DNA from: an uncultured bacterium
GTDB lineage: Bacteria > Bacillota_I > Bacilli_A > RF39 > UBA660
Reading direction: 5' to 3'
Assembly: GCA_947169285.1 (NCBI GenBank)
Contig: CAMVPB010000007.1
Span: forward strand, 1 to 48,581
DNA: 48,581 nt
The position numbers were made by a program, and so were the translations under genes. Below, in pieces: positions 1 through 48,581 of this stretch (positions are counted from its first letter, which is position 1; each line of letters opens with the position of its first letter). Under the pieces are notes generated by a model that was given only the letters and a program-made list of their open reading frames with translations, had not been told where the DNA came from and made no database searches.

Positions 1-205
1 TATTTGTTTCATAATTAAATGCCAGAAATGTAATACCTTTAATTATTATTCTATGGGGTTCTACATAAGAAAGATTAGTTCTTTCTATTGTTCTAATTGA
101 ACCTTTTTTAATTTCACATTTAGTATTACAAAAACTACATATAAACTCTAATTTCTTTTTAAGTGCTTCTTCAACTTCAATTTCTTCTTTAATAATCTTT
201 ACCAT
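1..205 (-). CDS. Hypothetical protein, 3' part beyond the window edge
   Basis: This is an open frame with an ATG at 205 preceded by an AAAGGA ribosome site; it runs without a stop for 68 codons to the window edge, so its C-terminus is not visible. The visible part has a charged N-terminal segment rich in Lys and Glu, then a Cys cluster C23-x2-C26-x3-C30, which could be half of a zinc site, followed by a mixed region rich in Arg and Ile. I do not recognise the family. A terminator at 232-261 separates it from the tRNA-Leu upstream, so it should be transcribed on its own. Confidence 0.6.
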   Translation of the reverse strand, partial: MVKIIKEEIEVEEALKKKLEFICSFCNTKCEIKKGSIRTIERTNLSYVEPHRIIIKGITFLAFNYETN

Positions 206-231
206 TAAATCATTCCTTTCTTTTCACACAA

Positions 232-261
232 CAAAAAATCAATTCCATTTCTAGAATTGAT
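232..261 (-). terminator. Terminator after tRNA-Leu
   Basis: A perfect 8-bp stem (ATCAATTC / GAATTGAT, loop of 8) at 238-261 is followed on the minus strand by six U residues. A second perfect 7-bp hairpin (ATTGAAC / GTTCAAT, loop CAAA) lies at 274-291 between it and the tRNA end and may protect or help to mature the transcript. Confidence 0.65.
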
Positions 262-303
262 ATTTATTAGTTAATTGAACCAAAGTTCAATCAGATTCTT
301 TAA

Positions 304-390
304 TGGTGCCCGCAGAGAGACTCGAACTCTCATGATATTGCTACCGCTGGATTTTGAGTCCAGTGCGTCTACCAATTCCGCCATGCGGGC
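304..390 (-). tRNA. tRNA-Leu (anticodon CAA)
   Basis: The acceptor stem GCCCGCA pairs with TGCGGGC, the anticodon loop is CTCAAAA, there is a long variable arm typical of class II tRNAs, and the 3' CCA is encoded. Confidence 0.95.
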
Positions 391-425
391 AATAAAGTAA
401 TTATATCATTTATTTTTTATAATTA

Positions 426-989
426 CTATATATTTTCTTTATATGTTGAAGTATATAAATCTTTATCTTCACTTTCAACTTCTTGCTTTATGATTAATTT
501 AGGTAAATCTTCTTTAGTTGCAAGTCCAAAATAATCTAGAAAATCATTCGTTGTTTTATATAAATTTGGTCTTCCTATTGTATCAGCTTTACCACATTCT
601 TTTATAAAATTCATTGCAACTAATTTTCTTATCATATTAGAAGAATTCACGCCTCTTATTTCATCTACTTTTAATCTAGTTATTGGCTCATTATAAGCAA
701 CTATTGCAAGCACTTCTAATGCAGCATCTGAAAGCGTATATGTTTTAGTATCAACAAGTAACTTTTCAAAAAATTCTTTATGTTCTTTCTTAGTTGTTAG
801 TTTAAATGAGTTACCTAAAAATGTTATTCTTATTCCTCTATCACCACTCTCATAATCATTTTTAAGTTCCATTAGTGTATTCTTTATTTCTTCTGGCTCT
901 TTTTCTAGTATTTTAATAAGATCATTAAGTGTTATTCCTTCATCACCTACTGCAAATAATATGCCTTCTATAATTCCTTTTAAATTCAT
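426..989 (-). CDS. scpB: Segregation and condensation protein B
   Basis: ScpB is the winged-helix kleisin partner. It dimerises and binds ScpA to complete the SMC condensin complex, which compacts and segregates the chromosome. The protein of about 187 residues shows the typical start (GIIEGILFAVGDEGITL), the central SDAALEVLAIVAYNEPITR segment and the RGVNSSNMIRKLV winged-helix part, so the length is normal. A TTG at 998 would add three residues; I prefer the ATG at 989, which lies just after the scpA stop. It sits directly downstream of scpA, as in most Bacillota, so the two should be co-transcribed and translationally coupled. The C-terminal tail after about residue 165 is charged and not conserved. 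Confidence 0.93.
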   Translation of the reverse strand: MNLKGIIEGILFAVGDEGITLNDLIKILEKEPEEIKNTLMELKNDYESGDRGIRITFLGNSFKLTTKKEHKEFFEKLLVDTKTYTLSDAALEVLAIVAYNEPITRLKVDEIRGVNSSNMIRKLVAMNFIKECGKADTIGRPNLYKTTNDFLDYFGLATKEDLPKLIIKQEVESEDKDLYTSTYKENI

Positions 990-990
990 A

Positions 991-1701
991 CTAATCAACT
1001 CTTTCTAAATATATTTCACCAAAATTATTTTTTTGCGAGATTTTTATTTCATTATCTCTCGCCATTGTAAGTATTGATAAAAATGTCACGACAACATATT
1101 CCCTGTTTACTTCTTCAAATAATTCTTCAAATTTTAATGTCTTCTTTTTAGATAGCAACTCTCTTATTCTTATAACTCTATCTTTTACTGATAATTCTCT
1201 TCTGGCTACCTTAGTTGTTATAGGTTTACTTTTTTCAAGTCTACCTAGTACTTTTTGTAAAGCCTCTAATAAATCATAAGTAGTAACTCCTTCATTAATA
1301 ATTTTTGTATCACTTAAATCAGTTATTCTTTCTGGACTTTTAGTATATACCTCATGTCTGGTAGTTTCAAGTTCTTTAAATTTTTCAGTACTTTCTTTAT
1401 ATATTTGATATTCAAGTAATCTTCTTTTTAATTCATCTTCAGGGTTTTCTTCATACTCATCGGTTTCTTCTTCTTTTTTAGGAAGTAAATATCTGCTTTT
1501 CATCTCAATAAGTTCTGAAGCCATTACTAGGTATTCTGAAGCTATATCTAGATTCATACTTTCCATTTTATTAATAAAATCTATATATTGATGTGTTATT
1601 TCAACTATATTTATATCAAATATGTCCATCTTTGATTGTTTTAATAAATGAAGTAATAAATCTAATGGTCCATCAAAATCATTTATGACAAAATTATACA
1701 T
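991..1701 (-). CDS. scpA: Segregation and condensation protein A (kleisin)
   Basis: ScpA is the kleisin that bridges the two SMC heads in bacterial condensin. The N-terminal motif FDGPLDLLLHLL (residues 9-20) is diagnostic, followed by the helical segment containing YLVMASELIEMKSRYLLP that contacts the SMC neck. A flexible acidic linker (about 78-90) and a C-terminal winged helix (about 170-236) follow. The length of 236 residues is typical. It is the first gene of scpAB. The unit is isolated from the spoVA operon upstream by a strong hairpin at 1732-1760, so its promoter must lie in the short gap of about 30 nt or inside the hairpin region, or it depends on read-through. Confidence 0.94.
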   Translation of the reverse strand: MYNFVINDFDGPLDLLLHLLKQSKMDIFDINIVEITHQYIDFINKMESMNLDIASEYLVMASELIEMKSRYLLPKKEEETDEYEENPEDELKRRLLEYQIYKESTEKFKELETTRHEVYTKSPERITDLSDTKIINEGVTTYDLLEALQKVLGRLEKSKPITTKVARRELSVKDRVIRIRELLSKKKTLKFEELFEEVNREYVVVTFLSILTMARDNEIKISQKNNFGEIYLERVD

Positions 1702-1731
1702 ACTATCACTCTCAAAAATATTCTATCAAAT

Positions 1732-1760
1732 AAAAACTAAAAAGTCACTTTTTAGTTTTT
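1732..1760 (-). terminator. Terminator of the spoVA operon
   Basis: A perfect 13-bp inverted repeat (AAAAACTAAAAAG / CTTTTTAGTTTTT) with a 3-nt loop. It is flanked by A and T runs and contains the spoVAE stop codon, so it ends the spoVA transcript ahead of scpA. Confidence 0.8.
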
Positions 1761-2102
1761 AGATTTAAATATAAGTGCTACTATAAATGAGATAATTATA
1801 GTTGCAGATAATCCTGCAGAAGCGTTTACTAAAAGTCCTTTTAAAAGCCCAATAAATCCTTCTGAATAATATCCTTGTAAAGCTCCATTTACTAAAAGAT
1901 TACCAAAGTTTGTAATTGGAACAGTTGCTCCGGCTCCTGCACATAATATAAATTTATCATAAAGACCACAGCCCGAAAATATACAACCAATAACAACTAA
2001 AATTGTATTTAAATGTCCGGGTGTTAATTTTGTCTCTTCTAATATTATCTGTCCTATTAAACAGACTAGTCCGCAAAATATAAAAGCATTTACATATATC
2101 AT
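1752..2102 (-). CDS. spoVAE: Stage V sporulation protein AE, dipicolinate channel subunit
   Basis: SpoVA proteins form the inner forespore membrane channel that imports Ca-dipicolinic acid during sporulation and releases it at germination. This 116-residue protein has about four membrane segments and family signatures such as FCGLVCLIGQIIL, TPGH and GAGATVPITNFGN, which it shares in part with its paralogue SpoVAC. Its start ATG overlaps the spoVAD stop by 4 bases (ATGA), so translation is coupled. It is the last gene of the operon; its stop lies inside the terminator hairpin. Only the AC, AD and AE genes are present here, the reduced set also known from clostridia. Confidence 0.93.
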   Translation of the reverse strand: MIYVNAFIFCGLVCLIGQIILEETKLTPGHLNTILVVIGCIFSGCGLYDKFILCAGAGATVPITNFGNLLVNGALQGYYSEGFIGLLKGLLVNASAGLSATIIISFIVALIFKSKN

Positions 2103-3076
2103 TTTATTACCTCCAAACTAACAGCATGACTTACTCCAACCATTGGTTTTTTTAAATTTGTACTCATGCAAGAATGAAGAGATCCGCTTCCTAACACTAA
2201 TATTTTTTTATATTTTTTAATAATTTTTGTAAATAAGATTAATGGCACACATATAGGACCAGAACCGCCAGCAAAGTCTGAATCTTTATTTACGTTATAA
2301 AGCATAACACCAGCATCCACTATTCTATTAGATTTTAGTTTATATTTTCTATTTAAATATTCTTTTAAATATTCAATACCATATATTCCTAAATCTCCAG
2401 TTAGTATTACATCATAATAGTTTATATCTCTACCTGTACTTTTTAAATGATCATATAGAGTTTCAGCTACTGCCGGAGCCATACAAGCACCCATATCATT
2501 TGTATCAGTGTGTCCCATATCAATCACTTTTCCGATATTAGCACTTTCTATCATAATATTACTTTTTTTATTACTTATAATTGCAGATACTGCACCAGAA
2601 GCGCTAAATGAATTCACTTTTTTTCTTAAAGCTCCATATTCAACAGGAAATCTAAATTGTTTTTCACTAACTAAATTATTTGAAGATGTGACAACCATTG
2701 CATTTCTACATTTGTTTTTTCCTATTAAAGAAGCACCAATTATAATTCCTTCTATAAAACTAGAACATGCACTAAACACCCCTAAAAAAGGCATTTCATA
2801 TTTACAAGCATTATAATTGGATGCAAATAATTGATTTTGAAGATCCCCGCCTATTAACAAGTCAATATCTTCAGGTTTTTTATTTTCTTTATCTAGTAAA
2901 CCTCTAGTAACCAATGTTTGATATTCAACTTCACCCTCTTCAAATGTTTTTTTATTTAAGAAATAATCTTCTATTGACATATCAACATCATTTAATATAG
3001 ATGGGTTGTTTGCTTTACTAGATAAAAGTGTAAAATGGTTGTTAATATACACATTATTAAATTTTATATTTTTCAT
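2099..3076 (-). CDS. spoVAD: Stage V sporulation protein AD
   Basis: SpoVAD is a soluble thiolase-fold protein that binds dipicolinic acid and docks on the SpoVA membrane subunits. The protein has 325 residues, close to the usual length of about 335. Visible family features are the segment GVFSACSSFIEGI at the position of the thiolase active-site Cys, the VTSSNN motif, and the C-terminal GSGPICVP and LVLGSGSLHSC segments. The start overlaps the spoVAC stop by 4 bases and the stop overlaps the spoVAE start by 4 bases, which indicates tight translational coupling and fixed stoichiometry in the forespore. Confidence 0.95.
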   Translation of the reverse strand: MKNIKFNNVYINNHFTLLSSKANNPSILNDVDMSIEDYFLNKKTFEEGEVEYQTLVTRGLLDKENKKPEDIDLLIGGDLQNQLFASNYNACKYEMPFLGVFSACSSFIEGIIIGASLIGKNKCRNAMVVTSSNNLVSEKQFRFPVEYGALRKKVNSFSASGAVSAIISNKKSNIMIESANIGKVIDMGHTDTNDMGACMAPAVAETLYDHLKSTGRDINYYDVILTGDLGIYGIEYLKEYLNRKYKLKSNRIVDAGVMLYNVNKDSDFAGGSGPICVPLILFTKIIKKYKKILVLGSGSLHSCMSTNLKKPMVGVSHAVSLEVIK

Positions 3077-3507
3077 CCGACTATCACCTTTATTAATGAA
3101 ATAAAGAAAGCGGCTACTATTCCATAAAGTATTATACTTCCTGTTAATTTAAAAATACCAGAACCTATTCCTTTAACTAACCCTTCATTTCTTGTATCCA
3201 TTGCAGCACTAGTCATTGCATGAGCAAAACCAGTAGTTGGAACAATTAAACCACATTTTGAAAATGATACTACTTTATCAAAAAAACCCAATCCAGTTAA
3301 AATAGAACCAATTAATACGAAAGATACCATTGTTAACATGTAAGAATCATTTATACTAAAATGTAAACATTTATTAAAAACATCTGTTAATAATTGACCA
3401 ATTACCCCACAAAGTCCACCCACAAAAAAAGAAATAATTATATTTTTTAATTTATTTTCTTTTGGACTTTTATATTTAATTATTTTTTTATATTCATTTT
3501 TATCCAA
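3073..3507 (-). CDS. spoVAC: Stage V sporulation protein AC, dipicolinate channel subunit
   Basis: SpoVAC is a membrane subunit of the dipicolinic acid channel, reported as mechanosensitive in Bacillus. The protein of about 144 residues has a short basic N-terminus, then about four membrane segments with the signatures FVGGLCGVIGQLLTD and VPTTGFAHAMTSAAMD. Start choice: a GTG at 3516 lies in the same frame but has no ribosome site. The TTG at 3507 follows AGGTGAG by 4 nt, so I take TTG. A sigma-G/F-type promoter at 3524-3553 puts transcription start at about 3517, leaving a leader of only about 10 nt. It is the first gene of spoVAC-AD-AE. Confidence 0.9.
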   Translation of the reverse strand: MDKNEYKKIIKYKSPKENKLKNIIISFFVGGLCGVIGQLLTDVFNKCLHFSINDSYMLTMVSFVLIGSILTGLGFFDKVVSFSKCGLIVPTTGFAHAMTSAAMDTRNEGLVKGIGSGIFKLTGSIILYGIVAAFFISLIKVIVG

Positions 3508-3523
3508 ATATCTCACCTATTTT

Positions 3524-3553
3524 TAGTATGAATCTATTTTTGTTTTTAATACA
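3524..3553 (-). promoter_or_regulatory. Sigma-G/F-type promoter of spoVAC-AD-AE
   Basis: On the minus strand a -35 TGTATT (3553-3548) and a -10 CATACTA (3530-3524) are separated by 17 nt. The -10 equals the known sigma-G consensus of Bacillus, and the -35 differs little from TGAATA. This fits forespore expression of the operon, as expected for spoVA genes. Confidence 0.7.
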
Positions 3554-3557
3554 TTAA

Positions 3558-3588
3558 AAAAGTGAAATTATCTAACCATTTCACTTTT
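3558..3588 (-). terminator. Terminator of spoIIAA-sigF
   Basis: A perfect 11-bp stem (AAAAGTGAAAT / ATTTCACTTTT, loop 9) followed by Us on the minus strand. The sigF stop codon lies inside the stem. It separates the sigF unit from spoVAC. Confidence 0.8.
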
Positions 3589-4224
3589 CATTCTTGATAA
3601 TATTTTATTCTCTTTACGAGATACTTGTACTTGAGTCATTCCCATTAATGATGCTGTTTCACTTTGAGTAAAATCTTGATAATATCTATAATTTATAAGT
3701 TCCCTATCATCTACACTTAAATTATTAATTACATTTTTCAAATCAATTTTAGAGTCAATATCTTCACTATGATCTTCACCTATTACATCATGTAAATACA
3801 AATCATCTTTAATTTCTTGATCAATGCTCATTATTTCGCTATTATTGTTAATAGCATTATATAAATCATATTCGCTTATTTCCATAAATTCAGATATTTC
3901 TTTTAAAGTGGGATTATATCCTTTTGTAGAAGTTAAATAATCTCTTGCTTTTTCATAAAGTTTATATATTTTAGAATTATCCCCATGCATTTTAAGAAGT
4001 TTATCATTTCTTAAATAATTGGTTATTTCTCCAAGAATATAATTATAAGCATATGTAGAAAATTTGGTATTATAGTCATCTTTATAATTTTTATATGCAT
4101 TAATTATTCCAATACACCCAACTTGAAATAAATCATCTATATTAGCATGCCCACTATATGAATGAGCTATTTTATAAATTAGATTTTTATTTTCTTCTAT
4201 TAATTTCCAAATATCTTTTTTCAT
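3568..4224 (-). CDS. sigF: RNA polymerase sigma factor, sigma-F/G type (probable sigma-F)
   Basis: A sigma-70-family factor of the sporulation F/G group, which drives early forespore transcription. Region 2 shows DDLFQVGCIGIINAYKNY and KFSTYAYNYILGEI (about residues 30-68). Region 3 follows, and region 4 has the helix-turn-helix TQSETASLMGMTQVQVSRKENKIL near the C-terminus, nearly as in Bacillus SigF. It has 218 residues against about 255 in Bacillus; the missing part is N-terminal, before region 2. It overlaps spoIIAA by 4 bases (ATGA), so the anti-sigma gene spoIIAB that normally lies between them is absent. Position next to spoIIAA and spoVA argues for sigma-F; sigma-G cannot be excluded from sequence alone. 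Confidence 0.88.
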   Translation of the reverse strand: MKKDIWKLIEENKNLIYKIAHSYSGHANIDDLFQVGCIGIINAYKNYKDDYNTKFSTYAYNYILGEITNYLRNDKLLKMHGDNSKIYKLYEKARDYLTSTKGYNPTLKEISEFMEISEYDLYNAINNNSEIMSIDQEIKDDLYLHDVIGEDHSEDIDSKIDLKNVINNLSVDDRELINYRYYQDFTQSETASLMGMTQVQVSRKENKILSRMKSEMVR

Positions 4225-4562
4225 AATTCAAATACTCCTAATGCCATCCTTTCATTTTTAACTTTATATAAGATTTTATCTATTAATGTTCCTTTTATTT
4301 TCTTTTCTATTTTCTTGCTATCAATTAGCGTAGTTTTACCATTAAATTTCAAAACCGCATCATTTATTTGATCAATCACTTCTATTCCATAATTATCAAG
4401 TACATTTACTCCATTAAGGTTTAAAACTACATACTTAAATCCGTTTTTTAGTATTAATGGAATAATTTCTTTTTTTAGTTTATAAGAATTAGTTTTATCA
4501 AGTGAACCACTAATTCTTATAAAAAGTACTCCTTTCTTATATTCTATATTTGTTTCAAACAT
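4221..4562 (-). CDS. spoIIAA: STAS-domain protein, SpoIIAA-like anti-anti-sigma factor with altered phosphosite
   Basis: A single STAS domain of 113 residues, the size of SpoIIAA, which in Bacillus frees sigma-F from the kinase SpoIIAB. Typical features are FIRISGSLD near residue 20, the strand YVVLNLNGVNVLD, and the C-terminal ALGVFEL, which resembles the end of Bacillus SpoIIAA. The motif that carries the phosphorylated serine, D-S-S/T-G, here reads D56-N57-Y58-G59, so the acceptor is lost. The gene overlaps sigF directly and no spoIIAB is present in the window. The AGGTG ribosome site supports the ATG at 4562. Identity as SpoIIAA rests on position and fold; a divergent STAS protein with another role remains possible. 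Confidence 0.78.
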   Translation of the reverse strand: MFETNIEYKKGVLFIRISGSLDKTNSYKLKKEIIPLILKNGFKYVVLNLNGVNVLDNYGIEVIDQINDAVLKFNGKTTLIDSKKIEKKIKGTLIDKILYKVKNERMALGVFEL

Positions 4563-4603
4563 TATTTCACCTGCCTAATAAGTTTAGAATATTTTTTTAT
4601 TAA

Positions 4604-4632
4604 TTTATACACATTCGACAAAATTAGAACAA
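4604..4632 (-). promoter_or_regulatory. Candidate vegetative-type promoter of spoIIAA-sigF
   Basis: TTGTTC (4632-4627) and TATAAA (4609-4604) are 17 nt apart on the minus strand, 42 nt before the spoIIAA start. A GTCGAAT overlapping this spacer resembles a sigma-H -10, but no sigma-H -35 (AGGA-type) is seen at the right distance. Confidence 0.35.
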
Positions 4633-4637
4633 TAAAG

Positions 4638-5777
4638 TTATCGACATCTTTTTATCAATTCTCTTAAGAATAAACATAAAAATACAATTAATGATAAAAA
4701 TAAAGCAATTATTACATAAAATTTAAGGTTATTTTTATTAGTTGTTTCTTTATTTTTATTTGTTTTATTTTCAACAATTTCTTTTTTTGTTACATATTCA
4801 CAAGGTTTAGTTTCTTCTTTTTGAGAACTTACTTCTTTTTCAAGAGTAATATATTTATTCACTATTTTTTCTTTAGGAACAATTATTTCTTTAAAAACAT
4901 CTTTTTCAATTATTTCAGGTTCTACTACTACATTTTCATAATCATATTCTTTTATGAATTGTTTTTCATCTTTAATATAATTTTCAACTAAATCAAAATA
5001 TCCATCCAAATATTCTTTTTCACTACACATTAAATAAGCATCTTTATACCTATAATATTTAATAATATTATTTGATGACCAACTTTTATAAGAATTAATA
5101 TAACTTGCATAATATTGTGCGCCTATTTTAATTAGAGAAGTATCATTTTCTTCTTTTGATTCAAGAACATTAAAATTTCTATCTAACTTTGAAATTCTAT
5201 AGCCAAATAAATAATCTTCTTTATCATAAATAAATTGAACTCTTATATTTTCGTCTGTTTCTTCATTTAAAATTAATGTTATAGGTTGTCTATGTTTTAT
5301 TTCAAAATAAGTATTGTAATTATTATCAAAAAGATTTTCTCTGGGAAATGTTGAAGTACAATTATAACATACTACAGAATTATACTTTACTTGTTTTCCA
5401 TTATCATCAAAAAGTTTTATTTCTTTTGTTCTTAAATTTGAAGTAAGTATATTATCAATTTTTATAGCAAAATATGTTGGATTTTCACTTGTCGTTTCTT
5501 CTTTTTCTTCTATTATTCTTCCATACTTTTCTTCTGGCTTTTCAGTACTCCAATTACTAAAATCAGTTTCTTTTAATTCTAAATGCTCGCAAATATGTTC
5601 AAAAACATTTTCTTTTCTACCATCCACTTTTTTTAATTTATACCATTTATATTTTTCACTAACACCATTAATTTTAATATTTTCATTTAATGGCAAACCA
5701 TTAGTGTTAATAGCTTTAATTCTTTTAAATGGAATAAATAAAAAAGTAAATAATATAAATATTATTACTTTTCTCAT
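4638..5777 (-). CDS. Secreted, C-terminally membrane-anchored protein with possible discoidin-like domain
   Basis: I do not recognise a named family. The 379-residue protein has an N-terminal signal peptide (about 1-22, ending near IKA), a long extracytoplasmic region, a charged Lys/Glu-rich stalk (about 285-350), then one hydrophobic segment (about 353-371) and a basic tail. The pattern ENLFDNNYNTYFEI near 147-160, with the strands before and after it, resembles the ligand face of F5/8-type-C (discoidin) domains. That is inference from pattern only. A CxxC lies just before it (VVCYNCTS). It has its own GAGGAGGT ribosome site and sits between the glycosyltransferase and spoIIAA, so a role in the sporulating-cell envelope is plausible but unproven. 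Confidence 0.7.
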   Translation of the reverse strand: MRKVIIFILFTFLFIPFKRIKAINTNGLPLNENIKINGVSEKYKWYKLKKVDGRKENVFEHICEHLELKETDFSNWSTEKPEEKYGRIIEEKEETTSENPTYFAIKIDNILTSNLRTKEIKLFDDNGKQVKYNSVVCYNCTSTFPRENLFDNNYNTYFEIKHRQPITLILNEETDENIRVQFIYDKEDYLFGYRISKLDRNFNVLESKEENDTSLIKIGAQYYASYINSYKSWSSNNIIKYYRYKDAYLMCSEKEYLDGYFDLVENYIKDEKQFIKEYDYENVVVEPEIIEKDVFKEIIVPKEKIVNKYITLEKEVSSQKEETKPCEYVTKKEIVENKTNKNKETTNKNNLKFYVIIALFLSLIVFLCLFLRELIKRCR

Positions 5778-5828
5778 CTTACCTCCTCTATATATATTAT
5801 CGTCAGTTTTTTAATAAAACACTTTTTT

Positions 5829-6905
5829 TCAGAGAAAGTTTTTTATTTTTTTTATATTTTCTTTAATGCGTTCATCATTTGGTTTTAATTTTAAAGCCAT
5901 TTTAGCATATTTTAAAGAATTCTTATAATTACCTAAATTAAATTCACAAATACTGAGTATATCTTCAACACTTCCATCCCAACAAAAGAATTCATTTAAA
6001 TAACTTTTACTTTTTTCTTTTATTTTTAAACATTTAAGTAAATATTTTTTAGATAAATCATATTTATTTAAAATATAATATAAATATCCAAGTTCAAAAT
6101 AAGGTTCTCTTAAATATGGGGCTTCTTTAATAGATTTTTTAAGCCACATTTCTGCTTTGTTATATCTTTTTAAATTTATATAACATCTTGAAATATATCT
6201 CATAGATGCACATCTTTCATCTTTCCAAGTGGCAGTATTTAAATTTAAATGTTTTATTAATGTATCAATAGATTTATTCCATTTTTTATAATACATATAT
6301 TCTCTACCTAAATAGTGAACATTTCTATCATTAAATGGATCTTCTTTAACACTAAGTTCAAGTAGCTTTAAATAACTAGTTCTATTTTTAGTTAAATCTT
6401 GATAATGATTTAAAACTATATTATTACTTATTACTTGATATTCATTATTATTAATATTTTTAAGTACTTCATGAACTGCATTTACCCAAATATAATCATT
6501 TCTAGAATGAATTTTATTTATATAAAAACTGGTAGCAGGTTTATCATATTCATCAAAACTCCAGTTGTAATTATAACTTACTCTAGTTATATTTTTATTC
6601 CATATACTTTCTAATTCTTTTCTCCAACCAGTTTCAAATCTTTCATCTAAATCTGTACACACACATATATCAATATCTTTTGGAACCATGTCAAGAGATT
6701 TATTTCTAGCTACATCAAATCTCCAAGGATCAATAATTTCAATTTTAACATTTACTCCTAATTTTTTTAATAGTTTAACTGTATTATCAGTTGATCCAGT
6801 ATCAAGTACATATATTTGATCTGCTTCAGACATACTTTTAACCCATTCTTCAACATTTTTTTCTTCATTTTTACTAATTGCATAAACACATACTTTATAT
6901 TTCAT
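5829..6905 (-). CDS. GT-A family 2 glycosyltransferase with C-terminal TPR repeats
   Basis: The N-terminal about 200 residues form a family-2 glycosyltransferase. They show the nucleotide-sugar segment ISKNEEKNVEEWV, the motif LDTGSTDNT (34-42) and the metal-binding DLD (85-87, within CTDLDERF). From about residue 205 to the end there are three to four TPR-like repeats (YLGREYMYYKKWNKSID, YISRCYINLKRYNKAE, and others). This layout is known from protein glycosyltransferases such as the SunS type, where TPRs hold the acceptor. It lies just downstream of the collagen-like gene, separated by a terminator. Glycosylation of the Thr-rich collagen-like protein is an attractive inference. The start at 6905 follows an AGGTGAG site. 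Confidence 0.85.
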   Translation of the reverse strand: MKYKVCVYAISKNEEKNVEEWVKSMSEADQIYVLDTGSTDNTVKLLKKLGVNVKIEIIDPWRFDVARNKSLDMVPKDIDICVCTDLDERFETGWRKELESIWNKNITRVSYNYNWSFDEYDKPATSFYINKIHSRNDYIWVNAVHEVLKNINNNEYQVISNNIVLNHYQDLTKNRTSYLKLLELSVKEDPFNDRNVHYLGREYMYYKKWNKSIDTLIKHLNLNTATWKDERCASMRYISRCYINLKRYNKAEMWLKKSIKEAPYLREPYFELGYLYYILNKYDLSKKYLLKCLKIKEKSKSYLNEFFCWDGSVEDILSICEFNLGNYKNSLKYAKMALKLKPNDERIKENIKKIKNFL

Positions 6906-6949
6906 AACTCACCTAATTTATAATATGAATAAAATATTTTATTGAATAG

Positions 6950-6980
6950 ATAAAAAGCTAAAGAAATTAATCTTTAGCTT
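6950..6980 (-). terminator. Terminator of the collagen-like gene
   Basis: A perfect 9-bp stem (AAGCTAAAG / CTTTAGCTT, loop 8), then Us on the minus strand. It lies just after the collagen-like gene's stop and makes that gene a separate transcription unit. Confidence 0.75.
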
Positions 6981-6986
6981 AAATAT

Positions 6987-7367
6987 TTAGTTTGTTTCAT
7001 CTCCACCTGTTGGACCAGTTGGACCTTGTGGAATTGTTAAATTAAGAACAAAGTTAGGAGCTGTACCTGTTATAGTAGCAGAAGCTTCAGTTCCAGGATC
7101 TCCTGTTGTTACAGTACCTATTGTAATAGTTGGAGTTTCACCATCTTCACCCGCTGGACCTGTTGGACCTGTTGGGCCAATTTCTCCTTGTGGACCTGTA
7201 GGGCCAATCTCTCCTTGTGGACCAGTAGGGCCAATTTCTCCTCCTGATGGGCCTGTTGGACCAGTAGGTCCAATTATACCAACAAAATATGGTATTCTTG
7301 CATTAAGAATTCTATTAAGTGCTCTTTGTTCAGCACAATTATTTCTACAATTACAATTATTTATCAT
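6987..7367 (-). CDS. Collagen-like GPT-repeat protein (probable spore-surface protein)
   Basis: This protein of about 126 residues has three parts. First comes a Cys/Asn-rich head (C5, C7 and C11). Next, from about residue 30, there are some 16 Gly-x-y triplets dominated by GPT, GPQ and GEI, with one extra Gly breaking the register after GPS. Then comes a Thr/Val-rich beta segment ([19 protein letters not shown] and following) that is common in bacterial collagen-like proteins, and a short GPTGPT tail. Bacillus BclA-type exosporium fibres have such repeats, but the large C-terminal trimerising domain of BclA is missing. Start: a GTG at 7373 is part of the ribosome site GAGGTG, so ATG 7367 is preferred. 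It lies between dacF and a glycosyltransferase gene. Confidence 0.88.
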
Positions 7368-7478
7368 AATCACCTCTATTTTAATTTATGAAATTAAAAA
7401 TAAAGATTATATGCATTCTAACTAAATATAAACAAAATTCCACTTATTACATAGTCATAAATATTAATTTATTACTTT

Positions 7479-8648
7479 CTATATTACATTAACTTTACCA
7501 CTAATTATATCTTTAAAATTATTATATAACATTTTAAAATATCCTGACTTTTTTATATTTTCTTTTACTACTAAATTATATTCATAAATTTTACCATTAT
7601 AATTTAAATATATTTTTCCTATTACATCTCCTTTTTTTAAAGGGGCTTTTATATTATTAAATTCTTTTTTTAAATCATATTTTATTTCTTCTGTATTTTT
7701 ATCTACTAAAACATTTATATCTTCACTCGCATAATACTTTATATTTCTAGGATTTGCATTATTAACATATATTTCTCCTAATGACTTATCAGATTTTAAT
7801 ATGTTTTTTATACCATAAACACTAAATCCATATTCCATCATAGCAATTGTATCTTCATTTCTATCTTCTTTTTCATTAGCTCCCATTACTACGCTTATAA
7901 GTCTCATATCATTTTTTTTCATTGTTCCTGTTAAACAATACTTTGCTTTATCTGTAAACCCTGTTTTAAGTCCATCCATTCCATTATAAAATCTTACTAA
8001 TTTATTTGTATTAACTAGCCAATGATTTTGACCATTTACATTTATATTTTCTTCATATGTACTTGTAATTTTTAATATACTCTCATGTTTTATAAGTTCA
8101 CTTGCAATTAAAGACATATCATAAGCAGTTGAATAATGTCCTTCTTCATCTAAACCATGTGGATTTTTAAAACTAGTATCAACTGCGCCTAATTCTTTTG
8201 CTCTTTTATTCATCATTATTACAAAGTTGTCATAAGTTCCACCTACTTTTTCAGCAAGAGCAACTGCTGCATCATTAGCAGAAGCTATTCCAATTCCTTT
8301 TAACAAATCTATTACTTTTACATTGGTTCCCTCTTTAATGAATATTTGTGTACCTCCCATACCAGAAGCTCTTTTGCTTATAAGAACAGCATCATCGTAT
8401 GAAAGTTTTCCAGAATCAATTGCTTCCATTGTAAGAAGTAATGTCATGATTTTAGTCATTGATGCTGGCGCTAATTTCTCATGAGAATTTTTTTCATAAA
8501 GAATAGTCTTAGTTGATGGTTCAATTAATATTGCAGACTTACTATTTTTAGCATATTCTCCTAATTCTTTATCAACCGCAACTCCATCCGCGTTAACTAT
8601 ACTTATAAATAAAAACAAACTAATTAAAAACATTGTTATTTTTTTCAT
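7479..8648 (-). CDS. dacF: D-alanyl-D-alanine carboxypeptidase, SxxK (DacF-type)
   Basis: A serine DD-carboxypeptidase that trims the terminal D-Ala of peptidoglycan stem peptides and so limits cross-linking. It has a signal peptide (about 1-20), the catalytic SMTK motif (within LAPASMTKIMTL), the SAN triad (GIASANDAAV) and KTG (GLKTGFTDKA). A C-terminal beta domain (PBP5_C-like) starts at about residue 280, and an amphipathic tail follows. About 389 residues is the usual length. I choose the ATG at 8648 with AGGGTG upstream rather than the GTG two codons earlier. In Bacillus dacF lies just before spoIIAA; here three genes separate them, so the ancestral order is partly kept and dacF is the likely identity. 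Confidence 0.88.
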   Translation of the reverse strand: MKKITMFLISLFLFISIVNADGVAVDKELGEYAKNSKSAILIEPSTKTILYEKNSHEKLAPASMTKIMTLLLTMEAIDSGKLSYDDAVLISKRASGMGGTQIFIKEGTNVKVIDLLKGIGIASANDAAVALAEKVGGTYDNFVIMMNKRAKELGAVDTSFKNPHGLDEEGHYSTAYDMSLIASELIKHESILKITSTYEENINVNGQNHWLVNTNKLVRFYNGMDGLKTGFTDKAKYCLTGTMKKNDMRLISVVMGANEKEDRNEDTIAMMEYGFSVYGIKNILKSDKSLGEIYVNNANPRNIKYYASEDINVLVDKNTEEIKYDLKKEFNNIKAPLKKGDVIGKIYLNYNGKIYEYNLVVKENIKKSGYFKMLYNNFKDIISGKVNVI

Positions 8649-8761
8649 ATACACACCCTAAAAAATAATATGTATTATAATTTTATTTATTCTTTACACT
8701 TTTTATTTTCCTTTTAAGAATAAATAGTTTTATTCATGATATAATTAAACTAGGTGATAAT

Positions 8762-9817
8762 ATGAAAAAAAGTATGAAATTTATTATAATTATATGGTCT
8801 ATTCTTTTAATAGGAATTTTAATATATTTTAATAAAGATAAATTATTTAAGCAAAATGATTATACTTCACTTGGCTATAGCGAAAAGTCTAGTCAAAAAA
8901 TAAAAGAATTAAACATTTCATCTTATTTAAATGATACTTATTCTAAAACTTTAGACAAAGCATTAGAAAATGATGAATATATTAATGATTATCTTCAAGA
9001 CTATATTAAAATTAATTATATAGATAATAAAGAATTTATTAAAAGTATTAATGACTTATTAAAAAATAATTATAAAGTTGATGAAATAAACAATTTATCA
9101 TTTATATTATCTTCTCCATATTACAAATATGAACATTTAAATAGTTATTTAGAATATTATAAAAAAAATAAAGATAAAAAAGATAATGTTGTTATTTTAA
9201 CTAACATCGGCCTTAATAATGATTTTTACACAAATATAAAAGAAATAAAAGAACCAGATAGTTTATTAGTACTTGTTAACAAATATAATAAATTACCAGA
9301 TGATTATAAACCTAATGATTTAGTAGAGTTTGATACAAAATATATGATATCTTCTAAAACCAGGTATATGAGAAAAGAAGCACATGATGCTTTAATTAAA
9401 ATGATTGATGATATTAATAAAGAAGGTATGAATTTATGGCTTAATTCAGGATTTAGAACTAAAGATTACCAAAATGGATTATTTACTAATTCAGTTAAAA
9501 ATAATGGTATGGATCATGCATTAATTTACTCTGCTAAAATGAGACATTCTGAACATGAGACTGGTCTTGCAGCAGATATATCTTCTGTTAAAGGAATGCT
9601 TGATGGTTTTGAAAAATATAAAGAATACACTTGGCTTCAAAATAATGCCCATAAATATGGTTTTATTGAAAGATATCCAAAAGGAAAAGAATGGATTACT
9701 GGTTATGCTTATGAGCCTTGGCATTATAGATATGTAGGTACTGAGGTTGCAAGTAAAATAAAAGAAGAAAACATTACATACGAAGAATACTGTGTAAAAT
9801 ATTTGGGATACTACTAA
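8762..9817 (+). CDS. Membrane-anchored M15 (VanY/LdcB-like) carboxypeptidase
   Basis: A zinc peptidase of the M15 family that removes the last residue of peptidoglycan stem peptides. It has one N-terminal membrane segment (about 7-24), a linker or helical domain of about 160 residues, then the catalytic domain (about 190-345). Zinc ligands and active-site motifs are visible: SGFRT, the H-x6-D core HETGLAADIS, and EPWHYRYVG near the end. Whether it cuts D-Ala-D-Ala or L-Lys-D-Ala cannot be told from sequence. It is divergent from dacF and convergent with the next gene, with overlapping stops. A second copy of the same architecture lies at 27131-28072. The start has a good AGGTGATA site. Confidence 0.88.
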   Translation: MKKSMKFIIIIWSILLIGILIYFNKDKLFKQNDYTSLGYSEKSSQKIKELNISSYLNDTYSKTLDKALENDEYINDYLQDYIKINYIDNKEFIKSINDLLKNNYKVDEINNLSFILSSPYYKYEHLNSYLEYYKKNKDKKDNVVILTNIGLNNDFYTNIKEIKEPDSLLVLVNKYNKLPDDYKPNDLVEFDTKYMISSKTRYMRKEAHDALIKMIDDINKEGMNLWLNSGFRTKDYQNGLFTNSVKNNGMDHALIYSAKMRHSEHETGLAADISSVKGMLDGFEKYKEYTWLQNNAHKYGFIERYPKGKEWITGYAYEPWHYRYVGTEVASKIKEENITYEEYCVKYLGYY

Positions 9818-10572
9818 TGTTTTTTTCTATTTAAAACAAATAACATATAAAAGAAGAAAATGATTATTATGGAACAAATACTTATAATAGATAATGTTAA
9901 AATATTTGTTTCTTTTTTTGTTAGTTTTTCTCTTCCCAAAATATTGTTTTCAATTATTTCATCACTTGATTCTTCTTCAAATGTTGTCACTATTTTATTA
10001 ACATTTATTGTGTACACATTAGTTTTTGTTTTATCTTTGCTAGTTACTATTACCCTAACTTCATTTTTTCCTTCTTTAAAATTAGAATTTCCAGTTATTT
10101 TAACATTAGATTCAGAACTTTTAGTTTCATAATCAATATTCAATCTAATATCATCTATTACATTTACATTATATTCATAAACATTTGAATCAAAATTAAT
10201 ATCATATCCATTAACTATTAATTTAATAAGAGTTGCATCATCTAAACTACTATTTTCTTTATAATTTTTAAATATATCTACTTCATAAGTAATAATTTCC
10301 TGGTTCTTTTTTACTACTTTTAATATTACCTCATTTTTTCCATCAATTAGTTTTACATTACCTATTCCTGTTACATAATTATCATCTTCAGACTCCACAA
10401 CGCTAACATCAATATTTTCATCATCATTTATAAAAACATTATACTTAGTTATATATTCACTAAAATAAGGTATTAGTGAATAATCCCCCACCTTGATATT
10501 TGTTATTGCCTTTACTTTTAAAGTAAAAGAAAAGAAAGTTACTGCTAACAAAAACTTAAATATATTTTTCAA
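9814..10572 (-). CDS. Secreted, membrane-anchored protein with cadherin-like beta-sandwich repeats
   Basis: The 252-residue protein has a signal peptide (about 1-22), two tandem beta-sandwich repeats of the bacterial cadherin-like type and a C-terminal membrane segment (about 226-246) with a basic tail (NRKKH). The repeats have the hallmark pattern: a strand with Y-x-V near a start such as YSLIPYFSEYITKYNVFI or GYDINFDSNVYEYNVNV, then a turn GxxxLxxGKNEV or GNSNFKEGKNEV. Such domains build stalks or bind ligands at the cell surface. The stop overlaps the VanY-like gene's stop on the opposite strand. The function is unknown; adhesion or wall scaffolding is inference. Confidence 0.72.
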   Translation of the reverse strand: MKNIFKFLLAVTFFSFTLKVKAITNIKVGDYSLIPYFSEYITKYNVFINDDENIDVSVVESEDDNYVTGIGNVKLIDGKNEVILKVVKKNQEIITYEVDIFKNYKENSSLDDATLIKLIVNGYDINFDSNVYEYNVNVIDDIRLNIDYETKSSESNVKITGNSNFKEGKNEVRVIVTSKDKTKTNVYTINVNKIVTTFEEESSDEIIENNILGREKLTKKETNILTLSIISICSIIIIFFFYMLFVLNRKKH

Positions 10573-10585
10573 AGCATTACACTCC

Positions 10586-11848
10586 CTATTTTATAATTTT
10601 TAAAATAATATTTTTTTCTTTTGGTTTAGTATCACTATATTTAAATGAGTCTTTTAAAATTGAAATCATATTATCTACTTCTTTATTATAATAAATACTC
10701 GCGATAACTTCACCCTTTTCGACAAAATCTCCTATTCTTTTTCTTAAAATAATACCAGTATTTAAATCTTTCACTTTAAACCCTATTAATTTTGATGATA
10801 AATAACCTATTTTAGAAGCATCAATAGATTTTATATATCCACTTTTTTCACTCATTACTTCTATTCTTTTAGCCTCAATCTTCAATTTGCTTATGTCTCC
10901 ACCTTGATATTTAATCCATTCATAAAATTTATTTTTTGAAGACCCAATCTTCAATGATTTTAATACTAGCTTTTTAGAATAATTAAAAGATATTTTTTTT
11001 GAAATTGAAACCATATAACTAGATAGACATACAATTAATTCATATAGTCTTTTATCATATATTCCATTAAAAAAATTAATAACTTCTTTTACTTCTAATT
11101 TATTTCCAATATTATTACCTAATGGTATATTCATATCTGTTAAAACACATATTACTTTTCTATTATAATATTTACCTATTTTAATCATTAATTTGGCAAG
11201 TTTTGTAGCATCTTTTATATTTTTCATAAATGCTCCTTTGCCAACTTTTAAATCTATAACTATATTTTCTGATGAACATGCAATTTTTTTACTCATAATA
11301 GAGCTTGCGATTAAAGGAATTGAATCTACATAACCGGTTTTATCTCTCAAAGAGTATATTTTTTTATCCGCGACTGCTATATCTTTTGTTTGACATATAT
11401 CAACACAACCAACTGTGTTTATGATATTTACAAATTCTTTATGTGATAATTCACTTTTAAACCCAGGAATACTTTCGAGTTTGTCAACTGTTCCACCAGT
11501 AGTCCCTAAACTTCTACCACTCATTTTAGGAACTGCTATATTAAGAGATGCACATATAGGCAATACTATTAAAGATGTTTTATCTCCAACTCCACCTGTT
11601 GAATGCTTATCAACAGTAACTTTTTCTACAAACGATAAGTCCTCAACTTTACCACTTTTAATCATTATATCAGTTAAAAATAATGTTTCATTAAAAGAAA
11701 GCCCACTATTATAAATAGCTTTTATAAATAAAGTCATAGTTTTATCACTTATATTATTATTAATATAAGAATCAATCATATATTTTATTTCATTATATGC
11801 TAATATTTTATTTTTTATCTTTTTTTCTATAATTATCTTACTATTCAT
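10586..11848 (-). CDS. pdp: Pyrimidine-nucleoside (thymidine) phosphorylase
   Basis: It splits pyrimidine nucleosides with phosphate into the base and (deoxy)ribose-1-phosphate for salvage in the cytoplasm. The signature VDKHSTGGVGDKTSL (about 80-94) and the following PKMSGRSLGTTGGTVDKLESIPGF form the phosphate and nucleoside site. The C-terminal alpha/beta 'PYNP' domain starts at about residue 330 (KSGYIKSIDASKIG). At 420 residues it is slightly shorter than Bacillus Pdp. No deoC or cdd lies nearby, so it stands outside the usual salvage operon. Assignment to Pdp rather than to the thymidine-specific DeoA follows the Gram-positive context and is not proven. Confidence 0.92.
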   Translation of the reverse strand: MNSKIIIEKKIKNKILAYNEIKYMIDSYINNNISDKTMTLFIKAIYNSGLSFNETLFLTDIMIKSGKVEDLSFVEKVTVDKHSTGGVGDKTSLIVLPICASLNIAVPKMSGRSLGTTGGTVDKLESIPGFKSELSHKEFVNIINTVGCVDICQTKDIAVADKKIYSLRDKTGYVDSIPLIASSIMSKKIACSSENIVIDLKVGKGAFMKNIKDATKLAKLMIKIGKYYNRKVICVLTDMNIPLGNNIGNKLEVKEVINFFNGIYDKRLYELIVCLSSYMVSISKKISFNYSKKLVLKSLKIGSSKNKFYEWIKYQGGDISKLKIEAKRIEVMSEKSGYIKSIDASKIGYLSSKLIGFKVKDLNTGIILRKRIGDFVEKGEVIASIYYNKEVDNMISILKDSFKYSDTKPKEKNIILKIIK

Positions 11849-11900
11849 AATTACCTCTTTTATTCTTAATTTAATTATATAAAATTTAAAAAAAAATTAA

Positions 11901-11926
11901 AAGAAAAAAATGCACTATGTGCATTT
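11901..11926 (-). terminator. Terminator of the pilin-domain gene
   Basis: A perfect 8-bp stem (AAATGCAC / GTGCATTT, loop 3) followed by a run of Us on the minus strand. The stop codon at 11925 overlaps the stem. Confidence 0.75.
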
Positions 11927-13013
11927 ATTTAATTATATATGGATCATCATATAATCCGCTTCCTGATGAATACATTGTATTTTTTCCTAAAGAAACAACA
12001 TATCTTAATTGTTTTGAATTATTTGCTCTTGTCTCATAAACACCACTTGTATTTATATTATAAACATATGCAGAATTCTTTTGACCTTTTGTAATAGTCC
12101 AAAAACTTTGTGGCAAATCATGCATATAATTATAGTTTGTACATCCTCTATCTTCTGTTGTTTTACAATTTGGATCAATACTTGAAATCAGATACTCACC
12201 AACAGTTAATAATCTTATTGGTAGTTCTTCATCGCTTAATTTAGAGCATTCTACTTGATTCATACTGCCCATTTCTGTTTTGCTTCTTGTGGCTAAACAA
12301 GCATTTGTAAAAACAACTTTACTTTTTTCATAATCGGTTAACAATTCACCATCATAATACTTTTTTTCAATATATTCTTTTATTCTGCTTACATTGTAAT
12401 CATTTATACCGTCATCTGAATCCGTTTCAAGATTATATCTATTATCCCATTCAGTTGTATCTGTTCTAAACTCTGACATTAATACTAAATTTTGATTTTT
12501 ATCTATCCTTAGTATTCTCCAATTTTGTTTATTCAATAATACATAGTTATTTTTCACTTCACCTCTAAATATTTTTTCATTTTCTATGTTATATAAACCT
12601 ACACCTTTAGTAACAATAGTATTATCTTCTAAAACTTTCTTATATAGTTCAATAGAAGTATATTTTTCTCCACAATTCAAATATGGTAAATAGTCATAAG
12701 AGGCATTAACCTTAGTTACAACTACTTTAGCATCACAAGAATCACCATATCTTAAATATTTATTTAATGGTTTTATATACTCTTTTTCAATTAGCGTACT
12801 TAAAGTGACTTCACTTGTTTTATTTTTTTCTGTTGGTAAATAATTTGGATTAGTAGCATAATATTTTTTTGCAGCCTCCACAAGTTTAGCTTCGACTTCT
12901 GTATAAGTATTGTATGTTTTAGTTGTTAATCTACTCAATAAACTTAATATTATTATTAAAAGAATTATTCCTCCTAAGCCACCAATTATCCACCATAATG
13001 TTTTCTTATCCAT
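11925..13013 (-). CDS. Membrane-anchored protein with pilin-like domain and C-terminal DUF6273-like domain
   Basis: The 362-residue protein begins MDKKTLWW and has a single hydrophobic anchor (about 8-27) without a prepilin cleavage motif. Next comes a region (about 37-120) that resembles a type IV pilin body: a helix with AAKKYYATNPNYLP, a strand rich in Thr/Val, a LIEKEYIKPLNKYL helix, then two Cys (in GDSCDAK and LNCGE) spaced as in the prepilin at 18606-19013. The C-terminal half (about 150-362) has NWRILRIDKNQNLVLMSE and ends LYDDPYIIK, a pattern of secreted proteins with a DUF6273-like domain. I infer a surface protein; the function is unknown. It lies 6 nt after the HIT gene. Confidence 0.68.
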   Translation of the reverse strand: MDKKTLWWIIGGLGGIILLIIILSLLSRLTTKTYNTYTEVEAKLVEAAKKYYATNPNYLPTEKNKTSEVTLSTLIEKEYIKPLNKYLRYGDSCDAKVVVTKVNASYDYLPYLNCGEKYTSIELYKKVLEDNTIVTKGVGLYNIENEKIFRGEVKNNYVLLNKQNWRILRIDKNQNLVLMSEFRTDTTEWDNRYNLETDSDDGINDYNVSRIKEYIEKKYYDGELLTDYEKSKVVFTNACLATRSKTEMGSMNQVECSKLSDEELPIRLLTVGEYLISSIDPNCKTTEDRGCTNYNYMHDLPQSFWTITKGQKNSAYVYNINTSGVYETRANNSKQLRYVVSLGKNTMYSSGSGLYDDPYIIK

Positions 13014-13019
13014 ATATTT

Positions 13020-13394
13020 TTACTCCTCATTATTTGTAAGTTTTACATATATTTCCTCATTAGTTAAATTATTTTTTTCTTTATATTTAGGAATTATATG
13101 CACATGATAATGTTTTATTTCTTGGCATATTCCGTTATTTTGAACAACTTCTACACCATCAGCTTTTAAAACTTCATAACATTTTTTTATCATTTTTTTT
13201 ATAATACCATTTAATCTAGCAAAAGTTTCATCATCCATATCTAACGCATCTGTAATGTGACATTTGGGTATTATTAGCATATGACCTGGAGATACCGGAA
13301 ACTTATCCATAATTACTTTAAGCTTATCATCTTCATAAATAATATTAGAAGACATTTCACCATCATTAATTTTGCAAAAAATATCTTTTTCCAC
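13020..13394 (-). CDS. HIT-family nucleotide hydrolase or transferase
   Basis: A small cytoplasmic histidine-triad protein that hydrolyses or transfers nucleoside monophosphates from substrates such as Ap4A or aminoacyl-AMP. The triad HYHVHIIPK (H-x-H-x-H) lies near residue 98. The N-terminal start DIFCKI and the conserved GHMLIIPKCH segment (about 38-47) fit the bacterial Hit group. Its 124 residues are slightly fewer than Bacillus Hit (about 145), mainly at the C-terminus. It is followed after 25 nt by the pilin-domain gene's ATG, so co-transcription is likely. The substrate cannot be told. Confidence 0.9.
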   Translation of the reverse strand: MEKDIFCKINDGEMSSNIIYEDDKLKVIMDKFPVSPGHMLIIPKCHITDALDMDDETFARLNGIIKKMIKKCYEVLKADGVEVVQNNGICQEIKHYHVHIIPKYKEKNNLTNEEIYVKLTNNEE

Positions 13395-13509
13395 TTTATC
13401 ACCTACTGCTTTTATTTTATCAAATAATAACTCATTTTTAAAGATAAATATGCTTTTATTATATAATTTTTTTATTTTTTTGAATATTTTAAATTAGAAG
13501 GTGCAAGAA

Positions 13510-14700
13510 ATGAATAAAGAATTTCCGATATTAAATAAAAATATAATATATTTTGATAATGCTGCTACTACATTAAAACCAAAATCAGTAATAAATGCTA
13601 TTAATGATTATTATGAAAACTATTCTGCTAATTCTCATAGGGGTGACTATAATATAGCATTTAAAGTTGATGATGAAATTGATTTAGCAAGAGAAACTAT
13701 TAAAAATTTTATAAATGCAAGGCGTAAAGAAGAAATAATATTTACTAGTGGAGCCACCGAAAGTTTGAACATGATAGTATTTGGTTTTTTCGAAAATATT
13801 TTAAAAGATGATGATGAGGTAATACTATCAAAAAGTGAACATGCATCTAATATACTTCCATGGTACATTCTTTCATTAAAAAAGAAAATAAAACTTAAAT
13901 TTATACCACTTAATGAAGAAAATAAGATAACTATTCCTAATTTATTAAAAACTATAACCAATAAAACTAAAGTAATAAGCCTTGCACACATAACAAATGT
14001 AATTGGAGATATTAGAAATATTGACGAAATAATTAAAATAGCACATTCTAATAATATATATACAGTTGTTGATGCTTCTCAAAGCGTTCCACACATTAAA
14101 ACTAATGTCAAAGAAATGGATACCGACTTTTTAGTGTTTTCTGGTCATAAAATGTGTGGACCGACTGGCATTGGAGTCTTATATGGTAAATATGAATTGC
14201 TACTCAGAATGATGCCATTTAAATTTGGTGGTGGCATGAATGAATCTTTTAATGAAGAAAAACTTGTATTAGAAAATATTCCATATAGATTTGAAGCTGG
14301 TACACAAAACATTTCCGGAATTATTGGGCTTAGACACGCTGTTGAATACTTAAATAATATAGGTTTAGATGAAATAAATAGACACGAAACATACTTAAGA
14401 AATTATTTAATACGAAGATTAAAAGAAATACCATATGTAAAAATATATAATGAATTTTCAGAATCGTCAATCGTTTTAATAAATGTAGATGACATTTTAT
14501 CTGGAGAATTGGGCCTTTACTTAAATAGTAAAAATATATGTGTTAGAAGCGGAGTTCACTGTGCCAAAATGCTAAAAGAAGAATCACATTTTGAAAACAC
14601 TGTTAGAATAAGTTTGTATTTTTATAATACATATGAAGAAATAGATGAATTAATTAATGCTCTTAAAAATAAAAATGAACTTTATAATTTTTTAAAATAA
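13510..14700 (+). CDS. sufS: Cysteine desulfurase, SufS type
   Basis: A PLP enzyme that takes sulfur from cysteine for Fe-S cluster assembly. Visible features: YFDNAATTLKP at the N-terminus, SEHASNILPW, VDASQSVPH, the PLP-lysine motif FSGHKMCGPTGIGVLYG (about 215-231) and the catalytic Cys in RSGVHCAKML (about 355). About 396 residues fits group-II SufS. Start: GTG 13501 lies in the ribosome site GAAGGTG, so ATG 13510, 6 nt downstream, is preferred. No sufU, sufB, sufC or sufD neighbours are present, so it stands alone between the HIT gene (divergent) and ssb. It ends with a clear terminator. The partner sulfur acceptor must be encoded elsewhere. Confidence 0.93.
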   Translation: MNKEFPILNKNIIYFDNAATTLKPKSVINAINDYYENYSANSHRGDYNIAFKVDDEIDLARETIKNFINARRKEEIIFTSGATESLNMIVFGFFENILKDDDEVILSKSEHASNILPWYILSLKKKIKLKFIPLNEENKITIPNLLKTITNKTKVISLAHITNVIGDIRNIDEIIKIAHSNNIYTVVDASQSVPHIKTNVKEMDTDFLVFSGHKMCGPTGIGVLYGKYELLLRMMPFKFGGGMNESFNEEKLVLENIPYRFEAGTQNISGIIGLRHAVEYLNNIGLDEINRHETYLRNYLIRRLKEIPYVKIYNEFSESSIVLINVDDILSGELGLYLNSKNICVRSGVHCAKMLKEESHFENTVRISLYFYNTYEEIDELINALKNKNELYNFLK

Positions 14701-14720
14701 TATGTTTTTATTTAAAAAAG

Positions 14721-14758
14721 AATAATAGAGTTATGTAACTACTCTATTATTTTATTTT
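14721..14758 (+). terminator. Terminator of sufS
   Basis: A perfect 11-bp stem (AATAATAGAGT / ACTCTATTATT, loop 9) followed by a T-rich tract, 21 nt after the sufS stop. Confidence 0.8.
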
Positions 14759-14859
14759 GTCCTTAATAAATAATTGTTTTTATTTAATTACTTATTAATT
14801 TTAACTAAAAAACTCTATTTTTTAAATGTGTTATTATATTTTAGAAAGGAGGTGTTTTT

Positions 14860-15198
14860 ATGTTAAATCAAGTTGTTTTTGTAGGAAGACTTACTAAAGA
14901 TCCAGAGATAATAACTAGTGAATCCGGTAAAAAAAGGACAAGAATAATAGTTGCAGTTAATAGAGGATTTAAAAATATGGATGGAATTTATGAAACGGAT
15001 TTTATACCATGTATATTATGGAGTGCTGTTGCTGAAAACACTTGCGAATATTGTCACAAAGGCGACATCATTGGTATTAAAGGAAGAATACAGACTAGTT
15101 CAATAGAAGATGATAATGGTTATAAAAATTATGTAGAAATCATCGCAGAAAAAGTCACTTTTTTATCAAGCAAAAAACAGGAAGCAGATGAAGAATAA
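14860..15198 (+). CDS. ssb: Short single-stranded DNA-binding protein
   Basis: The protein is a single OB-fold of 112 residues: MLNQVVFVGRLTKDPEI, then RIIVAVNRGFK, FIPCILWSAVAENTCEYCHKGDIIGIKGRIQT and a final VEIIAEKVTFLSSKK. This is the SSB core that coats single-stranded DNA as a tetramer. The long acidic linker and the conserved DDDIPF-type tip that recruits partner proteins are absent; only EADEE remains. That fits an accessory SSB (such as Bacillus SsbB, used in transformation) or a phage-like SSB rather than the essential SsbA. It has a very strong AAAGGAGGTG site and is closed by a terminator whose left arm is the coding sequence of the tail. Confidence 0.88.
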   Translation: MLNQVVFVGRLTKDPEIITSESGKKRTRIIVAVNRGFKNMDGIYETDFIPCILWSAVAENTCEYCHKGDIIGIKGRIQTSSIEDDNGYKNYVEIIAEKVTFLSSKKQEADEE

Positions 15199-15214
15199 TC
15201 TGCTTCTTTTATAT
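15181..15214 (+). terminator. Terminator overlapping the ssb 3' end
   Basis: A perfect 9-bp stem (GAAGCAGAT / ATCTGCTTC, loop 8), then TTTT. The left arm encodes Glu-Ala-Asp of the ssb tail and the stop codon spans the loop and right arm. Confidence 0.8.
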
Positions 15215-15307
15215 TTTAATATTAAATTAAGACAATTCTGTTTACTAAAAGTAGATTTTTATATTATCAAAATTTTTTTGGTTATAATAAATTTGTAAGG
15301 TGATAAT

Positions 15308-15658
15308 ATGAATGGAACTCGTCTTAAAGAGCTTAGGCAAGCGAAAGGCCTAACTCAACTAGAACTGGGAAAACTTTTGGGTGTTACAAAAGCAAGCATA
15401 TGTTGCTATGAAAAAGAAACAAGAACACCACCTATTGAAACAATTATTGATATGATGGCCTTATACAATGTTACAAGTGATTTTTTGATTGGATCTGACA
15501 ATATAGTTACGATTAAAGATAATAATAAAAGAAATGAAGTTATTTCTAATGAAGAATATGAATTTATTAAAGAATTAAGAAAAAATAAATATTTAGCAGA
15601 AATACTTTTAGAAGATCCTAAAAGAAGTATTGAACTTATAGATAAAAAAATTGGATAA
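15308..15658 (+). CDS. XRE-family HTH transcriptional regulator
   Basis: The N-terminal about 60 residues are a lambda-repressor-like helix-turn-helix: LKELRQAKGLTQLELGKLLGVTKASICCYEKETRTPP, with the usual TQxELGxxLGV turn and the IDMMALYNVTSDFLIG end. The following 55 residues are charged and probably serve for dimerisation. At 116 residues it is like the small Xre/SinR group. It has an AGGTGATA site and stands alone between ssb and uvrA, both of which run into terminators. The target is unknown. It is convergent with uvrA, sharing a palindromic terminator. Confidence 0.9.
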   Translation: MNGTRLKELRQAKGLTQLELGKLLGVTKASICCYEKETRTPPIETIIDMMALYNVTSDFLIGSDNIVTIKDNNKRNEVISNEEYEFIKELRKNKYLAEILLEDPKRSIELIDKKIG

Positions 15659-15680
15659 TTAATTATCCAATATTTTTTTT
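15642..15680. terminator. Bidirectional terminator between the XRE gene and uvrA
   Basis: A perfect 22-bp palindrome (half ATTGGATAATT, 15650-15671) with an A run on the left and a T run on the right, so it can stop both convergent genes. Both stop codons (15656-15658 and 15659-15661) sit at its centre. Confidence 0.8.
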
Positions 15681-18475
15681 AAATAAATACCTGTATAAGA
15701 GTTTTTATTTTTAGATACCTCTTCTGGAGTACCAGTACATACTACTGTTCCTCCACCGTCTCCTCCATCTGGGCCAAGATCTATAATATAATCAGATACT
15801 TTTATAATATCCAAATTATGTTCTATAACAATTACCGTATCACCATTATTAACAATATTTTGAAGTATTTCAAGTAATTTTTTAATATCATCTTGATGTA
15901 ACCCTGTTGAAGGTTCATCCAATATAAATACACTTTTACCAGTAGGTTTCTTTTGAAGTTCTTTAGCAAGTTTAACACGAGATGCTTCTCCACCTGATAA
16001 AGTAACAGCATTTTGACCTAATTTAACATAGCCAAGACCCACATCATGCATAGTTTGTAAAGTCCTTTTTATTTTAGGCACATTTTCAAAAACTTTTAAT
16101 GCTTCATCAACTCTTAAATCCAAAACTTCTGCAATGTCTAAACCCTTAAATTTGACCTGAAGAGTTTCTTTATTATATCTTTTACCTTTACATACATCAC
16201 ATGGTACATACACATCTGGCAAAAAATGCATTTCTATTTTTTTAACTCCATCACCATAACAAGCTTCACACCTTCCACCTTTTACATTAAATGAAAATCT
16301 ACTTTTATCATATCCTCTTATTTTAGATTCTTTTAACTCTGTAAATAAATCTCTTATTTGATCAAATACTCCGGTATATGTTGCTGGATTACTTCTTGGA
16401 GTTCTTCCGATTGGGTCCTGTGTGATGTTAACAACCTTATCAATATTTTCAAGTCCCTTTACCTCTTTGCACTTACCAGGCTTTTCTTTAGCATTATTTA
16501 TGTAGCTTGCAAGTGACTTATAAAGTATTTCATTAACTAAACTACTTTTACCAGATCCTGAAACACCAGTTACACAAATAAATTTACCAAGTGGAAATTT
16601 AACATCAATATTTTTTAAATTATTTTCTTTAGCTCCTTTTACTTCAAGATACTTACCATTTCCTTTTCTTCTTTTAGAAGGAACATCTATTTTTAATTTA
16701 CCACTTAAATAAGCGCCTGTTATAGATTTTTCATTTTTCATTACTTCTTGTGGAGTACCTTTTGCAACTACATATCCTCCTTCAGAACCAGCCTTAGGTC
16801 CAATATCAATAAGATAATCAGAAGCAAGCATTGTATCTGTATCATGTTCAACTACTATTAGAGTGTTTCCCAAATCTCTCATTTCTTTTAAAGAATTAAT
16901 TAACTTATCATTATCTTTTTGGTGAAGTCCAATAGAAGGTTCATCAAGAACATATAGTATTCCAGATAATCTACTCCCAATTTGAGTTGCAAGTCTTATT
17001 CTTTGACTTTCTCCTCCGGATAAAGTAGAAGCTGCTCTACTAAGTGATAAGTATTCAAGACCAACATTTTTTAAAAATGTTAATCTTTCTTTTATTTCCT
17101 TAATAATTAAAAATGATATTTCTTGTTCTTCTTTATTAAGTTTTAAATTATTAATAAACTCTATTAAATCTTTAATACTTAAAAGGGTTATTTCATATAT
17201 GTTTTTACCACCTATTTTAACACTTAACACTTCATCACTAAGTTTAGCTCCTTTACATTTTTCACAAGGAAGTTCCGTCATATATGACTCTATCCAACTT
17301 CTTATCATATTAGAAGTTGTTTCCATATACCTTCTTTCTAAATTAGTAATTATTCCTTCAAAATTATCATAACTCTTTAAAATACTTCCACTTCTTGAAT
17401 TAATAGAAAAATCTAGTTTATCTGGAGAACCATATAAAATAATATCTAAGTCACTTCTTTTCATGTCTTTTATTGGAATATTTAAATCAATATTATAATA
17501 ATCTGCGGTTGTTTTTAATTTTCTATAATATATATTTAGAGTTTCACCACTTTGAAAAGAAGATACCGCTCCTCCCATTATACTTTTTGTTTTATCCGGT
17601 ATTAATAAATCTTCATCTATTTTAGATTTAAAACCAAGTCCTTTACATTCAGAGCAAGCACCATATGGACTATTAAAAGAAAACATTCTTGGCTCTAATT
17701 CTGGTAAAGAAAAATTACAATCAGGGCATGCATATTTTTCACTCATTACTATTTCTTCAAAACCAATTACATTTATAACAACTTTACCATCAGCTAGTTT
17801 TGAAGATGTTTCAATTGCTTCAAATATTCTACTTCTAGCTTCGGGTTTAACTACTACTCTATCAATAACAACGTCAATATTATCTTTTATATTTTTTTCT
17901 AATTTAATATCTTCATCAAGATTTTTAACTTCACCGTTTATTCTAACTCTCGAATAACCTTCTTTTCTGAGGTCATCCAATAATTCTTTATGCATCCCCT
18001 TTTCACCATGAACAACAGGAGCCATTATTTCAATTTTAGTACCATTATCTAAACTTAATACTTTGTTTGTCATTTCCTCAATACTTTGATGTTTAATAGG
18101 CTTTTTATGTTTAGGACAATAAGGTACTCCTATACGAGCATATAAAAGTCTTAAGTAATCATATATTTCTGTCACTGTGCCAACTGTACTTCTAGGGTTT
18201 TTGTTAGTAGTTTTTTGATCAATGCTAATACTAGGACTTAATCCTTCAATTGAATCCACATCTGGTTTTTCCATATTACCCAAAAATTGTCTAGCATATG
18301 CACTAAGACTTTCAACATATCTTCTTTGTCCTTCAGCATAAATAGTATCAAAAGCTAAACTACTTTTACCAGAGCCACTCACCCCAGTCATAACAACCAA
18401 TTTATTCTTTGGAATTTCTATATCAATATTTTTTAAATTATTTTCTCTGGCACCCTTAATTATTATTTTATCCAT
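15659..18475 (-). CDS. uvrA: UvrABC excinuclease subunit A
   Basis: The DNA-damage sensor of nucleotide excision repair, an ATPase that loads UvrB at lesions. The protein has 938 residues, the usual length. Two ABC modules are complete: Walker A GVSGSGKSS in each half (about 31-39 and 640), two LSGGE signatures (TLSGGESQRIRLA, TLSGGEASRVKLA) and Walker B LDEPS twice (VLDEPSIGL, ILDEPSTGL). Zinc modules are seen as CPDC...CSEC in the first half and CEAC...CDVC in the second. In most Bacillota uvrB lies directly upstream; here the order on the minus strand is uvrB, prepilin gene, uvrA, so the pair is split by a foreign gene with its own terminator. Confidence 0.97.
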   Translation of the reverse strand: MDKIIIKGARENNLKNIDIEIPKNKLVVMTGVSGSGKSSLAFDTIYAEGQRRYVESLSAYARQFLGNMEKPDVDSIEGLSPSISIDQKTTNKNPRSTVGTVTEIYDYLRLLYARIGVPYCPKHKKPIKHQSIEEMTNKVLSLDNGTKIEIMAPVVHGEKGMHKELLDDLRKEGYSRVRINGEVKNLDEDIKLEKNIKDNIDVVIDRVVVKPEARSRIFEAIETSSKLADGKVVINVIGFEEIVMSEKYACPDCNFSLPELEPRMFSFNSPYGACSECKGLGFKSKIDEDLLIPDKTKSIMGGAVSSFQSGETLNIYYRKLKTTADYYNIDLNIPIKDMKRSDLDIILYGSPDKLDFSINSRSGSILKSYDNFEGIITNLERRYMETTSNMIRSWIESYMTELPCEKCKGAKLSDEVLSVKIGGKNIYEITLLSIKDLIEFINNLKLNKEEQEISFLIIKEIKERLTFLKNVGLEYLSLSRAASTLSGGESQRIRLATQIGSRLSGILYVLDEPSIGLHQKDNDKLINSLKEMRDLGNTLIVVEHDTDTMLASDYLIDIGPKAGSEGGYVVAKGTPQEVMKNEKSITGAYLSGKLKIDVPSKRRKGNGKYLEVKGAKENNLKNIDVKFPLGKFICVTGVSGSGKSSLVNEILYKSLASYINNAKEKPGKCKEVKGLENIDKVVNITQDPIGRTPRSNPATYTGVFDQIRDLFTELKESKIRGYDKSRFSFNVKGGRCEACYGDGVKKIEMHFLPDVYVPCDVCKGKRYNKETLQVKFKGLDIAEVLDLRVDEALKVFENVPKIKRTLQTMHDVGLGYVKLGQNAVTLSGGEASRVKLAKELQKKPTGKSVFILDEPSTGLHQDDIKKLLEILQNIVNNGDTVIVIEHNLDIIKVSDYIIDLGPDGGDGGGTVVCTGTPEEVSKNKNSYTGIYLKKILDN

Positions 18476-18564
18476 AATTACCTCACTATAAATATTATTT
18501 ACATTTATATAAATAATAATCCCTTTTTAACAGAGTATAATATATCATAATTTTATTTGTTTTA

Positions 18565-18592
18565 CAAACAAAAACACACAAATTTGTGTGTT
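18565..18592 (-). terminator. Terminator of the prepilin gene
   Basis: A perfect 20-bp palindrome (half AACACACAAA, 18573-18592) followed on the minus strand by TTTG and a T-rich stretch, 13 nt after the prepilin stop. It separates the gene from uvrA. Confidence 0.65.
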
Positions 18593-18605
18593 ATATTTTA
18601 ATTGT

Positions 18606-19013
18606 TTAATTACATACATTTGCTGCACATCCGGTTTCATATGGGCATACTTTGTATTCTATTGAAGCACTATTTTTATATTCAATAACTACACATCCAT
18701 TAATTAAAGTATTATCTTTAGGGTTTTTCAAATTTTCATCCACAAGTAATACATTCTTTAAAGTTGAAATAGGTATAATTACTTCTCCAGTAGTATATAA
18801 ATTATTTTTTAAATATGAATAATCTTCCATTTCAGAATAAATTGTAAAATATGTTTTTCCTGCCAATTTTATATCTTGAATTATTTCATTGTATCTTTCA
18901 TTTTTGGAATTTGATATTACTTTTGAAAGACCTATTGCTCCAAAAGTCCCTATAGATGCCACTAATGCAATAACAACTATTAATTCTATTAATGTAAATC
19001 CTTTTTTATTCAT
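18606..19013 (-). CDS. Type IV prepilin-like protein
   Basis: The N-terminus MNKKGFTLIELIVVIALVAS is a class III (prepilin) signal: cleavage is expected between G5 and F6, with Glu at +5 of the mature chain, then a hydrophobic helix. The body (about 40-135) has an alpha segment, a beta segment with TTGEVIIPISTLKN, and Cys pairs near the C-terminus (GCVVIEYK, VCPYETGCAANVC). The 135 residues match minor pilins or ComGC-like pseudopilins. No pilus ATPase, prepilin peptidase or other pilus gene is in the window, so it would need machinery encoded elsewhere. It lies between uvrB and uvrA on the same strand with its own terminator. Confidence 0.88.
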   Translation of the reverse strand: MNKKGFTLIELIVVIALVASIGTFGAIGLSKVISNSKNERYNEIIQDIKLAGKTYFTIYSEMEDYSYLKNNLYTTGEVIIPISTLKNVLLVDENLKNPKDNTLINGCVVIEYKNSASIEYKVCPYETGCAANVCN

Positions 19014-19035
19014 AACTACCTCTATATTAATTTTA

Positions 19036-20988
19036 TCACTCTTCTATAGAAAGTTCAAACATAATATCTCTAAGTTCCATTGCCCTTTCAAAATCCATAT
19101 TAGCAGCTGCTTTTCTCATTTCTATTTCTAGGTTCTTAATCATTATCTCTTTGTCTTTTTTAGAGTACTTAATCTTTTCTTTTTTGTTAACTTCTTCAAC
19201 ATTAGAAACAACATCTCTTATTTCCTTTTGAATAGTTTCTGGAATTATATTATGTTCTTCATTATATTTTTCTTGAATTTTTCTTCTTCTATTAGTTTCT
19301 GCGATAGCTTCTTTCATAGCCTCACTCATAGTATCAGCATACATTATAACTTTACCATTTTTATTACGAGCCGCTCTTCCAATTGTTTGAATTAAACTTC
19401 TTCCGCTTCTTAAAAATCCTTGTTTATCTGCATCCATTATAACTATTAAAGACACTTCTGGTATATCAATACCTTCTCTAAGTAAGTTAATACCAACTAC
19501 TACATCAAATTTACCAAGTCTTAAATTTCTAATTATATTTAATCTTTCTAATGTTTTTATTTCATTATGAAGATATTGAACTTTAATACCCATCTCTTTT
19601 AAATAGTTAGTTAATTCCTCACTCATTCTGATAGTTAATGTTGTTATTAATACTCTTTCATTCTTTTTAATTCTTTCTCTTATTTCATAAATAATATCAT
19701 CAATTTGTCCTTTAGTAGATCTTACATCAATAAGTGGATCTAATAGTCCCGTTGGTCTTATAATTTGTTCTGTAACTTTATTATTAACAAGTTCAAGTTC
19801 ATAATCTCCAGGAGTTGCAGATACATAAATAACCTGATTAAGTTTAGATTCAAATTCATCAAATTTTAATGGCCTATTATCAAGTGCAGATGGAAGTCTA
19901 AATCCATAATCAACTAAAGTTTGTTTTCTTTGTCTATCTCCATTATACATTCCTCTTACTTGAGGTATTGTAACATGGGATTCATCTATAACAAGTAAAA
20001 AGTCCTTTGGAAAGAAATCTATTAAAGTTGTCGGAGTACTCCCCTCATCTCTAAGCGCTAAATGTCTTGAATAATTCTCTATTCCATGACAAAAACCAGT
20101 TTCCTTTAACATATCTATATCATATTTGCATCTTTCTTTTAATCTTTGAGCTTCTAATAACTTGCCTTCTTTATTAAATTCTTCTAGCCTACTTTCTAGT
20201 TCATTTTCTATTCTTCTAATAGCTTCATCTATTTTTTCAGGACTAGTAACAAAGTGTGATGCTGGAAATATACTAACTGATTTCTTATTATTAATAGTTA
20301 CACCAGTTAAAACATCAAATTCACTTATTTTTTCAATTTCATCACCAAAAAGTTCTATTCTAATACCATTTTTTCTTTCATATGAGGGGATTATTTCTAT
20401 AGTATCACCTTTAGCCCTAAAAGTTCCTCTTGAAAAATCATTTACACTTCTTTCATAAAGCATATCAACTAATCTTTCAAGTATTGCTTCTTTTGATATC
20501 TCATCTCCAACATTTAAAATTAACATATGCTTTTTGTAATCTTCTACTTCCCCGATATTATATATACAAGAAACAGAAGCCACTACTATTACATCTTTTC
20601 TATTTATCAATGCAGAAGTTGCAGAGTGTCTTAATTCATCTATCTCATCATTTATTGAACTATCTTTTTCAATATATAAATCTTTACTAGGAACATATGC
20701 TTCTGGTTGATAATAATCATAATATGAAACAAAATATTCAACCCTATTATTTGGAAATAATTCTTTAAATTCACTATAAAGTTGACCAGCTAAAGTTTTA
20801 TTATGAGCAAGCACTAAAGTTGGTTTATTAACTTCTTTTATTACATTTGCAATAGTAAAAGTTTTACCCGTACCGGTCGCACCTAAAAGAACCTGGTTTT
20901 TCTTACCAGAATTTATTCCATCAACCAACTCTTTAATAGCTTTGGGCTGATCTCCACTAGGTTTATATTTAGATACTAAGTCAAACAC
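19036..20988 (-). CDS. uvrB: UvrABC excinuclease subunit B
   Basis: The helicase-like central subunit of nucleotide excision repair, which verifies the lesion and recruits UvrC. It shows the Walker [11 protein letters not shown], the beta-hairpin region with [15 protein letters not shown], the DESH box ([12 protein letters not shown]), SATPGDYE, the motif VI segment QTIGRAARN and a C-terminal UVR domain for UvrC binding. Start choice: an ATG at 21000 lacks a ribosome site, while the GTG at 20988 follows GGAGG by 6 nt and gives an N-terminus ([14 protein letters not shown]) like other UvrB proteins, so GTG is preferred. About 650 residues is normal. It is separated from uvrA by the prepilin gene. 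Confidence 0.95.
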
Positions 20989-21046
20989 AATGTCCTCCAT
21001 AATTCAATGATATTTTATCACTTATAATTATTTTTAACAATAATAA

Positions 21047-21066
21047 AAGAATGATACTTCATTCTT
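21047..21066 (-). terminator. Terminator of the cap cassette
   Basis: A perfect 8-bp stem (AAGAATGA / TCATTCTT, loop TACT) with a T-rich tract on the minus strand, directly after the capG stop. Confidence 0.75.
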
Positions 21067-22236
21067 CTATTTCCTCCATACCATTTTATCAACAATAGAA
21101 GTATAACTTTGTATTATTTTAACTACCTTTGTACTAACATTATTTTCTATATAATCAGGAGTTGGTGTTCCATAATCTTTATTATTATTTAATTTTATTT
21201 CAGTTTCTACTGCTTGCAATAAACTATTTTCACTTATACCAGCTAAAGTAAAATCTCCTTTATCTATTGCTTCTTGTCTCTCAGTACTTGTTCTTATACT
21301 AACTGCCGGAAATGAACAACCTTTGTTTATATAAAAACTACTTTCTTCTGGTAATGTTCCAGAATCACTAATAACAACAAAAGCATTCATTTGAAGATTA
21401 TTATAATCAATAAATCCTAATGGTTCATGTTCAATTACTCTTTTATCTAATTTAAATTTTGTTTTTATTAATTTCTTTTTACTTCTAGGATGACATGAAT
21501 ATAATATTGGCATATCATATTTTTTAGCAAGTGAATTTATTGAATTAAATAATTCTTTAAAATTTTTATCATTATCTATGTTTTCTTCTCTATGAGCAGA
21601 TAAAAGAATATATTTTTTAGGTTCTAAATTCAATTTTGATAAAATCTTAGATTTTTTAATTTTATTAAAATTTTTATTTAAAACTTCATACATTGGAGAA
21701 GATGTAACAAACACTCTCTCTTTTGGAAGTCCACATTCATGTAAATATTTTCTTGCATTCTCTGAATAAGCCATATTTATATCAGAAATTATATCAACTA
21801 TTCTTCTATTTGTTTCTTCCGGTAAACATTCATCTTTACATCTATTACCCGCCTCCATATGAAAAATTGGAATATGAAGTCTTTTAGCACTAATTGCAGA
21901 CAAACAACTATTAGTGTCTCCTAATATTAATAATGCATCTGGTTTAATAGCATTCATTAATTTGTAAGATTCTGATATTACATTACCCAAAGTTTCTCCT
22001 AAACATTCACCAACTACTCTCATATAAATGTCAGGTTTTTTAACGCTTAAATCCTTAAAAAAAATATCAATTAAATTATAATCATAATTTTGTCCTGTGT
22101 GAGCAAGTATACAATCAAAATATTCTCTACACTTATTAATAATTGAACTAAGCCTTATTATTTCTGGTCTTGTTCCAACAATTATTAATAGTTTCAATTT
22201 ACCATTTTCTTTCCATTTTAATTTTTTATATTCCAT
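21067..22236 (-). CDS. capG: UDP-N-acetylglucosamine 2-epimerase family, CapG type
   Basis: The last enzyme of UDP-N-acetyl-L-fucosamine synthesis epimerises the C2 of UDP-2-acetamido-2,6-dideoxy-L-talose. The 389-residue protein has the epimerase-family motifs VGTRPEIIRLS, AHTGQNYDYNL, LGDTNSCLS, HMEAGNRC, LSAHREENID and DSGTLPEESS. The general family also contains WecB/MnaA, which make UDP-ManNAc. The immediate neighbours capE and capF make the CapG role far more likely. It starts right after the capF stop with GGAGG inside the capF end, so the two are translationally coupled. It is the last gene of the cassette. Confidence 0.88.
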   Translation of the reverse strand: MEYKKLKWKENGKLKLLIIVGTRPEIIRLSSIINKCREYFDCILAHTGQNYDYNLIDIFFKDLSVKKPDIYMRVVGECLGETLGNVISESYKLMNAIKPDALLILGDTNSCLSAISAKRLHIPIFHMEAGNRCKDECLPEETNRRIVDIISDINMAYSENARKYLHECGLPKERVFVTSSPMYEVLNKNFNKIKKSKILSKLNLEPKKYILLSAHREENIDNDKNFKELFNSINSLAKKYDMPILYSCHPRSKKKLIKTKFKLDKRVIEHEPLGFIDYNNLQMNAFVVISDSGTLPEESSFYINKGCSFPAVSIRTSTERQEAIDKGDFTLAGISENSLLQAVETEIKLNNNKDYGTPTPDYIENNVSTKVVKIIQSYTSIVDKMVWRK

Positions 22237-23340
22237 TTATTCCTCCATAATATATGTGTCGGGATTTTTTTTATCATATAATTCATTAGCCCAAATAATA
22301 AGAACTAATTCATCATTACCAATATTATTTATAATATGATTATATCCAGGTGGTATTGTTACATATTGAAGTTTATCAGAAGACACTTCAAATATATGTT
22401 TAGAATGATCAATAATATTTTCTAATTCTATTTTTGCTTTTCCTTTTACTACTATAAATCTTTCAATCTTAGTATGATGATAATGACCACCCCTAACTAC
22501 ATTAGGATATGTCGTTGAAAAAGAAATTTGACCGTTTTTAGTTGTCCTTACTAATTCGCAAAAGCATCCTCTATCATCTTTATGTTTCTCTAAATCTACA
22601 ATAATATCTTCATAAGGAATATAACTTATATATGTAGAATATAGTTTCTTTATAAAATCATTACCAGTTATAGGGACATATATGTTACTGTCTTTAAAAC
22701 TTTTTATTAATTTATAAATATAACCCAAAGTTTTTGTATAAGACTTAGGTATATAACAAAAGCCATCCTTCCTATGTTCTTTATTATTTAAACATTTAAG
22801 CAATTCTATACAAACATCATCTATATAACATAATGTTAATTTTCTTGATTTATCATCAATTTTTATTTCTAAACCATTAGCAATATTATAACACCAAGTA
22901 GCGATTACACTATTATAATTTGGTTTACACCACTTACCAAAAATATTATAAAATCTATAAATAAATATTTTTATATTATTATCTTTACCATATTTTAATA
23001 CTAGTTCTTCTTCCAATTTTTTTGATTTTCCATAATCATTATTGAGACTAGCTTGAATAGAAGAAGATATCATTATCGGACATTTATTATTATTACTTTT
23101 TAAAGTATCTAATAAAACTTTAGTAAAAGCAACATTATCTTTATGGTATTCACTAACATCTTTTGGTCTATTAGAACCTGCAAGATGATACACAAAATTG
23201 CAATCTTTTGTGTACTCATTTAAATCTTTCAAAGTAGAATTTCTATCATATTTATAAATTTCTATATCTTTATTTAAATTTAAAAAACCAATTAAATTTT
23301 TACCAACAAATCCATTTGAACCAGTTACTAATACTTTCAT
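22237..23340 (-). CDS. capF: CapF: bifunctional NAD-epimerase-fold reductase with C-terminal cupin
   Basis: CapF acts second in UDP-L-FucNAc synthesis: it epimerises C3 and reduces C4 of the 4-keto-6-deoxy sugar. The N-terminal domain is an extended SDR with the NAD(P) motif VTGSNGFVGKNLI (6-18) and a YxxxK-like segment (YGKSKKLEE). From about residue 245 a cupin domain follows, with DDRGCFCEL, RGGHYHHTKIERFIVVKGKAKIEL and PPGYNHIINN, which carry the metal-binding His residues. This two-domain layout is diagnostic for CapF/FnlB. The 367 residues match the family. Neighbours are the glycosyltransferase upstream and capG downstream. Confidence 0.92.
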   Translation of the reverse strand: MKVLVTGSNGFVGKNLIGFLNLNKDIEIYKYDRNSTLKDLNEYTKDCNFVYHLAGSNRPKDVSEYHKDNVAFTKVLLDTLKSNNNKCPIMISSSIQASLNNDYGKSKKLEEELVLKYGKDNNIKIFIYRFYNIFGKWCKPNYNSVIATWCYNIANGLEIKIDDKSRKLTLCYIDDVCIELLKCLNNKEHRKDGFCYIPKSYTKTLGYIYKLIKSFKDSNIYVPITGNDFIKKLYSTYISYIPYEDIIVDLEKHKDDRGCFCELVRTTKNGQISFSTTYPNVVRGGHYHHTKIERFIVVKGKAKIELENIIDHSKHIFEVSSDKLQYVTIPPGYNHIINNIGNDELVLIIWANELYDKKNPDTYIMEE

Positions 23341-23369
23341 AATTCACCTACTATAATAATTTTACCAAA

Positions 23370-24554
23370 TTATTTAACATCTTTTAATACTTCTTCTAAA
23401 GTATTTATACATTTATCTTTTTTGAAATTCTTTTCATAATAATTAAATGCATTCTTAGACCAAGTATTTATTTTTTTACTAATAGATGCCTCTAATATTA
23501 TTTTTGACAAGCCTTTATAATCTAGCGAATCAACACACAAACCACATTTAGCTTCTTCTATTATTTTTTTTACTTCACCTGAAATAGATCCTAATATTGG
23601 TTTACCTGCTAGCATATAAGATTGCAATTTAGCTGGTAGTGTACTATTAACAACTTCATTGTTTACCATTGTTATTAAAAATGCATCTGCAAGTTCATAA
23701 TACTTTGTCATTTCTTTTACATTATGATAGCCATAAAACTTTACATTCTTTAATTTGTATTTTTTTGATAATTCCTTACAATTATTAAGACTTAATCCAT
23801 CTCCAACTATATGAAACATAATACTCTTATTATTTTTTAATGTATTAGCAGTTTCTATTATAGTTTCTACACTTTGAGCAGGCCCTATATTGCCTGCAAA
23901 TAATAAATCAAATTTATTATTGTTTATAGTTTTTATATTCTTATAATTATCTTCTGCATAAGAAGGTAAATATAAAAACTTTTTATTTTTATCTAATTTT
24001 AATTCATTAATAAAATAATCTTTAAAAGGTCTGGAACTACAAGTTATTATATCTGCTTTATTATAAGCATTCTTACTCCATTTTGTTAATAATTTATATA
24101 TTAATGATTTTTTAGATACTCCACCAGTTGTAATACTTATTGGCCATTGATCTAATACATGAATGACTAATGGTTTTTTAGTTATTTTTTTTACCATAAT
24201 AGCTGGCCATGTCATAGTTATTGGTGACAATTGGTAAACATATATAACATCAAAATCTTTTTTCATAAATAATGATTTTATACTTCCTAATATTGCAAAT
24301 GACATATAGTTTATCATCATTTTTAATAAAGATTTACCTCTTCCAACTAAAGGACATCTAATTATTTTAACTCCATTAATAATTTGTTTTCTATTTTTAA
24401 AAAATTTATATTCTTTAAATATTTTACCTTTTGGATAATTAGGAAGTCCTGTTAAAACAGTTACATTATGTCCTTTTTTAGCTAGTTCAAAACAAATATC
24501 ATTTATTCTAAAATTTTCTGGATAAAAATGTTGACAAACTACTAATATTTTCAA
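23370..24554 (-). CDS. Family 4 glycosyltransferase (WbuB-like)
   Basis: The 394-residue protein has the GT-B fold of family 4. The N-terminal acceptor domain begins MKILVVCQHFYPENFRINDIC, with GHNVTVLTGLPNYPKG; the C-terminal donor domain has LFAGNIGPAQSVETII, FYGYHNVKEMTKYY and the sugar-nucleotide site PAKLQSYMLAGKPILGSISGE. Close in pattern are WbuB-type transferases, which use UDP-L-FucNAc and occur with capEFG (fnlABC) genes. Its place inside the cassette between capE and capF supports that donor. The acceptor is unknown: no flippase, polymerase or initiating transferase is in the window. Confidence 0.88.
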   Translation of the reverse strand: MKILVVCQHFYPENFRINDICFELAKKGHNVTVLTGLPNYPKGKIFKEYKFFKNRKQIINGVKIIRCPLVGRGKSLLKMMINYMSFAILGSIKSLFMKKDFDVIYVYQLSPITMTWPAIMVKKITKKPLVIHVLDQWPISITTGGVSKKSLIYKLLTKWSKNAYNKADIITCSSRPFKDYFINELKLDKNKKFLYLPSYAEDNYKNIKTINNNKFDLLFAGNIGPAQSVETIIETANTLKNNKSIMFHIVGDGLSLNNCKELSKKYKLKNVKFYGYHNVKEMTKYYELADAFLITMVNNEVVNSTLPAKLQSYMLAGKPILGSISGEVKKIIEEAKCGLCVDSLDYKGLSKIILEASISKKINTWSKNAFNYYEKNFKKDKCINTLEEVLKDVK

Positions 24555-24570
24555 TTAAAACATCTCCTAA

Positions 24571-25572
24571 TTATTTAAATAAATCTAATTTTTTTAATAA
24601 CTTTTTCATTCCTTCTTTATTAAGTCTCTCTGCATTATGAGAATTATAATCTTCTACTTCATTTAAATAATGATTTCCTTGTTCAACATATTTTTGATAA
24701 TTTAAATCTCTATTATCCGCAGGGATTCTATAATAATTACCTAAATCTATAGCATTTAACATTTCTTCTTTTGTTACTAATACTTCATATAACTTTTCCC
24801 CATGTCTAGTACCTATATAATTAATTGGGACATCGCTGTTTTTTAATTCAACTATTGATTCTGCTAAAGTTCCAATAGTTACTGCAGGAGATTTTCTTAC
24901 AAATAAATCTCCTTGTTTACCATATTCATATGCGTATAAAACTAAATCCACTGCTTCTTCAAGTAGCATCATAAATCTAGTCATATCAGGATTTGTTACA
25001 GTTAGTGGATTACCTTCTTCTATTTGTTTACAAAATAGTGGGATAACACTACCACGAGATGCCATTACATTCCCATATCTTGTTCTACAAATAATAGTTC
25101 CATCTTCTTTTATATTTCTTCCTTTAGCAACTGCAACTTTTTCCATCATTGCTTTACTCATGCCCATTGCATTTATTGGGTAAGCCGCTTTATCTGTACT
25201 TAAAACTATAACTTTTTTAACGTTATGTTTTATAGCAGAATCTAATACATTTTCTGTTCCTAATATATTTGTTTTTACTGCCTCTAATGGAAAAAATTCA
25301 CATGAAGGAACTTGTTTTAAAGCGGCCGCATGAAAAACATAATCCACTCCATCCATTGCATCATCTAAACTTCTATAATCTCTTACATCTCCTATATAAA
25401 ACTTTATCTTATCATTTTTATATTCTATTCTCATATCTTCTTGCTTTTTTTCATCTCTTGAAAATATTCTTATTTCTTTCAAATCTGTATCTAAAAATTT
25501 TTTTAATACTGCATTACCAAACGAACCAGTACCCCCAGTTATCAATAAACTTTTATTTTTAAATATACTCAT
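24571..25572 (-). CDS. capE: CapE: UDP-N-acetylglucosamine 4,6-dehydratase (5-inverting)
   Basis: CapE converts UDP-GlcNAc to the 4-keto-6-deoxy-L-arabino-hexulose, the first step to UDP-L-FucNAc. It is an extended SDR with LLITGGTGSFGNAVL near residue 10, IGDVRDYRSL and FHAAALKQVPSCE. In the catalytic position it has M-x3-K (VLSTDKAAYPINAMGMSKAMMEK) instead of Y-x3-K, a known trait of CapE/FlaA1 enzymes, together with RYGNVMASRGSVIP. About 333 residues is typical. A GTG at 25581 is in frame, but ATG 25572 after GGGTGG is the better start. It is the first gene of the cassette, divergent from the membrane protein at 25727. Confidence 0.93.
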   Translation of the reverse strand: MSIFKNKSLLITGGTGSFGNAVLKKFLDTDLKEIRIFSRDEKKQEDMRIEYKNDKIKFYIGDVRDYRSLDDAMDGVDYVFHAAALKQVPSCEFFPLEAVKTNILGTENVLDSAIKHNVKKVIVLSTDKAAYPINAMGMSKAMMEKVAVAKGRNIKEDGTIICRTRYGNVMASRGSVIPLFCKQIEEGNPLTVTNPDMTRFMMLLEEAVDLVLYAYEYGKQGDLFVRKSPAVTIGTLAESIVELKNSDVPINYIGTRHGEKLYEVLVTKEEMLNAIDLGNYYRIPADNRDLNYQKYVEQGNHYLNEVEDYNSHNAERLNKEGMKKLLKKLDLFK

Positions 25573-25726
25573 AAAACCCACCCATAAACTTATAAATATA
25601 TTCTAACACACATTAAGTTAATAAATAAATATTTTTTTCATAAAATAACTGTAAATAAATATTATTTAGTAATAGAATATTTTCTCTACTTATGGTATTA
25701 TATTTTTAGAAAGGAGTAATATTATT

Positions 25727-26146
25727 ATGTATAATTACGGAAATTATGGTAATGATTTATTAGGTAGTGTAACTAAAACTGCTTCTACTGGTTTAGGAGC
25801 CATGATTTGGGGAATTATTGCATTTGTTTTATCTTTAGTAGGATGCTTTGTTATTTATTTCTTATTTGTTAAAAAAGATATAAAAACTAAAAGTAAATTC
25901 GTTCTATGGTTACAAGAATTCTTAAGATTTAATAAAATGTTAATTGAACCAATCTTAAAAATAGCTTACATTTTTGGAGCATTATTCTTAACATTAGGAT
26001 CTTTTGCTTTAATAGGTACTAGTTTTGTAGCATTCTTAGCAACTCTAATTGGTGGTAATATTATTTTAAGAATCGCTTATGAATTCTCAATGATATTAAT
26101 AATGCTTTGGAAAAACACTGCTGATATAAATAAAAAACTTAAATAA
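25727..26146 (+). CDS. Small membrane protein of unknown function
   Basis: I do not recognise the family. The 139 residues begin with a Gly/Tyr/Asn-rich head (YNYGNYGNDL), then a hydrophobic segment (about 22-48), a basic cytoplasmic loop with an amphipathic part (KKDIKTKSKFVLWLQEFLRF), two more hydrophobic segments (about 77-100 and 103-128) and a basic C-terminus (NKKLK). About three membrane passes are predicted by eye. It has a strong AAAGGAG ribosome site and ends in a bidirectional terminator shared with truA, so it is monocistronic. Codon use looks like its neighbours, with a rather high share of well-used codons. Confidence 0.75.
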   Translation: MYNYGNYGNDLLGSVTKTASTGLGAMIWGIIAFVLSLVGCFVIYFLFVKKDIKTKSKFVLWLQEFLRFNKMLIEPILKIAYIFGALFLTLGSFALIGTSFVAFLATLIGGNIILRIAYEFSMILIMLWKNTADINKKLK

Positions 26147-26169
26147 TATTATTTAAATCTTTTGGATTT

Positions 26170-26203
26170 ATAAAAAAAAACTCCTTAAAGGAGTCTTTTT
26201 TAT
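26170..26203. terminator. Bidirectional terminator between the membrane protein gene and truA
   Basis: ACTCC / GGAGT stem with loop TTAAA, flanked by nine As and a T run, so it works in both directions between convergent genes. It overlaps the truA stop. Confidence 0.8.
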
Positions 26204-26928
26204 TTGTAATAAATTTTATTTAAATAAAGTCCACAAGCATCTATACACCTTCCACAAGTTTTTCTGTCTTCACTTTTAAATATATAATCAATATCATCTA
26301 TACTTTTTTTGCCTTCATTTATATCTATTAAAAGTCCTACTATATTTCTAATCATATATCTTAAGAAACTTTTAGCCTTTATATAAAGGTAAATGTAATT
26401 ATTATCCTTAATAATTTTAATATCTTTAATATCTCTTATATAATCATCTTTATCTGTATCTGATGTAAAACTTTTAAAATTGTGTTTACCTTTTATTTTT
26501 TTAATAGCCTTTTTCATTAAATTAATATTTATTTTTTCATTATATTGATATATGTAATCTTTTTCTATAGGGTTATATTCTCCTATATTTATTTTATATA
26601 AGTATTCTTTCATAACTACATCATATCTTGGTGAAAAATTATCACTCACTTCTTTGATACTTTTTACATATATTGATCCATCTAACAATTGATTTAGTGA
26701 ATAAATAAATTTATCTTTATCCTTTATTTTACTTGTTTCAAATGTAATAAATTGACTATAAGCATGAACTCCCCTATCCGTTCTAGATGCACCAGTTGTC
26801 TTAATTTTTTCATCTAGAATTTTTGATAAAACACTTTCTACATTGCCTTGAACAGTTTCTTTATTATTTTGCTTTTGAAATCCATAAAATTTAGATCCAT
26901 CATATGATAGTTCTAATAAATATTTCAT
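26200..26928 (-). CDS. truA: tRNA pseudouridine(38-40) synthase
   Basis: TruA makes pseudouridine at positions 38-40 in the anticodon arm of many tRNAs. The start MKYLLELSYDGSKFYGFQKQ is typical, and the catalytic Asp lies in TGASRTDRGVHAYSQ (about residues 46-54). Later motifs are MIRNIVGLLIDI and ARR-type changes near the C-terminus. The 242 residues match Bacillus TruA (247). The upstream terminator of tRNA-Ala isolates it, so it has its own promoter in the short gap or depends on read-through from the tRNA. In Bacillus truA lies with ribosomal-protein and energy-coupling genes, which are not here. Confidence 0.95.
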   Translation of the reverse strand: MKYLLELSYDGSKFYGFQKQNNKETVQGNVESVLSKILDEKIKTTGASRTDRGVHAYSQFITFETSKIKDKDKFIYSLNQLLDGSIYVKSIKEVSDNFSPRYDVVMKEYLYKINIGEYNPIEKDYIYQYNEKININLMKKAIKKIKGKHNFKSFTSDTDKDDYIRDIKDIKIIKDNNYIYLYIKAKSFLRYMIRNIVGLLIDINEGKKSIDDIDYIFKSEDRKTCGRCIDACGLYLNKIYYK

Positions 26929-26947
26929 AATTAATCCTTTCTTATAT

Positions 26948-26972
26948 ATAAAAACGACTTATAAAAAGTCGT
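26948..26972 (-). terminator. Terminator after tRNA-Ala
   Basis: A perfect 7-bp stem (ACGACTT / AAGTCGT, loop 5) followed by Us on the minus strand, 13 nt after the tRNA 3' end. Confidence 0.75.
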
Positions 26973-26984
26973 CTAATTACAAAT

Positions 26985-27061
26985 TGGTGGAGAATGTGGG
27001 ACTTGAACCCGCGACCCCCTGCGTGCAAGGCAGATGCTCTAGCCAACTGAGCTAATTCCCC
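26985..27061 (-). tRNA. tRNA-Ala (anticodon TGC)
   Basis: The acceptor stem GGGGAAT pairs with ATTCTCC (one G-U), the anticodon loop is CTTGCAC, and CCA is encoded. The T-loop GTTCAAGTC and D-arm AGCTCAGTTGG are canonical. Confidence 0.96.
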
Positions 27062-27130
27062 ACGGTAGGCACTTGAAATCAATCAAGCATATTAATTCTA
27101 GCAAAATGTAACCTAGTTGTCAACCTTTTT

Positions 27131-28072
27131 CTAAAATTTATAACCATAGTATTCTTCAAATGTAATATTATTATCATGAATAAATGTTGCTGCATCAATT
27201 CCTACATATCTCAAATGCCAAGCACTATATTTAAACCCAGTAATATCTTCTTTACCTTCTGGAAATCTTTGTATAAATCCATATTTATGTGCATTATCGA
27301 GTAACCATTTGTATTCTTCACTTTCGGATACATTTTCTATATATTTAGCATATGGTTCAATATCAACTGCAAGTCCAGTTTGATAATCAGAATGCCCCGG
27401 CCTTGAAACATTTTCATCAGCTTCTCTAATTCCATTATTTACTTTATAGCTTTCATAAATACTTTCTTGGTCTTTATAACTTCTATAACCAGCTGCAACT
27501 ATTAATTTTAAATTTTCTTCTTTAGCTGCATCTATTAAATTCGCAATACTTTCTATTATACTTTTACTTGCATATTTACCAGAATATGAATACCCACTTG
27601 ATATAAGTTCAACTTCAGGTTTATAATCTTCACTTAATTTATAATATTTATTTACTAACATTAATTCATTTTTAGATGTATCAGCATCAAATATTTTTTC
27701 ATAAGCTTCTATATTTGTATGAGTATTTATTTTAGTTACTATTTCACTAGATGATAATTTCTTATTGCTTTTATAATATTCTAAATAATCATCTAATTTA
27801 TCTTTTCTAAAATATTTTTCTTTATAAAGAGATACTAAAATACTGCTATATTCCATATTTAATACTTTATCTTGTTCTTCTTTACTTAAGTTCTCTTTTA
27901 TATATTCAATTTCTTTTACTGAATATCCAATCACTTCTAATTTGTATTCAATACTATTCTTTTTAATAATGTTAGATATAAATGATATTATTAATATTAT
28001 AATTAAAATAATACCTATTAACATAGATATAGCTAAAGCCAATTTCTTTTTATTTAATTTTCTTTGTACCAT
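27131..28072 (-). CDS. Membrane-anchored M15 (VanY/LdcB-like) carboxypeptidase, second copy
   Basis: The same architecture as the protein at 8762-9817: a basic N-terminus, one membrane segment (about 13-35), a linker domain of about 120 residues and the M15 catalytic domain (about 165-310). The core motifs are AAGYRSYKDQ, HSDYQTGLAVDIEP with the zinc ligands, and SAWHLRYVG. The linker shares short blocks with the other copy (GYSxxEIxxI, DYLEYYKSNK, a TNIxxxE-like part), so they are old paralogues; this one lacks a segment of about 45 residues. It trims peptidoglycan stem peptides. A good vegetative promoter lies at 28099-28127. The start is supported by GAGGG. Confidence 0.88.
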   Translation of the reverse strand: MVQRKLNKKKLALAISMLIGIILIIILIISFISNIIKKNSIEYKLEVIGYSVKEIEYIKENLSKEEQDKVLNMEYSSILVSLYKEKYFRKDKLDDYLEYYKSNKKLSSSEIVTKINTHTNIEAYEKIFDADTSKNELMLVNKYYKLSEDYKPEVELISSGYSYSGKYASKSIIESIANLIDAAKEENLKLIVAAGYRSYKDQESIYESYKVNNGIREADENVSRPGHSDYQTGLAVDIEPYAKYIENVSESEEYKWLLDNAHKYGFIQRFPEGKEDITGFKYSAWHLRYVGIDAATFIHDNNITFEEYYGYKF

Positions 28073-28098
28073 ATTTCCCTCATTATCTTTCTAAGCAT

Positions 28099-28127
28099 AT
28101 TATACAAAATTTAAATATATTTCTCAA
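28099..28127 (-). promoter_or_regulatory. Vegetative promoter of the second VanY-like gene
   Basis: TTGAGA (28127-28122) and TATAAT (28104-28099), spacer exactly 17 nt, minus strand, 27 nt before the start codon. This is a near-consensus sigma-A site. Confidence 0.65.
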
Positions 28128-28182
28128 TATTTATTAACTTATTTTTTGAAGTATGATATTATTAATTTGAAAGGAAGTTAAA

Positions 28183-28572
28183 ATGATAAAAGAATTTAAA
28201 GAATTCATTTCAAGAGGGAATGTTTTAGACCTAGCTGTTGGTGTTATCATTGGTGGTGCATTTAATAAAATAGTTTCATCACTTGTTGATAATATCTTAA
28301 TGCCATTAATCGGATTAATTATAGGTGGTGTTGATTTTAGTAGTTTATCATTTAAAATCAAAGATGCTGAAATTGCTTATGGACTATTCATTCAAAACAT
28401 TGTTGATTTCTTAATCGTAGCATTTACTATATTTATAGTTGTTAAAGCTGTAAATAAATTAATGCGTAAAAAAGAGAAAAAAGAAGAAGCTCCAAAAGGT
28501 CCTTCTGAAGAAGTTCTATTACTTACTGAGATCAAAAATGAATTAGTTAAACAAAACAAAAAAAATAAATAA
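28183..28572 (+). CDS. mscL: Large-conductance mechanosensitive channel
   Basis: MscL opens on membrane tension and releases solutes after osmotic downshock. The 129-residue protein has the N-terminal amphipathic helix [41 protein letters not shown] (broken here only by the rule on length; residues 1-20 and following), the first pore helix with glycines at about 24-36, the periplasmic loop, a second membrane helix (about 68-90) and a charged C-terminal helix. Length and motif order match the family. It has a strong GAAAGGAAG site and shares a bidirectional terminator with sigH. Confidence 0.96.
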
Positions 28573-28600
28573 TTACCAAATTATTTATTTTTTATTTTAT
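28561..28600. terminator. Bidirectional terminator between mscL and sigH
   Basis: A perfect 12-bp stem (AAATAAATAATT / AATTATTTATTT, loop ACCA) at 28563-28590 with A and T runs on both sides. The stop codons of both convergent genes lie in its arms. Confidence 0.78.
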
Positions 28601-29189
28601 CTTTTAATTTATTTTTTATTCTAAACATCGTATTTTCAATAGACTTTTTATCTTTATTTGTTTTAGTAGCAATCTCATCATTAGAATAACCTTCAGCTTT
28701 TAATCTAAACACTTCATATTCAAAAGGAGCTAAAATCTTTTTTGAATCAATAAGTATCTCATCAATACTTTCTTTATCTAATAATTGTATACTAGGATCA
28801 GATGTCTCATCTTTTAATATTTCATTTATATTTACTTCTTCTTCATATAATTTATCTAAAGATATAGAATTATTTAATGATTGATGTTTCTTCTTACTAC
28901 CCATTCTTAAAGCCGATTTAATACTTGATTCAATACATAAAGCCACATATGTATAAAATAATACATCTTTTGTTGAGTCATATGTATCAATTGCTTTTGA
29001 TAAGCCAATTAATCCTTCTTGCACAAGATCTTTTTCTTCTAATCCAAAAGTTTCAGCTAACTTTAAATACTTATAAGCTATTTTATGAACTATACCAGTA
29101 TATTTTTTAACAAGTTCACTTCTTGCTTCTTCATTAGATTCAGATACTAAAAATAATAATTCATTGTCATTTATTTCACCATAATTCAT
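28581..29189 (-). CDS. sigH: RNA polymerase sigma factor, sigma-H type
   Basis: SigH (Spo0H) directs transition-state and early sporulation genes in Bacillota. The 202-residue protein has region 2 with GLEEKDLVQEGLIGLSKAIDTYD and FYTYVALCIESSIKSALR, then a short linker and region 4 with LKAEGYSNDEIATKTNKDKKSIENTMFRIKNKL, the helix-turn-helix for the -35 element. The order rlmB-sigH is that of Bacillus (yacO-yacP-sigH), which supports the name, although yacP is missing between them (gap 3 nt). Together with sigF it indicates a real sporulation cascade. Confidence 0.92.
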   Translation of the reverse strand: MNYGEINDNELLFLVSESNEEARSELVKKYTGIVHKIAYKYLKLAETFGLEEKDLVQEGLIGLSKAIDTYDSTKDVLFYTYVALCIESSIKSALRMGSKKKHQSLNNSISLDKLYEEEVNINEILKDETSDPSIQLLDKESIDEILIDSKKILAPFEYEVFRLKAEGYSNDEIATKTNKDKKSIENTMFRIKNKLKDKIKNK

Positions 29190-29192
29190 ATT

Positions 29193-29891
29193 CTACTTCC
29201 TTGTCTTCATTATTTCATAAATCATAATACCAGCTGCGACAGAAGCATTTAAACTATTAACTTTACCTTTCATAGGAATTGAAGCTATAAAGTCACAATT
29301 TCTTCTAACCATTTCTTTAAGACCATACCCTTCACTACCAATTACTAATGCAACTTTACCATTATAATTAATTTTAGTATAATCTTCTCCATTCGCATCT
29401 GTTCCAACTACCCAATAATCATTCTTTTTAAGCATTTCTATTGTGTTATTCAAGTTAGCAACAACACATATTTTAGTATTAGTAAGAGCTCCAGCTGATG
29501 TTTTCATAACAGTAGAATTTACTTCAACACTTCCCTTATTAGGAATTATTATATAATCAACTCCCGCACATTCACTAGTTCTAATAATAGCTCCAAAGTT
29601 ATGTGGATCTTCTATATGATCAAGTATAACAACAAAATCAGAAGTTTTATCATTTATTATATCTTTAAAATCTACATAAAAATCATCTTTAATATAAATA
29701 ACAACTCCTTGAGAATTATTATTACATAACTTATCTAATTTATCTTTTTTGTCATAAAAAAGATTTAATTTCTTTTTATTAATTAAATTAACTAATTCTT
29801 TATCATTAAAATTATCAGCTAAAATAACTTTATTAATAATAGTGTTACTATTTAATAACTCTCTTAATACATTTTTACCATATACTAACAT
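29193..29891 (-). CDS. rlmB: 23S rRNA (guanosine-2'-O)-methyltransferase RlmB, SpoU/TrmH family
   Basis: RlmB methylates a guanosine ribose in the peptidyl-transferase region of 23S rRNA using SAM. The three SPOUT motifs are seen: LDHIEDPHNFGAIIRTSECAG (about 90-110), ALVIGSEGYGLKEMVRR and IPMKGKVNSLNASVAAGIMIYE at the C-terminus; together they form the knotted SAM site. The N-terminal about 70 residues are the SpoU substrate-binding domain. At 232 residues it matches Bacillus YacO (249). It ends 3 nt before the sigH start, so the pair is one operon. Confidence 0.93.
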   Translation of the reverse strand: MLVYGKNVLRELLNSNTIINKVILADNFNDKELVNLINKKKLNLFYDKKDKLDKLCNNNSQGVVIYIKDDFYVDFKDIINDKTSDFVVILDHIEDPHNFGAIIRTSECAGVDYIIIPNKGSVEVNSTVMKTSAGALTNTKICVVANLNNTIEMLKKNDYWVVGTDANGEDYTKINYNGKVALVIGSEGYGLKEMVRRNCDFIASIPMKGKVNSLNASVAAGIMIYEIMKTRK

Positions 29892-29926
29892 AATGCCTCC
29901 AAAACAAATTGTATTATATCATAATT

Positions 29927-30823
29927 TTATAAATCTTTTAATTCCCTTTTAGCAGTAGTAGCAGCTATTGCTCCTTCAGATGTAGCAGTTACTATTTGGT
30001 ATAAATTTTTCTTAATTATATCACCTGCTGCATATATTCCTTTTATTTTAGTCCTCATATCGCTATCTACTTCAATATAATTATCTTCAGTAAGAATACC
30101 TAATTTAGATAAATATCCTGTTGTTGGTTCATAACCAACATACACAAATACTCCATCAACATTAAGTTCACTATCATCTTCTAAAATAATAGATTTTACA
30201 ACATTATTACCACTTATTATTTTCTTAGCATTTGTATTTAATAATATTTCTATATTGCCTTTTTCCTTTGCTTTTTCTTGTAAAACTTCATCTGCCCTTA
30301 TATTTTCACTTCTATTTAATATATAAACTTTTTTAGCAAATCCCGCTAAATAAATTCCTTCTTCAAATGCAGAATTTCCGCCACCTAAAACAGCAACTAT
30401 TTTATCTTTATATAAAGGAGCATCACATATAGCGCAATAACTTACTCCTTTACCAACAAATTCACTTTCATTTTCAAGATTTGACTTTTTAGGATGTCTT
30501 CCTCCACATATTATTACCGCTTTAGTTTCATAAGTTTCTTCAGTAGTAACAACTATTTTTTTATCATCTTCAACTATTATATCTTCTACTTCTTCCATTC
30601 TATATGGTACTTCTTGCTCTTGAGTATGAAAAAACATTTTAGTTGCAAGCTCTGGACCACCCAAAGACTCATACCCTAAATAATTACTTACTACATTAGT
30701 TTTAGTTATCATTCCACCTGGTGTTTCTTTTTCTAACATTAAGACATTAAGTCCACTTCTTTTAGCATATATAGCAGCACTCATACCTGCAGGTCCCATA
30801 CCTATTATAATAACATCATACAT
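29927..30823 (-). CDS. trxB: Thioredoxin-disulfide reductase
   Basis: A flavoprotein that passes electrons from NADPH to thioredoxin. The FAD motif GMGPAGMSAAIYAKR is at the N-terminus, the redox pair is CAICDAP (about 132-138), the NADPH motif is LGGGNSAFEEGIYLAG and the final FAD segment is GIYAAGDIIKK. The 298 residues are typical for low-molecular-weight TrxB. The usual NADPH motif has D at GGGDSA; here it is N, a mild change. It lies downstream of lgt, 12 nt apart, and the order lgt-trxB is known from Bacillota, where both can be near hprK. Confidence 0.94.
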   Translation of the reverse strand: MYDVIIIGMGPAGMSAAIYAKRSGLNVLMLEKETPGGMITKTNVVSNYLGYESLGGPELATKMFFHTQEQEVPYRMEEVEDIIVEDDKKIVVTTEETYETKAVIICGGRHPKKSNLENESEFVGKGVSYCAICDAPLYKDKIVAVLGGGNSAFEEGIYLAGFAKKVYILNRSENIRADEVLQEKAKEKGNIEILLNTNAKKIISGNNVVKSIILEDDSELNVDGVFVYVGYEPTTGYLSKLGILTEDNYIEVDSDMRTKIKGIYAAGDIIKKNLYQIVTATSEGAIAATTAKRELKDL

Positions 30824-30835
30824 AATAACTCCTCC

Positions 30836-31648
30836 TTAATATCTTATTTTATCTTTATCACTTGTGTTATATAAATCTTCTTCATTTTTCTTAGTTCCTT
30901 GGACTAACAATATAATCCATCCTAATACAAATAATATAACACTTACAATTTGAGCTACTCTAATATTACCTATTAAAAGACTATCAGTTCTATACATTTC
31001 TATAAAAAACCTTCCTAAAGAATACCACATCATATATAATGCTGCTATTTGACCCTTTCTTATAGTTTTTATTCTTCTAATAAATAATAATATAATCGCA
31101 CCAATTATACACCAAATAGATTCAAAGTAAAACATAGGTAAATTATAATGTCCATTAATATACATTCCTTTAATAATAAATTCAGGAACATATAATTCCT
31201 TTAATCTTTCATAAGTAGTAATACTTCCATAAGCTTCACTATTAAAGAAATTTCCCCATCTTCCTATTCCTTGAGCAATTAACATAAAAGGAGCTGCCAT
31301 ATCAAGTATTTTAAATGATTTAAATTTATATTTCCTACAATATATTAAAATTGCTAAAACACCAAATATTAATCCTCCATGTATCGCAAGGCCACCTTTC
31401 CATATTTGATATATTTCATTTAGATTCTTACTATAATATTCAAGATTAAATAAAACATAATAAAGTCTTGCTCCTATAATACCAACTAATACTGCCCAGA
31501 ATACTACATTAACAAGAAAATTCTTATCAACCCCAAATCTTTTAGCTTCCCTCATTATACCAATATACGCAATTAAAAGACCCAAGGCAATTAATGCACT
31601 ATACCACCTTATTCCAAAATTACCAATAGTTACTAAAATTGGATCCAT
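30836..31648 (-). CDS. lgt: Prolipoprotein diacylglyceryl transferase
   Basis: Lgt attaches diacylglycerol to the lipobox Cys of prelipoproteins, for example the PrsA encoded at 33361-34323. The 270-residue protein has about seven membrane segments. The Lgt signature GIGRWGNFFNSEAYG lies near residue 130, preceded by GGLAIHGGLI and followed by MYRTDSL at the C-terminal side; these carry the residues known to be needed for activity. It starts at 31648 with an AGGAGGGAT site and precedes trxB by 12 nt. Confidence 0.95.
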   Translation of the reverse strand: MDPILVTIGNFGIRWYSALIALGLLIAYIGIMREAKRFGVDKNFLVNVVFWAVLVGIIGARLYYVLFNLEYYSKNLNEIYQIWKGGLAIHGGLIFGVLAILIYCRKYKFKSFKILDMAAPFMLIAQGIGRWGNFFNSEAYGSITTYERLKELYVPEFIIKGMYINGHYNLPMFYFESIWCIIGAIILLFIRRIKTIRKGQIAALYMMWYSLGRFFIEMYRTDSLLIGNIRVAQIVSVILFVLGWIILLVQGTKKNEEDLYNTSDKDKIRY

Positions 31649-31684
31649 AAATCCCTCCTATCATCATAAATTTATTATACAATA

Positions 31685-31712
31685 AAAAAAGTCCTAATAA
31701 AAGAACTCTTTT
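31685..31712 (-). terminator. Terminator of the TasA/LRR-like gene
   Basis: An 11-bp stem with two G-U pairs in the RNA (AAAAGAGTTCT / AGGACTTTTTT, loop 6) followed by Us on the minus strand, just after the gene's stop. Confidence 0.65.
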
Positions 31713-31720
31713 ATGCTTTA

Positions 31721-32923
31721 TTAATTTTCTAATCCTTCCCATACTATGTTATTAGAATCATTGTATCCATCAGTCCATCCCCATAGACCAGTCCCATATA
31801 ATTCAAAATCACTTGACGATAATTTTTCTTTTATTGTTACTGAAGTTAATAAATTATTAGAAAATGCATAATTGCCTATTGATTCGATGCTATTTGGAAT
31901 TGTTACTGAACTCAAGTAATTATACATAAACGCATTTTCATCTATTGTTCTAACACTATTTGGAATTACTACTGAAGTTAATGATTTTTCTAAAAACGCT
32001 TCTAAACCTATCGCAACAACCGGTTTTCCTTCTATTGTTGTAGGTATCACAATATCCCTACCAGTAATATTTACATTGCTTAGTCCAAAACTTTCATACT
32101 CATCCTCTAATATCCAGTTATATGCTACCCAATAGTCCAATGTTTTCCCATCATCAGGGTCCACTCCTGTTCCAGCACAAAATTCTTCTGCAACTGCACT
32201 AAAGTTTTCACCAAATTCTGAAAAATACGTTTCACATGTGCTTTGATTTATATCATATGTTGCATTATATATTCCATTAAATCCTGTTATTGTAACCTCG
32301 TTATTATTTATTGTGTATTCAAATAATTCTGGTGATGTTGTTGTTAATGATTGATTATTATTACTTCCTTCTGCTATATTTATTGTTCCATAAAATTCTT
32401 TATTTTGATTATAGTTTTGGTTTGATCCTGTTTCTTTAAATGTAACTGTTACTGTATATGTATGTGTCTCTCCTACTGCAATTTCTATATTATTTTTTAT
32501 TGATATATTATGTGTTTCAGTTGTAGAAACAGGTATTATTGTTTCTGATATATTATCACATGTTCTTCCTGATGCATTTGTCGAACATGTACCACTTATT
32601 ACTAATTCATCATCTGTTATTTCGTTTAATAAATCTCTCCATATAATATTGTAATATACTGGAACTGTTCCATTATTCTCTACTGATATTGTTTTTGATT
32701 GAGTCCATTGAGGTTTTATTCTATCTCCACCTAGCAATAACGTATCTGTATATATTAAACTTAATCTTGCTGTTGATACCCTAATTGAAGATGCTTCCTC
32801 GTTACCTGTTACCTGGATAGTAAAATATGCGTATGTTATTCCTATTATTGTTAATAAAAACAATAATATTGATAACACAATTATTCTTATTTTAATACTT
32901 CTTGTTAATTTATTTTTTTTCAT
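31721..32923 (-). CDS. Surface protein with TasA/CalY-like N-terminus and BspA-type leucine-rich repeats
   Basis: The 400-residue protein has a signal peptide (about 10-33) ending ITYAYFTIQVTG, the pattern of SipW-processed TasA/camelysin proteins. A beta domain follows (about 35-195) with VSTARLSLIYTDT, ISVENNGTVPVYYNI and VTVTFKETGS, like the SipW-cogn group. After a Cys-containing middle part, three to four BspA-type LRR_5 repeats follow (about 300-380), with IPTTIEGKPVVAIGLEAF, VVIPNSVRTIDENAF and VTIPNSIESIGNYAFS. Such repeats occur in host- or matrix-binding proteins of gut bacteria. No SipW-type peptidase or anchor is seen here. The function is unknown; adhesion is inference. Confidence 0.82.
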   Translation of the reverse strand: MKKNKLTRSIKIRIIVLSILLFLLTIIGITYAYFTIQVTGNEEASSIRVSTARLSLIYTDTLLLGGDRIKPQWTQSKTISVENNGTVPVYYNIIWRDLLNEITDDELVISGTCSTNASGRTCDNISETIIPVSTTETHNISIKNNIEIAVGETHTYTVTVTFKETGSNQNYNQNKEFYGTINIAEGSNNNQSLTTTSPELFEYTINNNEVTITGFNGIYNATYDINQSTCETYFSEFGENFSAVAEEFCAGTGVDPDDGKTLDYWVAYNWILEDEYESFGLSNVNITGRDIVIPTTIEGKPVVAIGLEAFLEKSLTSVVIPNSVRTIDENAFMYNYLSSVTIPNSIESIGNYAFSNNLLTSVTIKEKLSSSDFELYGTGLWGWTDGYNDSNNIVWEGLEN

Positions 32924-32985
32924 AATAAAAATCTCGCTATTCTATAAATAATAATACTATAAAATAATGTTTGTTTCAAGTATTA

Positions 32986-33009
32986 AAAAAGAGGAAATTT
33001 CCTCTTTTT
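32986..33009 (-). terminator. Terminator of the yjcZ-like pair
   Basis: A perfect 24-bp palindrome (half AAAAAGAGGAAA) directly after the stop of the second mini-gene; on the minus strand it ends in Us. Confidence 0.78.
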
Positions 33010-33114
33010 CTACCAACCTATGAAAGCTCCGAATATTATAGCCAGTAAGATAAATAGTATTAGTATAATAAAGAAGCTATTTCCATATCCACATGGATTT
33101 CCACAACCTTGCAT
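33010..33114 (-). CDS. YjcZ-like sporulation mini-protein, 34 residues
   Basis: This very short gene has an excellent AAGGAGGTG site, an ATG at 33114 and a stop at 33010. The product is a Gly/Cys-rich head (MQGCGNPCGYGN) followed by one membrane helix (about 13-32, SFFIILILFILLAIIFGAFI) and ends GW. This is the layout of the YjcZ/SscA family of tiny membrane proteins, which are abundant in spores and some of which act in spore coat assembly. It is second in a two-gene unit under a sigma-K-type promoter (33271-33297). Size and pattern agree; the name is by family only. Confidence 0.85.
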   Translation of the reverse strand: MQGCGNPCGYGNSFFIILILFILLAIIFGAFIGW

Positions 33115-33131
33115 TATAACACCTCCTTATA

Positions 33132-33236
33132 TTAAATGAATGCACCTAATATGATTACTAATAAGATAAATAATACTAATGCAAATGCTGCTCCTGAAAT
33201 TCCATTTCTTCCATTGCAACCACATCCTGTATTCAT
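33132..33236 (-). CDS. YjcZ-like sporulation mini-protein, 34 residues
   Basis: A partner of the gene at 33010-33114: head MNTGCGCNGRNGISG, then a membrane helix AAFALVLFILLVIILGAFI at the very end. A strong GGAGG lies 9 nt before the ATG at 33236; an earlier ATG in another frame stops at once. The two proteins share the shape (Cys/Gly head, FILL helix core, GAFI end) and arose by tandem duplication, with an intergenic gap of 17 nt. The sigma-K-type promoter lies 35 nt upstream. A role in the late spore coat or inner membrane is likely from the family but is not shown by the sequence. Confidence 0.85.
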   Translation of the reverse strand: MNTGCGCNGRNGISGAAFALVLFILLVIILGAFI

Positions 33237-33270
33237 ACGTTCATTCCTCCTTTTTTAATCTTTACACTTT

Positions 33271-33297
33271 TATTTTATGGAAGTTTTAATTTTGTGT
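33271..33297 (-). promoter_or_regulatory. Sigma-K-type promoter of the yjcZ-like pair
   Basis: The -35 AC (33297-33296), a 16-nt spacer and the -10 CATAAAATA (33279-33271) match the Bacillus sigma-K consensus AC-N16/17-CATANNNTA exactly. Transcription would start near 33264, 28 nt before the first start codon. Confidence 0.65.
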
Positions 33298-33360
33298 GAG
33301 TGCTTATATTGTATTTTATTTTCTTTTTTGCTATTATAAATGTTGACGGGAGGAAATTTT

Positions 33361-34323
33361 ATGAAAAGTTTTAAAAAGATTTTATTAGTATTTTGTTGTT
33401 TAATCTTATTAGCAGGTTGTGGAAATGTTAAACTTAAGAATGGAGAAAATGCTGCAGTAACATTTAAAGGCGATGAAGGAATAAGTTCAGATGAACTTTA
33501 CAATGAACTTAAAAAGTCTGAAGGTGCTAAAACATTAATAAATATGATTGATACGTATTTATTAGATAAAGAATACGATGTTACTAAAGAAGAAAAAGAA
33601 TATGTAAAAGATGTTATTTCTTCAGTTAAAAAATATGCTAAAGAATATAACATGGAATACGCAACTTATATTTCTCAATATTATGGAATGTCTTCTGAAA
33701 AAGCATTTGAAGAATATGCAGCTTTAAACTATAGAAGAAATAAATGGGTTGAAGATTATGCTAAAACTCAAGTAAGCGATAAGCAAATCAATGAATATTA
33801 TGACAAATATACAATTGGTGATATTGAAGCTAGTCATATATTAATTTCTACACAAGCAACATCTAGTATGACTGATGATGAAAAAGATAATTTAAATGAT
33901 AATGCATTAAAAAAAGCTAAAGAAGTTATTGTTAAATTAAATAATGGTGAAGATTTTGCTGAACTTGCTAAAGAATATTCAGATGACACTGCTTCTGCTA
34001 AAGAAGGTGGAAAATTAGGATATTTCAATAGAGGGCAAATGGTTAGTGCTTTTGAAGAAGCAGCTATTGCATTAAAAGTTGGTGAGTATTCTAAAACACC
34101 AGTTAAAACAGAATTTGGTTATCATATTATTTACAAAACAAATCAAAAAGATAAACCAGAACTTAAAGATGTTAAAGATAAAATAATTGAAACAATTGCT
34201 AATGAAATGGTAAATACTGATCAAACATTATATTCTAAAGCTTTAAAGGCATTAAGAGAAAAATATGAAATGACTATTAAAGATTCAACATTAAAAAACG
34301 GTTATGATTCATTAGTTAAATAG
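33361..34323 (+). CDS. prsA: Foldase lipoprotein PrsA (parvulin-type peptidyl-prolyl isomerase)
   Basis: PrsA folds secreted proteins on the outer face of the membrane. It has a lipoprotein signal [20 protein letters not shown] with lipobox LAGC (Cys at about 20), an N-terminal helical domain (about 40-150), and the parvulin domain (about 152-260) with [40 protein letters not shown] and FGYHIIYK, then a C-terminal helix that completes the chaperone bowl. About 320 residues is close to the usual 290-320. An ATG at 33340 is in frame, but the ribosome site GGGAGG lies behind it, so ATG 33361 is the start. Lgt at 30836-31648 would lipidate it. Confidence 0.94.
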
Positions 34324-34328
34324 TAAAT

Positions 34329-34360
34329 AAAAAAAATTCAGTGTATGCTGAATTTTTTTA
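34329..34360. terminator. Bidirectional terminator between prsA and the thioester-domain gene
   Basis: A perfect stem AATTCAG / CTGAATT (loop TGTATG) extended by A and T runs, so it serves both convergent genes. Confidence 0.85.
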
Positions 34361-34362
34361 TT

Positions 34363-36171
34363 TTAATTAAATCTCTTTTTAAAATATATACATGATATTA
34401 ATCCAATTAAACTAGTTATTAATATGCTCATACTTAAATATATTTTATCACCAGTAGGAGGATTATCTCCGCCTTTTGGTGAATAGTAATTTGTAATTAT
34501 AAATCCTTCTAAAGCATTTCCAGTAATTACTACGTCGTATAAATCTTTTAAATTTGTTAGTTCAATTGTTTCTTCAGAAATTGTATATACTATTCTATGC
34601 GCTTTATCAAATACTGGTAAATTTTCAAATGTGTGTTTCCAACCATTTGTTGCACTTAATGTTACTTTTCTAACCTCTACTCCATCAGCTTTTAGAGAAA
34701 CAACTATTTCTGTTGGACGTACATTATCACAATCATCCCAGTCTTCCCAAACTTTTTGAACATCTACTTTTGTAGTTTCAGTGCTATACTTATTTACAAT
34801 TTCAACTTCTTGCTTTTGTTGTTCAACATCCTCATAATAACCAGTTACACCTAATAGATTTTGATAGGCACCGTTATCAAAGTCATACCCTGATAAATCA
34901 GTTGCAAGATTATCTTTACCTGTTGAATATATATACAAGTGCATATCTGATGGATGATTGTCTTCATCACTAATTAAATATTGATATAATTCATAAAATC
35001 TTGCAACTTTTGCTTTAGTTTCTTCGTTGTTCTTAGCATTATGTCCGCTACTCCAATGACGAGCAAGATTACCAAAAGCATCTCCATTGCCAATATCCAT
35101 TCTATAAATATCTGGATGCGTAGGATCATATACAAAACTTCTATACCATGGATATAAATACCACATAGACTTACCATCTTCAGTTATATAATAATCTGTA
35201 GTTTCATAATTTTCAGGAGCGTTTTTTATAGCTACTTTTTGAACTCTTGTAAGACCCGCATTTGTATAATTTTTAAGAGCTGATTCTGTTACATATCTAA
35301 TTTCAGCTTCAGTTAAATCATTAAAGCTACTTACAGCTTTATGTCTATGATAAATAATATTCAGAATTTTATCATATAGTTCTTGTGAACTTAAACTTTG
35401 ATCAGACACATCTCTTTTTTCTGTATTTTGATGAGCATCAATATATACAGTTTGTTGTGTGTAATTTCTAATATCATTTGAACTTAATACTTCGCCATCA
35501 TATACTGAATTTTCATCTGGTGTTTCCCAATCTTGATTGATACAATAAACTTCATGTTTTTTTCCTTCTATTTCAACATAATACAAAGGTGTACCACCAT
35601 AATGTTGACAAGGAGTTTCAGAAAAATCAACGCCAGCATCAAGACTAGCAATTTCAGCTTTAACTATAATTTCTTGATCTTCAGCTATTTCATATCCTTC
35701 TGGTGCTTCTATTTCACGTAAAATATAATTTCCATCTGGTAATAATATTTCATGTGGTGTTCCATCAGTTGTCCATTCATCAATAATATTTTCTTCAGAA
35801 TCTAATATTCTAAGAACAGCACCAATTAAAGGAACTTTGTTTTCATCTACTTTAGTAATTATAACAACAACTTTGTGTTGATCATATATAATACCACTAG
35901 GAATACCAGTATCATCATCACTTAATTCTTCAATTTCTTCTTTATTATCTTCTAAAGTAGATTCTTGATCTATTTCATTTTCTAATAGTTCTTCTTCATT
36001 ATTTAAAATCTCATCTATGTTATTTTCTTCATCTTGTCCTTCAACAAAAGTTTCACTTTGAACTTCATTATCATTTTCTTCATCTAGTTCTAACGCTTTT
36101 ATTGATTTAAATGAAAAAACAAACATAAAACAAAAAATTAAACTTAATACTATTAATATCTTTTTATGCAT
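34363..36171 (-). CDS. Sortase-anchored surface protein with thioester-type, SpaA-like and Cna_B domains
   Basis: The 602-residue protein has a signal peptide (about 1-27), then a very acidic stretch (28-90), which may be a low-complexity stalk. A SpaA/prealbumin-like domain follows (about 98-172) with PDGNYILREIEAPEGY. A thioester-type (TQXA/TED) domain follows (about 185-460): the Cys is present (VYC210INQ) but the Gln of T-Q-x-A reads T295-E296-S-A. A Cna_B domain (about 478-560) has KVDVQKVWEDWDD and YTISEE. The end carries NPPTG (570-574), a hydrophobic helix and the basic KKRFN, a sortase signal of the NPxTG type. Such proteins are pilus tips or adhesins. Sortase is not in the window. 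Confidence 0.82.
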   Translation of the reverse strand: MHKKILIVLSLIFCFMFVFSFKSIKALELDEENDNEVQSETFVEGQDEENNIDEILNNEEELLENEIDQESTLEDNKEEIEELSDDDTGIPSGIIYDQHKVVVIITKVDENKVPLIGAVLRILDSEENIIDEWTTDGTPHEILLPDGNYILREIEAPEGYEIAEDQEIIVKAEIASLDAGVDFSETPCQHYGGTPLYYVEIEGKKHEVYCINQDWETPDENSVYDGEVLSSNDIRNYTQQTVYIDAHQNTEKRDVSDQSLSSQELYDKILNIIYHRHKAVSSFNDLTEAEIRYVTESALKNYTNAGLTRVQKVAIKNAPENYETTDYYITEDGKSMWYLYPWYRSFVYDPTHPDIYRMDIGNGDAFGNLARHWSSGHNAKNNEETKAKVARFYELYQYLISDEDNHPSDMHLYIYSTGKDNLATDLSGYDFDNGAYQNLLGVTGYYEDVEQQKQEVEIVNKYSTETTKVDVQKVWEDWDDCDNVRPTEIVVSLKADGVEVRKVTLSATNGWKHTFENLPVFDKAHRIVYTISEETIELTNLKDLYDVVITGNALEGFIITNYYSPKGGDNPPTGDKIYLSMSILITSLIGLISCIYFKKRFN

Positions 36172-36274
36172 ATAAACCCCCTAAAATTAATTGAATGTTT
36201 TCTATAATAGCAAAATTAATATTATTTTTCAATAATTATTTATATTATTTTTAAAATATTATGCTTATAAAATA

Positions 36275-36305
36275 ATAAAAAATACACTTTTATGTGTATT
36301 TTTTA
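36275..36305 (-). terminator. Terminator of rpoZ-recX
   Basis: A perfect 9-bp stem (AAAATACAC / GTGTATTTT, loop TTTTAT) followed on the minus strand by Us, just after the recX stop. Confidence 0.7.
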
Positions 36306-36313
36306 TTATAAAT

Positions 36314-37069
36314 TTAATTAATTAACTTGTTTATATCAGAATAATTATATCCTTTACGAAGTAAATAATTAGTTATTTTATTATTAAGTTCTCTATCTTT
36401 ATACTTAATACTATATTTTTTATATGCTTTTTTATATTCTTCTTTTATATTGTTTTCATCATCTAATGAAATATTATCTAATAGTGGATAAATCATTTCT
36501 TTAGAATATCCTTTTATATTTAAATCATTTAATATTTTTAATTTAATCATATTTGTTGATAGTTTTTTATTCAATAAGTACTTTTTTAGCATTTTTTTTA
36601 TTTTATCTTCCCATATATTATCATCAATCTTATTTAAATTTTCATCTATAATATTTTCATCAAGTCCTTTTTTTATAAGCTCATTTTTTATTTTTAAAGG
36701 GCCTATATCTTTAAGGTTTACTGAATCATTTATAAAAGAAGTAATATATAATTTATCATTTAATATATTCTTATTATATAAATCATTTATTATATTATTT
36801 ATCATTTCATTAGAAGCATCTTTTTTTATTAAATATTCTCTTATTTCAGAAGAACTTCTCATTTTAAAAGATATATAATTTAATGCTAAATTATACATTT
36901 CATAATATTTGTTACTTTCTAATACTTTATCTAATAAATCTAAATCAATACTTTTCTTAGTTATTAGATTATACTTTAAAATAACATCTTCATATAAAGT
37001 TAATTCTTCATTTTCAAAATAAACTTTATATTTATCTTTACCTATTTTTTTAAACTTAATTATGTTCAT
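36314..37069 (-). CDS. recX: Regulatory protein RecX
   Basis: RecX binds RecA filaments and tunes recombination and the SOS response. The 251-residue protein consists of three-helix repeats: YYEMYNLALNYISFKMRSSSEIREYLIKK, then INDLYNKNILNDKLYITSFI and LKDIGPLKIKNELIKKGLDENIIDE, with further repeats to the end. The N-terminal about 50 residues form the beta segment of Bacillus-type RecX (INIIKF..., KYKVYFENEELTLYEDVI). The length is between short proteobacterial RecX (about 150) and Bacillus RecX (264). It follows rpoZ by 22 nt on the same strand. No recA is nearby. Confidence 0.88.
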   Translation of the reverse strand: MNIIKFKKIGKDKYKVYFENEELTLYEDVILKYNLITKKSIDLDLLDKVLESNKYYEMYNLALNYISFKMRSSSEIREYLIKKDASNEMINNIINDLYNKNILNDKLYITSFINDSVNLKDIGPLKIKNELIKKGLDENIIDENLNKIDDNIWEDKIKKMLKKYLLNKKLSTNMIKLKILNDLNIKGYSKEMIYPLLDNISLDDENNIKEEYKKAYKKYSIKYKDRELNNKITNYLLRKGYNYSDINKLIN

Positions 37070-37091
37070 AGAACCTCATACAAAAAAAGAT

Positions 37092-37292
37092 TTAATTCTC
37101 TTTTATTTTAACTAAACCCTTTTCTATTTCTTCTAAACTTCTTCCAATTTCTTTCTTAGATAAATATTCTGATTCTTTCATTTGATAGAAGTTCTTATTT
37201 AACATTTCTTTAGCTCTTATAGATACTACATGAACTAATTTGTATTTAGAATCAATTATTTGTAATAATTTATCTATTGATGGATATAGCAT
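37092..37292 (-). CDS. rpoZ: DNA-directed RNA polymerase omega subunit
   Basis: The small omega subunit clamps the beta' subunit during RNA polymerase assembly. The 66 residues start MLYPSIDKLLQIIDSKYKLVHVVSIRAKEM (broken in meaning at residue 20 only by length limits), which includes the VxVxxxRAKE helix typical of the family, followed by SKKEIGRSLEEIEKGLVKI. The length matches Bacillus omega (67). In Bacillus rpoZ follows gmk and yloH genes; here it precedes recX. The start at 37292 is preceded by AGGGAG. The promoter would lie in the 195-nt gap to asnB. Confidence 0.93.
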   Translation of the reverse strand: MLYPSIDKLLQIIDSKYKLVHVVSIRAKEMLNKNFYQMKESEYLSKKEIGRSLEEIEKGLVKIKEN

Positions 37293-37463
37293 ATTATCAC
37301 ACTCCCTATTTTAAATATACTTTATTATTTAAGACATTACAATTGTTTTGACATTACTTTACATTTTATTCTTCAATACATGTATTAAGTCATACTATCT
37401 ATCAAATCTTCTTCACTCACTTTTTCAATATATTTTATTTTCGTTTTTAGATTTACCAATATT

Positions 37464-37489
37464 AAAAAAACACTTTTAAAAAAGTGTTT
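37464..37489 (-). terminator. Terminator of asnB
   Basis: A 9-bp stem (AAACACTTT / AAAGTGTTT with loop TAAA), then Us on the minus strand; the asnB stop codon overlaps the stem. The rest of the gap 37293-37463 is AT-rich and must hold the rpoZ promoter; I see no strong single site there. Confidence 0.72.
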
Positions 37490-39296
37490 AACTAAAATAT
37501 ACATCATACCATTCTAAGAATGTATATACTGTCCAAGCTTTTTTATAATTATCGATTTCTCCTTTATATGTATCAATTAATAATTTGTTTAATGCCTTAT
37601 TATCAAATAATTCTTTTGATATTTTGCTATTAAATGCCTTTTGCATCTTTTTAAATACATAATCCGTTTTAATCCATTCTCTTAACGGAACTGGGAATCC
37701 TAATTTTTTCTTTTTATAAGCTTCTGTTGGTATTACCTCTTTAGCTGCCTCTCTTAAAGATACCTTTGTTAAATTCTTAGTAAGTTTATTTTCAATAGAT
37801 AATTTTCTAGCCACCTCATATACTTCTTTATCTAGAAATGGTACCCTTACTTCTACTGAAGAAGCCATACTCATTTTATCTGCTTTTAATAATATATCTT
37901 TAACTAGCCAAAATACTACATCTATTGTTTGCATTTTAGCAAGAGATGAACAATCTTGAATTCTATCATATACTGGCTTTGTTATAGAACTATTTTTTTC
38001 ATTTGTTTTATTTAATAGAATTTGATTTCTTTCTTTTTCATTAAATACTTTATTAACACCAATATAGCCATCTTCAAGTTTTAATCCTCTTCTTACTAAG
38101 AAATTAAGTCCTCTGCCTGATGGAAATAATGATGCAGTATGTGAAATACCATTTCTTATTGGATAAGGTATTTTATTATAGAATGAATAATTTACTTCTT
38201 CTAAATAATAATTATACCCACCAAAAAGTTCATCTGCACCTTCTCCGGAAAGCACAACTTTTACATCTTTTGAAGCTAATTTAGATAGAAAATATAAAGG
38301 AACTATTGAAGGATCAGCTAAAGGCTCATCCAAATGATACAAAGCAGTTCTAAATGTTTTAAAATATTCTTTCATTCCAACTGTTTTGTGCTTATTAGTG
38401 ATATTCAACTTATTTGTTAAATCTTCTGCATATTTAAGTTCACTAAAACCACTTTCTTTATATCCTATTGTATAAGTATGTTTAGGTCTACATAAACTTA
38501 CAACATAACTAGAATCTACTCCACTACTTAAAAAAGATCCTACTTCTACATCTGCAATGTTATGATGTTCAACTGAATCTTTCATAACATTTGATATTGC
38601 TTTTACACTTTCTTCCATAGTGTTTTTTTGCTCATTAAAATGGAATTCAAAGTATTCTTTAATATCTATTTTTCCATCTTTATGAATTAAATAATGTCCT
38701 GGCTCTAATCTATAAACATTTTTAAAAAATGTTTCTGTTGTAGGTACAAAGTTAAAGGATAAATACGCAGGCAATACTTCCTTATTTAATTCTTTTTTAA
38801 AATCTTTATGCCCTATAAATGCTTTTATTTCTGAAGCAAACATAAAAGCATTATCATTCTTATAATAATAAACCGGTTTTATTCCAAAAGGATCTCTAGC
38901 AATAAATAAAGAATCATCTAATTCATTATAAATTGCAAAAGCAAACATTCCTCTTAATTTATTTAAACATTTTTCTTTATATTCAATATATGAAACTAAT
39001 AACACTTCAGTATCACTATTTGTTTCAAATTTATAGCCTTTTTTCTCAAGGTCTTTTTTTAACTCTTTATAATTGTAAATTTCACCATTAAAAGTTATAT
39101 GGTAATTATTTATACTCATTGGTTGTTTTCCGTTTGCTAAATCTATAATTGATAGTCTTACATGACCAATTGCAGTATTATTTTTATAAAATTCCCCCCA
39201 TCCATCAGGCCCTCTATGTTTTATTAATTTTAACATATTTCTTAGATTATCTTTTTTATTTTTATTATTATCAACAAAACCTGCGATACCACACAT
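37488..39296 (-). CDS. asnB: Asparagine synthetase (glutamine-hydrolysing)
   Basis: It makes asparagine from aspartate, ATP and glutamine. The N-terminal class-II glutaminase domain starts MCGIAGFVD with the catalytic Cys2, and has KHRGPDGWG and FNGEIYNYKEL. The C-terminal synthetase domain has the ATP P-loop FLSSGVDSSYVVSL (about 253-266), SGEGADELFGGYNYY and SVEVRVPFLDKEV. The 602 residues are nearer to Bacillus AsnO (614), the sporulation-linked paralogue, than to the 747-residue AsnB form, and a cotD-like coat gene lies just upstream. That link is an inference. A sigma-A-type promoter is seen at 39333-39360. Confidence 0.93.
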   Translation of the reverse strand: MCGIAGFVDNNKNKKDNLRNMLKLIKHRGPDGWGEFYKNNTAIGHVRLSIIDLANGKQPMSINNYHITFNGEIYNYKELKKDLEKKGYKFETNSDTEVLLVSYIEYKEKCLNKLRGMFAFAIYNELDDSLFIARDPFGIKPVYYYKNDNAFMFASEIKAFIGHKDFKKELNKEVLPAYLSFNFVPTTETFFKNVYRLEPGHYLIHKDGKIDIKEYFEFHFNEQKNTMEESVKAISNVMKDSVEHHNIADVEVGSFLSSGVDSSYVVSLCRPKHTYTIGYKESGFSELKYAEDLTNKLNITNKHKTVGMKEYFKTFRTALYHLDEPLADPSIVPLYFLSKLASKDVKVVLSGEGADELFGGYNYYLEEVNYSFYNKIPYPIRNGISHTASLFPSGRGLNFLVRRGLKLEDGYIGVNKVFNEKERNQILLNKTNEKNSSITKPVYDRIQDCSSLAKMQTIDVVFWLVKDILLKADKMSMASSVEVRVPFLDKEVYEVARKLSIENKLTKNLTKVSLREAAKEVIPTEAYKKKKLGFPVPLREWIKTDYVFKKMQKAFNSKISKELFDNKALNKLLIDTYKGEIDNYKKAWTVYTFLEWYDVYFS

Positions 39297-39332
39297 ACTA
39301 AAACACCTCTAATTTTTATTAAATCTATAATT

Positions 39333-39360
39333 ATTATATCAATTATTTAACATAATTCAA
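39333..39360 (-). promoter_or_regulatory. Candidate vegetative promoter of asnB
   Basis: TTGAAT (39360-39355) and TATAAT (39338-39333) with a 16-nt spacer on the minus strand, 37 nt before the start. The AGAGGTG ribosome site lies between them and the ATG. Confidence 0.5.
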
Positions 39361-39370
39361 TTTTATAATA

Positions 39371-39401
39371 AAAAAATATACAATTTTTATTGTATATTTT
39401 T
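39371..39401 (-). terminator. Terminator of the cotD-like gene
   Basis: A perfect 12-bp stem (AAAATATACAAT / ATTGTATATTTT, loop TTTT) flanked by A and T runs, 7 nt after the stop codon. Confidence 0.78.
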
Positions 39402-39407
39402 AATCAA

Positions 39408-39710
39408 CTAAAACATATTACAACATCCAGGATCAACGTTTTCTATCACATTCTCTTCTGAACAAGTATAACATGGTCTATAAATATGTCTATAAACATG
39501 ATGATTAATTATTCTAGTGTGTACTGGACAAACATGTGGAACTGTATGACATATTGTTCTATGAATTTGTTTTTCTTTTACACATTCAGTTACTTCTGGC
39601 ATTGTACATCCGCTCATTTCAGTGCCACAAGTTGGAGTATTAGCCTCCATACTCTCTTGCGTCACACTAGATTCTACATTATAATTTTGATACATTCCAT
39701 ATTCTTTCAT
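39408..39710 (-). CDS. cotD: CotD-family inner spore coat protein
   Basis: A spore coat protein of about 100 residues, rich in Cys and His. The C-terminal half is the family hallmark: HTVPHVCPVHTRIINHHVYRHIYRPCY, with the CPVHTRxINHHVYxH core near residues 65-80. The N-terminal half has its own Cys pairs (TCGTEMSGC) and the protein ends PGCCNMF. Such residues suit cross-linking and metal binding in the coat. The GTG at 39719 is part of the ribosome site GGGAGTG, so ATG 39710 is preferred. An exact sigma-K-type promoter stands 23-49 nt upstream, which fits mother-cell expression late in sporulation. Confidence 0.88.
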   Translation of the reverse strand: MKEYGMYQNYNVESSVTQESMEANTPTCGTEMSGCTMPEVTECVKEKQIHRTICHTVPHVCPVHTRIINHHVYRHIYRPCYTCSEENVIENVDPGCCNMF

Positions 39711-39732
39711 TAATTGCACTCCCTTTCTTTTA

Positions 39733-39759
39733 TATTTTATGTAAGTGCATTTTTAAAGT
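39733..39759 (-). promoter_or_regulatory. Sigma-K-type promoter of the cotD-like gene
   Basis: The -35 AC (39759-39758), a 16-nt spacer and the -10 CATAAAATA (39741-39733). It is an exact match to AC-N16-CATANNNTA, and the -10 is identical to the one before the yjcZ-like pair. Transcription would start near 39726, 16 nt before the start codon and just ahead of the ribosome site. Confidence 0.68.
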
Positions 39760-39774
39760 TTGGGTAAAAATGCT

Positions 39775-39805
39775 AAAATAAAAAGTAAGTTAATCAACTT
39801 ACTTT
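39775..39805 (-). terminator. Terminator of the radical SAM gene
   Basis: A perfect 10-bp stem (AAAGTAAGTT / AACTTACTTT, loop AATC) at 39782-39805 followed by Us on the minus strand; the stop codon overlaps the right arm. Confidence 0.78.
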
Positions 39806-41381
39806 ATGATTGTGCTTGTTTAGCTACATCTTTAATTCCGTGTTTTTTATTTCTTAAAAACATATATACTCTAGGGAAATAATTAATAAGGATTCTTTTT
39901 AATATTCCTCTTGCCCATTTTTTAACTTCAGCAAAAAATACTAAAGTTCTTCTTGGGGTTAAAGGACCAACTACTATAAAGTCAGTAACTTTCTCTACAA
40001 AGTGTCTGAATTTTGTATCTTTTGCAAAACACCATTTATATCTTTTAACAAAATGTTTAAAGTATCTAACAATAAATAAAACTTCATGATCTGGAAATTG
40101 TGGTTGTTTAATAAACACTTTTGTTTTAGGAGTAATTTCTCTTAAGAATCCTCCTTTTCTAGCAGTATCTTCCAATATAGTCATTGGATATGGGTAAAAG
40201 ATATTAGGTATCATTTCATCACTTTTTAATTTAGCATTTAATTTGATTGTTTTTAATGCTTTATGTAAATCTTCATAAGGAAGACCTATAATGTTATATG
40301 TTAATACTCTAATTTTATATTTATTAAACCAATTAGAGCAATTTATCATTTGTTCATCAGTTGTATATCTATGTAGGTATTTTTTTCTGATTTCTTCATC
40401 TCCACTTTCAAGACCAATATCCAATACATAACAACCTGCTTCTTTCAATTTTTTAACAGTTTCTTCTGTAACAATATCAAATCTTAAATTGCAAGTGAAA
40501 GGCAAATTTATTTCTTTTGTATAAAGTTCAATAAATTCATCATACCATTTAGGAAACATATTAAATATAGCATCCCTAAAATTAAGAGTATTTATATTTG
40601 GATATTTTTCTAATATTCTTTTAATTAATTCAATAGATTTTTTAGGACTTCTAAATCTTGCATATTCTTTTTTATTTGGATATATATTTCTAAATTGAGA
40701 ATTACCGCAATAAGTACAAGAATAAACACATCCTCTACTTAACATTATTAATGCTTGATTTAATTTAGTTGAATCTAAGTTTTTATAATCAAACAAATCT
40801 ATATCAGGAAAAGGAAGTGAATCCAGGTCTTCTATTAAAGGTCTTACTGGATTTTTAATTATTTTTTTACCAGTATTAAAATAGAAACTTAATATATCGT
40901 GATAATTCTTTCCTTCACTCATCTTATCCATAAGTTCAAGTATAGGATATTCACCTTCACCAACACATACCGCATTAAGTCCCTTTATTTTCATAAATTC
41001 ATCAGGCACTAATATTGCATGATAACCTCCACAGAATAAAAATATATTTTTATCAATTTCTCTAGTCCATTTAATTAATTCTTGAACATACTCAAAAGCA
41101 GTTGTTCTAGTAGAAAAACCTATTAAATCAACATTTTTAAAATCTTTTAGTCTTTTTTGATATTCTTCTTTTGAATAGCAATGAGTTATATGCATTAAAC
41201 TTACATTATGACCGCCTTCTTTAACAACAGCGGAAATAGATGCAAGTCCTTCTTGATAACTTCCTCCACCACTTTTTTTATCAGTATCTCCTTCTATAAA
41301 ATCAGGATAAACTAATAATAAGTGTAACGGTTTCTTTGAGTTTGTCTTTTTTGCTACTTTTTTAGTTTCTTTTTTTATCAT
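39804..41381 (-). CDS. B12-binding-domain radical SAM protein
   Basis: The 525-residue protein has a basic N-terminal tail (about 1-18), a cobalamin-binding-type Rossmann domain (about 20-160; HLLLVYPDF, GLASISAVVKEGGHNV, LFCGGYHAIL, GEGEYPILELM) and a radical SAM barrel (about 205-400). The cluster ligands are CVYSCTYCG (C-x3-C-x2-C), and the barrel has GCYVLDIGLESGDEEI. The DxHxxG motif for base-off B12 binding is not obvious. The C-terminal about 110 residues are basic and hydrophobic and may touch membranes. It belongs to the large class with lipid-, hopanoid- and antibiotic-modifying enzymes; the substrate is unknown. It is next to the cotD-like gene but has its own terminator. Confidence 0.85.
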   Translation of the reverse strand: MIKKETKKVAKKTNSKKPLHLLLVYPDFIEGDTDKKSGGGSYQEGLASISAVVKEGGHNVSLMHITHCYSKEEYQKRLKDFKNVDLIGFSTRTTAFEYVQELIKWTREIDKNIFLFCGGYHAILVPDEFMKIKGLNAVCVGEGEYPILELMDKMSEGKNYHDILSFYFNTGKKIIKNPVRPLIEDLDSLPFPDIDLFDYKNLDSTKLNQALIMLSRGCVYSCTYCGNSQFRNIYPNKKEYARFRSPKKSIELIKRILEKYPNINTLNFRDAIFNMFPKWYDEFIELYTKEINLPFTCNLRFDIVTEETVKKLKEAGCYVLDIGLESGDEEIRKKYLHRYTTDEQMINCSNWFNKYKIRVLTYNIIGLPYEDLHKALKTIKLNAKLKSDEMIPNIFYPYPMTILEDTARKGGFLREITPKTKVFIKQPQFPDHEVLFIVRYFKHFVKRYKWCFAKDTKFRHFVEKVTDFIVVGPLTPRRTLVFFAEVKKWARGILKRILINYFPRVYMFLRNKKHGIKDVAKQAQS

Positions 41382-41421
41382 AAAATTACTCCTTAAATAT
41401 ATTATACACCATTTTTATAAA

Positions 41422-42726
41422 TTAAAAAGGCATTTTTAATTTCCCATTTTTCATTTGTTTCATCATTGTTTGCATCATTTCAAATTGTTTTAATAATCTA
41501 TTAACATCCTCAACTTTTGTTCCACTACCTTTAGCAACTCTTATCTTTCTACTAGCTTTTAAGATATCTGGATTTTTTCTTTCTTCTGGTGTCATAGACA
41601 AAACAATAGCTTCTGTTCTAGCAATTACCTTAGGATCTACATTTATGTTATTAAGTCCCATTCTAGAAGCACCTGGTAAAAGCTTTAATAAATTCTCTAA
41701 TGGCCCCATTTTTTTAATTTGTTTCATTGTACTTAAAAAATCTTCTAAATCAAATTTACCTTTTTGAAAGTTTTTAGCAGTTTTTTCTGCTTCATCTTTG
41801 TCAATTACACTTTCAGTTTTTTCAATAATAGATAAAAGGTCTCCTTCACCTATTATTCTAGATGCCATTCTTTCTGAATTGAATTCAGATATTCCATCTA
41901 GTTTTTCAGAGTCACCTATTAGTTTAATTGGAACATTTGTTAAATGCCTTAAAGAAAGTGCTACACCACCTTTAGTATTACCATCCATTTTAGTAAGAAT
42001 ACACCCAGTTAATTTAACACATTCATTAAATCCGTTTATAACATTAATTGCATCCTGTCCCATCATTGCATCAATTACTAATATAATCTCTGACGGCTTT
42101 ATAACACTATCAATTTCTTTTATTTCATTCATTAATACTTCATCAACTTGAAGTCTACCAGCAGTATCTATAATTATATAATCAAAGCCATTGCTTTTAG
42201 CATACTCTATACCATTCTTGGCAATATTTAAAACATCTTTACCTTCTTCAGAATATACCTCTATTCCTAAAGATTTGCCAATTTCTTTTAATTGATTAAT
42301 AGCAGCCGGCCTATAAACATCACAAGCAATAAACATCGGTTTCTTATGATTATGTTTCCTTACAAAATTACCAAGTTTACCAGCTGTTGTTGTTTTACCA
42401 GAGCCTTGTAAACCAACTAGCATTGTTACATCAAAATTTTTGGTTACATTAAGAGAAACTGTTTCACCCAAAAGATTTACTATTTCATCTTTAACTATTT
42501 TTATAAATAAATCACCAGGTTTTAAACTTTTACTTACTTCTTCACCCAATGCTTTTTCTTTAACATTTTCAGTGAACTCTTTTACTATTTTATAGTTAAC
42601 ATCTGCTTCTAGCAAGCATAATCTTATTTCCCTTAAGCTATCCTTTATATTATCTTCAGTTATCTTTCCATAACCTTTAACATTACTTAATACTTTACCT
42701 AATTTTTCAGATAAGTTTTCAAACAT
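41422..42726 (-). CDS. ffh: Signal recognition particle protein Ffh
   Basis: The GTPase of the signal recognition particle, which binds signal peptides with 4.5S RNA and delivers ribosomes to FtsY. The N domain starts MFENLSEKLGKVLSNVKGYG; the G domain has the P-loop VGLQGSGKTTT, DTAGRLQVDE and TKMDGNTKGG. The M domain (about 300-434) has the signal-binding MGPLENLLKLLPGASRM and the RNA-binding helix with SMTPEERKNPDI and SRKIRVAKGSG. The 434 residues are typical. No rpsP, ylxM or 4.5S RNA neighbour is seen here. The radical SAM gene starts 41 nt downstream without a clear terminator between. Confidence 0.96.
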   Translation of the reverse strand: MFENLSEKLGKVLSNVKGYGKITEDNIKDSLREIRLCLLEADVNYKIVKEFTENVKEKALGEEVSKSLKPGDLFIKIVKDEIVNLLGETVSLNVTKNFDVTMLVGLQGSGKTTTAGKLGNFVRKHNHKKPMFIACDVYRPAAINQLKEIGKSLGIEVYSEEGKDVLNIAKNGIEYAKSNGFDYIIIDTAGRLQVDEVLMNEIKEIDSVIKPSEIILVIDAMMGQDAINVINGFNECVKLTGCILTKMDGNTKGGVALSLRHLTNVPIKLIGDSEKLDGISEFNSERMASRIIGEGDLLSIIEKTESVIDKDEAEKTAKNFQKGKFDLEDFLSTMKQIKKMGPLENLLKLLPGASRMGLNNINVDPKVIARTEAIVLSMTPEERKNPDILKASRKIRVAKGSGTKVEDVNRLLKQFEMMQTMMKQMKNGKLKMPF

Positions 42727-42777
42727 AATATCACCATATTCATTTTATCATAAAATAAGTTATTTTTCTTTAAAAAT

Positions 42778-42805
42778 AAAACAAGTTATTTATTTAACTT
42801 GTTTT
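42778..42805 (-). terminator. Terminator of yvcK
   Basis: A perfect 10-bp stem (AAAACAAGTT / AACTTGTTTT, loop 8) followed on the minus strand by a U-rich stretch. The stop codon of yvcK lies at the edge of the stem. Confidence 0.78.
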
Positions 42806-43754
42806 TAACTTCTAATTCTCTAAATATATAAAATCCAAGATTCAATGCATTGTGTCTAAGTATTCCAGTGGATTCATCAATAAAATCATCAACTATAACT
42901 CTTTTAACAAGTTTTTTAGTTTCTTCTTTATCATAAATAACAGGATCCTTTTTTTCTTTTGTTTCATATTTTTTAACCATTGGTTCTGTTATTTCACCAT
43001 TATTTACAACTACTATATCTATCTTTCTCTTACCTAAATATGAATTTAATAATTTAACATGGTTACTTACTTTGAATTTATCAGTTTCACCTGGTTGAGT
43101 CATCATGTTACATACGTACATTATAGGTGTTTTAATTTCATCAATTGTTTTAACAATTTCTTTACATAACAAATCTGGTATAATACTTGTAAATAAACTT
43201 CCCATACTAAATATAATAAGATCTGCCTCTTTTAAAGCTTTTATTACTTTAGGATTTACTTTAACTTTATTTTTATAATAAACTTTTTTAATAACGCCAT
43301 TATAATCAGTAATATTATGTTCTCCTTCAATAATTTTACCATCTTTCATTTTAGCCATTAAAATAGCATTATCTTCTGTGAGTGGTAAAACATGCCCTTT
43401 TAAATTGAGAACACTACTTAATACCTCTATTCCATCAGACATATTACCAGTTATATTTGATAAGGCAGTTAACATCAAATTGCCCACTGTATGGCCATTT
43501 AAATCACTTGTTGTTTTAAATCTATAATTAAGAAGCTCTTCCATAAGTTCATCAGTTTCAGATAAAGATGCAATTACCTTCCTAATATCACCTACTGCAG
43601 GTATTTTAAATTCTTTTCTTAGTTTTCCAGTAGATGAACCATCATCACAAACTGATACTACTGCAGTTATATCCACCGGAAATTTTTTTAAACCTATTAA
43701 TAAAGATGAAAGCCCTGATCCTCCACCAAGAGCAACTATTTTTTTCTTTTTCAT
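42786..43754 (-). CDS. yvcK: YvcK/GlmR-type gluconeogenesis factor
   Basis: This is the CofD-like-fold protein known as YvcK, GlmR or CuvA. In Bacillus it binds UDP-GlcNAc and directs carbon to cell-wall precursors. The start KKKKIVALGGGSGLSSLLIGLKK is typical, with VSVCDDGSSTGKLRKEF, VGDIRKVIASL, HTVGNLMLTALSNITG and IFSMGSLFTSIIPDLL following. About 322 residues equals Bacillus YvcK (317). I choose ATG 43754 with AGGAAGAG upstream rather than the in-frame ATG five codons earlier. Its usual neighbours rapZ and whiA are absent, so it is a single-gene unit. Confidence 0.93.
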   Translation of the reverse strand: MKKKKIVALGGGSGLSSLLIGLKKFPVDITAVVSVCDDGSSTGKLRKEFKIPAVGDIRKVIASLSETDELMEELLNYRFKTTSDLNGHTVGNLMLTALSNITGNMSDGIEVLSSVLNLKGHVLPLTEDNAILMAKMKDGKIIEGEHNITDYNGVIKKVYYKNKVKVNPKVIKALKEADLIIFSMGSLFTSIIPDLLCKEIVKTIDEIKTPIMYVCNMMTQPGETDKFKVSNHVKLLNSYLGKRKIDIVVVNNGEITEPMVKKYETKEKKDPVIYDKEETKKLVKRVIVDDFIDESTGILRHNALNLGFYIFRELEVKNKLNK

Positions 43755-43794
43755 ATTTCTCTTCCTCATAATAGATTATATCTTTTTTTAATAA

Positions 43795-43825
43795 AAAATA
43801 AAACTCTTTTTTAGAGTTTTATTTT
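43795..43825 (-). terminator. Terminator of the TPR gene
   Basis: A perfect 13-bp stem (AAAATAAAACTCT / AGAGTTTTATTTT, loop of five Ts). The stop codon of the TPR gene is inside the right arm. Confidence 0.8.
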
Positions 43826-45288
43826 GATAAATTTTTAATTTTATTTAAATTATTCTTAGGAACCAATAATTCTACAAGCAATGATTTTTCGTTATCACTG
43901 AGTATATTATCATCAAAACTATTTAATTTTGATAACTCATAAAGCTTTGCAATTTTTCTTAATAAGACATTACATCTAGTTTCATAACTTAAATTTTCAT
44001 CTTCTGTTTTTTCTTCATCTCTATTGTTATTAACCGGAAACATTGTAATAATATCCTTTGTTCCTGGAAGAGTAATAACTCTTATTAATGATTCCCCGTT
44101 ACTTCCGACATTAGGATATTTTATATGATACATATCATTTAAATTTAGTGTTGGAGTTTTTTTATCTTCTGTCAACATTTCTTGTACATCATAGAATAAA
44201 GAAAACACATCAACACTCTTACTAAAATTATTTTTTGCCACATGACTAGTATGATTATTAATTATATGTGCTATTGCGTCTGTTTCATCATAAATTCCAA
44301 TTTGTCTTTGAGAATATGAAAGTTCGCCAAAGCTTGGATACTTATCATAGAAAAAAACTCCTAATTCTTTGAATAAAACTAATACAATTTTCATATTAAT
44401 ATCTTTATTTAAAAAGCTATCGGTTTTAGCTAAATCTTTTATAATGTCATAAGTTTCTTCAGCTTTCCCATCTTTTAAATAAATTATTGATAAAAATATT
44501 CTACTCAACACATCATAATTAGTATTTAATAATGACTTAAACATTTCTATGGCCTCTTCTTTTTTGCCTAACAGATATTTTGTTTTAGGTAAATATATAT
44601 CAAAATATTTGCTGTTTTCAAAACATTGTTCTGCCTTTTTATAATTTCCTTCTTCATACTCAAGTTTACCAAGTTCATAATAAGCACCTTTATGTTTTTT
44701 ATCAATTGCTGTTTCAAAATAATATCTAGCCGCATCCACATTATTAAGAGCATATTCCACTTTTCCTAATTCAAGCCTTATAGTTTTATCTAAATCAGTA
44801 TTCAACAAAGGTTTTAAACACTTTTTTGCTTCTTCATAATTTTCTTGATTAAAATATATTCTAGCTAAATTCAATCTTGCACCTTGATCAAAAGAAGTTC
44901 CAAGTAATTTTTGAAAATATTTTTTACATTTACTTAAATTATTAAATCTTAATTCTAATTTGCCTATCTCATACCTAGCTTTTTCTACATCAAATTGATA
45001 TTCAGCATTATCTTCAACAAAATGAAAATGTTCACTTGCAAGATAATAGTCTTTCAATGCCAAAGCTATTTTGCCTAATTCATAAACTACTTTAACTCTA
45101 TATTTCGTTTTTGATAATGGCTTTAATTCTTCCTTTGCATCACTATACATGCCATTACAAATTAACATTCTTGCGTATTCTAAATGAAGAAAATCATTGC
45201 TTTTATCTTCATCACAATATTTTTTCATAAGAGCCAAATCATTAGATCTCTTTATTTCATATATTTCATCTTTTGTTAAATAAGCCAT
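43819..45288 (-). CDS. Large TPR-repeat protein of unknown function
   Basis: The protein of about 489 residues begins MAYLTKDEIYEIKRS. From about residue 20 to 290 it is made of around eight TPR-like helix pairs: FLHLEYARMLICNGMYSDAKEEL, VVYELGKIALALKDYYLASEHF, ARYEIGKLELRFNNLSKCKKYF, and so on. The pattern 'ARxELGKxE...A' is very regular. The C-terminal about 190 residues are a different domain (HIKYPNVGSNGESLIRVITLPG, then Cys near RCNVLLRKIAKLYELS). No enzyme motif is seen; a cytoplasmic scaffold or regulator is likely. ATG 45288 with GAGGGGG 9 nt before is preferred to an ATG six codons earlier. It is controlled by a promoter with a 20-bp palindrome. Confidence 0.78.
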   Translation of the reverse strand: MAYLTKDEIYEIKRSNDLALMKKYCDEDKSNDFLHLEYARMLICNGMYSDAKEELKPLSKTKYRVKVVYELGKIALALKDYYLASEHFHFVEDNAEYQFDVEKARYEIGKLELRFNNLSKCKKYFQKLLGTSFDQGARLNLARIYFNQENYEEAKKCLKPLLNTDLDKTIRLELGKVEYALNNVDAARYYFETAIDKKHKGAYYELGKLEYEEGNYKKAEQCFENSKYFDIYLPKTKYLLGKKEEAIEMFKSLLNTNYDVLSRIFLSIIYLKDGKAEETYDIIKDLAKTDSFLNKDINMKIVLVLFKELGVFFYDKYPSFGELSYSQRQIGIYDETDAIAHIINNHTSHVAKNNFSKSVDVFSLFYDVQEMLTEDKKTPTLNLNDMYHIKYPNVGSNGESLIRVITLPGTKDIITMFPVNNNRDEEKTEDENLSYETRCNVLLRKIAKLYELSKLNSFDDNILSDNEKSLLVELLVPKNNLNKIKNLSK

Positions 45289-45321
45289 ACGTTTAAACCC
45301 CCTCATTTAAAATGTGCACAT

Positions 45322-45350
45322 ATTATACTACATTTTGGCCAAAATGTAAA
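45322..45350 (-). promoter_or_regulatory. Vegetative promoter of the TPR gene
   Basis: TTTACA (45350-45345) and TATAAT (45327-45322) with a spacer of exactly 17 nt, minus strand. It is the best sigma-A site in the window. Transcription starts near 45315, 27 nt before the start codon. Confidence 0.75.
45329..45348. promoter_or_regulatory. Palindromic operator over the TPR promoter
   Basis: A perfect 20-bp palindrome with half-site TACATTTTGG. It covers the downstream part of the -35 and nearly the whole spacer of the promoter at 45322-45350. No U tract follows, so it is not a terminator. Position and symmetry suit a dimeric repressor that blocks RNA polymerase. The regulator is not known. Confidence 0.6.
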
Positions 45351-45352
45351 GA

Positions 45353-45379
45353 AAATAGAAGCTTTATAATCTTCTATTT
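45353..45379 (-). terminator. Terminator of the DUF308-like gene
   Basis: A perfect 9-bp stem (AAATAGAAG / CTTCTATTT, loop 9), followed on the minus strand by TTTCTTTA. The stop codon lies in the right arm. Confidence 0.7.
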
Positions 45380-45889
45380 CTTTATTATTTTAATACTTTG
45401 TATTCCTATAATGTCAATAATGCTATAAATCATTAACATTAATCCCAAATATCTTAATATTAAATTTGGTACCAATATTTTCCCTAATATGCATAATATT
45501 CCAAGAATAATACCTATTATTGATAAAACTAAATTTAAATGATATTTTTTATTTTGTTTATTACTTAATGTTGTATTTAAATTTAAAAAGCTAGATAACA
45601 ATATATAGATGCCTACTACAAAAGAAATTATTTCACTAATTATATTTGGTCTAATTACTAGAATTAATCCTATTACAAATAATACAACTGTAATTAATAA
45701 TGTCATATTATTTTTTTCTTTATCTTTTATATATATCATTCCGTTTATTATACTATAAGCTATTAAAAATCCCCCAATTATTATTGAAAATGTATTAGTG
45801 ACTTTATCAGCCCATATAAACAAACAAATTCCAATTAAAAATATAAATATTGAAACTATTATTTCGTTTATTTTTTTATTTTTATACAT
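45374..45889 (-). CDS. DUF308/HdeD-like membrane protein
   Basis: The 171-residue protein has about six hydrophobic segments in three pairs, each starting with a Gly/Pro-containing turn: IFIFLIGICLFIWADKV, IIGGFLIAYSIINGMIYI, ITVVLFVIGLILVIRPNII and so on. This internal repeat of 'x-G-I/L-x(n)-P' helices is typical of the HdeD/DUF308 family, which is linked to acid or envelope stress in enterobacteria; its role in Gram-positives is unknown. A basic loop with DKEKNN separates pairs one and two. It follows the serpin gene by 17 nt and has a GGGGGAT site, so both may be one transcript. Confidence 0.8.
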   Translation of the reverse strand: MYKNKKINEIIVSIFIFLIGICLFIWADKVTNTFSIIIGGFLIAYSIINGMIYIKDKEKNNMTLLITVVLFVIGLILVIRPNIISEIISFVVGIYILLSSFLNLNTTLSNKQNKKYHLNLVLSIIGIILGILCILGKILVPNLILRYLGLMLMIYSIIDIIGIQSIKIIKK

Positions 45890-45906
45890 AAATATCCCCC
45901 CAATTA

Positions 45907-47127
45907 TTAATCATCTAATTTTTTACAAGTTGAACCATTCCATTCGTTAGGTTTATATACGCTTCCAAAAAATAACACTTCTTTGGATTTATTGTCTCTT
46001 ATCATATATATAAATGGTTTATTAAACTCGATTTTTATTTCTTTATATTTTTCCGTAGAAATCCCGCTTGCTCTAAGCCCAAAGTATGTAACAGCAGCAG
46101 CTTTAGTACCTTTTTCATTTAAGTCAATATATGTTTTATGAATAGCATCAGATACGTAAATATTATTAATACCTAATCTATTCATGTTTTCTTTAGTAAT
46201 AATTGAAGTGAAATCCGCTTTCTCTGAATCAAACGCATTTTTTATTCCCATATTAATTAGTATATTTTTAAAATTACTTAAATCATAACTATAACTAAAT
46301 CTTGGAATTGACAAAATAAGTCTTTTTTTATAACTTGCTTCTTCAAATTTATCTAACTCATTATTCAATTCATTAATATTTAATTTGCTTATGTAACTTT
46401 CTATATTTTGATTAGGCAAAATTGCGATAAACTCTAAATCTTCTTTATATGGAAGAGAGACTGCTTTCATTTCATCAGTTATTAAATATTTTGCATCAGA
46501 CTCATAAGTATTGTGCATCATTTCAACATTCAGAGATTTTCCAGGTAACATATTAAATTTTTCACTAGTTGTGTTCTCACATTCAAATTGAGAATTCCAT
46601 TTTGCATCTATGGCAATTGCATTTGCAAGTCCAAGAACAAAAGTAGGACTAATTGAATTAAGAATTTTTTCTATCATTCCATCAGTATGCTTATTGACCC
46701 AATCATTTATAATTTCTGGAGTTTCAAATTTATCATACAAAATTTCTGAATTATATTTTTCACTTAGTATATTTTTAAAATCATTTTCAATAATACTATC
46801 ATATGTGTTTTTAATAAATAGAGAATTAGCAATTTTAACATTTTTATTTAATATGTTTAATTCTCTTGACCCAACTACTTTTTCTATTTCATCTCTTGTA
46901 TCATTTTTTGCTCCCAATTTAAGCATATTAAGCGCCATTTCTATACTATATGGACTTATTAAATAGTTCTCACTTTTAAATGTTTTATTTATTATTGTAG
47001 TAGTGAAATCACTTTTATCATTTTGTATTTCTTCTTCATTTTTTTGACTATTAGTTACATAATAAACTACTAAAAAACCAGTAAACAATAAAAGCAAAAT
47101 TACAGTATAAATTATTTTTTTTCTCAT
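45907..47127 (-). CDS. Membrane-anchored serpin (serine protease inhibitor)
   Basis: The 406-residue protein has an N-terminal membrane anchor (about 5-24) and a full serpin fold: YLISPYSIEMALNMLKLGAKNDTRDEI (first part), FVLGLANAIAIDAKWNSQFE, FNKPFIYMIRDNKSKEVLFFGSVYKP at the end. The hinge of the reactive loop is intact: E338-KGTKAAAVT, matching the inhibitory pattern ExGTxAAAxT. By the standard count P1 would be Ser354 with Arg352 at P3. The stretch from P1 to FNKPF is about six residues longer than in alpha-1-antitrypsin, so the true scissile bond is uncertain. Its start overlaps the flavodoxin stop by 4 bases. It could protect the cell from host or rival proteases. Confidence 0.92.
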   Translation of the reverse strand: MRKKIIYTVILLLLFTGFLVVYYVTNSQKNEEEIQNDKSDFTTTIINKTFKSENYLISPYSIEMALNMLKLGAKNDTRDEIEKVVGSRELNILNKNVKIANSLFIKNTYDSIIENDFKNILSEKYNSEILYDKFETPEIINDWVNKHTDGMIEKILNSISPTFVLGLANAIAIDAKWNSQFECENTTSEKFNMLPGKSLNVEMMHNTYESDAKYLITDEMKAVSLPYKEDLEFIAILPNQNIESYISKLNINELNNELDKFEEASYKKRLILSIPRFSYSYDLSNFKNILINMGIKNAFDSEKADFTSIITKENMNRLGINNIYVSDAIHKTYIDLNEKGTKAAAVTYFGLRASGISTEKYKEIKIEFNKPFIYMIRDNKSKEVLFFGSVYKPNEWNGSTCKKLDD

Positions 47128-47573
47128 AAAATCTCCTTATTTAATATTTCTTTAAAATCGTTAACTTTAGGCTCTTTCAAATTAATTATTTTAGTTTCTT
47201 TATATCTTTTTTTTAATAACTTCTCAGTTTTAGGAGCTTTACCACTTCCACTATATAAAATAAACATAAAATTTTTATTTTTTAAATCAAGTTTATCTAA
47301 AACAGTGTTAATTGGACAGGATAGCCTTCCATTCCATATTGGAGAGCCAATTATTATTTCATCATATTTTTCGATATTATTATTAAAATCAATTAGTTTA
47401 CCTTTATGATTTATACCTGCAAGAAAACCACCAGTTAATATTCTTAAAATAAAATTTTTAGGTAGTTCTTCAGATGTTTTAATTTTTCTAATATCAATTT
47501 TTTTAGATTTTAAATAATCTGCAATTAAATCACCATTACCACTCAAACTATAATATATAAATATTCTCCTCAT
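47124..47573 (-). CDS. Flavodoxin-family protein
   Basis: A small FMN protein of about 149 residues. The phosphate-binding loop is YYSLSGNGDLIADYLK at the N-terminus, followed by DEIIIGSPIWNGRLSCPINTVLDKLDL, the isoalloxazine loop typical of flavodoxins used in NAD(P)H-linked reduction, and FMFILYSGSGKAPKTEKLL. It could act in thiol or iron metabolism; no partner is obvious. An ATG at 47585 is in frame, but GAGGG lies just after it and points to ATG 47573. The stop overlaps the serpin start (ATGA), so the serpin is translated by coupling to it. A TATAAT-like box lies between it and the tRNA terminator. Confidence 0.85.
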   Translation of the reverse strand: MRRIFIYYSLSGNGDLIADYLKSKKIDIRKIKTSEELPKNFILRILTGGFLAGINHKGKLIDFNNNIEKYDEIIIGSPIWNGRLSCPINTVLDKLDLKNKNFMFILYSGSGKAPKTEKLLKKRYKETKIINLKEPKVNDFKEILNKEIL

Positions 47574-47598
47574 ATTTACCCTCATAAAAATTATAACA

Positions 47599-47622
47599 TA
47601 AAAAAAGCATCTTGTGATGCTT
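47599..47622 (-). terminator. Terminator of the tRNA cluster
   Basis: A perfect 7-bp stem (AAGCATC / GATGCTT, loop 4), then seven Us on the minus strand, 12 nt after the tRNA-Pro 3' end. Confidence 0.82.
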
Positions 47623-47633
47623 ATTTTTCATAA

Positions 47634-47710
47634 TGGTCGGGAAGACAGGATTTGAACCTGCAACCCCTTGGTCCCAAACCAAATGCTCTACCAAGTTGAG
47701 CCACTTCCCG
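47634..47710 (-). tRNA. tRNA-Pro (anticodon TGG)
   Basis: Acceptor CGGGAAG / CTTCCCG, anticodon loop TTTGGGA, CCA encoded. It is the last tRNA of the cluster in the direction of transcription. Confidence 0.96.
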
Positions 47711-47714
47711 ATTC

Positions 47715-47791
47715 TGGTGCGCCCAAGAGGAGTCGAACCCCCAACCTTTTGATCCGTAGTCAAACGCTCTATCCAGTTGAGCTATAGGCGC
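47715..47791 (-). tRNA. tRNA-Arg (anticodon ACG)
   Basis: Acceptor GCGCCTA / TGGGCGC, anticodon loop CTACGGA, CCA encoded. The A34 would be edited to inosine by TadA. Confidence 0.96.
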
Positions 47792-47819
47792 ATCTCTTCT
47801 TGAGTTTTTATTTTAATTA

Positions 47820-47895
47820 TGGTGGCTTCAGTTGGAATCGAACCAACGACACCAAGATTTTCAGTCTTGTGCTCTACCAACTGAGCTATGAAGCC
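47820..47895 (-). tRNA. tRNA-Phe (anticodon GAA)
   Basis: Acceptor GGCTTCA / TGAAGCC, anticodon loop CTGAAAA, CCA encoded. Confidence 0.96.
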
Positions 47896-47900
47896 AAAAC

Positions 47901-47976
47901 TGGCGGTCCCGACGAGGTTCGAACTCGCGATCTTTCGCGTGACAGGCGAACGTGATAACCACTACACCACGGGACC
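47901..47976 (-). tRNA. tRNA-Asp (anticodon GTC)
   Basis: Acceptor GGTCCCG / CGGGACC, discriminator G as expected for Asp, anticodon loop CTGTCAC, CCA encoded. Confidence 0.96.
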
Positions 47977-47980
47977 ACAT

Positions 47981-48057
<77 letters not shown>

Positions 48058-48070
48058 ATATTATTTAAAA

Positions 48071-48163
48071 TGGCGGAGGAAAAGGGATTCGAACCCCTGC
48101 GCCGATTTCTCGACCTCCCGGTTTTCAAGACCGGTCCCTTCAACCAGACTTGGGTATTCCTCC
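48071..48163 (-). tRNA. tRNA-Ser (anticodon TGA)
   Basis: Class II tRNA of 93 nt with a long variable arm, acceptor GGAGGAA / TTCCTCC, discriminator G, anticodon loop CTTGAAA, CCA encoded. Confidence 0.96.
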
Positions 48164-48173
48164 AATAAAAAAT

Positions 48174-48262
48174 TGGTGCCTCAGGCCGGAGTCGAACCGG
48201 CACGAGCTTTAACACTCGCAGGATTTTAAGTCCTGTGCGTCTACCTATTCCGCCACTAAGGC
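48174..48262 (-). tRNA. tRNA-Leu (anticodon TAA)
   Basis: Class II tRNA of 89 nt, acceptor GCCTTAG with its partner strand CTGAGGC (one G-U), anticodon loop CTTAAAA, discriminator A, CCA encoded. It complements the tRNA-Leu (CAA) at 304-390. Confidence 0.96.
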
Positions 48263-48269
48263 AACAAAA

Positions 48270-48345
48270 TGGTGACCCGCTGGAGATTCGAACTCCAGAC
48301 CCTTTGATTAAAAGTCAAATGCTCTACCTGCTGAGCTAGCGGGTC
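48270..48345 (-). tRNA. tRNA-Lys (anticodon TTT)
   Basis: Acceptor GACCCGC / GCGGGTC, anticodon loop CTTTTAA, CCA encoded. Confidence 0.96.
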
Positions 48346-48357
48346 ATAAACAAATAA

Positions 48358-48433
48358 TGGTTGCCTCGGCTAGATTCGAACTAGCGAAATGCAAGAGTCA
48401 AAGTCTTGTGCCTTACCACTTGGCTACGAGGCA
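48358..48433 (-). tRNA. tRNA-Gln (anticodon TTG)
   Basis: Acceptor TGCCTCG / CGAGGCA starting with U1-A72, as is usual for Gln, anticodon loop CTTTGAC, CCA encoded. Confidence 0.95.
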
Positions 48434-48440
48434 ATCTAAG

Positions 48441-48524
48441 TGGTGGGGAGAAATGGATTCGAACCATTGAACCCGAAGGAACAGATTTACAGTCTGCCGC
48501 GTTTGACCGCTTCGCTATCTCCCC
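48441..48524 (-). tRNA. tRNA-Tyr (anticodon GTA)
   Basis: 84 nt with a long variable arm as in bacterial Tyr tRNAs, acceptor GGGGAGA / TCTCCCC, anticodon loop CTGTAAA, CCA encoded. Confidence 0.96.
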
Positions 48525-48532
48525 ATAAAAAA

Positions 48533-48581
48533 TGGTGCCGAAAACAGGAATCGAACCCGTAACCTACTGATTACAAGTCAG
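48533..48581 (-). tRNA. tRNA-Thr (anticodon TGT), 5' part beyond the window edge
   Basis: The 3' part is visible: anticodon stem-loop CTGAC-TTGTAAT-CAG with anticodon TGT, the T-arm GGGTTCGATTC, the acceptor 3' strand and CCA. The D-arm and 5' acceptor strand lie outside the window. Confidence 0.88.

Follow-up and report, generated by a model that had tools for sequence, protein, structure and literature searches.

The SpoIIAB/SpoIIE switch is the textbook account of how the spore programme starts in the smaller cell alone. To our knowledge it has been treated as universal in sporulation, and this kinase/phosphatase pair controls sigma-F in all other spore formers that we compared. The closest described system is the spoIIA operon of Bacillus and Clostridia (SpoIIAA, SpoIIAB and sigma-F, with SpoIIE). 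The locus described here resembles it in the gene order STAS-sigF-spoVA, in its predicted control through a Spo0A box and in the full downstream cascade. The family to which the locus belongs differs from that operon in the following: (i) SpoIIAB is absent; (ii) SpoIIE is absent; (iii) the phospho-serine of the STAS protein is not conserved; (iv) sigma-F is shortened; and (v) the STAS gene has been lost in some genera. RsbV-RsbW-SigB and other partner-switching modules also pair a STAS protein with a sigma factor of the SigB/F/G type, but the genome studied here encodes neither a GHKL anti-sigma kinase nor a PP2C phosphatase as a partner. The non-canonical STAS-only proteins SypA, RbaV and HmpV (PMC8256260) are similar in that they do not, or may not, act on an anti-sigma kinase; by contrast, they keep a cognate kinase, and none is encoded in this genome.

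Field et al. 2024 (PMC10868615) already reported that spoIIAB and spoIIE are absent in RF39. The accessible part of that paper gives the RF39 gene set and does not describe the STAS gene, the loss of its phospho-site, STAS decay, the Spo0A-box pattern or a mechanism. Phospho-site erosion, STAS decay and the Spo0A-box pattern were also not found described in the open-licence papers searched. The original prediction had called the simpler way of setting forespore timing undescribed, which is partly right, the absence of the two genes having been stated before.

Gene content of the locus and identity of its products

The window, that is, the whole stretch of 48,581 nucleotides that was analysed, is one entire contig of a genome assembled into 16 contigs (981 kb, 90.7% complete). 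The features relevant here are as follows.

1752–2102, minus strand: SpoVAE (SpoVAEB; TIGR02839, 125 bits)
2099–3076, minus strand: SpoVAD (PF07451, 280 bits)
3073–3516, minus strand: SpoVAC (TIGR02838, 148 bits)
3568–4224, minus strand: SigF-like sigma factor of 218 residues without most of region 1.2 (TIGR02885, 161 bits; NF004052, 163 bits; 1L0O_C; family alignment)
4221–4224, minus strand: 4-bp overlap of the STAS stop and the sigF start, TTATGA (TGA stop, ATG start), read from the sequence
4221–4562, minus strand: SpoIIAA-like STAS protein of 113 residues (Pfam STAS PF01740, 42.9 bits; TIGR02886, 37.4 bits; the closest solved structures are SpoIIAA)
4386–4397, minus strand: codons of D56-N57-Y58-G59, in place of the D-S-S-G phosphorylation loop, with N57 in the phospho-serine column (alignment to 1TH8, 1AUZ and B. 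tequilensis SpoIIAA)
4614–4620, minus strand: Spo0A box TGTCGAA, about 52–58 bp upstream of the STAS start, in a position class also seen in the family's operons
4640–4646, minus strand: second Spo0A box, TGTCGAT (one mismatch), 26 bp from the first, read from the sequence
4638–5777, minus strand: secreted or single-pass membrane protein of 379 residues and no known family, neighbouring the operon (in 32 loci a homologue immediately precedes STAS or sigF)
7479–8654, minus strand: D-Ala-D-Ala carboxypeptidase, probably DacF (enzyme family from the profile match)
28581–29189, minus strand: SigH-like sigma factor (TIGR02859, 101 bits; NF006148, 104 bits; both under the cut-offs)

Along the minus strand, the membrane protein gene is followed by those of the STAS protein, the sigma factor, SpoVAC, SpoVAD and SpoVAE, and then by open reading frames (ORFs) that are ScpA/ScpB-like by sequence recognition alone. 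The synteny from sigF through spoVAC-spoVAD-spoVAE matches that of canonical sigF loci. The overlap leaves no space for spoIIAB between the STAS and sigF genes, and an identical 4-bp overlap occurs in 14 of 85 genera of the family. A spoIIA-type locus without spoIIAB, with overlapping STAS and sigF genes and the motif D56-N57-Y58-G59, had been predicted from the letters, and the sequence, the profile matches and the structure alignments all confirm it. Two further genes of the window have counterparts in this context: dacF is the gene ahead of spoIIAA in B. subtilis, and SigH is an input to spoIIA transcription in that species.

The best equivalog of the sigma factor is TIGR02885 SigF (161.4 bits, against 114–124 for SigG and 100 for SigB), at a score below the equivalog cut-off of 321.45. 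Its closest solved relative is 1L0O_C, the sigma-F crystallised with SpoIIAB. The STAS protein has a STAS fold, as judged from its PF01740 match and from the STAS part of a modelled relative (G016), which has a pLDDT of about 95, and scores below the TIGR02886 SpoIIAA equivalog cut-off (37.4 against 114.75 bits). The best solved relatives are the SpoIIAA structures 1TH8, 1AUZ and 1TID, whose D-S-S-G aligns with D56-N57-Y58-G59. SpoIIAA is also defined by its place beside spoIIAB and sigF; here sigF adjoins and spoIIAB is absent. That the pair comes from another regulator family, for example a SigB-like one, is hardly credible. The SigB, SigF and SigG families form one superfamily, and the scores of the locus under the equivalog cut-offs would allow such an origin; against it stand the SigF equivalog and 1L0O_C as best matches, the spoVAC-AD-AE genes downstream, the Spo0A box upstream and a separate full-length SigG in the same genome.

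About 35 N-terminal residues are indeed missing from the sigma factor relative to Bacillus SigF, as originally noted. The suggested tie of this truncation to the loss of SpoIIAB was rejected, because several clostridial SigF frames of 216–223 residues adjoin an intact spoIIAB. The SpoIIAB-binding surface of sigma-F was also checked for specific erosion; only four columns stood out, without marking any one region.

Loss of the kinase, the phosphatase and the phosphorylation site

The genome of the window encodes a single STAS protein. A profile search of this genome found no SpoIIAB, the sole match being a 607-residue hybrid histidine kinase, and no PP2C or SpoIIE. Spo0A (252-residue frame) and SpoIIR (190-residue frame) are present, and one cluster holds SpoIIGA, SigE and SigG, all intact.

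The search was extended to 117 genera of the window's family, whose order is probably the GTDB order RF39, as judged from the single, very genus-rich family that makes up the sampled order and from agreement with the gene pattern of Field et al. 2024. SpoIIAB was above the cut-off in none of the 117 genera, the best score being 49 bits against 141–186 for true SpoIIAB. Short HATPase frames in four genera (G028, G014, G069 and G031) were read as candidates for a hidden SpoIIAB and proved to be histidine-kinase pieces. The sporulation SpoIIE was likewise found in none of the 117 genera, and PP2C exceeded the cut-off in G099 only, where the 625-residue frame matches both PP2C and HATPase, that is to say, a PP2C-ATPase fusion. 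In that genus, a separate STAS frame lies near the fusion frame and away from sigF (L202, G099:C2:139500-145500), and none lies beside sigF. SpoIIAB was also absent from all 60 genomes drawn from the order, some overlapping the sample and some of new species, the sampled order consisting of the window's family only. In other families of the same class, SpoIIAB was above the cut-off in 58 of 296 genomes, mostly together with a SpoIIE-sized PP2C, and never in the window's family. The SpoIIAB-bearing families are several, small-genome ones among them. From these comparisons, the loss is specific to the window's family.

The phospho-site was read from alignment columns, with B. tequilensis SpoIIAA among the aligned sequences. 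Among 85 family STAS proteins beside sigF, the column holds Ser in 8 and Thr in 1; the others have E (13), N (11), K (10), L (9), I (8), M (7), Q (5), D (4) and further residues. By contrast, Ser is found in all 62 named control loci in which SpoIIAA and SpoIIAB stand side by side (Fisher p = 5e-33, with shared ancestry ignored). About half of the members of a 29-genus clade (e.g., L007, L009 and L018) carry D-[I/L/M]-K-G, the prevailing loop of that clade, a pattern more suggestive of a new constraint than of random drift. The residue is acidic in 17 of the 85. Because the replacements are so varied, no permanent mimic of the phosphorylated or unphosphorylated state fits all of them.

The partner switch is almost certainly gone from the family. 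A SpoIIAB and SpoIIE that are present and were missed through genome incompleteness or divergence would be a very improbable explanation: the genome of the window is 90.7% complete and leaves some room for it, but the profile that found nothing in the 117 genera or the 60 order genomes finds SpoIIAB in 58 genomes of sister families, and the phospho-serine has been lost too. The coordinated loss of kinase and target serine proposed from this one locus is thus borne out, with the phosphatase added, over 117 genera. The contrary combination, a spoIIAB gene elsewhere in the genome with relatives that keep D-S-S/T-G, was not found.

Retention and decay of the STAS protein

A profile search at E 1e-3 found STAS in 82 of the 117 genera; sigF is present in 102. 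Among 101 usable sigF loci, 67 encode a STAS protein with an intact D-x-x-G; in 19 the loop is broken, and in 15 no STAS gene precedes sigF. The 67 include G025, whose STAS gene lacks a standard start in ORF calling; the loop was read in all the others. The STAS protein is therefore decaying or lost in a third of genera. Fourteen of the 15 STAS-less sigF genera keep SpoIIR. These genera are scattered on the SigF tree, with 10 parsimony changes, at least 2 of them forced by starred branches; the tree is quick and poorly resolved (11 of 102 branches starred), so that it sets only bounds on how often STAS was lost. An obligate role as anti-sigma factor or activator fits poorly with such scattered absence and with the broken loops, although the protein may have been replaced each time.

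Where the protein is retained, its gene is tightly linked to sigF (83 of 85 within 70 bp, 32 overlapping). In the family alignment, D56 and G59 are invariant and R16, G19 and N48 strongly conserved, and two thirds of genera keep such a STAS protein. These two features argue for a continuing function and count against a remnant. At one locus, the gap between STAS and sigF is 1,478 bp and holds a SAM-synthetase-like ORF (L203, G001); at two others, a SigE-type sigma-like gene lies upstream of STAS, the sigE and spoIIA loci being joined (L168, G030; L151, G073).

A STAS protein that now regulates sigma-F directly, binding it in place of SpoIIAB and releasing it on a cue other than phosphorylation, would accord with the linkage, the conserved residues and the apparent constraint in the 29-genus clade, most of which has D-[hydrophobic]-K-G. 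It is nevertheless unlikely, given the 15 genera that have sigF and no adjoining STAS (14 of them with SpoIIR) and the 19 with a broken loop. When STAS and SigF of G016 were modelled as an in-frame read-through fusion, the parts folded confidently, but the overall pTM was 0.41 and no confident contact joined them, a weak negative in view of the flexibility of sigma factors. No known direct STAS-sigma complex was found in the open-licence papers searched. The original prediction had proposed both that the phosphorylation switch may be gone and that the STAS protein may act directly on the sigma factor; the first part stands, with kinase, phosphatase and serine gone, and the second found no support in the distribution of the gene or in the modelled interface.

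The same prediction had allowed for another partner. It is also rather unlikely that the STAS protein works with a new partner other than a GHKL kinase, such as the membrane protein often encoded upstream. Homologues of the 379-residue protein are encoded immediately ahead of STAS or sigF in 32 loci, two of them STAS-less (G054 and G104); they begin with a signal peptide-like stretch and have an ectodomain and a single C-terminal transmembrane helix. However, they are found in only about a third of loci, and the cytoplasmic tail amounts to a few residues. A Spo0A box lies between the membrane protein gene and STAS, and only 1 of 23 such genes has a box of its own; the membrane protein gene is therefore probably a separate transcription unit. 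The protein had no significant match in Pfam; its model, a low-confidence all-beta ectodomain with a C-terminal transmembrane helix (mean pLDDT 68), had no match in the PDB at E below 0.001, which gives the proposed partnership no help from fold. Members of this membrane protein family share a conserved Y/W-rich ectodomain (in the window and in L203, L004, L008, L021, L156 and L177, among others).

Spo0A boxes and compartment-specific sigma-F activity

In 85 of the family's 101 operons, with or without STAS, a perfect TGTCGAA is found in the 250 bp ahead of the first gene, an 81-fold excess over the background of the same loci. The boxes are nearly always in one orientation, most commonly about 28, 50 or 60 bp from the start, and in several genera a pair of perfect boxes is spaced by 26 bp. 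Spo0A presumably binds at these sites, as judged from their sequence and placement. The same kind of count gave a perfect box in 15 of 62 canonical spoIIA operons, a figure that start-codon choice and clade-specific box variants may lower. Perfect boxes are thus far commoner in the family than at canonical loci, as if transcriptional control had sharpened after the switch was lost.

The Spo0A domain was found in 108 of the 117 genera and SpoIIR in 101. SpoIIR and sigF are both present in 99 genera, both absent in 13 and discordant in 5 (Fisher p = 9e-13, uncorrected for phylogeny). In Bacillus, SpoIIR is the signal from the forespore that switches on sigma-E, and its co-occurrence with sigF suggests that compartment-specific sigma-F activity still matters.

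We cautiously favour, as somewhat probable, a control of sigma-F dominated by Spo0A-driven transcription, with the STAS protein accessory or a remnant and with no kinase/phosphatase release. The locus would be a canonical spoIIA-spoVA locus stripped of its partner-switching module. Spo0A~P, with sigma-H, would be the main trigger of sigma-F production with no release step, and the STAS protein would be a dispensable remnant or a minor modulator. SpoIIR-SpoIIGA signalling still presupposes forespore-restricted sigma-F. This restriction would come from cell-biased Spo0A~P and sigF transcription, gene dosage or sigma-F turnover instead of an anti-sigma kinase; a perfect Spo0A box does not by itself account for compartment specificity. 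A new, unrelated anti-sigma factor, of a kind that profile searches would miss, may instead exist, which counts against this reading. That an entire family which forms endospores, or runs the engulfment programme, has no anti-sigma factor on sigma-F, with transcription (the Spo0A box, gene position and protein turnover) alone setting cell-specific activity, is conceivable, though less likely than not; if it is true, the SpoIIAB/SpoIIE switch is dispensable.

Sporulation in the family is itself predicted, these organisms being known from assembled genomes. It appears improbable that the locus is a relic of a disappearing sporulation programme, with sigma-F control left unconstrained. Small genomes would fit a relic, as would the roughly 15 genera without sigF, nearly all of which also lack SpoIIR, and the sporulation probability of 0% that SpoMAG 2025 (PMC12536801) assigns to RF39. 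Against this, sigF persists in 102 of 117 genera, alongside Spo0A, SpoIIR and a Spo0A box at a set position; SigE, SigG and SpoIIGA are intact in the genome of the window; and Field et al. 2024 (PMC10868615) predict sporulation for RF39. In SpoMAG, spoIIAB is one of nine genes shared by every predicted spore former (PMC12536801), and the tool's reliance on spoIIAB-like markers may mis-score the entire order as non-sporulating.

Spore formers are recognised by spoIIAB, among other markers; at least 100 switch-less genera with sigma-F, Spo0A and SpoIIR either break the rule or hold a replacement. How sigma-F is activated in just one of the two cells in these small-genome gut bacteria, most genera of which appear to carry a worn STAS remnant, is a testable question. 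The family also provides a natural gradient, from a changed phospho-site through a broken loop to the loss of STAS, whose genes can be assayed one at a time in a laboratory Bacillus.

Two other regions of the window deserve mention. A small collagen-like (GPTGPTGP) protein encoded near the sporulation genes, at 6987–7373, may be a spore-surface protein, and a cluster of sugar-nucleotide epimerase, dehydratase and glycosyltransferase-like ORFs at 21067–25581 probably serves surface polysaccharide synthesis.
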